Source of the DNA: Allomyces macrogynus ATCC 38327
Taxonomy: Eukaryota; Blastocladiomycota; Blastocladiomycetes; Blastocladiales; Blastocladiaceae
Direction of reading: 5' to 3'
NCBI GenBank assembly: GCA_000151295.1
Contig: GG745370.1
Coordinates: forward strand, 150,733-214,732
Length of the DNA stretch: 64,000 bases
The notes beneath the pieces were generated by a model. It had not been told where the DNA came from. It worked only from the letters and a program-made list of their open reading frames with translations, and ran no database searches. This document shows positions 1-64,000 of this stretch, piece by piece. Made by a program: the position numbers and the translations under genes. How positions within the stretch are numbered: the first letter of the stretch is position 1; every line of letters starts with the position of its first letter.

Positions 1-135
1 TTTTGATCGCGCGTTCGGATGGGTTTTGATAGCGGGTATTTACGGCATGGCGCGCTGGCACGACGCGATATGGCGCGCGAGGCCGGCCGTGCTGTTGTCT
101 TGTCGTTTGGTTCGGTTTGGACCGAGTTTGGTTTC

Positions 136-160
136 GGTTGGGTTGGGTTGGGTTGGGTTT
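136..160. repeat. short TTGGG pentamer tandem repeat
   Basis: Four to five perfect or near-perfect copies of the pentamer TTGGG lie in a row. The array is too short to be a telomere, sits inside ordinary sequence and has no neighbouring gene. I see no further role. Confidence 0.6.
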
Positions 161-454
161 GGGTACCGCTGCGTAACGCTGGCAGGGCGTGATATATCGT
201 GCTCGTGCATTCTATTGGTTTTGCCACTCGCCAGGGTGCCGCGGCTGCTTCCTCATTTTGGGCAGACAAAGGTTAGAAGTGTTGCCAGTGTCCTGAGAAC
301 TTCGACTTGGACCGGACGACCAATCTGGCGTTGGCCGAAATATGTAACTTTTTCCGAAAACCCCATGCGTGCAGGTCGGTCACTTGCGACAACACGAAGT
401 CAAAACAAAAGCTGGTGCAAATCACAGGCCATCCCAATGGAGCGCATTTGATTA

Positions 455-540
455 TGTCCGGACTGGGAGTCGAACCCAGTTCAATTTGTGCATTCTCGTT
501 TTGCAATCCTGTGGCAGGGCTCCACGTGTCGAACCTATAT
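455..540 (-). other. tRNA-like T-arm with perfect B-box (decayed tRNA or SINE)
   Basis: On the minus strand, 463-479 forms a perfect T-arm: 5-bp stem CTGGG/CCCAG around the 7-nt loop TTCGACT. It contains a perfect RNA polymerase III B-box, GGTTCGACTCC. The rest of a cloverleaf cannot be drawn: the would-be acceptor 3' strand TCCGGAC finds no partner upstream, and there is no clear anticodon arm. It is therefore a tRNA-derived fragment rather than a tRNA gene. Two similar elements follow at 1061 and 1454. Confidence 0.35.
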
Positions 541-1060
541 CCATTCTTGCTGCCCCCACGCAACTGGATGGAGAGAGACTGGTGTTGTGCATTGAGCGTT
601 TGTCTTCCTGGAGAGACAGCGACGGATGGTTGGTTCAAGCAGAACGGGCACAGTTCCTTGCATGCATGTTGCTCTGGTGTCAGGTTGTTTGTTTCATGGC
701 CGGATCTCATGCGTGACATGAACGTGACAGCTCTGTCACGTTTGTTCGTACTTCCTGAGTGCTGATCTTTCCTTTCACGACCTTGCTGGTCGCTCCAGGC
801 TCTGTTGCGACCCATAAAGAGCCGTGTTTTTCCAATATATAGATGTGGCCGATCCTCTTGTATAATTGAGGTTCTCTGGTGTCTTTCATCCACTTGGCTT
901 GCTGTGTCCATTCTTTTAAGCTGGGAGTGACCACACCAGTTTGTGCAAATCTGCAAAATGGAGAAACACCAAAAAAAAACGTACTCCAAATCTCTTGCCT
1001 CAACAATTCATGCAGCAACAGTCGTGAAAGCAGTCTTCTCTCCTAGCACCCAGACTATGT

Positions 1061-1133
1061 ACAGCACCCAGGAGTTGAACCTGGATCCTGCAAGCCCATT
1101 GCATTTTCATCGTATGGCGCCATTCCACGCTCT
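1061..1133 (-). other. tRNA-like element, anticodon GGG (probable tRNA-Pro pseudogene)
   Basis: The minus strand gives a 73-nt unit. Its acceptor arms AGAGCGT and GTGCTGT pair at 6 of 7 positions, counting G-U pairs. The T-arm is perfect (CCAGG/CCTGG around TTCAACT, B-box GGTTCAACTCC). A 4-bp stem TGCA/TGCA encloses a 7-nt loop with T before GGG, which would read Pro codons. The D-arm and A-box are not canonical, and the anticodon stem is short and displaced by three bases. I read it as a decayed tRNA or the head of a SINE. Confidence 0.3.
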
Positions 1134-1453
1134 GGAGCGCTCGCGCAAACATGAGTTGGCATTCAGTGGCAATGAGGGAAGAGTTCTGGGGCTGGCTTGG
1201 TTTTTAACTCACAACATATTTGCCACAACTGATGATGGTGCCTGCTTCCCCAGCATCCCTTGTGCACTTGGGTGTGGCCAAGCACACGCTTTGACAACCA
1301 TGTCAAAAAGTAGTTCAGGACAGGGCTGTGATTTTTGGTGTGTACACTAAGTTATAAACATGTGTCCCCTATGCATTGGGAGATACAGCAATAGGTTCCA
1401 AAGATTGTCAAGTGTGTCAATATGCGCCCTTTTGTATCATACTATTGCACAGT

Positions 1454-1470
1454 TTAGGAGCCGAACCTGG
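1454..1470 (-). other. degenerate T-arm/B-box, third tRNA-like remnant
   Basis: The minus strand reads GGTTCGGCTCC, one mismatch from the B-box consensus, inside an imperfect T-arm with 3 of 5 stem pairs. It follows the same orientation as the two elements upstream. No complete tRNA can be folded. Confidence 0.25.
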
Positions 1471-1878
1471 TCCTGTCTTGGGAGGATTGCATCCCTGAAT
1501 TAGTCGTGTGCTGATGAAATGGTTGGGCAAGGTGTTCATTTTCGAGCATGGTCCTGGTGTGAGTGTGGCAATGGGTGCATGTCTGCATTGCACATACGTC
1601 TGGATTGTCCATCACACAAAGGGGAACGCCCTGAAATATCTCGCGCCCAGGCCCAAACCTGTGCAAGGCTTGTCGACTAGAAGGAAGATGCTGATGCAGA
1701 CCAGAGGCACACTGGAAGCGGAATGGTTGGTCACCCTGCAAATGGTCCTCTGCAACAAGAGCAACCCGAGACAGCGAGTAACAACAGTGGAAGAAATACA
1801 CGCCAATGAATGATATTTGCAACCATGCCCACTTCCCCTCCCTCCTCACAATACAATCCACCCCCTCTCCATCCGCAC

Positions 1879-4800
1879 TCACGCATTCCGCGCACGCTTG
1901 AACCGCGTTGGCGTTGTTGGCGGCGGCAGTCCCGACACTGCGCCTGTCTTGCGCTTCCGCCCATTCCCACCTGCACTCGCACGCGGTCCCACCGTTGCCG
2001 CCAGGGGCCCCGCCACACTCCCATCCGCAAACACGAACGGCGCGTCCTCCGGCGCTTCGTTCTCGTTTGTCACGCTCTCGTCGTCGGCCGCCAACGCGAC
2101 CGCAGTCATGGACGCCGCCGTCGTGTTGTTGATAGGCATGTCGAGCGCGTGCGCGGGCGGAACGGTTGTGTCGCGCGGTAAGGCGAGTGGGGATCCAGCG
2201 AGGGTCGACAGTGGGGGTGCGGGTGAGGCTGTGAGAATGGTGGAGCGCGGGGCGAGTGCCGCGGGTCGTGGTGGGACGCGGTAGGTCGTGCGTTTGGGAA
2301 GTGCTGGTGGCGGGCGCTGGGCGCCGGCGAGGGTGGTGGTGGATGTGTGTAGGGTCGTGAGCGAGGTGGAGAGCGATTGCGTGAGTGCGCGCGCCGCGGC
2401 AGATGGGGCCTGTTAGGAACCAGGAGAAAAGTGTGAGCGAAAGAACGATCCCGAGTTCGAGAGTAAACAGTAAACATACCTCGACGTCAACGGCATCCAC
2501 TTGCGCCGCAACCGTCCTGCTCCCCTGTTCCACCTCCCGCGTGGCCTGCCGCGTCGCATCGCGCGCAGACTGCGCGACCTTCTCCACGCCCGTCCGGACC
2601 GCGGCACCGTGTGCTTCCCTGCGATCCGCATCTGCCTGCGCTATCCTCTCCATCTCAACATGCGCGCTCTCGACCTTCTCCGTCGTCTCCCCGGCCCACT
2701 CGCGCGCCGACGCGCCGAGCGCCGCGACCCGGGACCCGACATCCCCACGCGCGGCATCGCGATGAGTGCCCATCTCGGCATGCACATCCCAGACCGGTTT
2801 CTCGCACTCGGCAACTGCCGCGCGCGCCGCATCCGCAGCCTCAGCCGCCTGCTTATCGCGCGTGTCAGACTGCACACCGAACGCATCCACGGCCTCGCGT
2901 GCCGCATCGATTCCCGCGGCCCCCGTGGCTGCGATCCCGGCCCACTGCAAGGCCCGGTCGGTCGCAAACGCGCGCACGAGCCGCGCGACATCGCTCGCAA
3001 GCGCATCCGCCGCGCGCTCCGTCGCCTCGGCCTCGGCCGCCGCCGCCGCGCGAGTTCGTTTGGCAGCTTCCCGCGCCGCGGACGCCGTTTCAGCGACAAA
3101 CGCCCGCGTCGCGTCGCGCGCGGCCGCGAGTGAGGCGCGGTGCGCGTCGACTTGTGCGGCGACGGCGGAGAGAAGGGCGCGGACCCGCGCGTCGAGTTGT
3201 ACGAGGTGCGCAGCCTGCGTGTCGAATGCGGTGGTCACGGCCGCGGTGGTGTCGGCGACCCAGGTGTCGACGGCGCGCGCGTGCGCGGTGACGGAATTGG
3301 TCAGGTCCTGGGTCGCATCGCGTTGCCGTTGGAGGAGGGCCGAGTGTGCGGCTTGGTCGGCGGAAGAGGAGGCGGTGGAAGAGGCGGCGAGGTCGGCGGT
3401 GAGCGAGTCGACGGTTGCGGCGAGAGAGGTGATGGTGGAGGTCGTTTGGGTCGTGGACTAAATGGTGGAGGGTCCGGAGTGAGACGAGCGTTACACGCGG
3501 CCGAACCGAAGATGAAAACGCACCTCGTACAACTTGGCTTTGATCTCCGCGACCTGCGTGCGCGCCTGATCCCCGGCCGCAATCTGCGCGGCCTCGTACG
3601 CGGCGAGCTCGCTGCACATCCGGTCGACATCGGCCGCAGCCGAATCGCGGAACTTGTCAACGAGCTCGCGGTTCCCGTCGACGACCCCACGCGCATTCCC
3701 GAGCAACTCGTGCAACGACGCGACGTCGCGGTCCGCGGCCGTGAGCGACGCGGTCAACTCATCCACGACGCTACGCAACCTCGCGTCCCCCTGGGCCAGG
3801 TACCCGACGACGCGCCGATCCTCTTCCGTCCTCGCATGCATCGTCCTCGCAGCCTCCATCTGCTTGACCAACCGGTCCCGCACTGCCGCATATGCCGCGG
3901 TCGCATGCGCGGCCTGCGCCTCGGCTGCGTCGGCACGCGCCGTTTCCGCGCGTACCGCCTCCTCCAAATCGGCGCGTTCAATCTGCACCTGGTCGAGCAC
4001 CTCCTTCTGTTCGGCCATGGTCGCGACCATTTCCTGGTACCGCGCCTCGGCGAGGAAAATGCCGTTCTTCTCGCGCGTTGCCTGCAGGTCGGCGCGCAGC
4101 TGGTCAATCTCGCGCTCGTATTCGGCCATAATGAAGCGTTTCGACCGCTGCTCGTTGACTTTGGGCTTGTTGCGGATGTTTTTCGCGCGGTGCGCATAGT
4201 CGAGCGTCGACAGCGTCTCCTCGAGGTTCGACCGCGCCGGGGAGACGGTTGCGATAATGCAAGTTTTCGTGTGCCCGCCGAGCGAGTCCTTGAGGAGCCG
4301 CGTGAGCTAGATAGATTTTCGGAGACGGCGACAAGTGAGGAACCGGTTCCGGGTTAATGGTCACCCAGCACGGAGACGCACCTTGGACTCGCGGTACGGC
4401 ACGTGCCCCTGTTTCTCGACCAACGCATTGATGACGCGCCCGAGCGTGAGCAACGACTGGTTGATCGCGCCGGCCTCGCGAGCCTGCCGGTTCTCTGCAC
4501 CGGACCGGCCAATATTCTCGGACCCGGCCAAATCGACGAGGTTCAGTTTCCCGACCTTCATGACCTCGACGCCGTCGGGTGTCGACTCCTTGATCCTGAC
4601 CGTGACCGTAAACACGCAGTGCGACCGCGACGACTTTTCGTTCATTTTGGTCGCGGCCACTTGGCGCTTCTCAGTCGCCTGATTGAGCAGCTGAATCACT
4701 TCAATCGGCGACTTGACAAATCTCTCTTGCGCGCCCTGCAGGTGCACGACCTTGTTCTCCTCGTAGAGCTTGAGTTTGGCCGCGTCGTCGTCGGTCATGG

Positions 4801-5426
4801 CGAGCAGGTCGCGCAACTCTTCGTTGTAGAGCTCGATGCATGACACTTTCACGGTCGCGTCGCCCGCGTCGAAGTTCACGATTTCGAACAGCGCGTAGAG
4901 GGCCCGCGGGATCATCCCGGCGTGCGGCGACAGCTGGCCGCCGGGGGACAGCGCGAGGTCGCCCTGCATCGTGTGCGTCTTGCCGGTGCCCGTCTGCCCT
5001 GCAACCATCCCCGCTCCAGTGAGTTCCGGCCCACCTTGCTCGTTCGAAGCGCGCAGACGACGCACCGTACGCGAAGATCGTGCAATTATACCCCAACACG
5101 ACCTCCTCGACAATCGGGAGGACGACGTCGCGAAACACGAGTTCCTGCGACGCCTCGGGCGCATAGACGCGGTCGAACGTGAACGTCTTGGTCAGCGACC
5201 GGTCGGACGGGATCGCCGCGCGGACTGCGAGTTCGCGGCCGCGCACGCCCTTAATTGCCAGGACGGCGTGCGCGCGCTCGTTCGCCTCCTTGTCGTTGAT
5301 GGGGCTGCACAGGCGTCAGCGCATGAAGATAATGGGTGGAAAGAGGAGAAACGTGACTGACCGGCATCGCAAAACGACTTGGATGTTGGTCTCGGCCGCG
5401 GCGGCGCTCGCCGGGGTGGGCGGCAT
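1879..5426 (-). CDS. kinesin-5 (BimC/Eg5-type) mitotic motor, six exons
   Basis: Plus-end-directed spindle motor that slides antiparallel microtubules. Joined exons are 5426-5362, 5304-5066, 4998-4382, 4306-3524, 3457-2480 and 2409-1879, giving about 1,070 codons, the usual kinesin-5 length. The motor domain starts with [10 protein letters not shown] (about residue 14). It has P-loop GQTGTGKT (about 102-109), switch I NEKSSRSH (about 221-228) and switch [10 protein letters not shown] (about 255-262). A long Ala-rich coiled-coil stalk follows. The tail ends in TPTRFKRAR, a Cdk1-type TPxR/K site at the place where kinesin-5 proteins carry the BimC box. The ATG at 5426 is the only Met in frame before the motor. 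All five introns are 56-75 bp and keep the frame. The next gene upstream is divergent, 2.3 kb away. Confidence 0.9.
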
Positions 5427-7705
5427 TGCACTGGCAGTCGGTGGTTCGTGGTGCGGCTGGTTGCGCTGGTGCAGGCCGGACCAACGGCCGGTCGGGTCGA
5501 GCGAGGTCCAAGGCAAGATTGCAGCAAGTGTTGGTGCCGGTCAGCGTGGGCGATGAGCTGAGAAATGGTGTCGCGGGTTACGACGACGGCAACGTCGGTG
5601 ACGGTGATGGCGTGCGGTGGGCTGGGAGAGATTGGGAGACAGATGCACAACGCACGTGTGCGCGGGTTGGATGACAGGTGGTAGATGAGAGACGCTGCGA
5701 GACGCTCTACTTCTCTTTCGTTTGTTCGCGAGACGCGAACGAGGCCTTGCATCCGACCTTCATCGCCAAAAGCTCGCCGTACGCCGTACGTGGTCTCGTC
5801 TCGCCGGGCAGAGCGCGCGATGTCGTGGCCGACCCAAGCCGTAGCGGAAGGAGTCTGGTCGCGACACCGGTCGCACGATCCGCGCACGATCCAGTTGCGT
5901 TTTGTCATGAGTCGGCTTCAGAAGTGTGTATTTTTAGCCCGCTCGCGACACCGTCACCGAAACAGTCGCCCAATGTCCACTGTCCACTGTCCAAGCGGCC
6001 GCAACGATCTTGACGGACCGACAAGATAGTTGACAACGCTTGCTCGCGTCCTCGAGCGTGGCTCGCCATCTAGTCCACGACCCGCGCTGGCACGCTCAGC
6101 CCAGCCCCAAAACCGGCCCTCCACGATCAAATGAAATCAAAACAATCAACAAATCAGAACCACGGCACACCGCGCCCATGACCCGGTGCCACACGGCCGA
6201 CCGTTTCCCACCCCGCCCAGGTGCCGCGGTCAACCGCTGCAGCGCCAGATCTCACGCCGCGGCGATCGCGGCCGGGCCCGGCCGCAGCACGCGACAGACG
6301 GCCCAGCCGGGTGGGCCGCGACGAAGGCGGCGCGACAGCTGCGGCCCCGCCGTCCGCACCGCGCGCAAGGACGCCCCTTTTGCCACTCGGTGCTCGTGTT
6401 GCGAAACGAGCGGCGTGCGCGCAAGCGGGGAACGAGGAACGGGGGCGGGCGCCGAGTAAGTTGTTGGTCGGGTCATGAGCCGGGGTGGGGTGGTTGGTCG
6501 GTCGGCTGTGCCAAATCGTTGTGCTCGATGAAGCTGTCGTCCAGGCTGTCCAGCACGTCGTTGCGCGGGAGAAGGGAGGTCGAACATGGCGGAGGATGGT
6601 GAGATTGGGCGCAGCCAATCGTGACGCGAAAATATAGCGCGCATGATGGCGGGTTGCCCGATCTGGGAAATGGGGGGCGCCGGCTTGGGAGGACAACAAA
6701 CTCTGGCTCGCACGCCTCTTTCGCTGCAGAAGGAACGCCCGACCACAGCTGCACGGGCAACGAAAAAATCGAAGGCGCGGGGGAACGCGTCAGCGTTGTC
6801 GTCGTCCTCATGGTTGTCCATCGTCGTGGCTGTAGTTGTCGGCCGCGCTGGTGGCCAGGTGGTGGAGACGGTGGTGGAGGCCGACGAAGAATGCTGGCCG
6901 TGAGCAACAGGAGCAACGCGCGGACGCGAACGACGGCTGGTCGCATGCGCACGGGGGGCGTTGGGCGTTGGGCCCATGTATTCTTGTTGAGGGGTCGGAT
7001 CTGCTTTGGTTTAGTTTTGTGGATGGAAGGTGGTGCCAGTGTGGAAGACCGAAAGAGAAGCAAAGCAGCCCGTTTGGTTTTGTACTTCTTCTCGCTTGCA
7101 GCTTGGCCGTGGGTGCGCTCCCTGTGCGCCCAGCCCGCCCGGCCCTTGCTTCATCGTTGCTCCGGCCCTCTTCGTCGTCAGTATAAAGAGGAGGCGCGCC
7201 CGCGGCCACGACGCTCTCTTCACCCAGCTCGCCTCGTCGTCGTCGTCGTTGTCGCTGTTGCGTGTGATCGATCTTTGCTCTCGGAGCCGGTGCCCTGAGC
7301 GTGCTTCTGGTTGGTACTCTTCTCGCCTTCAGCGCGCGCTCACTCGCCGAGCGCAGTTCGCTGTGCTGTGCTTGCTGCACGGCCCACACCCGATCGCAGC
7401 TTCACGTCTTCCACGCGCGGGCAGCTCGCGCCGCACGCCCGCACCGGCGCCACCACCACCACCGCGACCGCGCTGTCCTTTCGCTCGCGCGAGCACGCGT
7501 GCGCGCGGCCCTTGGTGGTGCCACGCGCTGGGATGTAGGGCCTTGACAGCGGTGGTCGGCCCGCGAGCTCGCCCGGCTTCAGCAGCGCTGCGCCCCTGGC
7601 CCTCACGCCTCCAGCTCCACCACTTGCACTGAACTGAACTGACCCACCTACGCCCCCTCCCGCCACCATCTTCACCAACAACAGCCCCACCTCTTTCAAA
7701 CCACC
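5427..7705. other. divergent intergenic region between kinesin-5 and the GTPase-like gene
   Basis: 2.3 kb without a recognisable gene. Open frames here look like GC-driven chance frames with low-complexity Arg/Pro/Ala translations. It must hold the promoters of both flanking genes. Confidence 0.5.
7182..7188 (+). promoter_or_regulatory. TATA box candidate
   Basis: TATAAAG on the plus strand, about 520 bp before the ATG at 7706, followed by a pyrimidine-rich leader. It is the only clear TATA motif I noticed in this region and fits the downstream gene if its 5' UTR is about 490 nt. Position and role are inferred. Confidence 0.4.
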
Positions 7706-10700
7706 ATGTCGTCGATCTTCTCGTCGTCGGCCTCGTCGTCGGCCGCCCCGCTCGCCATCCCGACGATCCCGCGCGCGCAGATGCTGCGCGGCGCCCCCGT
7801 TGCCAAGCCCGTCGCTGCCCCGCTGCGCGCCGTGATCCCCGTCCTGGGCACGACGCAGGCCGGCAAGTCGACACTCATCAACTTCCTGCACGAGTACTGC
7901 CAGCAGGCGACGCCCGCCGACCTGGTTCTCGGTAACGGTGTCGTCTCGGCGACCAAGGCCTCGCGCCGGTACGCGCTGCGCGTGCCGCGCCGTGAAGTCG
8001 TCCTCACGCTCAACCAGCCGGCGAGCAAGCAGACCGCCGCCGTCCAGGCCCGCGCCCGCTCGCTCCGCGCTCTCCTTGCCGAGCTCGGCGCATCGCTTGC
8101 GCCCGAGACGCGCGGCGAGTACCTCGAGCAGGTCGAGGACCTCCTGCAGTCGCGGCACCTGGCCATGCACGTGCAGCCGCCGCAGGACGTGCGCCTCGAG
8201 CTCGAACATTATCGACACGCCCGGGCTCCTCGACACGGCTGCCGCGCACGACCCGCTCGTCGACCTCGACCATCTCGCCAACGTGCTTGCGCACCTGAAG
8301 CAGTCGGCGGGCCGCCTGACGGCGCTCGTCCTACGTGATCAACGCCGACCGTGCCTACGACGCGGCGACGCTCTCGGCGCTGTCGGTCTACCTGCGTTCG
8401 CTGCAGGACGTGACGCGCAACCTGATTGTCGTGCACTCGAGCTACAACGTGCACAAGGCGATTCAGCGCGCCAAGTCGTCGCTCTCGTCGTCGTCCTCGT
8501 CGTCGAGTTCGTCGGCATGCTCGTCGGTCTGCTCGGCGCTCGAGTGGGACGGGCTCAACTTGTTCGACCTCGACACGCGCGCGGCCGAGTTTGACCGCCT
8601 GATCAACGACCTCGGGTTCCGTGGCATCCGCACGGTCCACGTGCCTATGGACAACCGCCCGACGTCGGCGGCGCGCGCCGGTGTCCAGGCCGTCGCCTAC
8701 GAGTCGCTCGGCAAGTTCATTGACGTTGTTGAGGACCTGGCCCGCACCGAGTCGGCCATCTACGTCGACTACGAGACCTCGACCTCGTCGTCGTCCTCGT
8801 CGAGTTCGTCGTCGAACTCGTCGGCCAACAACGTGCGCTTGGACCTCGACCTGGCCACGACCACGTCGGGCTCGACGTTCGACGGGCAGGCGCATCTCGA
8901 GCAGGTGCTCTTCAACCAGCAGCAGCACCACCTCTACCGCGGCGACGTGCGCACGGTCGACCGTGTCCAGGACGTGTTCAACATCCACAACGTCCACAAC
9001 TACGTCGTGGCCGCGCCGCAGGCGGACGACGACATTTCGGTCCACTCGTCGGTCTCGTCCAAGTCGTCCAAGTCGTCCAAGAAGAAGGAGGCCATCTCGA
9101 TCGACGTGAACGTCGATGTCAACGACGACTCGTCCTCGTCGTCCTCGAGCTCGTCTTCGGGTTCGTCGTCGTCGTCGTCGTCCAAGTCGAGCCGCTCGAG
9201 CCGCTCGTCCCGCTCGTCGGCGTCGTCGGCCAACCAGCAGGACATTCAAATCAACGTGAACGTGGACGTTGATGACGCGTCGTCGTCGTCGGGCTCGTCT
9301 TCGAGCTCCTCGTCGGCCTCGTCCAAGTCGAGCCGCTCGTCGCGCTCGTCGCGCTCGTCGGCGTCGTCGGCCAACCAGCAGGACATTCAGATCAACGTGA
9401 ACGTCGACGTTGATGACACTTCGTCGTCGTCGGGCTCGTCCTCGTCTTCGGCCTCGTCGGCTTCGTCCAAGTCGAGCCGCTCGAGCCGCTCGTCGCGCTC
9501 GTCGGTCTCGTCGGTCGACCAGCAGGATATCCACATCAACGTGAACGTGGACGTTGATGACGCCTCGTCGTCGTCGGGCTCGTCCTCGTCCTCGTCGTCC
9601 AAGTCGAGCCGCTCGAGCCGCTCGTCCCGCTCGTCGCTGTCGTCGGCGTCGTCGCGCTCGTCGGCCAACCAGCAGGACATTTGCATCAACGTCGACGTCG
9701 ACGTGAACGACTCGGCCTCGTCGTCGGGCTCGTCCTCATCCTCGTCCTCGAGCTCCTCGAGCTCCTCGTCGTCGTCGAGTTCGTCGTCGTCGGCCTCGTC
9801 GCGCGCGCCGCGCGTCATTGAGACGGTGCGCAACATTGAGAACATCCGCAACATCGACAACATCCGCAATGTGCGCAACGTGGACGACATTTTCGCGTCG
9901 ATTCACGAGGTCAAGGCCGCGCAGGTGGCCGTGCGCCCCGCGACCCAGGCGGTTGTCGCCGTCAAGGCCAAGAAGATTGCCGTCTGCCCCAAGGCCTTTG
10001 TCAAGACCAAGGTGATTCGCGAGGTCGACACGGAGGTTGCTGCCTCGCTTGCCCTCGCCGCCGAGTCGACGCGCGCCGAGCTCCGCCACCTGGCTGCGGC
10101 CGCGCGCCACCACGAGGTCGCGCAGCTCGCTGAGCAGCTCGCGGCCCTGCAGGCGCAGCGCCTCGCCGTCGAGCAGGAGCTGGCGTACCTGAACACGACC
10201 GACCTGGTCGAGCTGTCGACGGTCGGCGCCGTCCCGATCAAGCACCAGACCGTGCAGAAGGGCGCGACCTACGAGATCCTCGCGGGTCTTGGCGAGGTCG
10301 AGACCGTCTTCAAGCGCCGCATCACGACGATCCCGGCCGCCGTCATTGCCTTCCAGGCGACGACCCTCCCGATCCGGTCGGTCGCCGTCGACGCCGCCTG
10401 GCCCGCCGAGGTCGTTGCGCGCAAGTTCAACAAGAAGCTCGCCGCCGTGATCGTCGAGGCCCCGCGCGGTCTTGCCGCCAAGGCCAAGGCCACGTTCTAC
10501 ACGTACCGCCGCGACGCGTTTGCCGCCAAGATTGCGCAGCTGCTGGCGATTCTCGCCAAGCTGAACCCGGCGATTGCCGCCATCGAGGCGCGCATCCAGA
10601 CGGTCTCGCGCCAGGTCGGCATTGACGAGCGCCGTGTGCTCGCGCACGAGACGCGCCTGGCCGCGCTGACGCGCGCGATGGAGGCGGTCAAGGCCGAGCG

Positions 10701-10902
10701 CGTGCCGCTCGACCTGTACCTGCTCGCGCACCGCGAGTACCGCACGATCGCCGGCCAGCTCGTGATCGAGAAGAAGCAGCGCAAGTCGCTGCCCGCCGCC
10801 GTCTACGCGCCGGTCGTGCGCAAGGTCAAGAAGGTCGCGCCGCTCTCGCAGCTCTACGAGCAGTACTTCCTCGGCCAGCTCGGCGCGTCGCTCGTGCTCT
10901 AA
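7706..10902 (+). CDS. P-loop GTPase-like protein with Ser/Arg and Val/Asp tandem repeats; two frame breaks
   Basis: The N-terminus has a Walker A/G1 motif GTTQAGKST (about residue 48) and, after a frame change, a G3 motif IIDTPGLLDT. A third frame then runs unbroken to 10902 (about 855 codons). The two breaks, near 8201-8206 and 8330-8331, each disappear if one extra base is ignored, and they restore a continuous G domain, so I treat 7706-10902 as one gene. After the G domain come polyserine runs and five tandem units of 46-50 residues (see 9091-9808), then short RNIENI/RNIDNI repeats. A mostly helical Ala/Lys-rich C-terminal part of about 330 residues follows. Homologues are not recognised beyond TRAFAC-type P-loop GTPases. 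A broken gene or an assembly error are both possible. Confidence 0.7.
9091..9808 (+). repeat. five in-frame tandem protein repeats, about 138-150 bp each
   Basis: Units begin near 9091, 9229, 9370, 9514 and 9664. Each has an alternating hydrophobic/polar segment such as DIQINVNVDVDD, then a SSSSGSSSS linker, then KSSRSSRSSRSS. The last unit runs into a serine tract of about 25 residues ending near 9808. Unit lengths differ by whole codons, so the repeat keeps the frame. This indicates selection on the protein or repeated in-frame duplication. Confidence 0.85.
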
Positions 10903-13900
10903 GCGCACAAGGATTCCCGCAATGGATATCTGCTCGGGATGACTACGGCCGCTAAGGTCGTTCTCTGTTGTTGACTCTTTTCGCACATCCACCACATCCC
11001 CCATCCCCATCCACATGCATTTCGCACCGCATCTCTCTAGCACTTTCTTTGCACGTCATTTGAAATTTGGTCGCGTTGTTTTGGAGTTTGCAGCTGTTTG
11101 TTTGTTCCATCCAGCAAAGACAAGTTTTTTTCCTCTCTCAAATATCTTCACTTTCTCGTTGGTTCTGTTGGCCAACGGTCCGAAGTTGCACATTTCATTT
11201 TTCCTGCTCGTGTGAACGAAGAATCGAAGCTCCTAAAGTAAAATCGCTGCAGTTCTCTCCATCCGCCGAAACACTTTGGCAACCCACTTCTCTCCCATCT
11301 CTCTCTTCTTCTCCATGGTTGGTCGAAACGGTTGTATTGATAAGAAATGAAACGAATGAAGAATCCCTCTCCCTCGCTCCTGGTCTCCGCTTCTCTCGGC
11401 AGTCTTCTTGCGCGTCGCGCGTCTTGACGAGTTTTCAGTCGTCGCAATCGCGCATCAGCCCGTCAGCGAGGAGTGGGTGCGGCGAGTTGGTGAGGATGGC
11501 ACGGCAGTCGGCTGCGCGCACGCCGCGCTTGTGACACGCGCGGCGTGTCGCGTCAGGAAGGGCCGGGCTTGGGGCGCGGCCGGCGACGAGCAGAACAGTT
11601 GGTTGGGTTGTGTGCAACGACGTGGAGGGCGCGCGCGGCGCGACACGGCGACACGTCGGTCAGCGCAGAGCATGGAGCGGTGTCACGTCACTGCCGCAGA
11701 CGTGCTGGGACGTGCCGGTTGCTCGTCGCGCGCGCGCTCTCGGGTGGCCGAGGCGGGCGGGTGGATGTTCATACGCACCGTGCGCGCGCGAGAGAGCGGC
11801 GGTTCAGCGGGAAAGAGCACGGCGAGCGTCGGTTTGGGAGAGAAAGAAGCCGGCGACACGCTCGCGCGACGCCGAGGGGTCGGCTAGCGACCGGCAGGGC
11901 CGTGGGCGACAAGCTTCGTGCCAGGCTATGCCGACTCGTGCGTGAAACACAGACGCGTCGGATTTGGTTTGTGGGCGAAGCAGGGCTGGTTCTCCACCTG
12001 GTTGGTGCTGGCTCGTGCAAAGGGCACACACCTGGGCCGCCGTGCGACGCGAAACGGGTACGTGTTTGGGCACCAATCAACGCGGTCGTTGGTGGTGGTG
12101 GCGATTATGGTGGGAGCGGACTTGCGCGTCGCGGCCTGTTTGCACGCGCGAGCTTTGATTGGAGGCCGGATTCGGTTCTCGGTTGGTGGGACGACGCGTC
12201 TCAGCTCCTGCCTCGGCCAGCTGAAGAGGCGACACACGCATGTTGCGCCGTCCAAGATCAGGTCGCCCGCTGTGTGGTGGGCGGCCAGGGCGCAACTTGT
12301 CCACCGCTGGAAGAGGGTGAAGTCAGCCCTCTGAAAATCAAAACGGAGCAAAGGATGAGCACGACCCAGACTTTCGACGCGTTCGCCAAATATGGACCGG
12401 CCGGCCGTGGGGTGAGCGCTTGCTGTGGAGTCCTCGCTCGTGCTCCGAAACCAGATCACTCTCGGCCTGTAACAGCGACAGTTGGAAAGGTCCGCGCAGG
12501 TCCACGCGCTGGCGCATTTGTACCTGGCATGATGCGGTGTTGAAGCAATGAAATAATCGTTGCCGTCATTACAAAGTCGAGCCGTTCAGGATCCGGCCTG
12601 CCACTGTATCTGGCGGCGACCAAGCAACAACTTGTCCACCGAATGCCAGCCCCTTGCGGGCAATCCAGCAAAGAGCTGAAGAAATTTGCAAACCAAACCG
12701 CGCGCGATGGTTGGTGACATGCTTGCACGTTTGCGCGAGCGGTCATGAACCGGGTGTGAGCGCGCTCGCCCTTGCTCCGGCGCCGCGACGGCGACGACGG
12801 CTAGTGGGCCGCGTTTGTATGGGAGATATCGAGGCCGCACGCGTCGCGCCGTTCAGGATGACTTGATTTGACCTGCCGTCGAACTTCATCGAGGTGGCCC
12901 CTCCACCATCGAATGCCTTCACCACCGTCCACAAAGCGTGGACCGGCCCATCACGCGAGAAAACCGACCTTGAAAGAAAGTCGTCTCTACTCAGGTCAGG
13001 TCGCCAGGCTTATCCAGTTCGGACCGAGAACAAGGCAACGCGTGTCGTGCTCCGCTCCAGCATGGCTCTTGCGTGCAGCTGCATATCTAGACGGCCAAGG
13101 AGCAACTTGTCCACCGTCATGTGTATGCGGATCGGCCCATCGGGTCGAGAAACTGAAGAAGGATGGTCTACTTTCTGCCATACCCATGACTCGGTGACGG
13201 CAAACGAGGCCGGTCATGTACATGATGGAGCGCGTCAGCGCGGCCAAAGATCCGGCCTTGTCTTTGCTCCGAGTTCGGATTGGTCGCGCGCAATCAGATG
13301 TTGGAGGTCCAGCCACGGTGGTGATCACAACCCGCGTTTGTTGCGCCAGCGATCTGGTCCGACTGACGTTGCGGGACGCACGCAAGAGCACAATGCACTG
13401 GCTGTTTGACGATGTGGTTGGGGCTCATGGAAGTGAGAGACTTGGGAATGTCAACGGGATACAGTGCCGATCATCCGGTTCCCATCCGGATCGATATTCA
13501 ACAACACGGGTCCAGCATGGGGGGTCGAGCCAAGCAACGGGGCGCCGTGCCGGCAACTTGTCCACCGTCTGGCGCAGGCATCCGGGTGCCTGTCGAGAAT
13601 TGAAAGGTACTGGCCGCGAAGGCGGGAGTACCGAGGATTGCTTTCGCAAAGCTGTGAAGCCAGAATCATCAACCCAAAACAACGCGTTTACGTGTATTCC
13701 CCGAAGAAAGGCGAGCAAATGAATGGTACAGGGCGGGGGTTAGAAAGAAGCGTGCGCGCGACCAGGCGCGCCCGTCAAACGACGAACGGGTCATCCAAAA
13801 ACGGCAAACGAACAAAGACGACGCAAATGGTACACTCGAGCTTCCGACGCGTCACGATACGGCAATCTACCGCGGGTCTCGCGTGCACAACGCGCCGACG

Positions 13901-13955
13901 GCGCGCGCCTTGGACTGCCAAACAGCGACGCGACAAAACGCCATGGGCGCTTGAC
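10903..13955. other. 3 kb without a gene, containing a degenerate dispersed repeat
   Basis: No recognisable protein. The longest open frame (11545-12543) translates to an Arg/Gly-rich sequence without domain features and I do not call it. The span between about 12.3 and 13.6 kb contains four copies of a 14-bp core (CAACTTGTCCACCG), listed separately. The part just after 10902 is the 3' flank of the GTPase-like gene. Confidence 0.5.
12293..13567 (+). repeat. four-copy degenerate repeat with core CAACTTGTCCACCG
   Basis: The same 14-bp core occurs at about 12293, 12628, 13103 and 13554 (spacings about 335, 475 and 451 bp). Weaker similarity surrounds it: GGCGGCCAGGG- or ACGGCCAAGG-like sequence just before, and a GAGCTGAAGAA/GAAACTGAAGAA stretch 40-50 bp after, in copies 2 and 3. 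Read as protein, the core gives QLVHR in each copy. It could be a decayed coding repeat or a non-coding dispersed element. Confidence 0.55.
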
Positions 13956-14597
13956 TTAGAGCTCGCGAATGTCCATGTTGACGGCGAGCGCGCCCTGCGG
14001 CGACGACGACTGCCACTGCCACGATCCCGTCGAGAGCGACCGTGCGTCCGCGTTGAACGGGCCCGACGGCGGCATCGGCGGCATCGGCGGCATGGGCGGT
14101 TGCGGCGGCATCATCCCAGGCATGAACCCGCGGCTTTGGAACGCGCCTTGCTGGAACCCGCCCTGGCCACCTTGGGACTGGCCCTGGAACTGCTGGTGGC
14201 CGCCGAACCCAGGCATCCCCGGCATTCCCGGCATGCCCGGCATCCCGAACGGCATGTGCATGTGCGGCATTTGCGGCGGTTGCGGCATCGGCGGCGCGCG
14301 CGGCGCTTCGGGCTTGCGCTCGAGCACGGCACGGACGTAGGCGTGCACGTCTGGCGGCATGCCGGCGGGCGCCGAGAACTTGGCCGAGAAGGACGCGGTG
14401 CGTGGTAGGTCGAGCTGCGGCGGCGCGTCCTGGTGGCCGAGCGTGAAGAGGTCGACAAGCGCGCGGTGCTGGTTCTGGTCGAGGTTCGCGACAGGGCCGT
14501 CGTAGATGCGCGTCGTGTCGCCGTTGGACGTGGCGGTCACGACGGCGCGGTCGTGCTTGACCGACACGTCGAGCGCGTAGTCGTCGAACTGGGTCAT
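13956..14597 (-). CDS. small Met/Pro/Gly-rich protein of unknown function
   Basis: One uninterrupted exon of 213 codons from ATG at 14597, in good start context (CCCACCATGAC). The first about 100 residues look like a folded domain, starting MTQFDDYALDVSVKHDRAVV, with mixed charge. I do not recognise it. The rest is low complexity: GMPGMPGMPG repeats, a Gln/Gly-rich stretch and PPMPPMPPMPP, ending in NMDIREL. There is no signal peptide or membrane segment. Such tails are common in RNA-binding or condensate-forming proteins, but that is only an analogy. It is divergent from the CHORD-CS gene, 770 bp away. Confidence 0.65.
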   Translation of the reverse strand: MTQFDDYALDVSVKHDRAVVTATSNGDTTRIYDGPVANLDQNQHRALVDLFTLGHQDAPPQLDLPRTASFSAKFSAPAGMPPDVHAYVRAVLERKPEAPRAPPMPQPPQMPHMHMPFGMPGMPGMPGMPGFGGHQQFQGQSQGGQGGFQQGAFQSRGFMPGMMPPQPPMPPMPPMPPSGPFNADARSLSTGSWQWQSSSPQGALAVNMDIREL

Positions 14598-15369
14598 GGT
14601 GGGTTGCTTGGTGGGGTGGGGGTGGTTGAGGTGTGTGTTGAAGCCGCGGTGTGGAAGGGGGCGTCGCTGCCTTTTGTACCCGCGGCGCCGGTCCACCGCA
14701 GCCAGTCAGGCCGACCCGCCGCGTCGCGCGTTCCGGCGCGTAGTCCCCACGTTGCACCGGCACTTGTTGTTGCGGGGGGAGGCTCTCGTTGTGCTGTGAC
14801 CTGGCGCAGTCTGGCGCAGGCCGTCGCGGGCCCGCAAGGTTCGGCGATTGCCCAAGCAGCTCCCGACCCGAACCAGCGTCGGCCGGGTTCGATGGGCTTC
14901 GGCGAGCTTCGATCAAGTTCGACGACGTTCCCGCGCGCGTGCCGGCGTGCGCGGTCGTGGATGGGTTGGACGTGGGTGCGGAGCGTTGCGGGTGCCGCGA
15001 CGCGTCACACGCGGGCAAGCTGGTGCGAGCCGGATGGGTCGAAGCGTCTCCCGCCTGCTGCTGCGCCGAGCATCCTGCCTCGCACCGGCTTCCGCGTTCC
15101 GACGGCAGCACGGGGACGACGTGACTTGCACGCGGCTGCGCCACGCCTGCCGAACACGGCCGAAACCTCGACCACATCACACCGCCGCCAACGACGATTT
15201 CGCGGCTGGCGCCTCACCGACGACGACGGCAAGACGACGGGGGCAAGACGACGACGGCGACGCTCTCGACATCTGGCTTGGCAATCTGCGACCGCTTGCA
15301 GGTGCACAAGCGACCGGCCCCTGCGAGGACTTGACCCCGCCAGCAACCACCCATCCACGACCACCAACC
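14598..15369. other. divergent promoter region
   Basis: 772 bp between the ATGs of the Met/Pro/Gly-rich protein gene and the CHORD-CS gene. No open frame here shows a recognisable protein, so it presumably holds both promoters. Confidence 0.5.
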
Positions 15370-16699
15370 ATGCCGCGCTGCGTCCGCAAAGGTGCTTACC
15401 GCCCGCACCGCCGGCACTGGACCCGCCCCGACCATGCGCTGACCATGATGCGCTGGCCGCGACTATCCAGGCTGCGGCAAGGAGTTTGATGCCGCCAACA
15501 ACACCAACGACGCCTGCCGCTTCCACCCGGCCGGGCCCATTTTCCACGAGGGCGTACGTTTTACTGTTTGCTGCTCCAAGTCGTTCTCGATACGCGATGA
15601 ACGATTTCTGACCTCGCGCTCGCCTAATGTCGAGCAGCTAAAGGGCTGGTCGTGCTGCTCCAAGCGCGTCACCGATTTCACGGACTTCCTCAACATCCCG
15701 GGCTGTGCGACCGGCGCGCATTCGGAGGTCGACGTCCAGCCCGAGCCGGCGCCTGCTGCCAAGCCCGCAGCTGCCAAGCCCGTCGCCGACAAGGCCGCTC
15801 CGACACTGGCTCCTGCCGCCGCCACTGCAGCTCCCGCACCTGCCAAGCCTGCACCGACTCTGGCCCCTGCTGCGGCATCCGCCGTCGCCGAATCCTTCTC
15901 GTCGCTGTCCGTGACCCCGCCCGCAGCACCTGCCACCGCCAAGGGCGCCCCCGCGCCCGCGCGCGGCCAAGTCGCCGTCGCGGCCGTCGCGCACACCGAC
16001 GCGCCGGACGCCGTCATCACCCCCGGCACCGTCTGCCAGCGCCGCGGGTGCGGCCACCGGTTCGTCGACCTCGCGACCTCGCGCGAGAACGCGCGGTGCG
16101 TGCACCACCCGGGTGCGCCCATCTTTCACGAAGGGTCCAAGGGCTGGTCGTGCTGCTCGCGGCGCGTGCTTGAGTTTGACGAGTTCTTGAAAATCAAGGG
16201 GTGTACGACCAACAACGCGCACGTGTTTACCAAGCCGGCGGTCGAGGTGAAGACAGAAGTGCAGGAATCGGCACTGCGGCGCGACTGGTACCAGACGCGC
16301 GACACGGTCGTCGTCTCGGTGTACGCCAAGGGCGCAGATAAGACGAAGTCGAGCACGCAGTTTGCCGACCAAAGGTTCCGTGTTGAGGCGGTCGGGAAAG
16401 ACGGGAACCGACTCGGCGCGGTCGTGCAAATCGCGACGTATTTGCCGATTGATCCCGAAAAGTCGACGTGCGAGGTGCTCTCGACCAAGATCGAGCTCGT
16501 GTTGAAGAAGAAGCAAGGGATCAGTTGGCCCGCGCTCGAGGCGACGGATGCGGTCCCGGACGTCGCGACCTGGACGACGTTTGGCGCCACGGGTGGACGG
16601 ACGGGCACGGTCGGCGGGAAGGTTATGGATGTTGCGGGCGACGCGCCGATTTATGCAGTGGCGAACGGTGCAGTGGCGGCAGCGGTCGCGGGGAAGTGA
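15370..16699 (+). CDS. CHORD-CS domain protein (CHORDC1/RAR1-like co-chaperone)
   Basis: Zinc-binding Hsp90 co-chaperone of the CHORDC1/melusin/RAR1 family. Exons 15370-15391, 15471-15553 and 15638-16699 join to 388 codons in frame. CHORD-I starts CVRKGCGKEF (residue 4) and includes CRFHPAGPIFHEG and KGWSCCSKRV. A Pro/Ala-rich linker follows. CHORD-II is CQRRGCGHRF (about 168) to KGWSCCSRRVLEFDEFL. The CS (p23-like) domain begins about residue 250 with DWYQTRDTVVVSVYAKG. The two CHORDs followed by CS match animal CHORDC1, not plant RAR1, which has the two CHORDs without CS. The first exon is only 22 nt and was missed by simple ORF reading; it supplies the first cysteine. Confidence 0.93.
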
Positions 16700-16889
16700 C
16701 CGGAGAGTGCGCGTGTTGGTATTGTGCTCGTTTAATGGATTTTTTTTCCGTCAGCGCAAGGACCAAACCAGAGTATGCCGCCACCTGGTGCGCTGATCCC
16801 ACCTCGTTGGATCCAAGACCAGGCCCACAGTACTTGCGCCGAGAATCCAAAACCACAGCCAGTGACACGAGATGCACCAGTTGTGCAAA

Positions 16890-17717
16890 GTCGATTTAGA
16901 GCGACGGGACGGGATCCAATGGGCTACCAGCCAGAATCAAGTGCTCCACAAAGAATTCTGGAGTGTCAGAGCTATTCGTGGTGGACTTGTTGGTTGGAAA
17001 AATCCATGCTGTCGCCGAGGGTGTCGCTTCCACAGAGTGGGCTCTGCGGCCAACGCTAGGCACTGGGTCGGCGGCCGAAGTGCGCGCGTTGATGGGCATC
17101 ATAAATTTCAACTTGCGCGCAGTGCCAAGACACGCCAGGAAGCGCGGCAACGCATCGTCGCCAACCTTCAGGTCCCTTCAGCCTCCACTGACTTGAAGTG
17201 ACGCGCAACGCGGCAGATCTGGGAATCCGTCAAGGTCCACGTACTCCTTCGTGCGGTATATGAGACTCGGAACATGAGTCAAGTCGGCGAACAGAGTCGT
17301 GAGCTGGACAGGCGAGCCCTGCAGGGCATTTTGAATGATAATATATAAGTCGGCAGATCCATGGCGCAGGCACGATCTTTGAATTGGACAGTTTTGATGC
17401 CATGCCATCTTGACAATCATGCGCTCTTACAAGTTCGAGTTGGGCCAATGTAATCGGCCCTTCGTCGCAACGGGGGAGTTTCAAGCAGAGGATACTCGCT
17501 CCGTCAGACTCAATACGGACTGCCGCGACCAATTCGACAAGTGCTCGTGCAGCTGGCTCACAGTGTACGACAAGTCTTGGCAAGGCGCGCGAGGGTGCGC
17601 GCAGTCAGGAGCTGGTCCTTGCTGAATTGATTGGCCAAGATCGAACTGAATAACCCTGCCGATGACGAGGTCTGTCAGCTCTACAAGGCGCCGGTTTCTG
17701 CCTGGAGGACGCGTCAT
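16890..17717 (-). pseudogene. broken copy of the window's F-box-like family
   Basis: Reading several minus-strand frames gives pieces in the same order as the better-preserved copy at 56.7-58.4 kb. LTDLVIGRVIQF matches LPDLVIAEIIQF. PAARALVELVAAVRIES matches QAARALLDLLAVLRAEP. DLDGFPDLPRCASL matches ELGGFPNASRCETL. VEATPSATAWIF with VEHLIL matches VVTPSATALLV with LEHLQL. At least three frame changes are needed, so it cannot make the full protein. Its ATG at 17717 overlaps the stop of the short hydrophobic frame upstream. Confidence 0.6.
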
Positions 17718-17990
17718 GTCTTGGTGGAAGAAGAGACCGTGTTAGGAGCCGAGTAGAATTGCACTATGTCAAGGACAACAACGATCGCGACGACGTCGAT
17801 GTATGCGAGCATCGAGAATATCGTGTTGGGTGGTTGGATCACGTGGAAAGCCTTGCAAGAAAGAGCGAATAGGCCCAGAGGTACGACGTGGAGGATGGGA
17901 AGAACACCAACGATAGCCGCATGTTGATGCTTTGGTGGGAGGGCGGCAGATAGGGAGAGAACAATGGTCGCAACACAAATTTATGATTAT
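17714..17990 (-). pseudogene. orphan hydrophobic open frame, probable membrane-protein remnant
   Basis: The frame that ends with TGA at 17716 has about 87 codons and no start Met before its hydrophobic part. It includes two membrane-like segments, AAIVGVLPILHVVPLGLF and AYIDVVAIVVVLDIVQF, and ends in a polar Ser/Thr tail. It may be the last exon of a lost or unrecognised gene. No homologue recognised. Confidence 0.3.
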
Positions 17991-19016
17991 CTGCGGGTTC
18001 ATCGAAGTGACGTGGTTCGGCATTCATGTCACCCACTGTTGCTGTTCACCCGTTGTTGTTGTTCGCATGTTCGATGCGCAGAGGCGGTACGAGCGACAGG
18101 AACGTGGTCTGGGCGTCAAGCGGGGCAACAATAGCGTCTTTGCATGCAGGAAGGACACCGGCATGGGCGTGGGAGTGTGGCCAGGCGCCGAATATGTATG
18201 GTTGTGCGACAGCAACTTGGCCTGGGTCAAGATCTGTATGTTGGCATGGCAGTCCTCACCAAAATGAGCAATCCACGTCACGTTCAGCGAAACGAGATGC
18301 AACATGACCGATTTGAAGTGACGTGCAGAATGAATAGGAAAAAAACATCGTGGCCTGACAGGGCAGCACCAAATCGTGCAGCATTGGGGTCTTGGTCATC
18401 CTGCCAATGCACTGGGGCGTTGACATGTGGATTTGGAATGTATACCTAAGAGCTGAGAGTAGTTTGGTTTGGCGCTATTGAAGCCCCGCTGCGGGATTGT
18501 TGAGAGGCCTTGAAACTAAGAACTCTCGCACGAAAGCATTAATTCAATTGTGAATAACATTGATTTTAACGGTCAGTATCGCGGGGTCGCGTTGAAGCCC
18601 GCGTCAGAGTTGAGCGTCAATGCCCCAGTCGAGCGTCAGATCTTTGGGCGTCATGGAGGTCATTGCGAGAGGTAGTCGTTGTCGTGAATCCAATGTTTTC
18701 AGTGATCAGCTCGACGAAGTTGGTGCGACGACGTGCGTTGGATCGCTGACTTGACCGACATCAGGCTGGCGGCAGGAGTTCTCGTGCATTGAGTGTTGCG
18801 TGAGAACGTGACTGCGACCAGCGTTTTGAAGGTCCAGCAAGGCACAACACATCCCCGGCCAAAAATCACCGCACGTAGCTTTGTCGTCAGCGTCACTCCA
18901 CAGCTCGTGCTGTTCATGACCCAAAGTAAGCGCATTCAATACAGTGCTTTTGTCGAGACTCGCCGAGCCTGTCGCGACTTGGCGCCGACGTCACGACCAC
19001 AACCAAATCGAAACGA
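17991..19016. other. gap with one more family fragment
   Basis: On the minus strand near 18200-18305 the frame reads LHLVSLNVTWIAHFG, like LHLVSLTVRVPKG in the 57-kb family copy, so part of another decayed copy may lie here. Nothing else is recognised. The last about 70 bp are the promoter-proximal flank of the next gene. Confidence 0.35.
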
Positions 19017-22000
19017 CCAGCTGGACAGCCATGATCTCGGCCCGTGCGCCCACCGAGCTCTCGCGCGTCGATGCGGGTATTGCGCACTTGTCCCAGATTG
19101 CGCACCTGTTGGCTCCCAGCAACAGCAACGACGCAGCACCGTCACTGCTCCGCTCGCTCAATCTGCACGGCAATCGCCTTGTTCGACTCGAACCTGCTCC
19201 TCTTCTCGCACGATTGGCCTGCCTGACGGCGCTCGACGTGTCGAGCAATGACCTCGTTGACATGGCCGCTGTCGCGGCGCTGCCCATGCTGCGTGTGCTC
19301 AACCTCGCCAACAACCGGCTGACGACGATCCAGGGGCTCGATGCGCTCGTGCACCTCGAAAAACTCGTGCTCGCGCACAATGCCATTTTGTCGCTCGTCG
19401 GACTCGTGCACGTGCACGGTGCTGGGTATGCGCTCAAGTCGCTCGACGTGCGCGGGAACCGGATTGCCGACGTGCCTGAGCTCTACTACCTGTCGGGCCT
19501 CGTGGTATGCTTGTCTGCGTTTGCTCGAGCTGCTGTTGTACTTGTCCGCCGGCTCACGAGTGGTAGAGAACCTGCAATCGCTCGCTATTGCCGACAATCC
19601 CGTCACGGCCACCCCAAACGCTCGCTCGGCGCTGTGGTCGCTCTCGCGTTCTCTGGCTGCTCTCGACGGCGTCGATCGCCACGGCCAGCCCGTGAGGGCC
19701 GCGCACACCGACTGGTCGTTTATCGTTGCGCCGCCGCCTGCCGCATTGCCTTTGCTTCCGGCTCCTGCCGCTTCTGTGCCTCCTCCCGGGCCGTGGTTCG
19801 CGCCAGCGCATCAACCGCGCCAATCTGGTGGTCTACGGGGGCCGCCTGCATCGACCCAACCGCCCGTTCCGCCATCCCAGCCGCCCGCTCTGCCCGCTCT
19901 GCCCGCTCTGCCCCCGCCCCCGCCCCCGCCACCACCTGTGCCCATGCTGCACGCGCCGTTGTCCGACCCGGCCATCGAAAAGCTGCAGGCAACCGTCGCG
20001 CACCTGGTCCAGACCGTCGAGCACCGCGCCGACAATTCAGCCGTGCACGACGAGTTGCGCGCGCTCAAGCTGCACGTGGCCAAGATGGAGCACAAGCACG
20101 CCAGGCTCGCGAAGAAGCAGCAACAGCGGCAGCAACAGTCGCAGCAGGACCCACCTTTCGAACCGTCGTCGCGCCCGAATTCGGCGGCCACGCCCGCGCT
20201 CCAGGACTTGGTGCAGTTTGAGCTCGAGGTGCGGCGATTGCAGACGGCCGAGGCCGAGCACGCGCGGCAGATTCGGGCGCTCATGGCCGAGCTGGACGCG
20301 GAGCGCGCACGGAATGTGACGTTGAGCAAGGTCAAGGTGGCGCTCGAGGAGCAGGTGCGCGTGGCTCGTGCGACGGGCGAAGCGCTCGAGGTTCGCGCCA
20401 AGGAGGCCGAGGGGCGGGCCGAGGCGGCGCAGCGGCAGGTGAACGCGTGGCAACGCCGTGTGGCCGCGCTCGAGGCCAAGAGCGTCAAGGGCGCGAAGAA
20501 GTGGGGCAAGGAGCGCGACTTGTACCGGACCAAGCTGATTGAGGTGCGTGCGCTTGGGTGGGGCGAGTGGATTATTGCGAGCAGAGCTGACCGCTCGCGG
20601 CTAGGCCAAGGACCAGATCATGGAGCTACGCGGCGCCGTCCAGGACTTGGCGCGCGACTTGACGGGGATGCGCGACCAAGTGCACGCGCAAGAGGCCGTT
20701 TTCCAGAGCAAGATCGCCGACGCGATCCAGTACGTCGTGTGATCCTGTCCAAAACGTCGCCGACCTCCGGGTGCTGCTGACAGTTCCGTTGTTGATTCAG
20801 AAAGCGAACCGAGCAAGCGCACCAGACCGAGACGCATCTCGCCCAGTCGCACGCTGCGGCTCTGCACGACCTCCAGAACCAACTCGCGGCAGCGCGGCAA
20901 GCACAGGCTGCAGCAGAGTCTCAAGCCGCGCAAGCACTCGCTCACGCTGCGGCTCGCACGCAGACGCTCGAGGCTGACGCTGCTCGTTCTGCGGCCCGCG
21001 CCGAGGCCGCTGATTCGGTGACGCGCACCGTCGAGTCGCACCTTCAGCAGGCGCGCGCCGAGTTGGACAGTCGGACGCACGAACGCGACGAGGCATTGCG
21101 GGTCGTCGCGGCGCAGCGCAACCAGCTGCGCGCGCTCGCCGTGCAGGTGCGCGACCTCGAGCACCTCTACGAGGCCAAGGTGACCAAGTACCGCGCCAAG
21201 GTCGCGAGCGTCGTGCCGGGGCTCAAGGGCGAGGTGGAGCGGCTCACCAAAGAGGCCGAACTCAAGAGCGCCGAGCTGGCCGCGGCGCACGACAAGGTGC
21301 TCGAGCTGCGAGCGGCGGTCAAGGCGGCCGAGGAGCGCGCGAGCAAGGCTGAGACGCAGCTCGAGCGCGTGCGAAAGGATGTAGATGCGCTCAAGCCAGC
21401 GATTGCCGTCAAGGACAAGATGCTGGCCGACCAGGCCGAGTCGATGAAGCAGGTCAAGACGCACTTGGCCGCCAAAGTGGCCGAGTTTCAGGACGTGCAG
21501 CGCAAACTCGACGGGCTAAAGGAGCTCGAGTACGAGGTACGCTCGTGTGGCCAGACACATTGGTTTCTTGGCCGTGCGTGGCGATGCGACTCACCCACTG
21601 CCTCATTTGTAGCTGCAGCGCCGCGACGCCGATATCGACAGGCTCGAGGACCTCGCTGACGCGTACCGCGCCGAGCGCAACGATGCTCGCGATCTCGCCG
21701 CCGACCTGCAGCAGCGGCTCGACGACCGCAACTCGGCGATCCAGCACATTGAGGCCGAGGCGGCCAAGATCCAGGCGCAGATTGCCAAGGCCGAGGCCGA
21801 TGCGCGGTCGGCCGTGGCCGCGCGCGATTTGGTCGTCGACGAGCTCAAGCGCGTCGTCGAGGCCTCGCGCCATGCCCAAACGGAGGCCGAACACGCGCGC
21901 GATGCTGCTCTCGCCGAGGCCGCCGAGTTGCGTGCCGCAATCCACGACGTGCAGGCGCAGTGCGAGGCCCTGGTCCGTGACCGCGACGTGGCTGTGCGCA

Positions 22001-22360
22001 AAGTGCGCGCGCAGTACGCCGAGGTGGAACGCAGGTGGCAGCAAGTCTCGGCCGCGTTTGGGTCGGCGCTCGGGGTTCTTCCCGGTTCCGTTGCGGCAGC
22101 CGCGGCGGTCGACAATGGCCCCGAGGACCAAGAAGATGAAGACGTGCACGAATCTCGACATGCCCGGATCGTGCGGCAAGACCGATTCGCAGGTCGTGCA
22201 GCCATCGACGTCAAGCCGGCGCTTCCTCTGGCCAAGTCGCGCACTGCGATAGTCTCGACTCCAAAGCCGATCAGTGCGTCGCGTTTGCCTATCCCTCAAT
22301 TGCGATTCTACGCTAATCCTCGCGCGCACGCGGGGCCGGCTGCTGCTGATGCCGAGCATG
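19017..22360 (+). repeat. left arm of a 3,344-bp inverted repeat
   Basis: Matches 33601-36944 in reverse orientation over 3,344 bp with no length difference. I noticed three substitutions: a Ser/Leu codon near 19857; GTACGT versus GTGCGT at the intron start at 20730; and a Gln/Arg codon near 20815. The tract begins 14 bp before the ATG and ends 29 bp before the stop of copy 1, so it covers almost exactly the coding region including introns. Confidence 0.95.
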
Positions 22361-22389
22361 ACACGGTCGAGGATGAGGATGGGGGTTGA
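19031..22389 (+). CDS. LRR plus long coiled-coil protein, LRRCC1-like (copy 1)
   Basis: Probable centrosome/basal-body protein. Exons are 19031-19504, then from about 19561 to 20543, 20605-20729, 20801-21536 and 21613-22389: about 1,030 codons. The N-terminal about 200 residues are SDS22-type leucine-rich repeats (LRSLNLHGNRL, LTALDVSSNDL, LRVLNLANNRLTTIQGL, LKSLDVRGNRI) capped by IADNPV and GQPV, in the order seen in LRRCC1. A Pro-rich linker and about 700 residues of heptad coiled coil follow. I could not settle the first intron: exon 1 ends in phase 0 at 19504, but the next frame needs one more base. The last codons AEHDTVEDEDGG lie partly outside the duplicated tract and differ from copy 2. 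Confidence 0.75.
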
Positions 22390-22680
22390 ACGGAAGGTGG
22401 TTTGACAGATGTTGACTGAAGGAGTGCAATTCATGGACTGCAACCATAAACGCCGAGTGTCGAGATGGAAACGTTCTGATAGCTGCCAAAATGTCGCGTT
22501 GGGCAACGTTCATAGTGAGGAGCGATCTGGATTGTGGTTTGCGCGATCACTCCTTGCCCGCTTCCACATTCGGTACAGCCTTGGAGAACTGGCATGGTCT
22601 GCGCAGTTTGCATTTCAGATTCGACACAGATGGTTTCTTGAAGTCATGAGAACAGAAAGAATATCAACCAAAATGCCTTG

Positions 22681-23236
22681 TCACAGGAGTTCCTTGGGAA
22701 CCAAGCTGGTATATCCCATTTTGGCAACGCTTGGAATTGTGCTGTAGTAATCTTTCAGGCGAGAATCGATTTCTTTAACCAATTCTTCAACGGTTGCTTT
22801 CTCAGTTTCGAGCTGGCGATTCTCCTCCTTAAGGACGCTGATGTCCTTGTCCTAGGACTCATAAAAGGTTTGTACAACTTTGGCAGCCCCGACACCTGCA
22901 GTTGCTTCTGCAACTTCCGGATCCGAGGTCAAAACGCCTTTGTGAATGGCGGGTCCGGCAAGAGCCACAGATCCTGCGATGATAGCTGCCACACCATGGC
23001 AACTCGCTGCGCTTGGCCTCAATGGTATCGATGGGCCAGCTAGCGTCTGGCGGGTGCATCAAGCAGCAGTTCCACGCCGGGTGTGAGATCTTGGTCAAAT
23101 TCAGGTAACGCGCGCTCAGTTGGAGAGCCTTGGCAAGAGACGTCAACCTCGTCATCATGTGCAGTTCATACAACTGGAGGCAGTGCCATAAGCCATTGCA
23201 AGACGAATTTGACCATGGCTGCCATTGCATCGTCAC
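22681..23236 (-). pseudogene. recently decayed gene with a coiled-coil C-terminus
   Basis: One minus-strand frame gives AAIIAGSVALAGPAIHKGVL, then a Glu/Lys-rich coiled coil (SVLKEENRQLETEKATVEEL and on), ending at the stop at 22681. A single TAG interrupts it at 22852-22854, between FYES and DKDISVL. Upstream, a different frame (LTSLAKALQLSARYLNL to DTIEAKRSELPW) also looks coding, so at least one frameshift is present as well. The function is unknown and the family is not recognised. The base composition is poorer in GC than the intact genes nearby. Confidence 0.45.
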
Positions 23237-23252
23237 ACATTCCCATCAAGAT

Positions 23253-23268
23253 CCCCCCCCCCCCCCCC
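23253..23268 (+). repeat. poly-C tract (C16)
   Basis: Sixteen cytosines in a row, followed by AATAATTT. Homopolymers of this length are unstable and are hard to sequence, so the exact length is uncertain. Confidence 0.9.
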
Positions 23269-23362
23269 AATAATTTGTATGTATTGTAAAATATATGCTT
23301 CCGCCGTTCGGGCGGCCAGAAAAACAAGACCTGATTGTTGGACCTGGTCTGCATCTTACCCA

Positions 23363-23809
23363 TCACTCCAACCAGAGTTTCACCTGCTCGCCCACCATCA
23401 CATCAACCGTCCCCATTTGGAAATGGCGCTCCCTGACGGCATCCCTAATGGACTCCGCAATCTGCGTTCCTGAAAATGACTCGTTTCCAGAGACCACGTC
23501 AATCGCAACGACACGCGATAATGGTGCGGGTACTGGTCCAGGGTGCAGATTTGACCAGTGCATCACCAGTGGGCCAATTTTGGGCTGACGGGTTTCGTGT
23601 GAGCTTATGCGCGACCGCGCCCTGAGAAGTACTGAGGACGCGGCCATTCCAGATGGAGAGTTTGTGGGTGCAGGCGCAGGTGCGGAATGATGTGTTGAGA
23701 ATCCTGGGTCAGGGTCACTCCATGAGCAGAAAAACACGGTGGACCCTGATTGCAAGCGTGACGCGCGCACTGAGCCGGGAGATTGGTCGGAGAGCGCCGC
23801 TGTGCCCAA
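23363..23809 (-). other. uncertain open frame
   Basis: The last about 50 codons before the stop at 23363 look protein-like: VVAIDVVSGNESFSG, then TQIAESIRDAVRERHFQ and VMVGEQVKLWLE. The upstream part is Ser/Pro-rich and could be chance. No homologue recognised, no start codon that convinces me, and no partner exon found. It could be another decayed gene. Confidence 0.25.
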
Positions 23810-23901
23810 GGCGGCAAGACCACGCTGGAAACATTGCGAAAATCGTGCATTGAATGACAGTCAAAAACAGAGTCGACGCGCGAGCAAAAAAAAAAACGAC
23901 G

Positions 23902-24463
23902 TCAACCATCATCGGCTTCCATTCCACTAGCATCACTCTCCGCACCTTCTTCCGCTCGTTTCGGTTCGACGACTGCGAGTTCAACGGCTCTTGCGACAAT
24001 TTGGGCCTCGCGCGTAAGCACGGCCGTGTAATGCTCAGCGTCACCAAGTTCCTGAACCACACACACACGGTGAGTTTTCAAACCAGCCCAATCGCGCACC
24101 ACCAAGGACCTCTCGTACCATTAGCGACCCATTCAATCCATCGAGCAACTCGCTCCACGCCGCGACATTGGCCTGCAGGGCGAGGACCTCGGCATGCGCC
24201 TTTTGCGCGGTCTGCAGGACACGGTGTTGCTGATGAAGAACGTCGGTGCAGCTTTCCGTGACGTGGTCGTGTAGTTGTTGCGATGCCGAGAGGAGCGCGC
24301 GGTTCGCGTCGCGCCAGCTCTTTTCTGCGCGGCGCGTGATGATGTCGTGTCAGTCGATGGGCAGAGCGGCGCGGCGAGAGCAGAAAGGGGTGGACTGACC
24401 CAAGTGGAGCGATTCGCGCTTGCGGTCGTCTTGGTAGCGCGTGTAAAGATCTTGCAGGTTCAT
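23902..24463 (-). CDS. BLOC-1 complex subunit 1 (BLOC1S1/GCN5L1-like)
   Basis: Subunit of BLOC-1/BORC-type complexes acting on endosome and lysosome positioning. Three exons, 24463-24400, 24324-24119 and 24051-23902, join in frame to 139 codons, close to the usual 125-155. After MNLQDLYTRYQDDRKRE, the helical core includes QLHDHVTESCTDVLHQQH and then ELGDAEHYTAVLTREAQIV. This matches the animal protein's EIGDVENWARSIELDMRTI region in spacing and charge pattern. The tail is short and acidic. The introns are 75 and 67 bp. It is divergent from GPN2, 479 bp away. The exon joins are mine and no single open frame covers the gene. Confidence 0.75.
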
Positions 24464-24942
24464 AGTCGCAGGCGATCGCGCTCGGGTCGGTTGCTCGCTG
24501 GCAGAACGTGATCAGCCGTGCACGCTGGGCAGCAAGTCGAGTTGACGCTTCACAATATTTTGCGACAGGACGTTGCTTGTCGCCGTGTTATGATCCAGGT
24601 CATGGCCGCGCTGCAGCTCGCTGCCGAGGGTGTGTTCGGTGCGGCAGAAACAGACCGCGCCGGCTTTGTAGGGCCGCGTCACTGGCACGTGCGAGTGGCG
24701 TGGACACCCAGGCCACATTATGTCAGAGAACTTCGAAGGCTGGATTGTTTTCTGACAGCGGCTCTTCAACTGGACACCGAGCTGCAAGATCCGACCTGAC
24801 GGCCAACGATACGAGCGTCTCGGCTTGCTGCAATAAGGCGCAACATTTGGATCAGGCATTGCCCAGCATATTTCGGCGATTTGGTCGCAATCGACAAGCC
24901 AGTCAACTCAGCTCCACCCGTCAATCTGTTCCTTCGCCAAGA
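24464..24942. other. divergent promoter region of BLOC1S1 and GPN2
   Basis: 479 bp with no convincing gene. The open frames crossing it are shadows of neighbouring coding sequence. Confidence 0.5.
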
Positions 24943-26193
24943 ATGCCGTTTGGTCAAGTCGTGATTGGCCCGCCCGGGTCGGGCAAGACGACCTACTGCC
25001 ACACGCTGCACGAAGTGCTCAACGGGCTCGGTCGGTACGGTCCTTGACCGACCCCAGACACTCTAATATCGGCCATCCTGATCCGCCCGCGACCATTTTC
25101 CAAAGGAAGACGGTGATCGTCAACCTCGACCCTGCCAATGAGCGCGTGCCCTACCCGTGCGCCGTGAACCTGGCCGACCTGATCCGGCTCGAAGACGCCA
25201 TGGACGAGTTTGGATTGGGTCCGAACGGGGGGATCATGTACTGCATGGAGTACCTGGCCGCAAATATTGACTGGTTGCTCGAGCAGCTCAAGCTGTACCA
25301 GGACGCGTACCTGCTGTTTGATTTGCCGGGCCAGGTGGAGCTGTATTCGCACCATTCGGCGGTCAAGCAGGTGCTGCAGACGCTGACCAAGCACAAGTAC
25401 CAGGTGCGTTTTGGCGGGTTTGGTCAGTTCTCTGCGTCGAGATCTCCTCTCGACTGACCGTGCTGTTCGATCCCGCAAATACTAGCTCGTGGTCATGCAC
25501 CTGACCGACGCGCACCACTGCACCGATGCCGGCAAGTACATTTCCGTGGTCCTGACGGCGCTCCGGTCAATGCTGCACCTGGAACTGCCGCAAGTGAACG
25601 TGCTCTCGAAAATCGACCTCGCCGAAGCCTACGGCCGATTGGCGTTCAAGCTCGACTACTACACGGACGTGCAGGACCTCGACCAAATCGTGCGCGACCT
25701 CGACGCGCACCCGATGCTAGCGCGGTACGCCAAACTCAACCGCGCGTTGTGCTCGCTCATCGATGACTACTCGCTCGTCGCGTTTGTGCCCTTGGCCGTG
25801 CGCGACGCGGTCACGGTCCGCGCCGTGATTGCGCTCGCCGACAAGGCCGGTGGGTACATGTACGGTCCCGCTGGTGGGGACCCAGATCCGGCGGCGACGG
25901 CGGTGCGCGCGGCATTGGCGCAGTACGATGTGCTGGACGTGCACGAGGCGCATATCGAGGGCGCGCGCAGAGACCGCGTGGTCGATGGCGGGCACGGGAT
26001 GGATGACGCGGATGACGAGGATTTCATGGATGGCGGGATGCATGCGATGTGGGCGCGGATGCAGCGCGATGTGGTGAAGGTCGAGGCAGGTGAGGGGAGG
26101 AAGAAGAAGACGGGCGAGGGCAACGAGAGCGCGCCGAGGAGGACGCTCGAAGCGCCGCTCGATGTGCGCGACGTGCTGGAGCGGCTGGGGTGA
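24943..26193 (+). CDS. GPN2: GPN-loop GTPase 2
   Basis: Cytoplasmic GTPase needed for assembly and nuclear import of RNA polymerases. Exons 24943-25034, 25106-25403 and 25486-26193 join to 365 codons. It begins MPFGQVVIGPPGSGKTT, with G1 at about residues 9-17. VNLDPANERVPYPCAV follows, then the diagnostic Gly-Pro-Asn loop GLGPNGG (about 67-73) and G3 DLPGQVEL (about 103). MHLTDAHHCTDAGKYIS and NVLSKIDL (G4-like SKID) complete the domain. The opening MPFGQVVIGPPGSGKTTYC is characteristic of GPN2 rather than GPN1 or GPN3. The C-terminus is about 50 residues longer than in animals, with an acidic DDADDEDF patch. Confidence 0.92.
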
Positions 26194-26840
26194 AGAGTGT
26201 CCTGTCTTTCCGAACAGCACATGCAATAAAGATCGTTTAGGGAGCAGGCTTCCAGCACAACACGGCCGGGCCGTGCAGACTGGCACCAACAACAGCCGAG
26301 AGCAGCTGCGCCTGCGCCGGCGCCGGCACCGGTCAGTTCGGCGACCCGCAACGCCGCCGTCGCCGCCGCGATTCCCGTCCGCACTGCCCGCGAAACGGCG
26401 CCGCTACTTGCTGCATTCTCGGCGCCGCCGCCGCACGAACCACGCGCTGCCCGCTCGCGCGCGCCAACGACCGGCGCCACCACGGTTCCACTCCACGGGC
26501 AACCCGCCGCCGCCCCTGGTTCCGAACTCACCGAACCCGCGAACCGCCGCGCCGCCACTTGCTCCTGCCCCCGCCGCACGCAACCTGCTCGCTCGTGCGC
26601 GCGACCGTGCGCTCGATTCGATCTCGACTCGACTGTTTGTGAGGGGTCGCCACGCTGTTGCGAGCTGGCCGTACATGGTGGTGGTGGTGGCTGCTGTCCG
26701 ACCCTGACGCTCGGTTTGGATTGCTCCCTGCTCCACGTCCGACCCCGACCCCGCCGCCGACTCTGCCCTCGTGCCCGCCGCGCGCGTGAGACGCTCGTGA
26801 AACCAGACCCAGACGCGACCCCGCCGCCGACGCTGCGACC
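26194..26840. other. intergenic, GC-rich
   Basis: 647 bp between two genes on the same strand. The frames here are Arg/Pro-rich without domains. AATAAA at 26225-26230, 32 bp after the GPN2 stop, is a plausible polyadenylation signal. Confidence 0.45.
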
Positions 26841-29800
26841 ATGGACGCGCCGATCCGCCCCCGCGGCCACGGGCCGGAGCCCCGCGCGGTCGGCCTCCTC
26901 GGCGACCGCGGCCACCACGTCCACGACAGCACCGACCGCGCTGAGCATCCCCGTCGTGCAACGCCGCGCAGTGACAGGTCATTTCGCGGGCGCCGAATGG
27001 GGTGCACTGCTGCTCACGACCAACGGCGCGGCCAACATCCAGCTCTACCAAATCGACCCGCAGTCGTTTACGCTCATCAAGATTGCCGAGTGCCATCTCG
27101 GCGCGAATTTGCACGGGCTCGAGCGCCTACGGATTGGCATGTCGCCCAAGGACTATATCTTGGCCGCACTCGAGGGCGGCGCGATCCTGATTCTCGAGTA
27201 TAACCCGAAAACCGTGCACTTTGAACTGATTGATTCAGAACGGTACCAGTCGACGCACCACCCCTGGCTGATTTGGGGGAGGAACATGACCAGGGATTGG
27301 CGGTCGCGGTGCGTGCTGATTGGTACGTTTTCGTGTCTGTGATGGAGTAAGAGAGGGCCTTGCTCGCGTCGCGTCCGGCTCACGCTCCGAATCTGAACAG
27401 GTAACGTCGAGGACTGCAAGATCGTCTACATTCTCGTCGACCCCGTCGAGACCAAACTCTCCGTGTCCCTACCCATGGTCGACGCGATCCCGGGCGCCGT
27501 GCTCTACTCGGTCGTGTCCGTCGAAATGGCCTGGCGCAACCCTGTTTTCGCGTGCCTCGAGGCCTACCTGCCCGCCTCCAAGTCCGGCCGCCCGCCATCC
27601 CTGCACCTCGACAATGCGGCCACGTCGGCGGCCTCGCGCGAAGAGGCCATCATGACAGGCGAAAAAATGCTCGTCTACTTTGAACTCGACCTCGAGCAGA
27701 ACCAGGCGTTCCGGCGGTGGGACCAGCGCGTCGACGTGTCCGCTAACATGGTGATCCCCGTGCCCGGCGACGCGGGGGGAGTTCTCGTCTGTTCCCGCAA
27801 CCAGGTCGTTTGGATGCACGAGCGCCGCACGCCGCAACAGGTGCCGATCCCGCGGCACCCGTCGCTCGACCTGGAAGCCGACGTCTACCTCGTCTCCTCG
27901 ACCACCGTGCGGCTCGGCACAGGTTCGACCGACGGTGCGACCGGGACCGGGTCTGGGTCCGGCGCCAACGGGGCCATGATCCTCGTGCAATCGATTTTCG
28001 GCGACGTCTACCAGATCGAATTCGCCGACCATGTCCTGACGATCAAGTTCTTTGATGCGATTCCGCAGTCGGAGCAGTTGTTCCTGCTCAGCAACCGGTT
28101 CCTGCTCGCATGCTCGCTGTTCGAGTACCCGCGCGTCTACTACCTGCTGTCGGTCACCGATGATGACGACCCGGACCAGCCGCGGTACTCGGCGCTCGAC
28201 AAGACCGACAAGGAGGACGCGTATTTCCGCCCGCGCCCGTTGCGGCACTTGACGTCGACGCTCTATCTCACGCAGAACGGCGCGCCTACCGCCGGCGGCC
28301 CCGCTCCGCGGCGGGCACCGTCGTCGGCGTCCCCGGCGATGCGCACGGGCAGTTCTGCCTCCGACCCGTCCACCGCCGCCGCGGGGGGCCGTCGGGTACT
28401 ACCGCGGCCCGTCGCTGCACGCGCGCACACCTCCCGCGAGTTACGCCAACGGCCGCCCGTCGCCGCCGACCGTCTACGCGTCGGCGGCGCGAGCTCGCCG
28501 GCGTTCACGCATCAGCAGCCGCTCCTGACCCCGCCGCCGGGATACGCGTACAGCGCGCCGATGCCATCGCCGCCGCCGGCTTACTCGGCAGTCCGCCAGG
28601 GTTACCAACAGCAGCCACAGCGTGCGGCGACGTCGTCGGGCGCCTACGCACGCCGGCAGCCGAATGGTGCGGTAGCGGCGGGGTACGCGCCGCCGCAGCA
28701 CCGGCACTCGATGCTCGCGAACCCGAATGTGGGGCAGCGGCTGGTTCAGCAGGGGCACGGTGGCGGGATGCAGCAGCAGCAGCCGCCGGGGTACTACCGC
28801 GTGCCTGGTGGGCGGCCGCAGGCGCAGGCGCAGGCGTGGCCGCAACAACAGCAACAGCAGGTGCCGCACCCGCAAGCGCACCCGCAGTACGGGTACGCGC
28901 AGCTGCCGCCGCCTGGTACCCCCGCGGGCGCCATGTCGTCGCGTCAGTCGTCGCTCGCGTACCGGCAACAAGTGTTTGAGGGCGCGCGCACCGCGTCGGT
29001 CCGTCGCCCACGGTCGCAGATCGTGCACCCGGGCCAGGCACCGGTCTCGGCGGTCCCGCCGCGCATGGTCCAGGCGGACCTGTTGGCGAAACGACAGTCG
29101 TCGTTGCGCCGCACGTCGCCGCCGCGCGTCGATTGGAATGGGAGCAGCGGCGTCGTGGCCCCACCACCGCCCACGCAAGATTTGGTCACGCCGCCGCCGA
29201 TGCAGAGTAACGATTCGGGCACGGCCGCGGTCGTGGTCGGTGGGCGTGCGGAATCGCCCGTCGCGTCGGTCGCGGACAGCGGCGTGGTTCCGTCCGAGGA
29301 GCAGCCTACCGCGCCGAGTCCGGCGGTTTCCGTCGACGACGCGAAACTGCGCAAGGCGATGGAACTGCGCATGTATATCGCGAACGAGGTCTACGAGACG
29401 GAGCAGTCTTACGCGGAGCTCTTGGCGACCATGGAGGACAAGATCCGCAAGCCGATTGAGGACCAGAAGCTCGCGCCGGCCGTGTTCTGCCGCATGGTCT
29501 TTTACGGGATTGCCGAGTTGCGGCTCTTTGCGAAACAGTTTCTCGACGACCTCGCGGCGCTCATGGCCAACTGGGACGACACATCGCAGCTCGGCCCGCT
29601 GTTTCTCGCGCACCGCGACGACTTTGCCGTGTTCCACAAGTTTGTCGACAATTATGCCAACGCGCTGTCAATGGTGCGGCGCGGTGAAGAGGCGAATCCG
29701 GCGTTTCGCGCGTTCAACGAGCGGTGCAAGTCCTCGAAGGACACGCATCGCCAGTCGGTCCAGGATTTCTTGATTTTGCCGATTCAGCGCGCGACGCGGT

Positions 29801-32209
29801 ACCCGCTGCTGCTCAAGGACGTGCGCAAGCATACGCCCGAGGACCACCCGGATTATCCGGTGCTGACGATGGCGCTGGAAATGATGAATGAGATGGCCGC
29901 GCAGGTGAACCACGTCAAGCAGCACGAGGAGGAGATGACGCGCATGTTCACCATGTTTAAGCAGGTGGAAGGGTGCCCGCCGAACGTGATCAAAGTACGT
30001 GTCCCGTCGTGCCTCGCGCGGATGGGGGTGTTGAGAGCATATTGTTCTCGGAACTCACTTAGAGTGATTATGCTCGTGATTGTAGTACACGCGCCGCGTC
30101 ATTCTCGAGGCCGAAGTCGCCGACGTCTCGTCCGGGCTCGTGTCGCTGGTCGGCATGGGCATGGGCATGGGCGGCGCGCTGAAACCGGCCTACCGGCTGT
30201 TCCTGCTCTCGGACCTGCTCTTGCTCGCGAAAGTGCACAAGAAAAAGTTGAAGTTCGTGCGGCTGCTCGATCTCGCCGACATTGACTTTACCGAAGAGCC
30301 GCGCGGGCTCGTGTGCTCGCTGACGATCAAGCCCGAGTCCATGTCGTCGCAGTCGCTCACGCTCGTCAACAAGCACCAGGGCGAGTCCGGGTCGGTCCTG
30401 CAGCTGCACTACGCGTTTGCGTTCCACGACGACAAGGCGCGGCACGGGTTCACGCTGGCCATCACGTCCAAGATCCGCGCGACGGCAGAACAGCGAGCCA
30501 AGGAGGGCGGCGTGTTTTCGCTGCCGAGGACATTGACCAAGGCTCCCGCTGCAACGGCAGCGTCGGTCGACAATGAGGCGACGACACCGACGACCCCCGT
30601 TGGTGCAGTTCCGCACGTGTCGTCGCCGCTCGCACAGGCGCCGCTGACCGTCGACGTTGTCGTCGCGGACGACGCGGCATCGACGGCCGCGGGCAAGGCG
30701 CACCGGCCCGTGTCACTGACTTTGCCCGCGCTCTCAATCGCGTCGTCGGCATCGTCGCGGCCCATGTCCGGCGCGCCCGTCCTGCCGCTGTCGATCCCGG
30801 TGCCCGGCGGGGGTGCTGCGGGCCGGCCCGAAATCACGACCCCAGTGGTTGCGCGGTCGCCGCGGCTCGCGCCGCCCGAGATCGACGACGAGGGCGTCTG
30901 GCCGACGTTGCCGATGATTGCGACGTCACCGCGGTCGTCCACGATGAGTGCGGTCGCGGGCGCAACGCGGATCGCGCTCGTGCCGGCGAGCCCGGGCCCG
31001 AATCGTCGCACGTCGTTGATTGTCCTGACGGGTGGGAATTCGTCCGAGTCGTCTGCAAGTGAATGTGACGATGACGAGGATTACGAGGATGCGGAGGAGG
31101 AGCTGGGCGATGGCGAGGACGTCGACGGGGAGGTGAAGGATAAGGGCATGTCGGCGCTCTCCGCGCGCGTCAGCGGCGCCGACCGGTGCCGCGTGTCGCT
31201 CGGCGACGACGTGGAAACGGCGTTCTCGTACCTCGACATGAACGACGAGGAAGTGGTGCCCGTGCCCGTCCCGCCGCCGACGGCCGTCGATGGGGACGAC
31301 GAGTACGCGCAGTTTCCGGAGGAACTCGCGTCGGCGCCGCTCCCGCCGCCGATTCCGTCGGTCGATTTGGACATGCCGCGAGAAGCGTCGCCGGAGATGA
31401 TCCGCGACGGGTCGCCGACGCCGACGATCGTTGCGCGGTCGCTCGACTTGGAGCTCGGTCCCGACCCCGCTGATGTGCCAGAGGCGACGGCGCGCAACCG
31501 CCGGTCGTTCACGATGCCGCGCGCCAGCACCGACCTCGAGGCCGCTGCGGCCGCGGCCGTTGCCGCGACCACGGCCCCCGTCCCGCCGGTACCCGCAACC
31601 GCTGCCGCGACCGCCGCCACGCCGTCCGCGATCCCGAGACAGCACCCGATGCTGCGCAAGGCCGCGTCATTCCGGCAACTCACGCGGTCGGATACGGCGC
31701 TGACGACGTCGATCCGGCTTCTCTTCTCGTCCTCGTCGTCCGAGGACCGCCCGGCGCACCCGCTCGCATCCAGCGCCCCCACCACGCGGCACGCGTCGCA
31801 GGACATGGATGGGGCCGTGAGCCCGGAAACCTTGACCCCGACGCCCGCGTCATCGAACGGATCGCTCTCGTCACGATTGCGGTCCGGGAAACTGCTGCGC
31901 CGTGCCGCGTCGCCCGCTGACCCCGAAGCGGTCGCAGCCGCGACGCCGCGCGTGATTGTGTCACCTGCGGCGTCGCCGCCACCGACCCCGCCGCCACCAC
32001 CGCCGCCAGCATCGTCTGCCGCTGCAGCGGTCGCGGGGAAGTCGGTCTCGGGCCGTGGCAAGCACCGGCGTGGCGCGTCGGATGCGAGTTTGGCGGCACC
32101 TGGGGAGGGGGACGCGGCGGGGAAACCGCCGGGGACGGCGAGGAAAATGTCGTGGACGGCGGCGTTTGGAATCAAGCGAGGGAAGTCGGCGTCGAGTGTG
32201 GCGGATTGA
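26841..32209 (+). CDS. chimeric gene: SF3B3/RSE1-like N-terminus joined in frame to a RhoGEF (DH-PH)
   Basis: Exon 1 (to 27322), exon 2 (27401-29994) and exon 3 (30086-32209) join in frame. From about 26930 to 28260 the protein follows the first beta-propeller (MMS1_N) of splicing factor SF3B3. Landmarks are KDYILAALEGGAILILEYNP, CKIVYILVDP, WRNPVFACLEAYLP, and DKEDAYFRPRPLRHL (SF3B3 has TFFFQPRPLKNL). The SF3B3 match then stops. A Pro/Gln-rich stretch leads without a stop into a DH domain (about 29340-29960, with QDFLILPIQRATRYPLLLKDV) and a PH domain (about 30090-30480, AYRLFLLSDLLLLAKV), followed by a long Ser/Pro tail. DH-PH proteins activate Rho GTPases. No in-frame ATG precedes the first exon. 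ATG 26841 has ideal context but is one base out of frame. Two genes fused by rearrangement or assembly is a real alternative. Confidence 0.7.
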
Positions 32210-32760
32210 GAGAGGAGGGAGAGAAGAGTGAGGTGGGTTGGTAACATATACGTAGCGAAAAGATGGCGGTTGTGCTCTTGGTTGTTCGTTCTTTTGTTGG
32301 ATGTCACCCTGTCGTGGCCCTGGTGCTTGGCCTCGCGCATGCAACCATGAAAAAAGGGATTGGTGGAACCGCCCACACGAACGACCGTTGTTGGCGAAAG
32401 GTGGGAAATGACAGATTGTCACTGCCAAAGATTACCTTCAATGATGACGCACTGGAGCATTATTGACCACAGCGACAGGGCTTGAACCTCGGAAGTCTCA
32501 TCTGTTGTCCATCTCTATTTGTTGCCTGCTGGCATCCAAAATGCAGCAGTCCATGGTTGACGCATGCGCAAGAATTGGCGCCCTGACTAACCAAGAATCA
32601 GCAATGGCAGCCTTATCCATGAATCAATTTGCGGGCAGCCAACGTGAGGGGAGGATGGGGCATCAAGATAGGATGGCGGGTCAGCAAACATCCCTCGCGC
32701 ATGGATGTGGCCACACGTCATGCAAAATAACATCGAAGTCACGATGTTATTCAAGAGGAC
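32210..32760. other. intergenic, with a weak B-box-like sequence
   Basis: No gene recognised. Near 32475-32495 the minus strand reads GGTTCAAGCCC, which fits the B-box consensus, but its stem is imperfect and no tRNA can be folded. Confidence 0.35.
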
Positions 32761-33309
32761 TTGAAGCCAAATGAGCAATCAGGCGAGCTTCAAGTCGTCG
32801 TTCTTCCAACCCACAAATGTCAGTCTCCGTGGCGAATGAACAAAATCGAGTTGACTGGGTTGGCTCTGCCGAAAAGCTCAAATTTTTCCGACCCACAACA
32901 AGGTGACTTGCCGCGTCCGTTCCTGCGCGCCGCGACGAAGCAAAATACCATGATGGGTTCGCCGATCACAATGGTCCCGCATCTTCGATTAGCCGCCTGG
33001 TTGTCTCCGCACTTTGAGCTGCTGCAAAAGTGCACGTTGCCTACTCTCGAATCAGCCGAGGTGGTCATCTCCTCCCGCGTCTGGTAGCGAGCGGCGATGC
33101 ATGTTCATCGGTGCGTGCCAATTCTCAGGCGGTTGGCCGTCGTTACGACAGGTATGGGGAAACAACCATGGTCACATTGCCATTGATGTTGACCGACGCG
33201 ATCCGCGTCAACGCGCCACTTCTGCACGATTTACAGAGACCGTGGCTGAGAATGCACGCAAGCTCATGAATGAATCGAGACCGGTCAAGGTGTTTGCGTA
33301 GATGTATTA
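32761..33309 (+). pseudogene. C-terminal fragment of the F-box-like family
   Basis: HFELLQKCTLPTLESAEVVI matches LFEILRECTLPALEHMTVLV of the 56.7-58.4-kb copy. LRRLAVVTTGMGK matches TRLAVVATGIDR. TMVTLPLMLTDAIRVNAPLL matches PMVLVPQDISDAMRAREPLL. The three matching pieces lie in different frames and one is followed by TAG, so the copy is dead. Only the C-terminal third is present. Confidence 0.6.
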
Positions 33310-33487
33310 GTATTCTTTTTTTCCTGCATCGGTGCCGCTGATGGCCCAAGACTGGAGGTGCGATCATTGAACAGTGGTAGCGGAAATGGGAATGTTACGA
33401 CCTGGCAAAGGACAATCGTGTGCTGCAGCTGGGTATTCAATGAGAATGGCCTTGAGCCCAAATTCCCGACGTTGATTTATTCTGCCC

Positions 33488-36400
33488 TCACAGTAGTCTC
33501 CCCTCGGGTTGTGTGATTTGCGGTCCGATACCTGCATTTCTCCAGTCAATGTCTGTCAATTCGTCTTCCCTTCCATGCCACCCACTGTCCTCCCTCGCGA
33601 CATGCTCGGCATCAGCGGCAGCTGGCCCCGCGTGCGCGCGAGGATTAGCGTAGAATCGCAATTGAGGGATAGGCAAACGCGACGCACTGATCGGCTTTGG
33701 AGTCGAGACTATCGCAGTGCGCGACTTGGCCAGAGGAAGCGCCGGCTTGACGTCGATGGCTGCACGACCTGCGAATCGGTCTTGCCGCACGATCCGGGCA
33801 TGTCGAGATTCGTGCACGTCTTCATCTTCTTGGTCCTCGGGGCCATTGTCGACCGCCGCGGCTGCCGCAACGGAACCGGGAAGAACCCCGAGCGCCGACC
33901 CAAACGCGGCCGAGACTTGCTGCCACCTGCGTTCCACCTCGGCGTACTGCGCGCGCACTTTGCGCACAGCCACGTCGCGGTCACGGACCAGGGCCTCGCA
34001 CTGCGCCTGCACGTCGTGGATTGCGGCACGCAACTCGGCGGCCTCGGCGAGAGCAGCATCGCGCGCGTGTTCGGCCTCCGTTTGGGCATGGCGCGAGGCC
34101 TCGACGACGCGCTTGAGCTCGTCGACGACCAAATCGCGCGCGGCCACGGCCGACCGCGCATCGGCCTCGGCCTTGGCAATCTGCGCCTGGATCTTGGCCG
34201 CCTCGGCCTCAATGTGCTGGATCGCCGAGTTGCGGTCGTCGAGCCGCTGCTGCAGGTCGGCGGCGAGATCGCGAGCATCGTTGCGCTCGGCGCGGTACGC
34301 GTCAGCGAGGTCCTCGAGCCTGTCGATATCGGCGTCGCGGCGCTGCAGCTACAAATGAGGCAGTGGGTGAGTCGCATCGCCACGCACGGCCAAGAAACCA
34401 ATGTGTCTGGCCACACGAGCGTACCTCGTACTCGAGCTCCTTTAGCCCGTCGAGTTTGCGCTGCACGTCCTGAAACTCGGCCACTTTGGCGGCCAAGTGC
34501 GTCTTGACCTGCTTCATCGACTCGGCCTGGTCGGCCAGCATCTTGTCCTTGACGGCAATCGCTGGCTTGAGCGCATCTACATCCTTTCGCACGCGCTCGA
34601 GCTGCGTCTCAGCCTTGCTCGCGCGCTCCTCGGCCGCCTTGACCGCCGCTCGCAGCTCGAGCACCTTGTCGTGCGCCGCGGCCAGCTCGGCGCTCTTGAG
34701 TTCGGCCTCTTTGGTGAGCCGCTCCACCTCGCCCTTGAGCCCCGGCACGACGCTCGCGACCTTGGCGCGGTACTTGGTCACCTTGGCCTCGTAGAGGTGC
34801 TCGAGGTCGCGCACCTGCACGGCGAGCGCGCGCAGCTGGTTGCGCTGCGCCGCGACGACCCGCAATGCCTCGTCGCGTTCGTGCGTCCGACTGTCCAACT
34901 CGGCGCGCGCCTGCTGAAGGTGCGACTCGACGGTGCGCGTCACCGAATCAGCGGCCTCGGCGCGGGCCGCAGAACGAGCAGCGTCAGCCTCGAGCGTCTG
35001 CGTGCGAGCCGCAGCGTGAGCGAGTGCTTGCGCGGCTTGAGACTCTGCTGCAGCCTGTGCTTGCCGCGCTGCCGCGAGTTGGTTCTGGAGGTCGTGCAGA
35101 GCCGCAGCGTGCGACTGGGCGAGATGCGTCTCGGTCTGGTGCGCTCGCTCGGTTCGCTTTCTGAATCAACAACGGAACTGTCAGCAGCACCCGGAGGTCG
35201 GCGACGTTTTGGACAGGATCACACGACGCACTGGATCGCGTCGGCGATCTTGCTCTGGAAAACGGCCTCTTGCGCGTGCACTTGGTCGCGCATCCCCGTC
35301 AAGTCGCGCGCCAAGTCCTGGACGGCGCCGCGTAGCTCCATGATCTGGTCCTTGGCCTAGCCGCGAGCGGTCAGCTCTGCTCGCAATAATCCACTCGCCC
35401 CACCCAAGCGCACGCACCTCAATCAGCTTGGTCCGGTACAAGTCGCGCTCCTTGCCCCACTTCTTCGCGCCCTTGACGCTCTTGGCCTCGAGCGCGGCCA
35501 CACGGCGTTGCCACGCGTTCACCTGCCGCTGCGCCGCCTCGGCCCGCCCCTCGGCCTCCTTGGCGCGAACCTCGAGCGCTTCGCCCGTCGCACGAGCCAC
35601 GCGCACCTGCTCCTCGAGCGCCACCTTGACCTTGCTCAACGTCACATTCCGTGCGCGCTCCGCGTCCAGCTCGGCCATGAGCGCCCGAATCTGCCGCGCG
35701 TGCTCGGCCTCGGCCGTCTGCAATCGCCGCACCTCGAGCTCAAACTGCACCAAGTCCTGGAGCGCGGGCGTGGCCGCCGAATTCGGGCGCGACGACGGTT
35801 CGAAAGGTGGGTCCTGCTGCGACTGTTGCTGCCGCTGTTGCTGCTTCTTCGCGAGCCTGGCGTGCTTGTGCTCCATCTTGGCCACGTGCAGCTTGAGCGC
35901 GCGCAACTCGTCGTGCACGGCTGAATTGTCGGCGCGGTGCTCGACGGTCTGGACCAGGTGCGCGACGGTTGCCTGCAGCTTTTCGATGGCCGGGTCGGAC
36001 AACGGCGCGTGCAGCATGGGCACAGGTGGTGGCGGGGGCGGGGGCGGGGGCAGAGCGGGCAGAGCGGGCAGAGCGGGCGGCTGGGATGGCGGAACGGGCG
36101 GTTGGGTCAATGCAGGCGGCCCCCGTAGACCACCAGATTGGCGCGGTTGATGCGCTGGCGCGAACCACGGCCCGGGAGGAGGCACAGAAGCGGCAGGAGC
36201 CGGAAGCAAAGGCAATGCGGCAGGCGGCGGCGCAACGATAAACGACCAGTCGGTGTGCGCGGCCCTCACGGGCTGGCCGTGGCGATCGACGCCGTCGAGA
36301 GCAGCCAGAGAACGCGAGAGCGACCACAGCGCCGAGCGAGCGTTTGGGGTGGCCGTGACGGGATTGTCGGCAATAGCGAGCGATTGCAGGTTCTCTACCA

Positions 36401-36930
36401 CTCGTGAGCCGGCGGACAAGTACAACAGCAGCTCGAGCAAACGCAGACAAGCATACCACGAGGCCCGACAGGTAGTAGAGCTCAGGCACGTCGGCAATCC
36501 GGTTCCCGCGCACGTCGAGCGACTTGAGCGCATACCCAGCACCGTGCACGTGCACGAGTCCGACGAGCGACAAAATGGCATTGTGCGCGAGCACGAGTTT
36601 TTCGAGGTGCACGAGCGCATCGAGCCCCTGGATCGTCGTCAGCCGGTTGTTGGCGAGGTTGAGCACACGCAGCATGGGCAGCGCCGCGACAGCGGCCATG
36701 TCAACGAGGTCATTGCTCGACACGTCGAGCGCCGTCAGGCAGGCCAATCGTGCGAGAAGAGGAGCAGGTTCGAGTCGAACAAGGCGATTGCCGTGCAGAT
36801 TGAGCGAGCGGAGCAGTGACGGTGCTGCGTCGTTGCTGTTGCTGGGAGCCAACAGGTGCGCAATCTGGGACAAGTGCGCAATACCCGCATCGACGCGCGA
36901 GAGCTCGGTGGGCGCACGGGCCGAGATCAT
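33488..36930 (-). CDS. LRR plus long coiled-coil protein, LRRCC1-like (copy 2)
   Basis: Mirror copy of the gene at 19031-22389, with the same exon order: ATG at 36930 and stop at 33488. Same LRR cap, Pro-rich linker and coiled coil, and the same uncertain first intron. I see Leu for Ser in the Pro-rich linker and Arg for Gln after the third intron. The C-terminus differs because the identity ends at 33601: this copy reads on through VAREDSGWHGREDELTDID to GRLL, 38 codons, where copy 1 has 10. The two could be redundant centrosomal proteins with different tails. Confidence 0.75.
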
Positions 36931-36944
36931 GGCTGTCCAGCTGG
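33601..36944 (-). repeat. right arm of the 3,344-bp inverted repeat
   Basis: Reverse complement of 19017-22360, about 99.9% identical by eye and equal in length. Just beyond both ends the two loci still resemble each other but with many differences. One side has TGACAGACATTGACT versus TGACAGATGTTGACT; the other has CACGACCACGACCA versus CACGACCACAACCA. Confidence 0.95.
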
Positions 36945-37329
36945 CCGATAGTTTCGACTGGTCGTGGTCGTGGCCTTGATTTGGCTGAGCACCAACGTCG
37001 CGGCAAACAGACAGGTCCGAGCTCGACAAAAACGTGTCCACACCGTGTCGCAGCTTTCCTGCGCGCACTTGCAGCTTGATTTGGACAGTGAATGGTGCGA
37101 GCTGCTCAATGTAATGTGATGGTGCAGTCGCTGCTTGGACGAAGTTGGGTCGCTGAACAAACCAAAGCGTTCGCGGTCACGTTTCCATTTCTCATGCAAT
37201 ATTTCTGGCTGCGATCTGAACCAAGTCCCAACCACCGCCAGCAGCAGGTAACAGTACATCCATCATCGTCGACGGAGCAAATCATTAGCCGACGCCGGAT
37301 CGAACTTTCCGCTCAAGTCTGACGCAGAA
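36945..37329. other. upstream flank of LRRCC1-like copy 2
   Basis: No gene. The first about 90 bp are a diverged relative of the copy 1 upstream sequence, sharing TTTTGTCGAG and TCGAAAC; the rest is unrelated to it. Confidence 0.4.
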
Positions 37330-37907
37330 ATGAACACGACCATTTCGCACCTGGCCGGCCTGTCGCTTCACGCGCCGCCAACGCTCGTTTTGGAGCCTTT
37401 CATTGCCAATTTGGTCGAGAAATTTGTGCCCAACCAGTTTGAAAGGAACGATACCTGGACTCTTGCGCGTCTTGGAAAAATGTGCCACACGCTGCGTGGG
37501 CCAGCTGCTCGAGCCCTTCTCAAGCTGGCCGCATCCGTGCTCGTCCAAAATCGTTTTCTTTCTGGCACGCTCTGCCTCGCAATTTCTCGCCTTCCCGTTG
37601 GCCCTGAATTCTCAGGCCGCTTTCTGTCCGCACCGATGTTGAACCGGGATCTTTGGCCATGATTGTGCCTGCAACCTGGACGTGTGGACTGCGCGTCTAC
37701 GAAACTGTTGACATGGGCAGCACTCCGATTCAGACATTTTGTTTCGCGAGCAAAACGAGCAATGTTTTGCGGCGCGTTCACCTTGTCATTCGCCAGTGGT
37801 GTGGACTTTCATCAAAGAGCATGACCAGCCCGCAGCCGTTTGGACACTTCAACTCGTGTCACGCCACATTTCTCCCTTGTGGATTGATTCTCTTGTGGAT
37901 TGATTGA
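37330..37907 (+). pseudogene. N-terminal fragment of the F-box-like family
   Basis: It starts with a good ATG (MNTTISHLAGLSLHAPPTLV) and has LGKMCHTLRGPAARALLKLA, matching LARTCHVLRGQAARALLDLL of the 57-kb copy. The frame stops at 37662, just where the match continues in another frame (MIVPATWTCGLRVYE versus TVVPVAWIHRLAVYP). A frameshift therefore truncates it at 110 codons. The region after 37750 shows no clear family match. Confidence 0.6.
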
Positions 37908-38004
37908 TCGAGAAAGAAGCCCTTCAACGTTGCTCAATAACGGCTCTATTACGGCGACAATGCGGCAACGCTCTGTTCGCACACGCATCGGCGCGCGAGC
38001 ATAT

Positions 38005-40991
38005 TTACATCGTGTTGAGCGGAATGATCTGGTTGGCCGTTGGCGGTGCCTGGCCCTCCTGCAACAAGCTGTACGACACCTTGGCCCCAACGCGACGCAC
38101 CGCCGGATCGTGCTCGTGTTGCTACATTCGCAGAAGCAAGCCAGTCAGTTCCCGTCATCAACGCTTGTCTCGACCAAGATTCCAACGTACTTGTCCAATC
38201 GTGCACTGCGCCCAGATAAACCCGGCAACCGCCGCCGCAACCACGACCGCGTGGACCGCGACCCAAGTCGTGGCCGTACCCCACGCGCCGTGCCCGAGGA
38301 ACACGTTCGCCGGACCTGCAACGCCGAGCGTCATGCCGAGAACCCAGTGCACCTTGTCCCACCACGGCGTGCGGGTGCGGTTGGTGTCAAACAGGGCGTC
38401 GATCACGAACCCGAGCGCTGTTTGCAGGAGCGTGCCGACGACGAGAGCGAGACCGAGTTTTCCGTGCTTCCCGTGGAAATGCGCCCCCGTTGGGGTCGCG
38501 ACGAGGGCGGCTGCAGTGCCGGTGACGGTGAGGGCGGCGACGAGAAGGAAGGCGGCGCGGTGGAGAGGGAACCATTTGGTCGGTAGGCGGTGTTTCATGA
38601 AGCGGGCGATCGAGATGCTAAAGGAATGCGAATGAGGGGTCAGTCAGGGGGTTCGAGTGGGGGATGGAAGGAAAAATGGGAGAGAAAATGTACCCGGCAA
38701 ACGACACACCTGTCCACGCGACACTCATGACGACAGCGTGCACCGTGAGCATTGTGCGGCGGAACCGCGCGTCGCGGTCGGCCAATTCAATCTCGGCGTT
38801 GCTCTCGCTCGCTTCGTCCACAGCGTCGGAGCCCTCCTCGGTTGCACTCGAACCCTCGGGTTGCTCCTCGTACGTGTAGGACCCGTCGGACGTCAGGCCC
38901 GACTTGCTCGTCGGGAGCGCGGGTGGAGGTGGCGGGATCGTGACTGTCGGAGCGGGTGTTGGGGCAGCGGTCGTGGCAGGAGGTGCAGGAGTCGGCGTCG
39001 GGGTCGCTGCCTCGTCCTCCTCGACAGGAATGGCGAGCGCGTTGTACTCAAACGTGCCATACGCGCTGTGGAACGGCAGCCGCTGCGCCGACACGTTGTC
39101 GCCGTCAAAGAACGCCCACACAAACGTCTGCGTCGCATTCTCAAATGCCATGTCGCGGTCGTGCTTGGCCGCAATGGGACGCCGCAGCATGACCGTATCA
39201 GCCGTCGACGAGACGACGTGGACGTTCGCGTGCGGTGCTGGGAGCGGCAACAAACGAGCGGTACTGTGCCGGTGCGACACGGCCCATTTGCCGCTTTCGC
39301 GCCAAAGCATCTGCAAGAACGCCGTGGGGGTCAGTTCGGTGCAACGCAGACGCAGCGAAAATGAAGAATCGTACCAAAACGTCGGCCTTTTGCATGCTCG
39401 ACCCGAGCCCGACCGCGACCCACCCCTTGACATCCGTCTGGACGACCAGCTCCACATCCTTGTCGTGCTGCTTGCCTGCGCGCGCCATCCGTACGCACAG
39501 CCGCTCGTGCGGACACACCTTGACCGCCTTATCGACGGGACGAGGCGTCGGCCGCTTCTTGTGCGGCTGCTCGTCGGGCTCCGGGAGCGCCGGGATGGCC
39601 GGTGGTGCAGGTGCGGGTGCCGGGGCCGGTGCAGGAGTCGGTGCAGGCGCCGGAGCGGGTGCGCCGCGCTGCGCGAGCGCATTGTACACAAACTTGCCCC
39701 GCTTGTTGTGGAACGGCAAGTGCGTCGCGGACACGTCCTCGCGGTCAGCGTACGCCCAGACGAACGGCTGGTCCTGGTCGACAAACGCCTGGTCGAGCGA
39801 GTGTTCGGCCTTGGCGGGTCGGCGAACAACGATCGTGGTCATGCCGCCAGGCACGTCGGCTGGGATCACGCGCGTTAAGTTGGCGTTCTGGAATTGCGCG
39901 ACGCCCGGGAGCGTGCGCGCGGTCGAGTGACGGTGCGAGACAGTCCATTTGCCGGATTCACGCCAGAGCATCTATGGTGGGGTTGAGAGCGTGAATCGGC
40001 GCGGTGGAGAGTCTGAAAATGAACAGCGGGCGTACCAAAACGTCGGCTTGCCGCATGTTCGAGCCGAGCCCAACCGCGACCCAGCCCTTGACGCTCGTCC
40101 GAATCGTCAAGTCCACCACATCCCCGCCCGACCCAGGCGCGACCTGCATGCTCACGCACAGCATCGGATCGACGCACTTCTCAGCCACCTCAAGCGGCCG
40201 CTTCACGACGGGCGCCACGTCCTCGGCCGGTGCTTCGCCCTCGACCGGCGCTTCGCCCTTTGCTGGAGTCGGCGTCGGTTCCGGATTCGGCACTGTCTCG
40301 GAAGCCACATACGCGAGCGCATTATACTGGAACGACCCGTAGGCCTCGTGGAACGGCAACGCCGACGTCGACACGCCCTCGCTGTCGTAAAGCGCCCAGA
40401 CAAACCACTGGTCGGTGTTCTCAAACGCCAAGTCGCTGGGAGTGTCGGCGGCAATCGGGCGACGCACGACCACCGTGGCCATGCCCGTGGCCGGGTCAGC
40501 GGGGGTTGAGGTCACGACACGCGCGTTCTGGTTGCTCGCGGCAGGCGGGAGCGTGCGCGCCGTCGAGTGTCGGTGGCTGACGGTCCACTTGCCGGATTCT
40601 TGCCAGAGCATCTGGGAAGAGGCAAGGGTCAAATTCGGCTTTGGTCGCGAGGAGGCGTCACTACGAACGGACGTACGAGAACGTCGGCCTGCCCCATGTT
40701 TGAACCGAGCCCGACGGCAATCCACCCGGCCACGGACGTGAGAATGGCAATGTCGACAGCGTCGCCCGTTGGCGCGCGCGCCATTTGCACGCACAGCTTT
40801 TCATGCGGGCAGGTTATGGGAGGGCCGCTCGACGCCGTGCGCGTCGGGGCGTCGGCGAGCGCGGCAGGGACGGCATAGACGGTGGTCACGGCGAGCAGAA
40901 GCAGCGCGGTCAAGAGGAGGACGCCGACGGGGCGCAATGACCTCGGCAGCAGCTGCGAAAACTGGCGACGAGGTGGTGGTCGCCTGGTCAT
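38005..40991 (-). CDS. three-DOMON cytochrome b561 transmembrane redox protein
   Basis: Exons 40991-40677, 40611-40036, 39971-39375, 39310-38694, 38617-38191 and 38121-38005 join to 882 codons in frame. An N-terminal signal sequence (VGVLLLTALLLLAV) is followed by three DOMON domains, each with GWxAVGLGS, ADVLV and WRESGKWTVSHRHST. A Pro/Thr-rich linker and a cytochrome b561 membrane domain follow. Its candidate haem histidines are in LTVHAVVM, FPLHRAAF, HGKHGKLG and DKVHWVLG. Such proteins carry electrons across membranes, with DOMON binding haem or sugar outside. An intron splits each DOMON at the same codon, so the domains arose by exon-unit duplication. The last 39-codon exon is my inference. 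It sits downstream of two receptor genes on the same strand. Confidence 0.85.
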
Positions 40992-41905
40992 GGAGGTGGT
41001 TGACGAGCTTGTCGTGCAAATAGTGTGCAAACTGATTGGTCGTGCTGGAGAGCAGTGCGCAACTAAAGATTAAGGCTTGGCCCCTGGTAGTCGTCGTCGT
41101 TTGAAGCGGGAAGAAGACGTGGCCGTCGTGGTCGTTGTTACTGGTCGTGATGGTCGCGAGCCGCGGAGGCGCTGTTCGGCGTTGTGGCGAAGGCTTGCGC
41201 GTATTGAAGTCGGCATGCAAGTCACACCTGTCCCGCTTCCATGTGAGAGACGCGACGAAGCCTGGCATCGCCTCTGTCCGGTCGCAGCCGCTGCCATGCA
41301 GCGCAAGTAGCCGTTGACAATCACGAATCGAATCAAGTAGAGGAGGTGCGGATTGGCACAGCAGATCACAGGCTGCATGACACGAACCTGGGCTCGCGCG
41401 TGGTACACGTCGGCGGAGGACGGAGGAAGCTCTGTCAGCCGGGGCGCCAGATGAGTGGGCCTAGAATCGCAGCCGAGCCCGCTTCAAACAATAATCAATT
41501 CTCAATACAGATCAAAGCCGGGAACCAGAGCGAGTCTCACGGTTCTGCACGACCGCATCCAAAAGAACATAGTCCCCGAACCGCATTCGTCGTTCTCCTC
41601 GTGGTTAACACACGGGTTTTGAGCTCTTTTGAGAATCGATCAAAGCGATCCCGAGAGATGTTTGGCGACCGAAAACGAGGTTGAAAGGAGCGATGAGAGC
41701 TGTCAGCAAGTTCACGGTGTGCTCGCAGCATGACCAAGCAGCTAGAGCCAGAAGTAACTCGATGAAATTGCAAAACTGGACGATTTACTCGGTCGCAACC
41801 ACCCAGCTCCCAGCACCTCCTCGCCCTCAGCGCAGGGCACTCTATCGGATCAATATGTACAAAAAAGAGGGGCACCAGGCCGCCGCGTTCATCTTCATCT
41901 ATCAC
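40992..41905. other. intergenic between DOMON-b561 and receptor 1
   Basis: 914 bp with no gene; it must hold the DOMON-b561 promoter and the receptor 1 3' end. Confidence 0.5.
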
Positions 41906-44900
41906 CTACTTCAAGTTGGGCGTGATATCGTGCATCTTGCGCGGCGGACCGCCACCCATACTCGTCGCGCCAATGTTAGACCGCGCGCCGTCGCCGTAGT
42001 GCACGGCTGACAGCGTGTAAGACGCGCCGTTCGGACCACCAGCCGTCATGCGCATGTTGGACGGCGTCGTGCCGCCGCCCGTCGACTTGGACGCCGACCC
42101 GGATTTCGAGTAGACGAGGCAGTGCACCGACAGCGCGCGCACCCACTTTTGCTTGTCCTCCTCCTTCGAAAATTGAACCAGCCAGGCTGAGCTGTCGGCA
42201 CGAAGCTCCACGCACAACGGATAGCTCGGGGGGCTCGGATCGAACTGCAACGAGCGCAGCTTGAAGAGCTTGCCCTGTTCCGTGTTGTTGGTGAGCCGAG
42301 TGATGCCGAGGAAGCTAAAAACCAGAGGGTCAAGAGTCAGGATCAGGCGCGATCACCGTGCGAAGGCTTGGATGGCCGAAACCGTACCCCTCGAGCGCAA
42401 ACAGCGTGATCCGGTTCGTGTGCCACGTCTCAAAGAGCTTGTTGGCAACCTTGACGGGGTACTTGCCCTGCATCGTCTGCGGCTTGCCCGGAACGTGCTC
42501 GGCCGACGACGTGCCGTCGTTGGACGACCCGCCCTCGATCGACATTTTCATGCCCGTCTCGTTGGCCTTCTTGCTGTTCATGTACGGCACGAGCGCGATG
42601 CGAGCGAGCAGGCACACGTAGGCGAAGGCCGTCGCGTACAGGAGCACAAACGTCTTGATGTAGAAGGCCGCGAGTGCAAACGACTGGAGTGAACGAAAGA
42701 TAACGGGTCAGTGATCAAGTCCAGGACCTAAGAGTTGAGAGGTCAGGCCGCACCTCGGTCGAGAGGTAGAGGAACGGCACGACAACGACGCCCGAGATGA
42801 AGATGTTTTGGCTGTTCAGTGAAGACAAGGATCGGTCAGTCGGCGTTCGAGATCTAAAAAACGCAAGCCCGACCTGTGCGTACCAAGTGTAGGCGATGAA
42901 TTTGGCCTCGCGGAACGCCGAGAACGCCTTGCGCGTCTTGAACGCGAGGAACGTGACGACGAGGAGCAACACCGTGTTGTAGAGCAGCGACACCGTCTGG
43001 AAAATCGTATCGAGCGAGGCCGACTAATAGGTGGACAAAGCTTGCGCGTCAGCATCTGATGCAATGCGGGCAAAAAAAGGGCCAAGTTCTCATACCTTGG
43101 ACGCGCACTTGTACGAGACCGACGACGCCGTCGAGACCTGCGTGGGCTGCAGAGGCGCGAGCATTGTCCACGCGACCATGATCGCCGACTGGATCAGCAC
43201 AATCACAAAGCACCCGAGGAACAGGCGCGTGTTCGACAGGTGGTTGAGCTTTTGCAGCGCGCGGTTGTCAAAGACCTTCCAAATGCGGAACGCCTTGGCG
43301 GCCACGGCACTCAGCACGAGCTCGAGCCCAAACACAAACAGCCACGCCTGCAGGTTGCACGTCATCTGCGACGGAATGTCGATCCAGAGGAACACGGTCG
43401 CGAGGACGAGCACGAGACCGACGGCAATCTGAACCAGGAACGGCAGTGCCATCGACTTGACGGCGGCGTGGTCGCGCTGCATGTACAGGTAGACCGTGGT
43501 TCCGAGCACCATGATGATCAAAATGGCCGTGATGCCCATGACAACGAGACCGCCGGGCGACGTGTAATGCACATACGCCTCCATGAAGCTCGGCCGGTCC
43601 TTGGGGATGTCCGACTTGCCCGAGTAGAACTTGGGCTCAGACACCTTGGTCAGCGCGTTCGCGCCCTCCGTGTACTTGTAGACAGTCGTGAGCTTGCCCT
43701 TGTAGACGTTCTGCACCTGGTAGTCCGCTGTGCGGTCCCAGTGCTCGTCGAAAGCGATTTTGCCCGAAATGCCGTCAAACGGCGCGAGGAAATCCTTGAG
43801 CGAGATGCCCGACCCGTACTGGCGCTTGTTGATCGAGTCGGGGCTCTGCGACCCGGCCAGCTTGAGAATGCCGCGCGCGAGCGCGAGGTAGCAGTCGGCA
43901 AAGAGCGACGCGTAGTGGCCAATCTCGCCGCGCTGCGGGAATTTGGCCTTGTAGGCGTTGAGGAAGTCATTGTACTGCGGGCCTTGCTCGTTGGGGAACG
44001 CAAACTAGGAGCAAGAGCAAATAAATGGTCAGCGTCACATCCACGCAAGACCGCCGCTGCATCAGGCAACAGCCAACGCACCATGACGCCGTCGACGTTG
44101 GCGCGGTCAGAGTCCGTGTACTTGTTGTCCTTGCCCCACATGCGCTCGATAATGTCGGAAATGGCGTCGGAACCGACCCAGACCCAGTTTTCGTTGACCA
44201 TGTCAAGCTTCTTGGCCTCGGCGAGCATCACGATGAAGTCGCTCGACATGCCCATGAACACGACGACGCGCGTGCCAGAGTTGAGCACCGAGTTGAGCAC
44301 GACCGAGTAGTCAGCCGTCGCGCCGGGCGTGTAACTCTGCATCGTGGTGACCTTGAAGCCGTCAATCTGTGAGGCCGCTTCGGCAAACGTCGTCATGACG
44401 CCCGTTCCGTACGAGTCCGACGAGAAGATGACGGCGGCCGACTTCCAGGTCATGAGCTGGACAAACTTGGCGAGGAAAGCACCCTGGACGTCGTCGGCCT
44501 GGAGGGGGTCGCACAAACAATAACGTCAGCTTCGTGCGCAAAATTCAACGGGATAAACCGATGTGGGTGCGTACCGGAATCGTGCGGAAGAAGTACTGAT
44601 AATCCGACTTCTTGCTGAGCGTTGGACTGGTCGCCGACTAGAAGAAAAAGCGCACACACATTCAAAAAATCATCAGTTTTGTGGGACCACATCGCACACT
44701 CGTATGCAAGAACCAAGAAAATCGGGCGTACCCCACTGCACATCCACAAGTTGAAGTTGTTGCTCGCGAGCGCCATCGGGATCGTCTCGGCCGACATGAC
44801 CTCGCCGATAATGCCCACCGACCCGCCGTTGGCTGCGTCGAAGACCGACTTGACCGACGTCGACATGGAGCCCTGCGAATCCTTGATGTCGAGCGTAAAC

Positions 44901-45219
44901 GAGTGGTTGCCGCCGCCGGCCGACGCGAGCTGGTTGACTTGCGTCTGCACGACCTGGAGGGCCTCGGCCGCAAACTGCGAGGTAACGCCAGCATCTACAT
45001 CACGTAATGATGGTTTCCGGTCAGCGCATGCTTCCCCACCGGTTGCGAAACGGGTTGGCAATGCGAGCACGTACCAAACGACGTCATGGGCAGAATGGCC
45101 GTGATTTTGAACTGTGCCGCCGAAACGGCCGCGACCAGCGCGGCGACGACGAGCACGACCACGGCGAGCAGCGACGCCCCGGCGCCTCGAGACGGCGCAA
45201 CGGTGCGCGGCACGGCCAT
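41906..45219 (-). CDS. class C GPCR with ANF-type ectodomain and cytoplasmic PH domain (receptor 1)
   Basis: Nine exons (45219-45075, 44994-44732, 44637-44575, 44498-44082, 44004-43096, 43023-42884, 42811-42754, 42683-42388, 42314-41906) join in frame to 899 codons. Signal peptide, residues about 1-35. The periplasmic-binding ectodomain has TSPTLSKKSDYQYFFRTIP and AAVIFSSDSYG, typical of GABA-B/glutamate receptors. Seven helices run from about 448 to 700, with KSMALPFLVQIAVG, CNLQAWLFVFGLEL and RLFLGCFVIV. A PH-like domain follows at about 738-835, beginning GKYPVKVANKLFETW and closing on KWVRAL. The ligand is unknown. Class C receptors are absent from Dikarya but present in amoebae and early fungi. 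It pairs with receptor 2 upstream on the same strand. Confidence 0.88.
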
Positions 45220-46620
45220 GGTTGATGATTTGAAAATGTGTCGACGACGGCGCGGTATCGACGAGGCGCGTGTGGCGCAACGCGGGCGTGGGCAGGGTCG
45301 AGTGGTGAGGTGCGCCAGAGCGCTCGTCGTGCACCGGTCAACAAGTGGAGCAGTTGAGCCGCGCGCTTCGCTTCTTTCGAGGTGTTGGCAGCGAGCGACG
45401 AGCGGGCGGCAATGCGGAAGCAAACGCCGGGCAGGATGGGGGCGACCCGGCGCTTTTGAATGCCCGGCGAGGGCGGCGCGGCGGCGGGCGGCGGCACGGT
45501 GGCAATCAGAGCCAGACGTAACCGAGGGCAGCAACCAAACAAGTGTCATGGAGAGTTCGGGAATGAAAGGTGACACAAAGATGGTCGTGTGGTCGACTTC
45601 CGCGCACCTCGCGCACATCGCAGGGCAACAAATGAATGCGCAACGGCCCCTGGCCAAGCGCAAGACGTTGGTCATTTGGTCCGCAACCGACGCCTCCCTC
45701 CTCTGCGGGTCTATCGCCTCGCGACCAGTTCTATCGACTCGCGCAAGCGTCGCCATTTCAGTTGCGAAAAGCGCACCGTTCCTCGGCGCTTTTGCACGTT
45801 CCTCGGCGCTTTTGAGCTTCGGAAGAGTTCGTTGACGACCAGTACCCCTTCGCCCACAGCCATCAAAATAGGCCGAAACGCAGCGTCGGCAGCAGGCGCA
45901 GAGGTGGTGTTGGCAGCGCGCCAAGCGCCGGCAGCGAGGCGACCCTCACCATCAAGGTGATGTCGGTCGTCGTCGACGGTTCCGACCTTTCACGACCCGG
46001 CCGTCCCTCAGCACATTGGAGAGGATGTCGACTACGACGGTGGCGGACCACCCCGATGCTCCATATATGCTGTGGCATTTTCGGAAGCGCCATTGGTCGG
46101 CCAGTCCCGGCTATTTTTGGCCTCGTGCTTCAATTGCTTTCATTTTGGGCTCCGGCACGATGCAGTGGGTCGAAGAGGGTCGCACACTCATCGACAAGGT
46201 CTGTGGCGGCGCCATCGCGGAAGAAGTTCGCGTCGTTCCTCGATTGCGACAAGTCACGGCGCGTGTGCCATGGGACCATGATGCGTTGGTGATGGATGGC
46301 CGCCGTCGACATGGTGGTGGTGGACTGGTGACGCGTCACAGTCTTCTGGTTGCGGTCTTGTGTGGCAACGGGTCGCCCAGCCAGTTGTCGTATGGTGTGG
46401 CGGAGGCACAGTCGACAGCCTTGCTGCGTGTGTTGCGCAGGCACGTTTCAGCCGCTTTCCGACGTCACGCACAGTGGCGCACTTGCCGATTCCAAAATGC
46501 CCGTGTGACACTTCGCCTTTTGACGACGCCACACTCGCATTTGCATGACCGCGCCGGCGAAAACCTGAAGTCAGAAGGCAAAAACCTGAAAGTGATTCCG
46601 CAGTGGCAGCCGGCAAGGGA
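45220..46620. other. upstream region of receptor 1
   Basis: 1.4 kb without a convincing gene. A long minus-strand open frame begins inside 46254-47393 but its translation has no domain logic. Confidence 0.45.
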
Positions 46621-47049
46621 TCAGGGACAAATAGATATTTGTGCATCATCGTCTTCATCAGCCATTCGCTCGGGCGTGGAGAGAGGCGACCCGTCAGGTG
46701 ACAAATCAAACCATTGTAAACCGTCAGCGACTGCCACGGGCTCGGCTTCAGTGGGCGCTTCCAACAAGTGAAGTTCAGTGGATCACGGCGATCACCGCTT
46801 TTGCACGCGTTTTTGCGCGTCCAGGGGTTCTGTCCCTCAGTGCCATTACATGCAACAAGGTTGATCCCGCTGAAAACCATGATCCAGGAGGTATTGAATG
46901 AGCGGAATGTACTCGGAAGAAACCGCAATGTGATCGGGACGTTCTTGCATGCGATGTTGTCCTGGCCTGTGAATGTGATGAGCGTGCCAATGACGTGACA
47001 GAGGAGCTCCTTGAACGCGATCCTCAGAGCCGCGACGTGGGGGCGGCAC
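46621..47049 (-). pseudogene. ankyrin-like remnant
   Basis: The minus strand gives, in three frames in sequence: HIAVSSEYIPLIQYLLDHGF, like the helix pair of an ankyrin repeat; GSTLLHVMALRDRTPGRAK, like the next repeat's TLLH turn; and an acidic tail, LSPDGSPLSTPERMADEDDD, to a TGA at 46621. Each piece ends in a stop or a frame change. It is probably a dead gene. Only one or two repeats can be seen, so the family call is tentative. Confidence 0.3.
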
Positions 47050-47753
47050 GCTCTGATGTGCCTTTTTGTAAAAGCCGCGTCGCTGCTAGGCACGACGCGC
47101 GCAGGTTCGGTGACATGGGCGGGGGTGCCTCTTATCCTGTCTACTGATGGCACTGGCGGTGCCCATTCACACCTCGTGAGCACATCTGGGACGGAATCTT
47201 CATCACCAAAACGCGCAAGTGGCTGATCAATCGTGGACAGGCCCCAGTGCGGAGCTGTGGATCGCTTTCTGTTCCGTTTTGAATGCTCCGGAACAACGAC
47301 ACGGTCGGACGATGGGCATGGGAGGAGCTGAAAAACAGGCACATAGTCGCGCTGCTCGGGCACACTGAGAAACTGATAGTTGCGCGAGGACATGGTGATC
47401 CAACAGGTAAACTAAAGGCTCAAATCGATCAGCGTGGAACAGATCACATCAGATTGTCTGCGGTTGCATCTTTGACTGCGATGTTGCATGGCAGTGTTCT
47501 TGAGTGTGTTGAGCTAGCCTCTGAAAACGTGCTTCATTTCTGCCTGCAACACGCCCAGCGGAACATGGCGTGCCATCGTGAATCAATCTCCATGGCTCGC
47601 ATCTTGTTGGCGCTCACGCGCTGATCACAAAATGCTTCCAGGCAAAGCGCTCATGCTGCTCAAATAGTCAAGAAGACAGAAGCATGTACAAATCAAGCTG
47701 ATACGTATTCATCACATATGTACATTGCCAATGAGCACAGTCCCAGCCCACGC
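47050..47753. other. 3' flank of receptor 2
   Basis: 700 bp without a recognised gene; AT-richer than the coding regions beside it. Confidence 0.45.
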
Positions 47754-50700
47754 TCACGACCCTCGACTATAGCTCCTCGCACGCCCGATCCCCACCAACC
47801 GGTTCCGATCCGTATGAATCACCGCCGGCGCCGTTACCGCAGGTCGCGACCCGGCCGCCGCCATCGCCATTCTCGGCGCATTCAACGCCGGCTCGGGCCT
47901 TGCCCGTGCCGCCGTCCCCACCGCCGGCGCTGTCGGCACCCTTGCCGCCGTATTCGCCGCCCACGCGGCCGTCGCCAACAAACTCGCCGCACTCGGCCGC
48001 CTTTCCCCCACCGCACCGCCGCCGCTGGACGGCGCGTCTTTATCGCCCGAAGACGACCGCAGCGACGCCGACCGCGTCCACACCTGGCAGTGTACGGCAA
48101 GCGCGCGCACCCAGGTCATTTTATCGTCGTCGGTCTTGAACTGGATGCAGTAGGTGACCGATCCGGGCGCCTTGATTTCAATGCACAGCGGCGGCGCGGT
48201 AAACGGGTTCGGATCGAATTGCAGCGACCGGAGGTGGAAGATTTTGCCGCGCTCGGTCGCGGTCGTGATGCGCGTCATGCCGAGATAGGATTCGAGCGCG
48301 AAGAGCGTGAGACGGTGCGTGATCCACGGTTGGAAGAGACGGCTCGTTAGCCGGACGGGGTACTTGCCCTGTTTGATGGAGGCGAGTGGAGGTGAGTATC
48401 GTGCGCTTGCAATACGCAAATCAAGAAGATGAGAGAGAAGGAGGCTCCGTACCGTCATCGTCGACGGCTTCCCGACGAGCGGCGCCCGCCGCCGAGAACC
48501 CGCCCGTCGTGTCCGAGACGCCATCGTCAAACAAGTCGCCAGACCCGCCGGCCTCGGCACTGCGCATCTGCTGCTGCTGCCGACGCGCACGCGCTGCGAC
48601 CACCAGGCTGAGCGCGATGCGACCGATCAGAAACGCGTAGGCAAAAGCGACGGCGTAGAGGACAGTCACCGACCGGATCAACCAGCTGGCGAGCGCAAAC
48701 TCGGCCTTGGAAATGAACATGAACGGCGCGAGCACGATCCCGCACAGGGTCACGTTTTGCGCAGTGTAGAGAATCGACGCGGATTCGCGGAACAGCGAGT
48801 GCGCGCGGCGCGTCTACAAACACGAGCGTTACACCATAAACGTTAGTTGTGCACATAGTCGAGAGCCCGAGAGGGAAACAAACTGACCTTGTACGCGAGC
48901 ACCGACACGAGCAGGAGCAACGCGCCATTGTACGCAACCGACACGGCCTGCAAGACCGTCGCGAGAACGCGGTTGTCGGCCGCGCACTCGTACGAAATGG
49001 TCGTCGACCCAAACGCCTTTGCGGGGCCGAACGGGCGCGAGCGCCGTCCACACGACCATGATCACGATCTGCACGGCCATGATGGCAAGACACCCGAGGA
49101 ACAGCCGGCCGTTGTTCAAGTGCGCGAGCTTGCGCAATTTCGCATTGTCAAAGACGCGCCAGATGCGCCACGTCTTGGCCGCGACGGCACTAATGACTAG
49201 CTCGAACCCGAGCACAAACGTCCACGCCTGCGCGTGGCACGTGCCGACCGTCGGCACGTCAATCGACAGGAAGACGGTGCTCAGCAACAGCACGAACCCG
49301 ACCGAGATCTGCGTCAGGAACGGCATCGCCATGTGCTTGACCGACGACTCGTGCTGGTTGAGGGCCAGGTAGAGGTTCGTCAAGACGACAACGACAATCA
49401 TGATCGCCGTCAGCGCCATCACGACAATCCCCGTCGCCGACGTCCACGTCGGGTACCCGAGCCGGTACTTTGGCACGTCCGACGGAATCGTGCTCGACCC
49501 GCCATAGAACTTGAGCGCGGCCGAACCCGGGACCAGTTTCGTGCCGTTGACCGGCAGCGTGAACACCGTCTCCTCCTTGCCGCCGTAAACGTTGACAATC
49601 GCATAGTCGCCGAGCCGGTCGCCGTTCGCGTCGTAAGTCACGACGCCCGACGTCCCGTCAAACGGGTCGAGGAAATCGGCCAACGAAATGGACGACGGGT
49701 ACGAGCGCTTGAGCACGGTCGCGGGCGACAATCGCCCGGCCAACTTCATGATCCCGCGCGCCATGGCGAACAGGCAGTCGCGGTAGAGCACCGCGTACCG
49801 GTGAATCATGGCAGTGGGGTACTTGGCCGCGAACCGCGTCTGGAACGCCGCGTAGGCCGCGCCCTGCTCGACGGGGAACGCGTAGAGCAGCCCGTCGAGG
49901 TCGCGGTCGGCGTTCGAGTACCGCGACTTGTCGGCGACAAGCGGGAGCAGCCCACTCAGTCCGTCCGACCCGACCCACGTCCACTCGTCGGAACCGAGAA
50001 TCGATACGGCGCGCGCTTCGCGCGCGAGGGCGACAAACTGGTCGGCAGTGCCGAAAAACATGACGACGCGCGTGCCGGCCGTCTTGATGGCGGCAATAGC
50101 GGGCGCATGCGTGCGTGGGTCGGTCGAGGAAAAGGACTGCGACGTGGCGATCGTGATGTTGCGTTTGGCGGCCTCGTCGGTGAACGTGGACATGAGATTG
50201 GTCCCGTACGAGTCGCTCGAGAAGAGCAACGCGACCGTGTGCCATTGGACGAGGTGGACAAAGCGTGCGAGCATGCGACCTTGAAACGTATCAGACTGAA
50301 TAGGGTACGGGGTGAGCATGGGAGTTCTACGTCATCGTGCGTATACAAAAAGCGAGCGCGTACTGGAATCTGCGGGTGGAGAAGCACGACAAGTTAGTCT
50401 TCTTGCCATACCGCGACACGCCAAAGTCGCAACGTACGGTACGCATGAAAAATGGAACGTTGCTCTTGTCGGATAAGTCGGGGTCGGTCACCGACCCTGA
50501 GCACTGCCAAAGCTGGAACTGGCTCGCTGAAAGCGCCATAGCCGTGGTTGGGCTCGACGACATTTCGCCAATGATCCCGACGGCGCCCGTGCGGTTAGCC
50601 ACAAAGACATTGTCGACGGCCGCGCTCATGGACCCGCGCGAGTCGCGAAACGAGAGCGAGAACGAGTGATTGCTGCCGGCCCATTGGTTCACGTCGTCGA

Positions 50701-50891
50701 GCGAAAACTCGAGGACTTGCCGTGCGCTTACGGCTGCGTCCTGAGTGCCGCCGGCACCCGTGAGCGGCAACGAGACGAGGATCGGGAACTGTGCTGCATG
50801 TACAGCATCGAGCAGGGATGCGACGACGAGGACAAGTTGGAGCAGCGCCAGCGCTGCCCCGCACGCGCGGTAGTCGTCGAAGCAAGGGCAT
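47754..50891 (-). CDS. class C GPCR with ANF-type ectodomain and PH domain (receptor 2), frame breaks
   Basis: Paralogue of receptor 1 with the same plan. Clear exon joins are 50438/50295 and 48888/48813. Signal peptide ALALLQLVLVVASLLDAVHA; ectodomain NHSFSLSFRDSRGSMSAAV and VALLFSSDSYG; helices with KHMAMPFLTQISVGFVLLL and RLFLGCLAIMAVQIVIM; PH-like domain GKYPVRLTSRLFQPW to TWVRALAVH; and an Ala-rich tail ending at 47754. Two single-base breaks must be bridged: a CCCC run at 50857-50860 between ATG 50891 and the signal peptide, and a GGGG run at 49023-49026 between the sixth helix region and TTISYECAADN. The last intron (about 48437-48369) also does not keep phase. It is either damaged or mis-assembled; receptor 1 is intact. 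Confidence 0.78.
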
Positions 50892-51806
50892 GATCACAGT
50901 GCTGATGGGAACCGAGGTGCTGGAAACGGAACGCCCGACGGTCCAGGCCGCGGGCAAACCGGGGACTTATAGTTGACACGGCGCGAGCTCCAGTCAAAGT
51001 TGTCCTCGGCAATCGTCGTGATAATACCCGCGTTTATTCGTCGCAATCCCACCGCCCCGTCGTCGTCCGTGAACATGACCTCTGTCGAGGGCATCAGCAC
51101 GCAGCGATTTGCGGGACAGCGTCGGAACGACCAGCCATAGTCCATGGATGGGACGGCGCGTGTGGTACCTCCGAGCGGAGCGGCTGCGAGCAACGAACAA
51201 TGCAGCCGGAAGGTATTTCGGGGCGCGTACGGCTTGGCCGTGATCACGGCTCATGAACTGTCCCGTCGAATACGCTCCGCAGCAGCATTTGGGCGCATGA
51301 ACGGGTGGAGGAGCAACGTCGAGCAACGCAGGAGCAAACCAAAGGAACAGGTTCGCCACAGTTGCATCCAGATGCTGTTGTTGGGAGCAGAGGGCGCCAA
51401 GGAGGCTGAGGCAGGGCGCAGATATTGGTCATCCGGTCGTGGGCGTGCGTCGGCTCGAACAATTAACCAGTCGGTGCGCGAACAAAAGAGCGGAAGTCAT
51501 GACGCCGCGAGTGGCTCCCGGTAATTGCAGCAAGATTGCGCAAGTCCTTGCGTGCTGAGCGGAGCTGTCGGTAACGACAGCTGTTGTTGGTCGTCGATGG
51601 CCATACGTCCGACTGTAAGTGGTGGGTTGCGCAACGCGACAGATTTGCCTGTAGCAACGGTGCGCGTGGGCGCACGCGGCCAAAGCCTCTCGGCCACCCT
51701 CATCCGTCGCGACCTCGCGTCGGATCACTTCGGCGCGCGCCGACACGCAACAGCACCATCACGACCCCGGCCGGCACCGCACTGGCCGCATAACGAGCAG
51801 CGTGCC
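50892..51806. other. divergent region between receptor 2 and DHX29
   Basis: 915 bp holding both promoters. An open plus-strand frame runs into the DHX29 ATG, but the ATG at 51807 has good context (GTGCCATGG) and starts the protein-like Lys/Ala-rich sequence. Confidence 0.5.
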
Positions 51807-54800
51807 ATGGCCAAGAAGAAGCCCTCGGCCGCCGCGGCCAACGCCCGCGGGTTTGCCACAACCTCGACCCCGTCATCGGCCGCCAAGAAAAAGGCCGACG
51901 CCGACGCAGCCGCCGCAGCTGCAGCCAAAAAGGCCGATGAGGAAGCGCCGCCGGCTCCGCGCGTGCCTAACCCGGTGGCCCCGCCCAAACCCAAGAAAAA
52001 GGACTTGAAGGCCGCCAAGGCCGCCGAAAAGGCGGCCAACGCCGAGGAAGACGCGCTGGCCAAGATCGTCAACGACCTCGCGCGTGATTCGCGTGTGGCC
52101 AAGATTGACGCGGATATCGTTAAGGCGCGCGAAGATGCCGTCGACGCGACCCCCGCGGCTCTGTCCGTCAAGTGCGAGCGCGCGCTCGTCGACTATTTGA
52201 TGTCCAAGACGCCCAACTTGTTTGCGCACGACCTCGGTTCCGTCAAGCGTTTGCCCGTGCCGGATACGCTCGTCAACGACGCGACGCGGATCATGCGCGA
52301 CCTGCACCTCGTCTATGCGACGCTCGAATCGCTCGGGTTTGCGCGGCAGCACGTGCACCACGGCATGGCGCGGTCGCCGCAGCCGTGGGACCTCCAGGAG
52401 ACGCTGCATCACATGTGCCTGACGATGCCGACCGAGCACTTGCCACGCGGATTCGCCGACAAGATATACATGCACCAGACGACCGATGACGCGGCAGCCA
52501 AGCGCGCCAAGCAGGCCGAGGAGGAGGCTGCTGCCGCTGCAGCTGCGGCCGCTAAGAGGAAGGGCCGTCGCGGACGCGGTGGGAAGTCGAACGACGCCGA
52601 CAACGATGGCTCCTCGGCCGTTGCGTCGTCGTCGACTGCCCCGCCACCCCCTCCCGCACAACCCGCCGCTGACCCGGCCGTCGATGCGGCGGCGTCGGCG
52701 TTCGACAACCTCGACCTCGACACGCTCAACGTGTTTGACCTCGACCACTCGTACGTGGCCACGCAGCCCGCGCACCGCACGCCGACTGTGCGCGAGTTTT
52801 CGCTGGCTGGGTGGACGGGCAAAGTGCCCAAACAGTTGCTGCGCGATACGATGGTGCGCGAGGACCGCAACGTCAAGATTGCCTACCCGGACGCTAAGCG
52901 GCCTAAGGGCGTGAGCGTGCCCTCGACCGCGTTCCGGGTGCAGTGCAAGGTGAATGGCGAGCCGTTTTCAGGGGACGACTTTTGCGCGACGAAGCTCGAG
53001 GCCGAGCACTACGCGGCGACGGTCGCGCTGTACCGCTTGTCCAAGGTACATTTTCTGCTTACCACGATCTTGTCGAGGTCAAGAACCATTGCACTGACCG
53101 GAACGACGTAACTAGGGTCGCCCATTGCACCGCATGCTGCCGCCGGCGTACCGCGAGGTGTGGATGGAGCTCGAGGAGGCCGACAAAGCTCAGAACACCA
53201 ACTCGCAGCGGCAAGTGGATGGGGAAAAGGTTGGGTTCTTGCAAAACTTGATTGCCGTGTTCAAGGCCGAGGTTCGTCTACTCCACCTTTGCCGAATTCG
53301 ACTCCTGATGCAGAAGGCTCACTGTCCTTTCGCAACGCACTCAGGGTTTGATGAAAAAGGGCGGCGCCGCTCAGTGCGCAGCCGACTCGAACGGCGACTC
53401 GCGGCCGGAGACGCCATCTCAGGCCGGGCAACAGCGTTCCGGTCGTGCGACCCGCATTCGGCCGCCGCAACGTAACGCGGCGATGCGGAAACAGCGCGAG
53501 GTGCTTCCCGTGGCCGCGTACCAGGACCGGATTGCCGAGCTCGTGCGCAAGCACCGCGTCGTGATTATTTCTGGCGACACGGGTACGCAATTGCGCCCAC
53601 GAGCGACATTATCCTGAGGAGATACCTAAACCGTGGGACTGTCGTTCATAGGGTGCGGCAAGTCGACGCAAGTGCCGCAGTTCCTGCTCGAGGAGCTGGT
53701 CAAGGACGAACAGGCGGCCGCGGAACGCGCCGGGTCCGGGGTTGCGTCTGCATGGGACGACGAGGTCGAGGACGTGCAGGCTGCCGGCCGTGTGGGCGGA
53801 CAAATCTTTTGCTGCCAGCCGCGCCGCATTTCGGCCACGTCGATTGCGGCGCGCGTCGCGCGCGAGTGGGGCGACCCGCGGGTCGGTGATACGGTTGGGT
53901 ACTCGGTCAAGCTCGAGTCCAAGGTGTCCAATAAGACGCGGCTGGTTTTTTGCACGACGGTACGTACTTGGATCGCCAGCTTTGCTTCGGATGGTCGACA
54001 CTGATGGATTGACGCTTGCAACAGGGCATTCTGCTCCGCCGCCTCGAGTCGGACCCGATGCTCACGGGCATTTCGACGGTCATCGTCGACGAAGTGCACG
54101 AGCGCTCGCTTGACTCGGACTTCCTGCTCGTCATGCTCAAGGCGCTTCTCGACAAGCGCGACGACCTCAAGGTCGTGCTCATGTCAGCGACCATGAAGGA
54201 GGCCGAGTTCTCGTCGTTTTTCGGCGGCGTCTCGGTCCTGACCGTGCCCGGGCGCACGTTCCCCGTCGATCGCATGTTCCTTGAAGACGTGATTTTGCGG
54301 TGCCGGTTCACGCCGACGCAGGACGAGTACCTGCGCACGACCTACGCCGTGCAGCGCAAGGCCGTCTCGGGCAAGAACACCTACTGGGAAGAGCAGGTGC
54401 AGTCGTTTGCCGAGGATGACTCCAAGTACCTCGCCGACTACCCGCCGGCTGTTCGCAAGTCGGCGCTGCGCATGGACCCGACGACCATCAACTACGAGCT
54501 GATTGAGAAGCTCGTGCGGCACATTCTCGAGCATTCCGGCGACGAGTTCAACGACGCGAGTGCGACGCATGGGCATGACGGGCAAGAGAACGAGGACGAT
54601 GCCGCCGTCGAGTCCGAGGATGCCGGCGCGATTCTCGTGTTTTTGCCCGGGATGGGCGAAATTCGCCGTGCGTACGACCGGCTCAGCCGGATTCCGGGCG
54701 CACACGTTTTGCCGCTGCACTCGTCGCTCTCGCCGGCGCAGCAGAGCGCCGTGTTCCGCGCGCCGCCGCGCGGAATGCGGAAAGTGGTGCTGAGCACCAA

Positions 54801-56382
54801 TATTGCCGAGACGGGGGTCACGATTCCGGACGTCGTCTATGTGATTGATTCGGGCAAGGCCAAGGTGACGAGCTACGATGAGAAGAAGCATGTGACGCGG
54901 CTGCGTGAGACGTTCATCACTAAGGCCAATTGTCGGCAGCGGATGGGGCGTGCCGGGCGTGTGCGGCCCGGGTTCTACTTTGCGCTGTACTCGCGGCACC
55001 GGTTCGAGTTCCAGGTACGGTCGTGGGTTTGCCCCAGTTTGCGATGTGGAGCAAACCTGACGCTTTGTACGATGCACAGATGGCCGACTACGAGACGCCC
55101 GAGATTCAGCGCATTGCGCTCGAATCGACGTGCCTGCGCATCAAGGTCTACGAGTTTGAACACATCGTCGCCACGTTCCAGTCGTTCCTCGACCCGCCAC
55201 CGACCTCGCGTGTCAAGACGGCGATTGCGCGACTTCAGGCGTCGCGCGCGCTTGACGACCTGGAGCAGCTCACGCCGCTTGGCCGGTTCCTCGGCCAGAT
55301 GCCACTTGACGTGGAGCTCGGCAAGATCATTGCGTTTGGTGCATTTTACGGGTGCCTCGATCCGGCCGTCACGATTGCCGCGTACCTGTCGGCGAGCGTC
55401 AACCTATTCGAGGGCGGGTCGTGGAACGGCGGTGGGTCCGGTGGGATGCAGACGGTCGGCTCGATCCCGCGCGACTTGCTCTACGGCCAGTCGGACCTGT
55501 TGGGCTACTACAACATTTACCGCGAGTGGAAGCACCGGATCAAGAACGGCGGTGCCGGCAAGGCGCGCGCGTTCTGCACCAAGTACGGGCTCAGCTACAA
55601 GGCGCTGACGGTGCTCGACGATACGCGCGCGCAGCTGCAGCAACTCGTGCCTGTCCCGTGGGACGAGTGCAACCGGTACGCGACGAGCGTCGACATGGTG
55701 CACACGGCCCTGCTGGCCGCGAGTTACCCGAACGTGCTCAAACTCGTGCCCGGGTCCGGATTCACGTCGATGCGCGGATCCGCGTCGCTGCACGGGTCGT
55801 CAGTGTTTGCTGGCGAGACGGCGGCGGCCGTCACCGCGGCCATGTCGGCGCACGGTCTCCTCACGCCGGGCGTGCCCGTTTCGGCCGCGGCGATTGCGGC
55901 CGCGGCGGCGACAATGCCCGGTGGGCTTATGCCTGGCGCGAGTCCGTGGTTCTGCTACTTTTCGTGCCTACACACGGCAACGACGCTGCAGGTGTTTGAT
56001 GCGACGCACGTGCACCCACTGCTGTTCCTCGTCGCGGTCGGTTGCAGGTCGCCGCTCGCGACGAATTACTTGGCGCGGACGGTCACGTTTGACCGCGACG
56101 GGTTTGTCAAGGTCAAGGTTCCGCCTAAGACGGCGGCGCACATGCGAGAATTGCACACGCTGCTGGTACGTTTTGCCCGTCGCGTTTTGCGTCGTGAGCT
56201 GGGGTCTAGAGTCTGACGATGATGTTGGCATCCTGCGCGTAGGACGACGCGTTCGAGGCATTCTTGCGTAACCCGCGTGAATACGGCAAGGCCGACGTGG
56301 TCGCGGCCGTGCACGACCTGGTGGTTGCGCCAGGCGCAACAACGGGCGCGCTGACGACGAGCACGGGCGTGCTGCATGCGTA
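51807..56382 (+). CDS. DHX29: DExH-box RNA helicase DHX29, translation initiation
   Basis: 40S-bound helicase that helps scanning through structured 5' UTRs. Exons 51807-53045, 53116-53271, 53345-53582, 53652-53959, 54025-55014, 55080-56165 and 56242-56382 join to 1,385 codons; the human protein is about 1,370. N-terminal Lys/Ala-rich part, then a region ending FCATKLEAEHYAATVALYRL. MLPPAYREVWMELEEAD is the DHX29 signature just before the helicase core. Motif I is GDTGCGKST (about 543), II DEVHERS (about 669), III SAT, and VI QRMGRAGR. The winged-helix/HA2 and OB regions follow (LTPLGRFLGQMPLDVELGK, FGAFYGCLDPAVTIAAYL). Motif I is split by an intron after GDTG. DHX29 is missing from budding yeast. 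No frame problems. Confidence 0.93.
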
Positions 56383-56720
56383 GGTAGTGTGTCGAGGTGA
56401 CAGAGATTCGGTTGCTCCTCTCTCTCAGTAGACCGTCCGTCCTCGGCCCGTTCACGGTGGGATCACAGGACCATTCACTGCGGTTGTGATCGGCATGCAG
56501 CAGCAGCTCCTTCGCAAATGTTCTCATCATGATCGACTGGGCTCATTCTCGCCAACATACACAGCAAGCACAGCCCGAGCGCGTGCACGTCGCGGTGACG
56601 GGATGGATGCGAGACAGCCGGCTGCCGCACGTGGAATGCACGGGAGCGAGTGACGTCGACTTAGTTGTTCACCAACCTGTCCCGAAAAGCTACCAAGACT
56701 TTTGCAATAGCCTCTACATC
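56383..56720. other. 3' flank of DHX29
   Basis: No gene recognised. Confidence 0.4.
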
Positions 56721-58374
56721 ATGTCTGATGTGGCCCCGCCCAAGTCAAGCGCTATGTTGAGCTCCTTGCGCGCGGGAGTCTGTACCCGTTCAACAAAACT
56801 CACTAGCCACACTGCCGGACCTCGTAATCGCCGAGATCATTCAGTTCTTGGTTGCACCGTTCGATCTCGACCCCGATGAAGTTGCATGTGCGCTTGCATG
56901 CCTCGCTCGGACGTGCCATGTACTGCGCGGCCAGGCAGCACGAGCTCTTCTCGATTTGCTTGCAGTCTTGCGTGCCGAACCGGATCAACCATCCGGCTTT
57001 GCCTTGCATTGCCTCGACTTCCTGGTCCTCCCAGCGGTATGGATGAGCTTGGCCCCTCAAGGTGTAGCACGAATGAGATCGTGACCGATCTTGATTTACC
57101 AATGACAACGGTCGTACCTGTTGCATGGATCCATCGCCTTGCCGTATACCCGCGCATTGAAAATCAGTTAGGTCTCTCGATCCCGTTCTCGGCACTTCTT
57201 GCTGACCTGGCGCGTGTGAAAAGCCTTGATTTCACTGACTCGGCCGTGGCGAGAGCGATTGTAGTGCATGCGCCGCACTTCATGCATCACGTCGTGTCCG
57301 TCTCGTTCCTGGTTGTGGATGGGGGCGCTTCTCAGAGCCACCTGCAGAACGATCTTGCTCTACCTGCAGCGACGTCTCTGAAACTGTTGGCAAACCAGTT
57401 GGGCGAGCCTGTTGATATGGAACTCGGTGGTTTCCCCAACGCCTCGCGCTGCGAGACGCTCCATCCTGGTAGGTTTGGGCGTCTGACCTTCAGCCCTGAT
57501 GCACTCGCCCGCCTTTTCTCTGTACCATCTGTGACGAAATTGGTGGCACATGTCGCAGAACTCTTCACGCTCTCCCGCGACACTGGCATTCATATTTCAG
57601 CAGACGTCGGGCGCATGGTCCGCCGTGCAGTCGTGACACCTTCCGCTACAGCATTGTTAGTGCGTGGATTGCCGTTGGTGGGCGACGACGTACCAGCATC
57701 GACCATGCTCGAGCACCTGCAGCTGACTTGCCGCTTTGATGATCATGCCTCGTTGGTGAAATTTGACCTGCAGCAGCTGTTGCATCTCGTGTCGCTGACC
57801 GTCAGGGTGCCCAAGGGCCTCGACTCTTTTGAATCGGACACGTGGATGTCTTTGACGCACGATCAGGTCCAGCAGCTCGCTATACTCCCGCACCTTGCCG
57901 AGGTTGATGCTTTGGTTCTCGGTCCCCAGCAGAAAAATCTTATCATTCCCTCGCTCGACCCAACGGTCGCTTTCCCGTCACTTGTACGCGTGCACTCGTC
58001 GTTGTGTTTGTTTGAGATTCTGCGCGAATGCACGCTGCCTGCACTTGAGCACATGACGGTCCTCGTCTGTTTGGTTCTATTCAAGAGTTTACATTCCGCA
58101 CTGCGCACAGAGCCTCACGCGACTAGCGGTGGTGGCAACGGGTATCGACCGGCCCATGGTCTTGGTGCCACAAGACATCAGCGACGCGATGCGGGCGCGT
58201 GAACCGCTTCTTGCTGACTTGACCTTGTGCGTGGCCGAAATTTTGCGAACTCTCATGTTGGTGATGTTCCCTGTTACAATAACCACGCGAGCCTGGACTG
58301 GATTGGTGCCGATTCTCCCAACGCTCTCTTGCACCATGGACGGCTTGATGCGCTTGGGTTCGATTGTGCTCTGA
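56721..58374 (+). pseudogene. best-preserved copy of the F-box-like family, with frame breaks
   Basis: Longest member of the family scattered through the window. After ATG 56721 (MSDVAPPKSSAM) the frame must shift to reach LPDLVIAEIIQFLVAPFDLD, an F-box-like opening. It shifts again near 57070 to enter a 340-codon open stretch (VVPVAWIHRLAVYP through HLQLTCRFDDHASLVKFDLQ to ECTLPALEHMTVLV), and once more near 58120 for LAVVATGIDRPMVLVPQDIS. The middle part has leucine-spaced segments like irregular LRRs. F-box proteins with such repeats choose substrates for SCF ubiquitin ligases; that role is only inferred. Introns instead of frameshifts are possible at one break. The family name is mine. 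Confidence 0.5.
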
Positions 58375-59262
58375 ATGAACGAAGTATTGATGTTTTGGCG
58401 ACAGATCGAGCTTGAGAGATGCAATGTCTGCTCTGACTGTCTCAATTTCTGATTTGCGATTACTAGTAAGACTGGCGCCATTGCCGCCCAATCGGATGAT
58501 GATACATACTCTGCGCTCACCAGCAAGCGCCAACACCATATTTTGGTTGGGCTGACGTTGCCGAGAGAATCCCAGTGCGCGCCCACATATGATCCAGGTG
58601 CAATGCATGATTACACGGCTGTTCTGTTGACCGAAGCGGACAAAATCATCTGCACTCGGCAGCGACCTCAACGGTCGCTGCAGAGGCCGCGGCAGCTTGG
58701 GATTCCAGCACTAAATCACGGTGAGCGACCACGACTGCGTGCATTCTGATAGAATCGCGCAGCAAAGCCGTTTTGCCGGCTCGTCTCCCGTGCGTCGAGC
58801 AAGCATGGTCGTAGTCGAAGATTTCTGACAGCAGGCACAGCGGTCACCTGAACAATCTCGACTCGGCGCGAACATTTTCTGCTTCAAGCTTTTTCATCAA
58901 CAACAGATGTGTTCGGGCAACACGGCCGCAGATTCTCGAAACCGGACAGTGCCCAAGTACGGCGAGTTGGGAGCCGATGTGGCCACGCATTTCTTGTCGC
59001 GCGCGATTTGCCGACGCGCGATTCTGCATTCGACTGGACTACCGGCACGCTGGACGGCTCCGTACAGGCCTTCCTCTCGCTTGGTCGTTCCGCTCTCCAA
59101 TACCATTGCAAGCCATTGACGAGACCATTCTTGTCAACTCGCTCGCTGCACTTGCCAAGACTCCGCCCATTCGACCGTCTCTGCCAAGCGGCTGTGCTCG
59201 CCCTGGTCTGCGCTCACGGCCGCTGCTTGTTCGCGGAACCTACGAATACGAGGGCTTCACGG
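58375..59262. other. upstream region of receptor 3
   Basis: About 890 bp with no clear gene; open frames crossing it are not protein-like. Confidence 0.45.
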
Positions 59263-62200
59263 ATGCAGCGTGCCAGGATGCACCGATATGGAACGAGCGC
59301 AGCTGCCCTTGTCGTATTCCTTTTGTCCTTGACTTTCCTCACCAACGCCGTGGTGCGCGCGCAGGGCGTCCGGCGAGGGACTCCGCGATGTCTCCAGCCG
59401 CTGACGGTTGCACCGCTGGGCTGGGTCGGGACCGCAACGGGCGCAGACACGATCCAGCAGGCGCCCGCCGATATTGTGCTTGAGGCCGATGCGTGGACCA
59501 GGTGCGGAATCGACGTGGGGTCGGGCTGGATCGGCATCAAGTACAACTAAACGTCCTCTATCTTATTGTTATGATTGAATAGCGCCAACTTGAGGCACGT
59601 CCAGTTTGCTCCGGACGAAACGCAAATGATGGGCAACTCACTCTGCGCCCCGCCCACAATAGCACCTACATTGCCGCAACGCTATTGCAGGACGTGATGG
59701 GCGTTAAGGTGACTGTACTCGAGTTTGGCGGGTCAAGCGGCACGTACCTGCGCGTCGCATCGGGCCAGGTGCATGCGAATCTCGAGGTCTGGCCCAACTC
59801 GAAGACTGCGCTCTACCAGCAGTTCATCGTGCAGCAGGGCGCTGTCGAGGACTCGGGCATGATTGGCTACGCGGCCAAGATCTCGTGGTACATCAACACG
59901 GCGATTGCCAATGCCTACCCGACGCTGATTTTCGACTCGTGGCGGTCCTACACGATGAACTCGGTCCTGCAATACTTGCCGGCGTTCGGGACGACGACGC
60001 CCGCGCGTAAAGCTGACGGGTCGTGGCTGTGCGATTCGGCGACGTACTCGTACTGCTCGAACGGAATTTTTGTGCCGCCGCAGTGCCAGGCCAACCCGTC
60101 GAGCTGCCGAGAGTTTTGGGTTCGTCGTCTGGCGGCACTCCACCACCCCTGAACTGCTTCGTGGCATGAACACCTCGTCTCTCTCTCTCCACGATTTCGG
60201 CTGCGTTTCGAAATGGACTGACGGGTTTCGCACGGACTGTACAGCACATGGAACCGAGCTACAGTAAGGGCGAGAACGAGCAGCGCATCGTGACGCTCGG
60301 CCTGAATCTCGTCGTAGTCTACCTTGGCGCCGATTTCACCAGCGCCGTCACACGTTGCGCCAACCAGAACAGCTACGCGTGCATCTTCTACTACTGGAAG
60401 CCCGAGATCCTCCCGTCGACCCTCTCACTCTCGGTCGTGTCGCTGCCCGAGTACAACTCGACGTGCTACTCGCAGTTCAGCGCGACGCGCGTCGGCACCG
60501 CGTCCAACAGCCTTGCCTGCAATTGGGCCACGGATTTGATCATGAAAATCTCGTCGGCGGGCTTGCAGACCTCGGCGCCGTATGTCTCGTCGTTCTTCAA
60601 GCAGTTTAGCCTCAAGGATCATGATATCAACTTCTTACTCAACGACTACGCGACGACGGGCGTCACGGAAACGACAGCGTGCAAGTGGATCACGTCGAAC
60701 CGCAACTTGTGGAACGCGTGGATTCCAGCGCCACCGGCAAACTACAGTGCGTTGGTTTTGGCATGGCCTTGATCCGGCTCCATGCCGCATCGTACTGATG
60801 CCTTCGTTCCTTGCATAGTCCTGTCGCTCGACGCAATGACATCGAGCGAGGCGCTTCCGATTCTCGTCGCGGTCCTTTGCGCGCTTGTCCTTTCCGCCAC
60901 GCTCCCGACGTTCTATCTGCTGTACCGCTACTCTGGCGTCGCTGCGGTCAAGGCGCAGTCGCCGAGGTTCATGCAGCTTATTGCTCTCGGCGTGCTCATT
61001 GTCGACTTGTCTATGGTGCTCGAAATTGTGTCGCCTAAGGTCACGGGCGTGTGCGCCGCGCGAATTTGGCTTCTCGCGCTCGGCTCATGCACTGTTCTTG
61101 GCAGTCTCATTGTCAAGACTGCGCGTATCTTTTTGATATTCGGGTGCGGGTTCAACATTGACAGCGACGCTCCGTGATCGTCCGCTCATAACTCGCTCCT
61201 CGTGTAGGAACCGCCGCCGCATGCAGTTCAACTTGAAGGATGCGCGGCTCCTCGGCGGCGTGCTGGCCATGGTTGCGCTCGATGTGGTCCTGCTGGGGGC
61301 ATGGACAGGTGCTGCCACACCATCGGCCGTCGTCTCGACCGTGTCAACCACCACCTACACATATTTGTGCAGCACACGGACTGATGCCGGCGGGACCGCG
61401 ATCACGGGGATTCTCGCCATCTTTCACGCATCGCAGTTGCTCGTTGCGTGCTGGCTCTCGTTCAAGATTCGCAACGTCGGCACGACCTACAACGAGTCCA
61501 AGTACATTGCTCTTGCCGCCTACAACATTCTTCTCGCGTGCATTGTTGTGGTTCCTGTCGCGGTCCTGCCTATTAACTTTCGCGCGCAGTTTGTGATCAA
61601 GTGCGTGTGCATCTTACTCGCGGTCGGCGGCGTGCTCGGGCTCCTCGTTTGGCGGCCGATTTTGGAAGTGGTTCTGGCCGGGTCGGCCAAACCCGAGACG
61701 CTTTACACGCTGGAGCCGCAGCCGAAGGGCAAGCCCGACCGCGGCATGAGCGTTCGCAACGCGTTGGCCAAGAGCGACAAGGGCGACGAGGGGATGCTGT
61801 GTGGATTGGTGCGGTTCTTTTCTCTCCCCTTACTATCAGCAACGTGCTGCTGAGTGCTTGCCCTCCATTCAGGATGCGCGTGTCGGCCCGCGATACGCGA
61901 TCAAGCAAATGGGCGGGCTGTTTCGGCAATGGGTCGAGGTCGATGTGGTCCTGCTGCACCACCCACTCCCCGCGCTCTTGATTACGCCGTGCAATTCGGT
62001 ACGAATTGCTCGTCCTGGTCGTTTTCTGTCTACACCGCCTTCACACACTGACGGCCTCTTTCGCTTAGCCCAAGGGCGGCCAAGCTTACATGTTCAAGGT
62101 CTACGCGTTCCCCGCCGACGGCGCGACAGATTGCTTTGTCTTGCGCGTCGGCGGATCGAGCTACCTCGTGCAGGCGAAGGATGCGGCCGATGCCGACCGG

Positions 62201-62371
62201 TGGATCCACGATATCGAGACCACGTTCAAGGCCGTGAACGCGAGCACGGTCGGTTCCGCGTCGCATGGGTCGACGGGTGGCAGTGGAGCACTGTCGACTA
62301 TCAGCGCTCCAAATGAATCGGCCGGGAGCCGGCGGCCACCGGGACCACAGCGGTCGGGGATGGTGGGCTAG
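59263..62371 (+). CDS. class C GPCR with OpuAC (glycine betaine-binding-like) ectodomain and PH domain (receptor 3)
   Basis: Signal peptide after ATG 59263 or 59278 (LVVFLLSLTFLTNAVVRAQG). The ectodomain is of the glycine betaine/proline ABC-transporter binding type (OpuAC): STYIAATLLQDVMGVKVTVL, ASGQVHANLEVWP with the family's EVW motif, and later CIFYYWKPEILPSTLSL with VVSLPEYNSTCY. Seven helices follow (LPILVAVLCALVLSA to GGVLGLLVWRPILEVV, with AQSPRFMQLIALGVLIVDLS typical of class C). The cytoplasmic PH-like domain runs YAIKQMGGLFRQWVEVDVVL to ADRWIHDIE. Exons: to about 59533, 59583-60119, 60245-60746, 60819-61143, 61208-61808, 61873-61998 and 62069-62371. The first intron's phase does not fit as read; the later ones do. 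The ligand could be a betaine or other quaternary amine, by family analogy only. Confidence 0.82.
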
Positions 62372-62469
62372 GCTTGGCTTGGTGACTGGGTGGACAATGG
62401 GCGGTAGAATTCGAAGATGCGGCTGGAGGGAATGAAATCGGGATGCTAACTTGAATCCTCGAAATTGAG

Positions 62470-63309
62470 ATGCTGTGGGTGCAAGTCTGCCCTGGGTTCT
62501 GTTCGTTGCCACCAAATCTCCTTGCCAATCTGAAGCACGTCAAGCGCCTTTTTTGTGAGCGTTTCGTCCACGCAGCCCTGCTTGGACCCAAGCCGAACCT
62601 TCCTGCTCCGCTCTCGACCCTCCTTGCCAGTCTCTCGTCCGTCTCCCGACGCTTCACACTAGCTCACGAGCTGAGTGTCCAGGATCCTCCTGGCGTTGGT
62701 CGCATGATTCAGCGCAGTCGTCTCAACGTCGGCCGCGGCGTGGATACGGCCTGTCGAAGGCGAATTTCCAGTAACGTACCTTCACCGACACCTGCAGTTG
62801 ATTGGTACCTTGGACGATCCCGTCTCGTCGCTGACATCTGACTTTGGTCGCTTGGTGCACCTCATGTCGTTGGTTGTGCAAAATGATGGCCGAATTGAAA
62901 ATACCAATTCGGGCAAGTGGCTGTCTTTGACGCGCATCCACTTTGAGCTCGAGCAGCTTGCAGCACTCTCTCACCTGGTCGAGCTGGACGCGTTAATTCT
63001 TGGTGCTCCTGTCAGAGTCGTTGATTGAGCCATTCTGGTTATGATATGCAGGTGGAACAAGAGGAAGTGCTGAGTGGATGTTGGCTGCGTGGTCGGCAGA
63101 GTCTCTGCACCACCTCAAGCGTGACGTTTGTTTGCTTTGTTGGCTGGCCATGTCGGGCCGCTCTTGTCATGATGGTTTCAACAAGGACAGTTTTCACCCC
63201 TCCTGGCTGCTTCTTTTTTTACGACATTCGTTATTTGATGGTGGCTGGAGAACAGCTTCGTGATGTTCTCAGCGCGCTGGAAAGGCAATCCAAACCTGGC
63301 CAAAAGTGA
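62470..63309 (+). pseudogene. broken copy of the F-box-like family
   Basis: HLQLIGTLDDPVSSLTSDF and LVHLMSLVVQNDGRIEN lead to WLSLTRIHFELEQLAALSHL and VELDALILG, matching HLQLTCRFDDHASLVKFDL, LLHLVSLTVRVPKG, WMSLTHDQVQQLAILPHL and VDALVLG of the 57-kb copy. A stop follows at 63026-63028, and the remaining match (FFFYDIRYLMVAGEQLRDVL) is in another frame. The N-terminal piece before 62700 also needs a frame change. Dead copy on the same strand as receptor 3 and just after it. Confidence 0.6.
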
Positions 63310-63596
63310 TGAGTGCGAGGACATTGGACTTATCGCGAAGCCCATTTGGATTCTGGATTGGTTCAAGCATGCAGTGTATAGTCCAAGGATAAGGACCTAG
63401 CTTCCGTTCGTCTGAAGCAAAGTGCTCTTTTGATGACGACCCGACAATCGGACCATGACCTCACGATCAATCACGATATTTCCATTATTTTGAGCGAGCC
63501 GTTCGTGCATTTTGCCAACCTCTTTCGCGAAAATGTATCTCACTGCTCTCGGCCGAATGTGTCGAGTTTCTCTTGTCCCACTGGCCCCACGAAGAT
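63310..63596. other. intergenic, 3' flanks of convergent elements
   Basis: No gene recognised. Confidence 0.4.
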
Positions 63597-64000
63597 TTAT
63601 AACCCGCCGCGCTCCTCCAGAAACTTGAGCTCACGCATCAACGCCACGGCGACTGCAGCGACCGCATCAAACCCAGCGGCAACCTCAAGCCGGCACACTG
63701 GACCTGTAGGACCCAGCGTGGGACGCTGTGGGCTAGTTTCGACGAGCTGGCGCGCCACGAGTGGGCCGCCCTTTGCATCCAGGAACACGAGCAAAATGTC
63801 GCCCGACCACTCCATGTCCACGAAAATGCCGTGGTGGTGATCATTCGTCGTGGTACCGTCCTTGCTGGTCCCCACAAAACTCCTCAACGTGTAGCTTGGC
63901 ACGTCGAGGGTGAGGCGGCACTGGGTCTCAGTGGCAGTCACACAGAACTTGCGGAAATATTGCCGTGTGAGGAGAGCCGGCCTCGTCTTGATAGTGGCAA
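63597..64000 (-). CDS. partial protein, possible LURP-one/tubby-C-like fold (cut by window edge)
   Basis: The open minus-strand frame from the window edge to the stop at 63597 gives at least 134 codons with no break. The protein includes LTRQYFRKFCVTATETQCRL, GDILLVFLDAKGGPLVARQL, and ends CRLEVAAGFDAVAAVAVAL with MRELKFLEERG. The final pattern, a strand then GFDxxxxxxxxxALxxE, resembles the C-terminal helix of LURP-one-related/tubby-like proteins, where PGVDxALVVALVV-type sequences sit. The N-terminus lies outside the window. The family call is weak; the coding call is firmer. Confidence 0.45.
   Translation of the reverse strand, partial: ATIKTRPALLTRQYFRKFCVTATETQCRLTLDVPSYTLRSFVGTSKDGTTTNDHHHGIFVDMEWSGDILLVFLDAKGGPLVARQLVETSPQRPTLGPTGPVCRLEVAAGFDAVAAVAVALMRELKFLEERGGL

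What the first reader, a model, noticed from the sequence alone, without database searches (positions are those of the whole stretch)
59263..62371. A class C receptor whose ectodomain is a bacterial-type glycine betaine-binding module, with a PH domain inside
Seen: a signal peptide, an OpuAC-like two-lobe binding sequence with the EVW motif, seven class C helices and a PH-like tail, joined across short introns. Known: OpuAC domains belong to ABC osmolyte uptake, while class C receptors normally use ANF/Venus-flytrap modules of another binding-protein family. Inference: an osmolyte- or amine-sensing receptor made by swapping the binding module, which would let a zoospore sense host or environmental osmolytes and signal to membranes through the PH domain.
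Basis: partly seen in the sequence, partly recalled or inferred. Interest (0 to 1): 0.78.

Follow-up and report, generated by a model that had tools for sequence, protein, structure and literature searches.

The report
Fungal receptor with bacterial betaine-binding module
A zoospore-forming fungus makes cell-surface receptors whose outer sensing part is built like the bacterial proteins that grab betaine-type molecules; this kind of receptor was reported in 2012, but much of its sensing pocket still looks intact, so what it detects can be tested.

Summary
Window 59263-62371 (+) encodes one intact 854-aa receptor in eight exons: hydrophobic N-terminus, OpuAC-type binding module (45.2 bits, cut-off 21.2), class C seven-helix domain (135.5 bits, cut-off 33.5) and a divergent PH-like tail. 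A paralogue holds binding lobe and helices in one uninterrupted genomic frame. The architecture is not new: Krishnan et al. 2012 (PMC3251606) listed OpuAC in six class C receptors of Allomyces macrogynus, and parts of this genome match A. macrogynus proteins at 88-100%. Added here: by profile and by fold the nearest solved relatives of the module are TMAO- and DMSP-binding proteins; three of their four cage tryptophans are kept (W78, W127, W287) while the glutamate TMAO needs is not (I157); the genome has 19 such loci, 18 followed by a class C helix domain; a 12-nt microexon lies beside W78. Best reading: a GABA-B-like class C receptor gated by a betaine-like zwitterion or quaternary amine. 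Ligand, signalling and tail function are inferred. New member of a known kind.

The parts
59263..62371 (+). whole gene, start to stop codon, 8 exons, 854 aa
   Evidence: splice model keeps frame through seven introns; homologues align along its length
59263..59501 (+). exon 1: hydrophobic signal sequence (aa 13-31), first strand of the module, cage W78
   Evidence: donor AG|GTGCGG
59494..59496 (+). codon of W78, equivalent of TmoX W55 / DmpX W35
   Evidence: profile and hhalign alignments
59502..59582 (+). intron 1, GT-AG, 81 nt
59583..59594 (+). exon 2: 12-nt microexon CGCCAACTTGAG, completing S-A-N-L-S beside the cage
   Evidence: conserved in two C41 paralogues between diverged introns; raises the OpuAC score; residues present (P0010 as SAIL, P0016 as SANV) in 7 of the 10 Allomyces homologue rows of A1 that have letters there
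59595..59662 (+). intron 2, GC-AG, 68 nt; the same intron starts GT in paralogue L030 and GG in L024
59663..60119 (+). exon 3: rest of lobe I with cage W127, start of lobe II
   Evidence: Pfam OpuAC E 1.5e-6 on the open frame 59583-60149 alone
59790..59792 (+). codon of W127, equivalent of TmoX W102 / DmpX W84
60245..60746 (+). exon 4: lobe II with Y285 and cage W287, and the C-terminal part of the module
   Evidence: OpuAC E 0.059 on the open frame alone; profile match to 7yle and 4xz6
60389..60397 (+). codons of Y285-Y286-W287, equivalent of TmoX F220..W222 and DmpX Y200..W202
60819..61143 (+). exon 5: first three helices, ending in KTARIFLIFG
   Evidence: 7tm_3 match
61208..61808 (+). exon 6: remaining helices and start of the cytoplasmic tail
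   Evidence: 7tm_3 E 1.1e-22 on the open frame
60845..61646 (+). class C seven-helix domain (aa 413-658), includes one intron
61873..61998 (+). exon 7: N-terminal half of the PH-like tail
62069..62371 (+). exon 8: C-terminal half of the PH-like tail and the end of the protein
   Evidence: Pfam PH E 0.0071, 17.3 bits, on this exon, below the cut-off 25.1

Best explanation
[quoted passage not shown] Shown by sequence: one intact gene, both domain families, and conservation of three cage tryptophans. Inferred: a small cationic or zwitterionic compound with a methylated onium head (glycine betaine, DMSP, carnitine or choline class) sits in the cage formed by W78, W127 and W287 with Y285, the lobes close, and the closure is passed to the helices and to a G protein without a cysteine-rich linker, since Pfam finds none. 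The loss of the glutamate that TMAO-binding relatives need (I157 here) argues against TMAO; the base beside it (K156, Lys or Arg in most relatives) weakly favours a carboxylated ligand. The PH-like tail probably docks to the membrane or to partners inside the cell.
For: Pfam OpuAC 45.2 bits and 7tm_3 135.5 bits in one protein. A 7-sequence ectodomain profile finds DMSP-binding DmpX (7yle, E 2.2e-14) and TMAO-binding TmoX (4xz6, E 1.2e-11) first in the PDB; hhalign to those two covers 284 columns, Prob 98.6, E 1.1e-15. Foldseek on the model of relative P0002 ranks TmoX first (E 8.5e-14, TMt 0.75, rmsd 5.0), then a GABA-B-Gi complex and glycine-betaine-bound OpuAC. Cage residues named in the papers map to W78, W127, W287 and Y285. 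In alignment A2 (22 rows) W78 is W in 15 of 15 rows with a letter, W127 in 21 of 21, W287 in 18 of 20. Over 19 own-genome loci, the window's included, W78 is W in 12 of 13 read, W127 in 16 of 18, W287 in 18 of 19. One uninterrupted paralogue frame of 736 aa carries OpuAC (25.1 bits) and 7tm_3 (39.2 bits), both over cut-off.
Against: No binding or signalling data. The hydrogen-bonding Glu of TmoX (E131) and DmpX (E113) is not kept: Glu in 0 of 21 A2 rows with a letter and 0 of 19 loci. The fourth cage tryptophan could not be placed (W236 or Y242). The AlphaFold2 model is only moderate (mean pLDDT 70.8, pTM 0.47), belongs to relative P0002 and has no ligand. DmpX is highly specific although its cage resembles those of betaine binders (passages), so a cage alone does not fix the ligand.
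Confidence: 0.55

Rival explanations
1. The OpuAC fold was kept but re-purposed to another ligand, such as amino acids or peptides, within a broad chemosensory repertoire.
For: Glu replaced by Ile or Ser; paralogues are only 33-94% identical to the window's module over the main matches, which suggests varied ligands; W127 is Leu or Asp in two loci, W78 reads Phe in one, and W287 is a stop in one.
Against: Three cage Trp stay nearly fixed across Allomyces, Catenaria and Blastocladiella, and Y285 is Tyr or Phe in 18 of 19 loci.
Confidence: 0.28
2. Two adjacent genes, a secreted binding protein and a separate seven-helix receptor, merged only by the splice model.
For: No cDNA seen; the Catenaria protein P0023 is annotated at 258 aa with OpuAC and no helices.
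Against: Uninterrupted paralogue frame L010 1099-3306 holds both domains; 18 of 19 module loci are followed by a 7tm_3 locus on the same strand and the other runs into unread sequence; 15 of 22 database homologues carry both Pfam domains in one predicted protein.
Confidence: 0.03
3. The module does not bind a free ligand but acts as a structural or protein-interaction domain, or the gene is a decaying duplicate.
For: One paralogue (L026, second gene) has a stop at the W287 position; arrays are duplicated.
Against: The window gene is intact over 854 aa and its pocket residues are conserved.
Confidence: 0.1

Closest known systems
OpuAC-bearing glutamate-family (class C) receptors of Allomyces macrogynus, AMAG_01750, 04252, 14324, 14326, 15836, 17562 (Krishnan et al. 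2012, PMC3251606; passages seen)
   Same: same domain pair in the same genus; AMAG_14324 is 77% identical to this protein
   Different: the passages give the domain list; a term search of the main text found no 'pleckstrin', 'PH domain' or 'osmo'. The best A. macrogynus protein is 80% identical, so I could not tell whether this very gene is among the six
TmoX (4xz6) and DmpX (7yle), periplasmic TMAO- and DMSP-binding proteins, PF04069
   Same: two-lobe fold, collinear over the module, three cage tryptophans and the aromatic residue two before the last one
   Different: free periplasmic parts of ABC importers; they have the pocket Glu and lack the receptor's extra cysteine-bearing loop
GABA-B receptors
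   Same: best sequence match of the helices in the PDB (E 1.8e-34); no cysteine-rich domain (recalled for GABA-B; none found here by Pfam)
   Different: GABA-B uses an ANF-type module of another binding-protein clan and has no PH tail (recalled)
Dictyostelium class C receptors with BMP domains
   Same: class C helices on a non-ANF bacterial-type module (PMC3251606 passages)
   Different: other Pfam clan (CL0144, not CL0177)

Membership tests
class C GPCR (7tm_3, PF00003) | seven-helix domain over the Pfam cut-off | tested here: met
   135.5 bits against 33.5
class C GPCR (7tm_3, PF00003) | class C fold of the helix bundle | tested here: met
class C GPCR (7tm_3, PF00003) | couples to a G protein on ligand binding | not testable with these tools
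   needs an assay
OpuAC / betaine-type substrate-binding proteins (PF04069) | Pfam match over cut-off | tested here: met
   45.2 bits against 21.2
OpuAC / betaine-type substrate-binding proteins (PF04069) | aromatic cage of three or four residues (as put in PMC10030565) | tested here: met
   W78, W127, W287 plus Y285 by alignment; fourth Trp unplaced; geometry not measured
TMAO-specific TmoX group | glutamate that hydrogen-bonds TMAO | tested here: not met
   I157 at the E131/E113 position; Glu in 0 of 21 A2 rows with a letter and 0 of 19 loci
ABC importer component | works with its own permease and ATPase | not tested
   the module is instead fused to a receptor
OpuAC class C receptors of Allomyces (Krishnan 2012) | OpuAC ectodomain on class C helices in a blastoclad fungus | tested here: met
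   organism inferred
PH domain (PF00169) | Pfam match over cut-off | tested here: not met
   17.7 bits on the tail, 13.5 on the whole protein, cut-off 25.1
PH domain (PF00169) | PH-like sequence profile and strand-plus-C-terminal-helix fold | tested here: inconclusive
   9 of 9 tails match weakly, PDB profile hits led by PH entries at E 0.0011, strands then helix in the model; the tail was not folded or searched alone

The most novel reading that the evidence does not exclude
A eukaryotic GPCR subfamily of about 19 loci in one fungus senses betaine-like compatible solutes through a bacterial-type tryptophan cage, and in one subclade a gained intron has cut out a 12-nt in-frame microexon next to cage residue W78, so that including or skipping four residues (S-A-N-L) could retune the pocket by splicing.
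Probability: 0.2. Interest if true: 0.72.

Novelty: new member of a known kind. Interest (0 to 1): 0.42.

Why it matters
If the ligand prediction holds, this would be a GPCR that detects methylated onium osmolytes with the machinery bacteria use to import them, and it would give a directly testable ligand class for orphan receptors of zoospore-forming fungi. It also shows how class C receptors can exchange their binding module. The domain pairing itself has been in print since 2012, which limits the surprise.

Tried and rejected
First splice model: seven exons, 850 aa, joining exon 1 directly to 59663; replaced when homologues showed S-A-N-L between the two parts and a conserved 12-nt island was found in paralogues. 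An exon 5 end at 61173 was considered and rejected because 61143 restores the FGNRRR stretch seen in most Allomyces homologues.

Sequence search of the single ectodomain (first model) against the PDB: 7 matches at E <= 10, best 0.14, none a betaine-binding protein. The profile search succeeded.

Bacterial origin: the ectodomain profile found 2 proteins at E <= 0.001 among 5590 candidates, both fungal, and a scan of prokaryote genomes with two short patterns confirmed none of 47 matches. The module is too diverged for these searches; lateral transfer was neither shown nor excluded.

PH tail by fold: no PH entry is among the 50 rows or the 50, which other domains fill; this is not evidence against. 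The tail was not folded alone.

Fourth cage Trp: hhalign puts TmoX W177 near Y242-S243, while a gapped reading could use W236; unresolved. One search prints Q at W236 for the window itself, which I take as an alignment running into the intron.

Microexon pattern: found in 3 of the 6 C33/C41 loci; the other three (L023, first genes of L024 and L030) gave no match to either pattern, nor did L010, L011, L028 and L029.

A 3966-aa open frame reported for one OpuAC locus proved to be a stretch of N.

Literature: searches with OpuAC and receptor terms gave PMC3251606 as the one relevant title; by title, searches gave no paper on the ligand of these receptors (listings only).

Full report
What is there. 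The region 59263-62371 (+) reads as one intact gene. Eight exons joined across six GT-AG introns and one GC-AG intron give 854 residues and one terminal stop. Pfam finds 7tm_3 (135.5 bits), OpuAC (45.2 bits) and a PH match below cut-off (13.5 bits). A hydrophobic stretch at residues 13-31 is the likely signal sequence.

One gene, not two. Paralogue L010 carries OpuAC and 7tm_3, both over cut-off, in a single 736-aa genomic frame. In the own genome 19 loci, grouped by me from the 45 matches, resemble the ectodomain; 18 are followed by a 7tm_3 match on the same strand within 2500 bases, and the other runs into unread sequence. The genome gave 130 exon-level 7tm_3 matches, which group into 93 loci at a 1500-base gap; this is a rough count. 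A second single-frame locus, L025 2-2545, matched only 7tm_3 by Pfam, although its ectodomain aligns with the window's by tblastn.

Whose genome. Among the best stretches printed, C41 loci match A. macrogynus AMAG_14321 at 100% and AMAG_14322 at 95.7-99.1%, and a C74 locus matches AMAG_01751 at 88-96%. Over its length the window's own protein is at most 80% identical to the A. macrogynus proteins, and 87% to A. arbusculus GGF31_009025.

The family. All 22 homologues listed at E <= 0.001 come from Allomyces, Catenaria or Blastocladiella (each search scored only the roughly 8000 candidates sharing most words). All 22 bear PF00003 and 15 of 22 bear PF04069 in the precomputed annotation.

The binding module. 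The single ectodomain found no betaine binder in the PDB, but a profile of seven ectodomains finds DmpX and TmoX first, and hhalign covers 284 columns with them. For relative P0002, an AlphaFold2 model (mean pLDDT 70.8, pTM 0.47) has TmoX as Foldseek's top hit (E 8.5e-14, TMt 0.75, rmsd 5.0), followed by a GABA-B receptor and betaine-bound OpuAC. The papers name the pocket residues: TmoX W55, W102, W177, W222 with E131 and F220 (passages of PMC8918994), and DmpX W35, W84, W152, W202 with E113 and Y200 (passages of PMC10030565). The residue numbers in the aligned chains agree with these where printed. They map to W78, W127 and W287 with Y285, while the Glu position is I157 next to K156. Conservation: in A2, W78 15 of 15 rows with a letter, W127 21 of 21, W287 18 of 20; over 19 loci, 12 of 13 read, 16 of 18 and 18 of 19. 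The C41 arrays are near-duplicates, so these counts are not independent. In SAR11 TmoX the Glu-to-Ala change abolished TMAO binding, so TMAO is a poor candidate here. K156 is Gln in 3 of 19 loci, so a salt bridge to a carboxylate is only a suggestion.

The tail. Nine tails share ten invariant residues, among them R28, W30, W97, I101 and F105 of A4. Their profile finds PH domains first, at modest E-values, and each of the 9 matches Pfam PH at E <= 10, the window's below its cut-off. A weak PH match (13.5 bits) also lies downstream of an ANF-type class C receptor in the same window, so the tail may be common to these receptors; that the two belong to one gene was not shown.

The microexon. CGCCAACTTGAG (59583-59594) is conserved between diverged introns in the window and in two C41 paralogues; the next intron starts with GC, GG or GT in the three. 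In five loci of more distant paralogues (L021, L022, L025, L026, L027) the same residues are continuous with the following exon, which suggests intron gain in the C33/C41 clade, though only 3 of its 6 loci matched the microexon pattern. Skipping 12 nt keeps the frame. Annotated models P0001, P0005 and P0008 lack these residues; P0002, P0004, P0006, P0007, P0009 and P0010 have them or a close variant. Whether skipping is real or a gene-prediction fault is unknown.

Known or new. Krishnan et al. 2012 reported 78 glutamate-family receptors in A. macrogynus, six with OpuAC, and discussed a conserved flytrap mechanism (passages seen). The pairing is therefore known, and this is a new member. In that paper's main text 'pleckstrin', 'PH domain' and 'osmo' do not occur; the cage analysis, the 19-locus count and the microexon were not searched for there by name. 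The listings showed no other paper on these receptors by title. This is a limited search, as only open-licence papers are held.

Noticed in passing
window 43090-44525 (-) and 48829-50331 (-): Two class C receptors with ANF-type ectodomains lie on the opposite strand 9-16 kb away; a weak PH match (47754-48626) lies downstream of the second.
   Followed up: partly
window 59583-59594 and loci L024, L030: 12-nt microexon with a following intron whose first two bases are GC, GG or GT in three paralogues; the GG copy may not splice there.
   Followed up: partly
loci L024 and L030 (contig C41), L025/L026 (C74) and L027/L028 (C70): OpuAC receptor arrays occur in matching sets on different contigs or twice on one contig, as if from segmental or genome duplication.
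   Followed up: no
L026, second gene: Paralogue with a stop codon at the W287 position; possibly a decaying copy.
   Followed up: no
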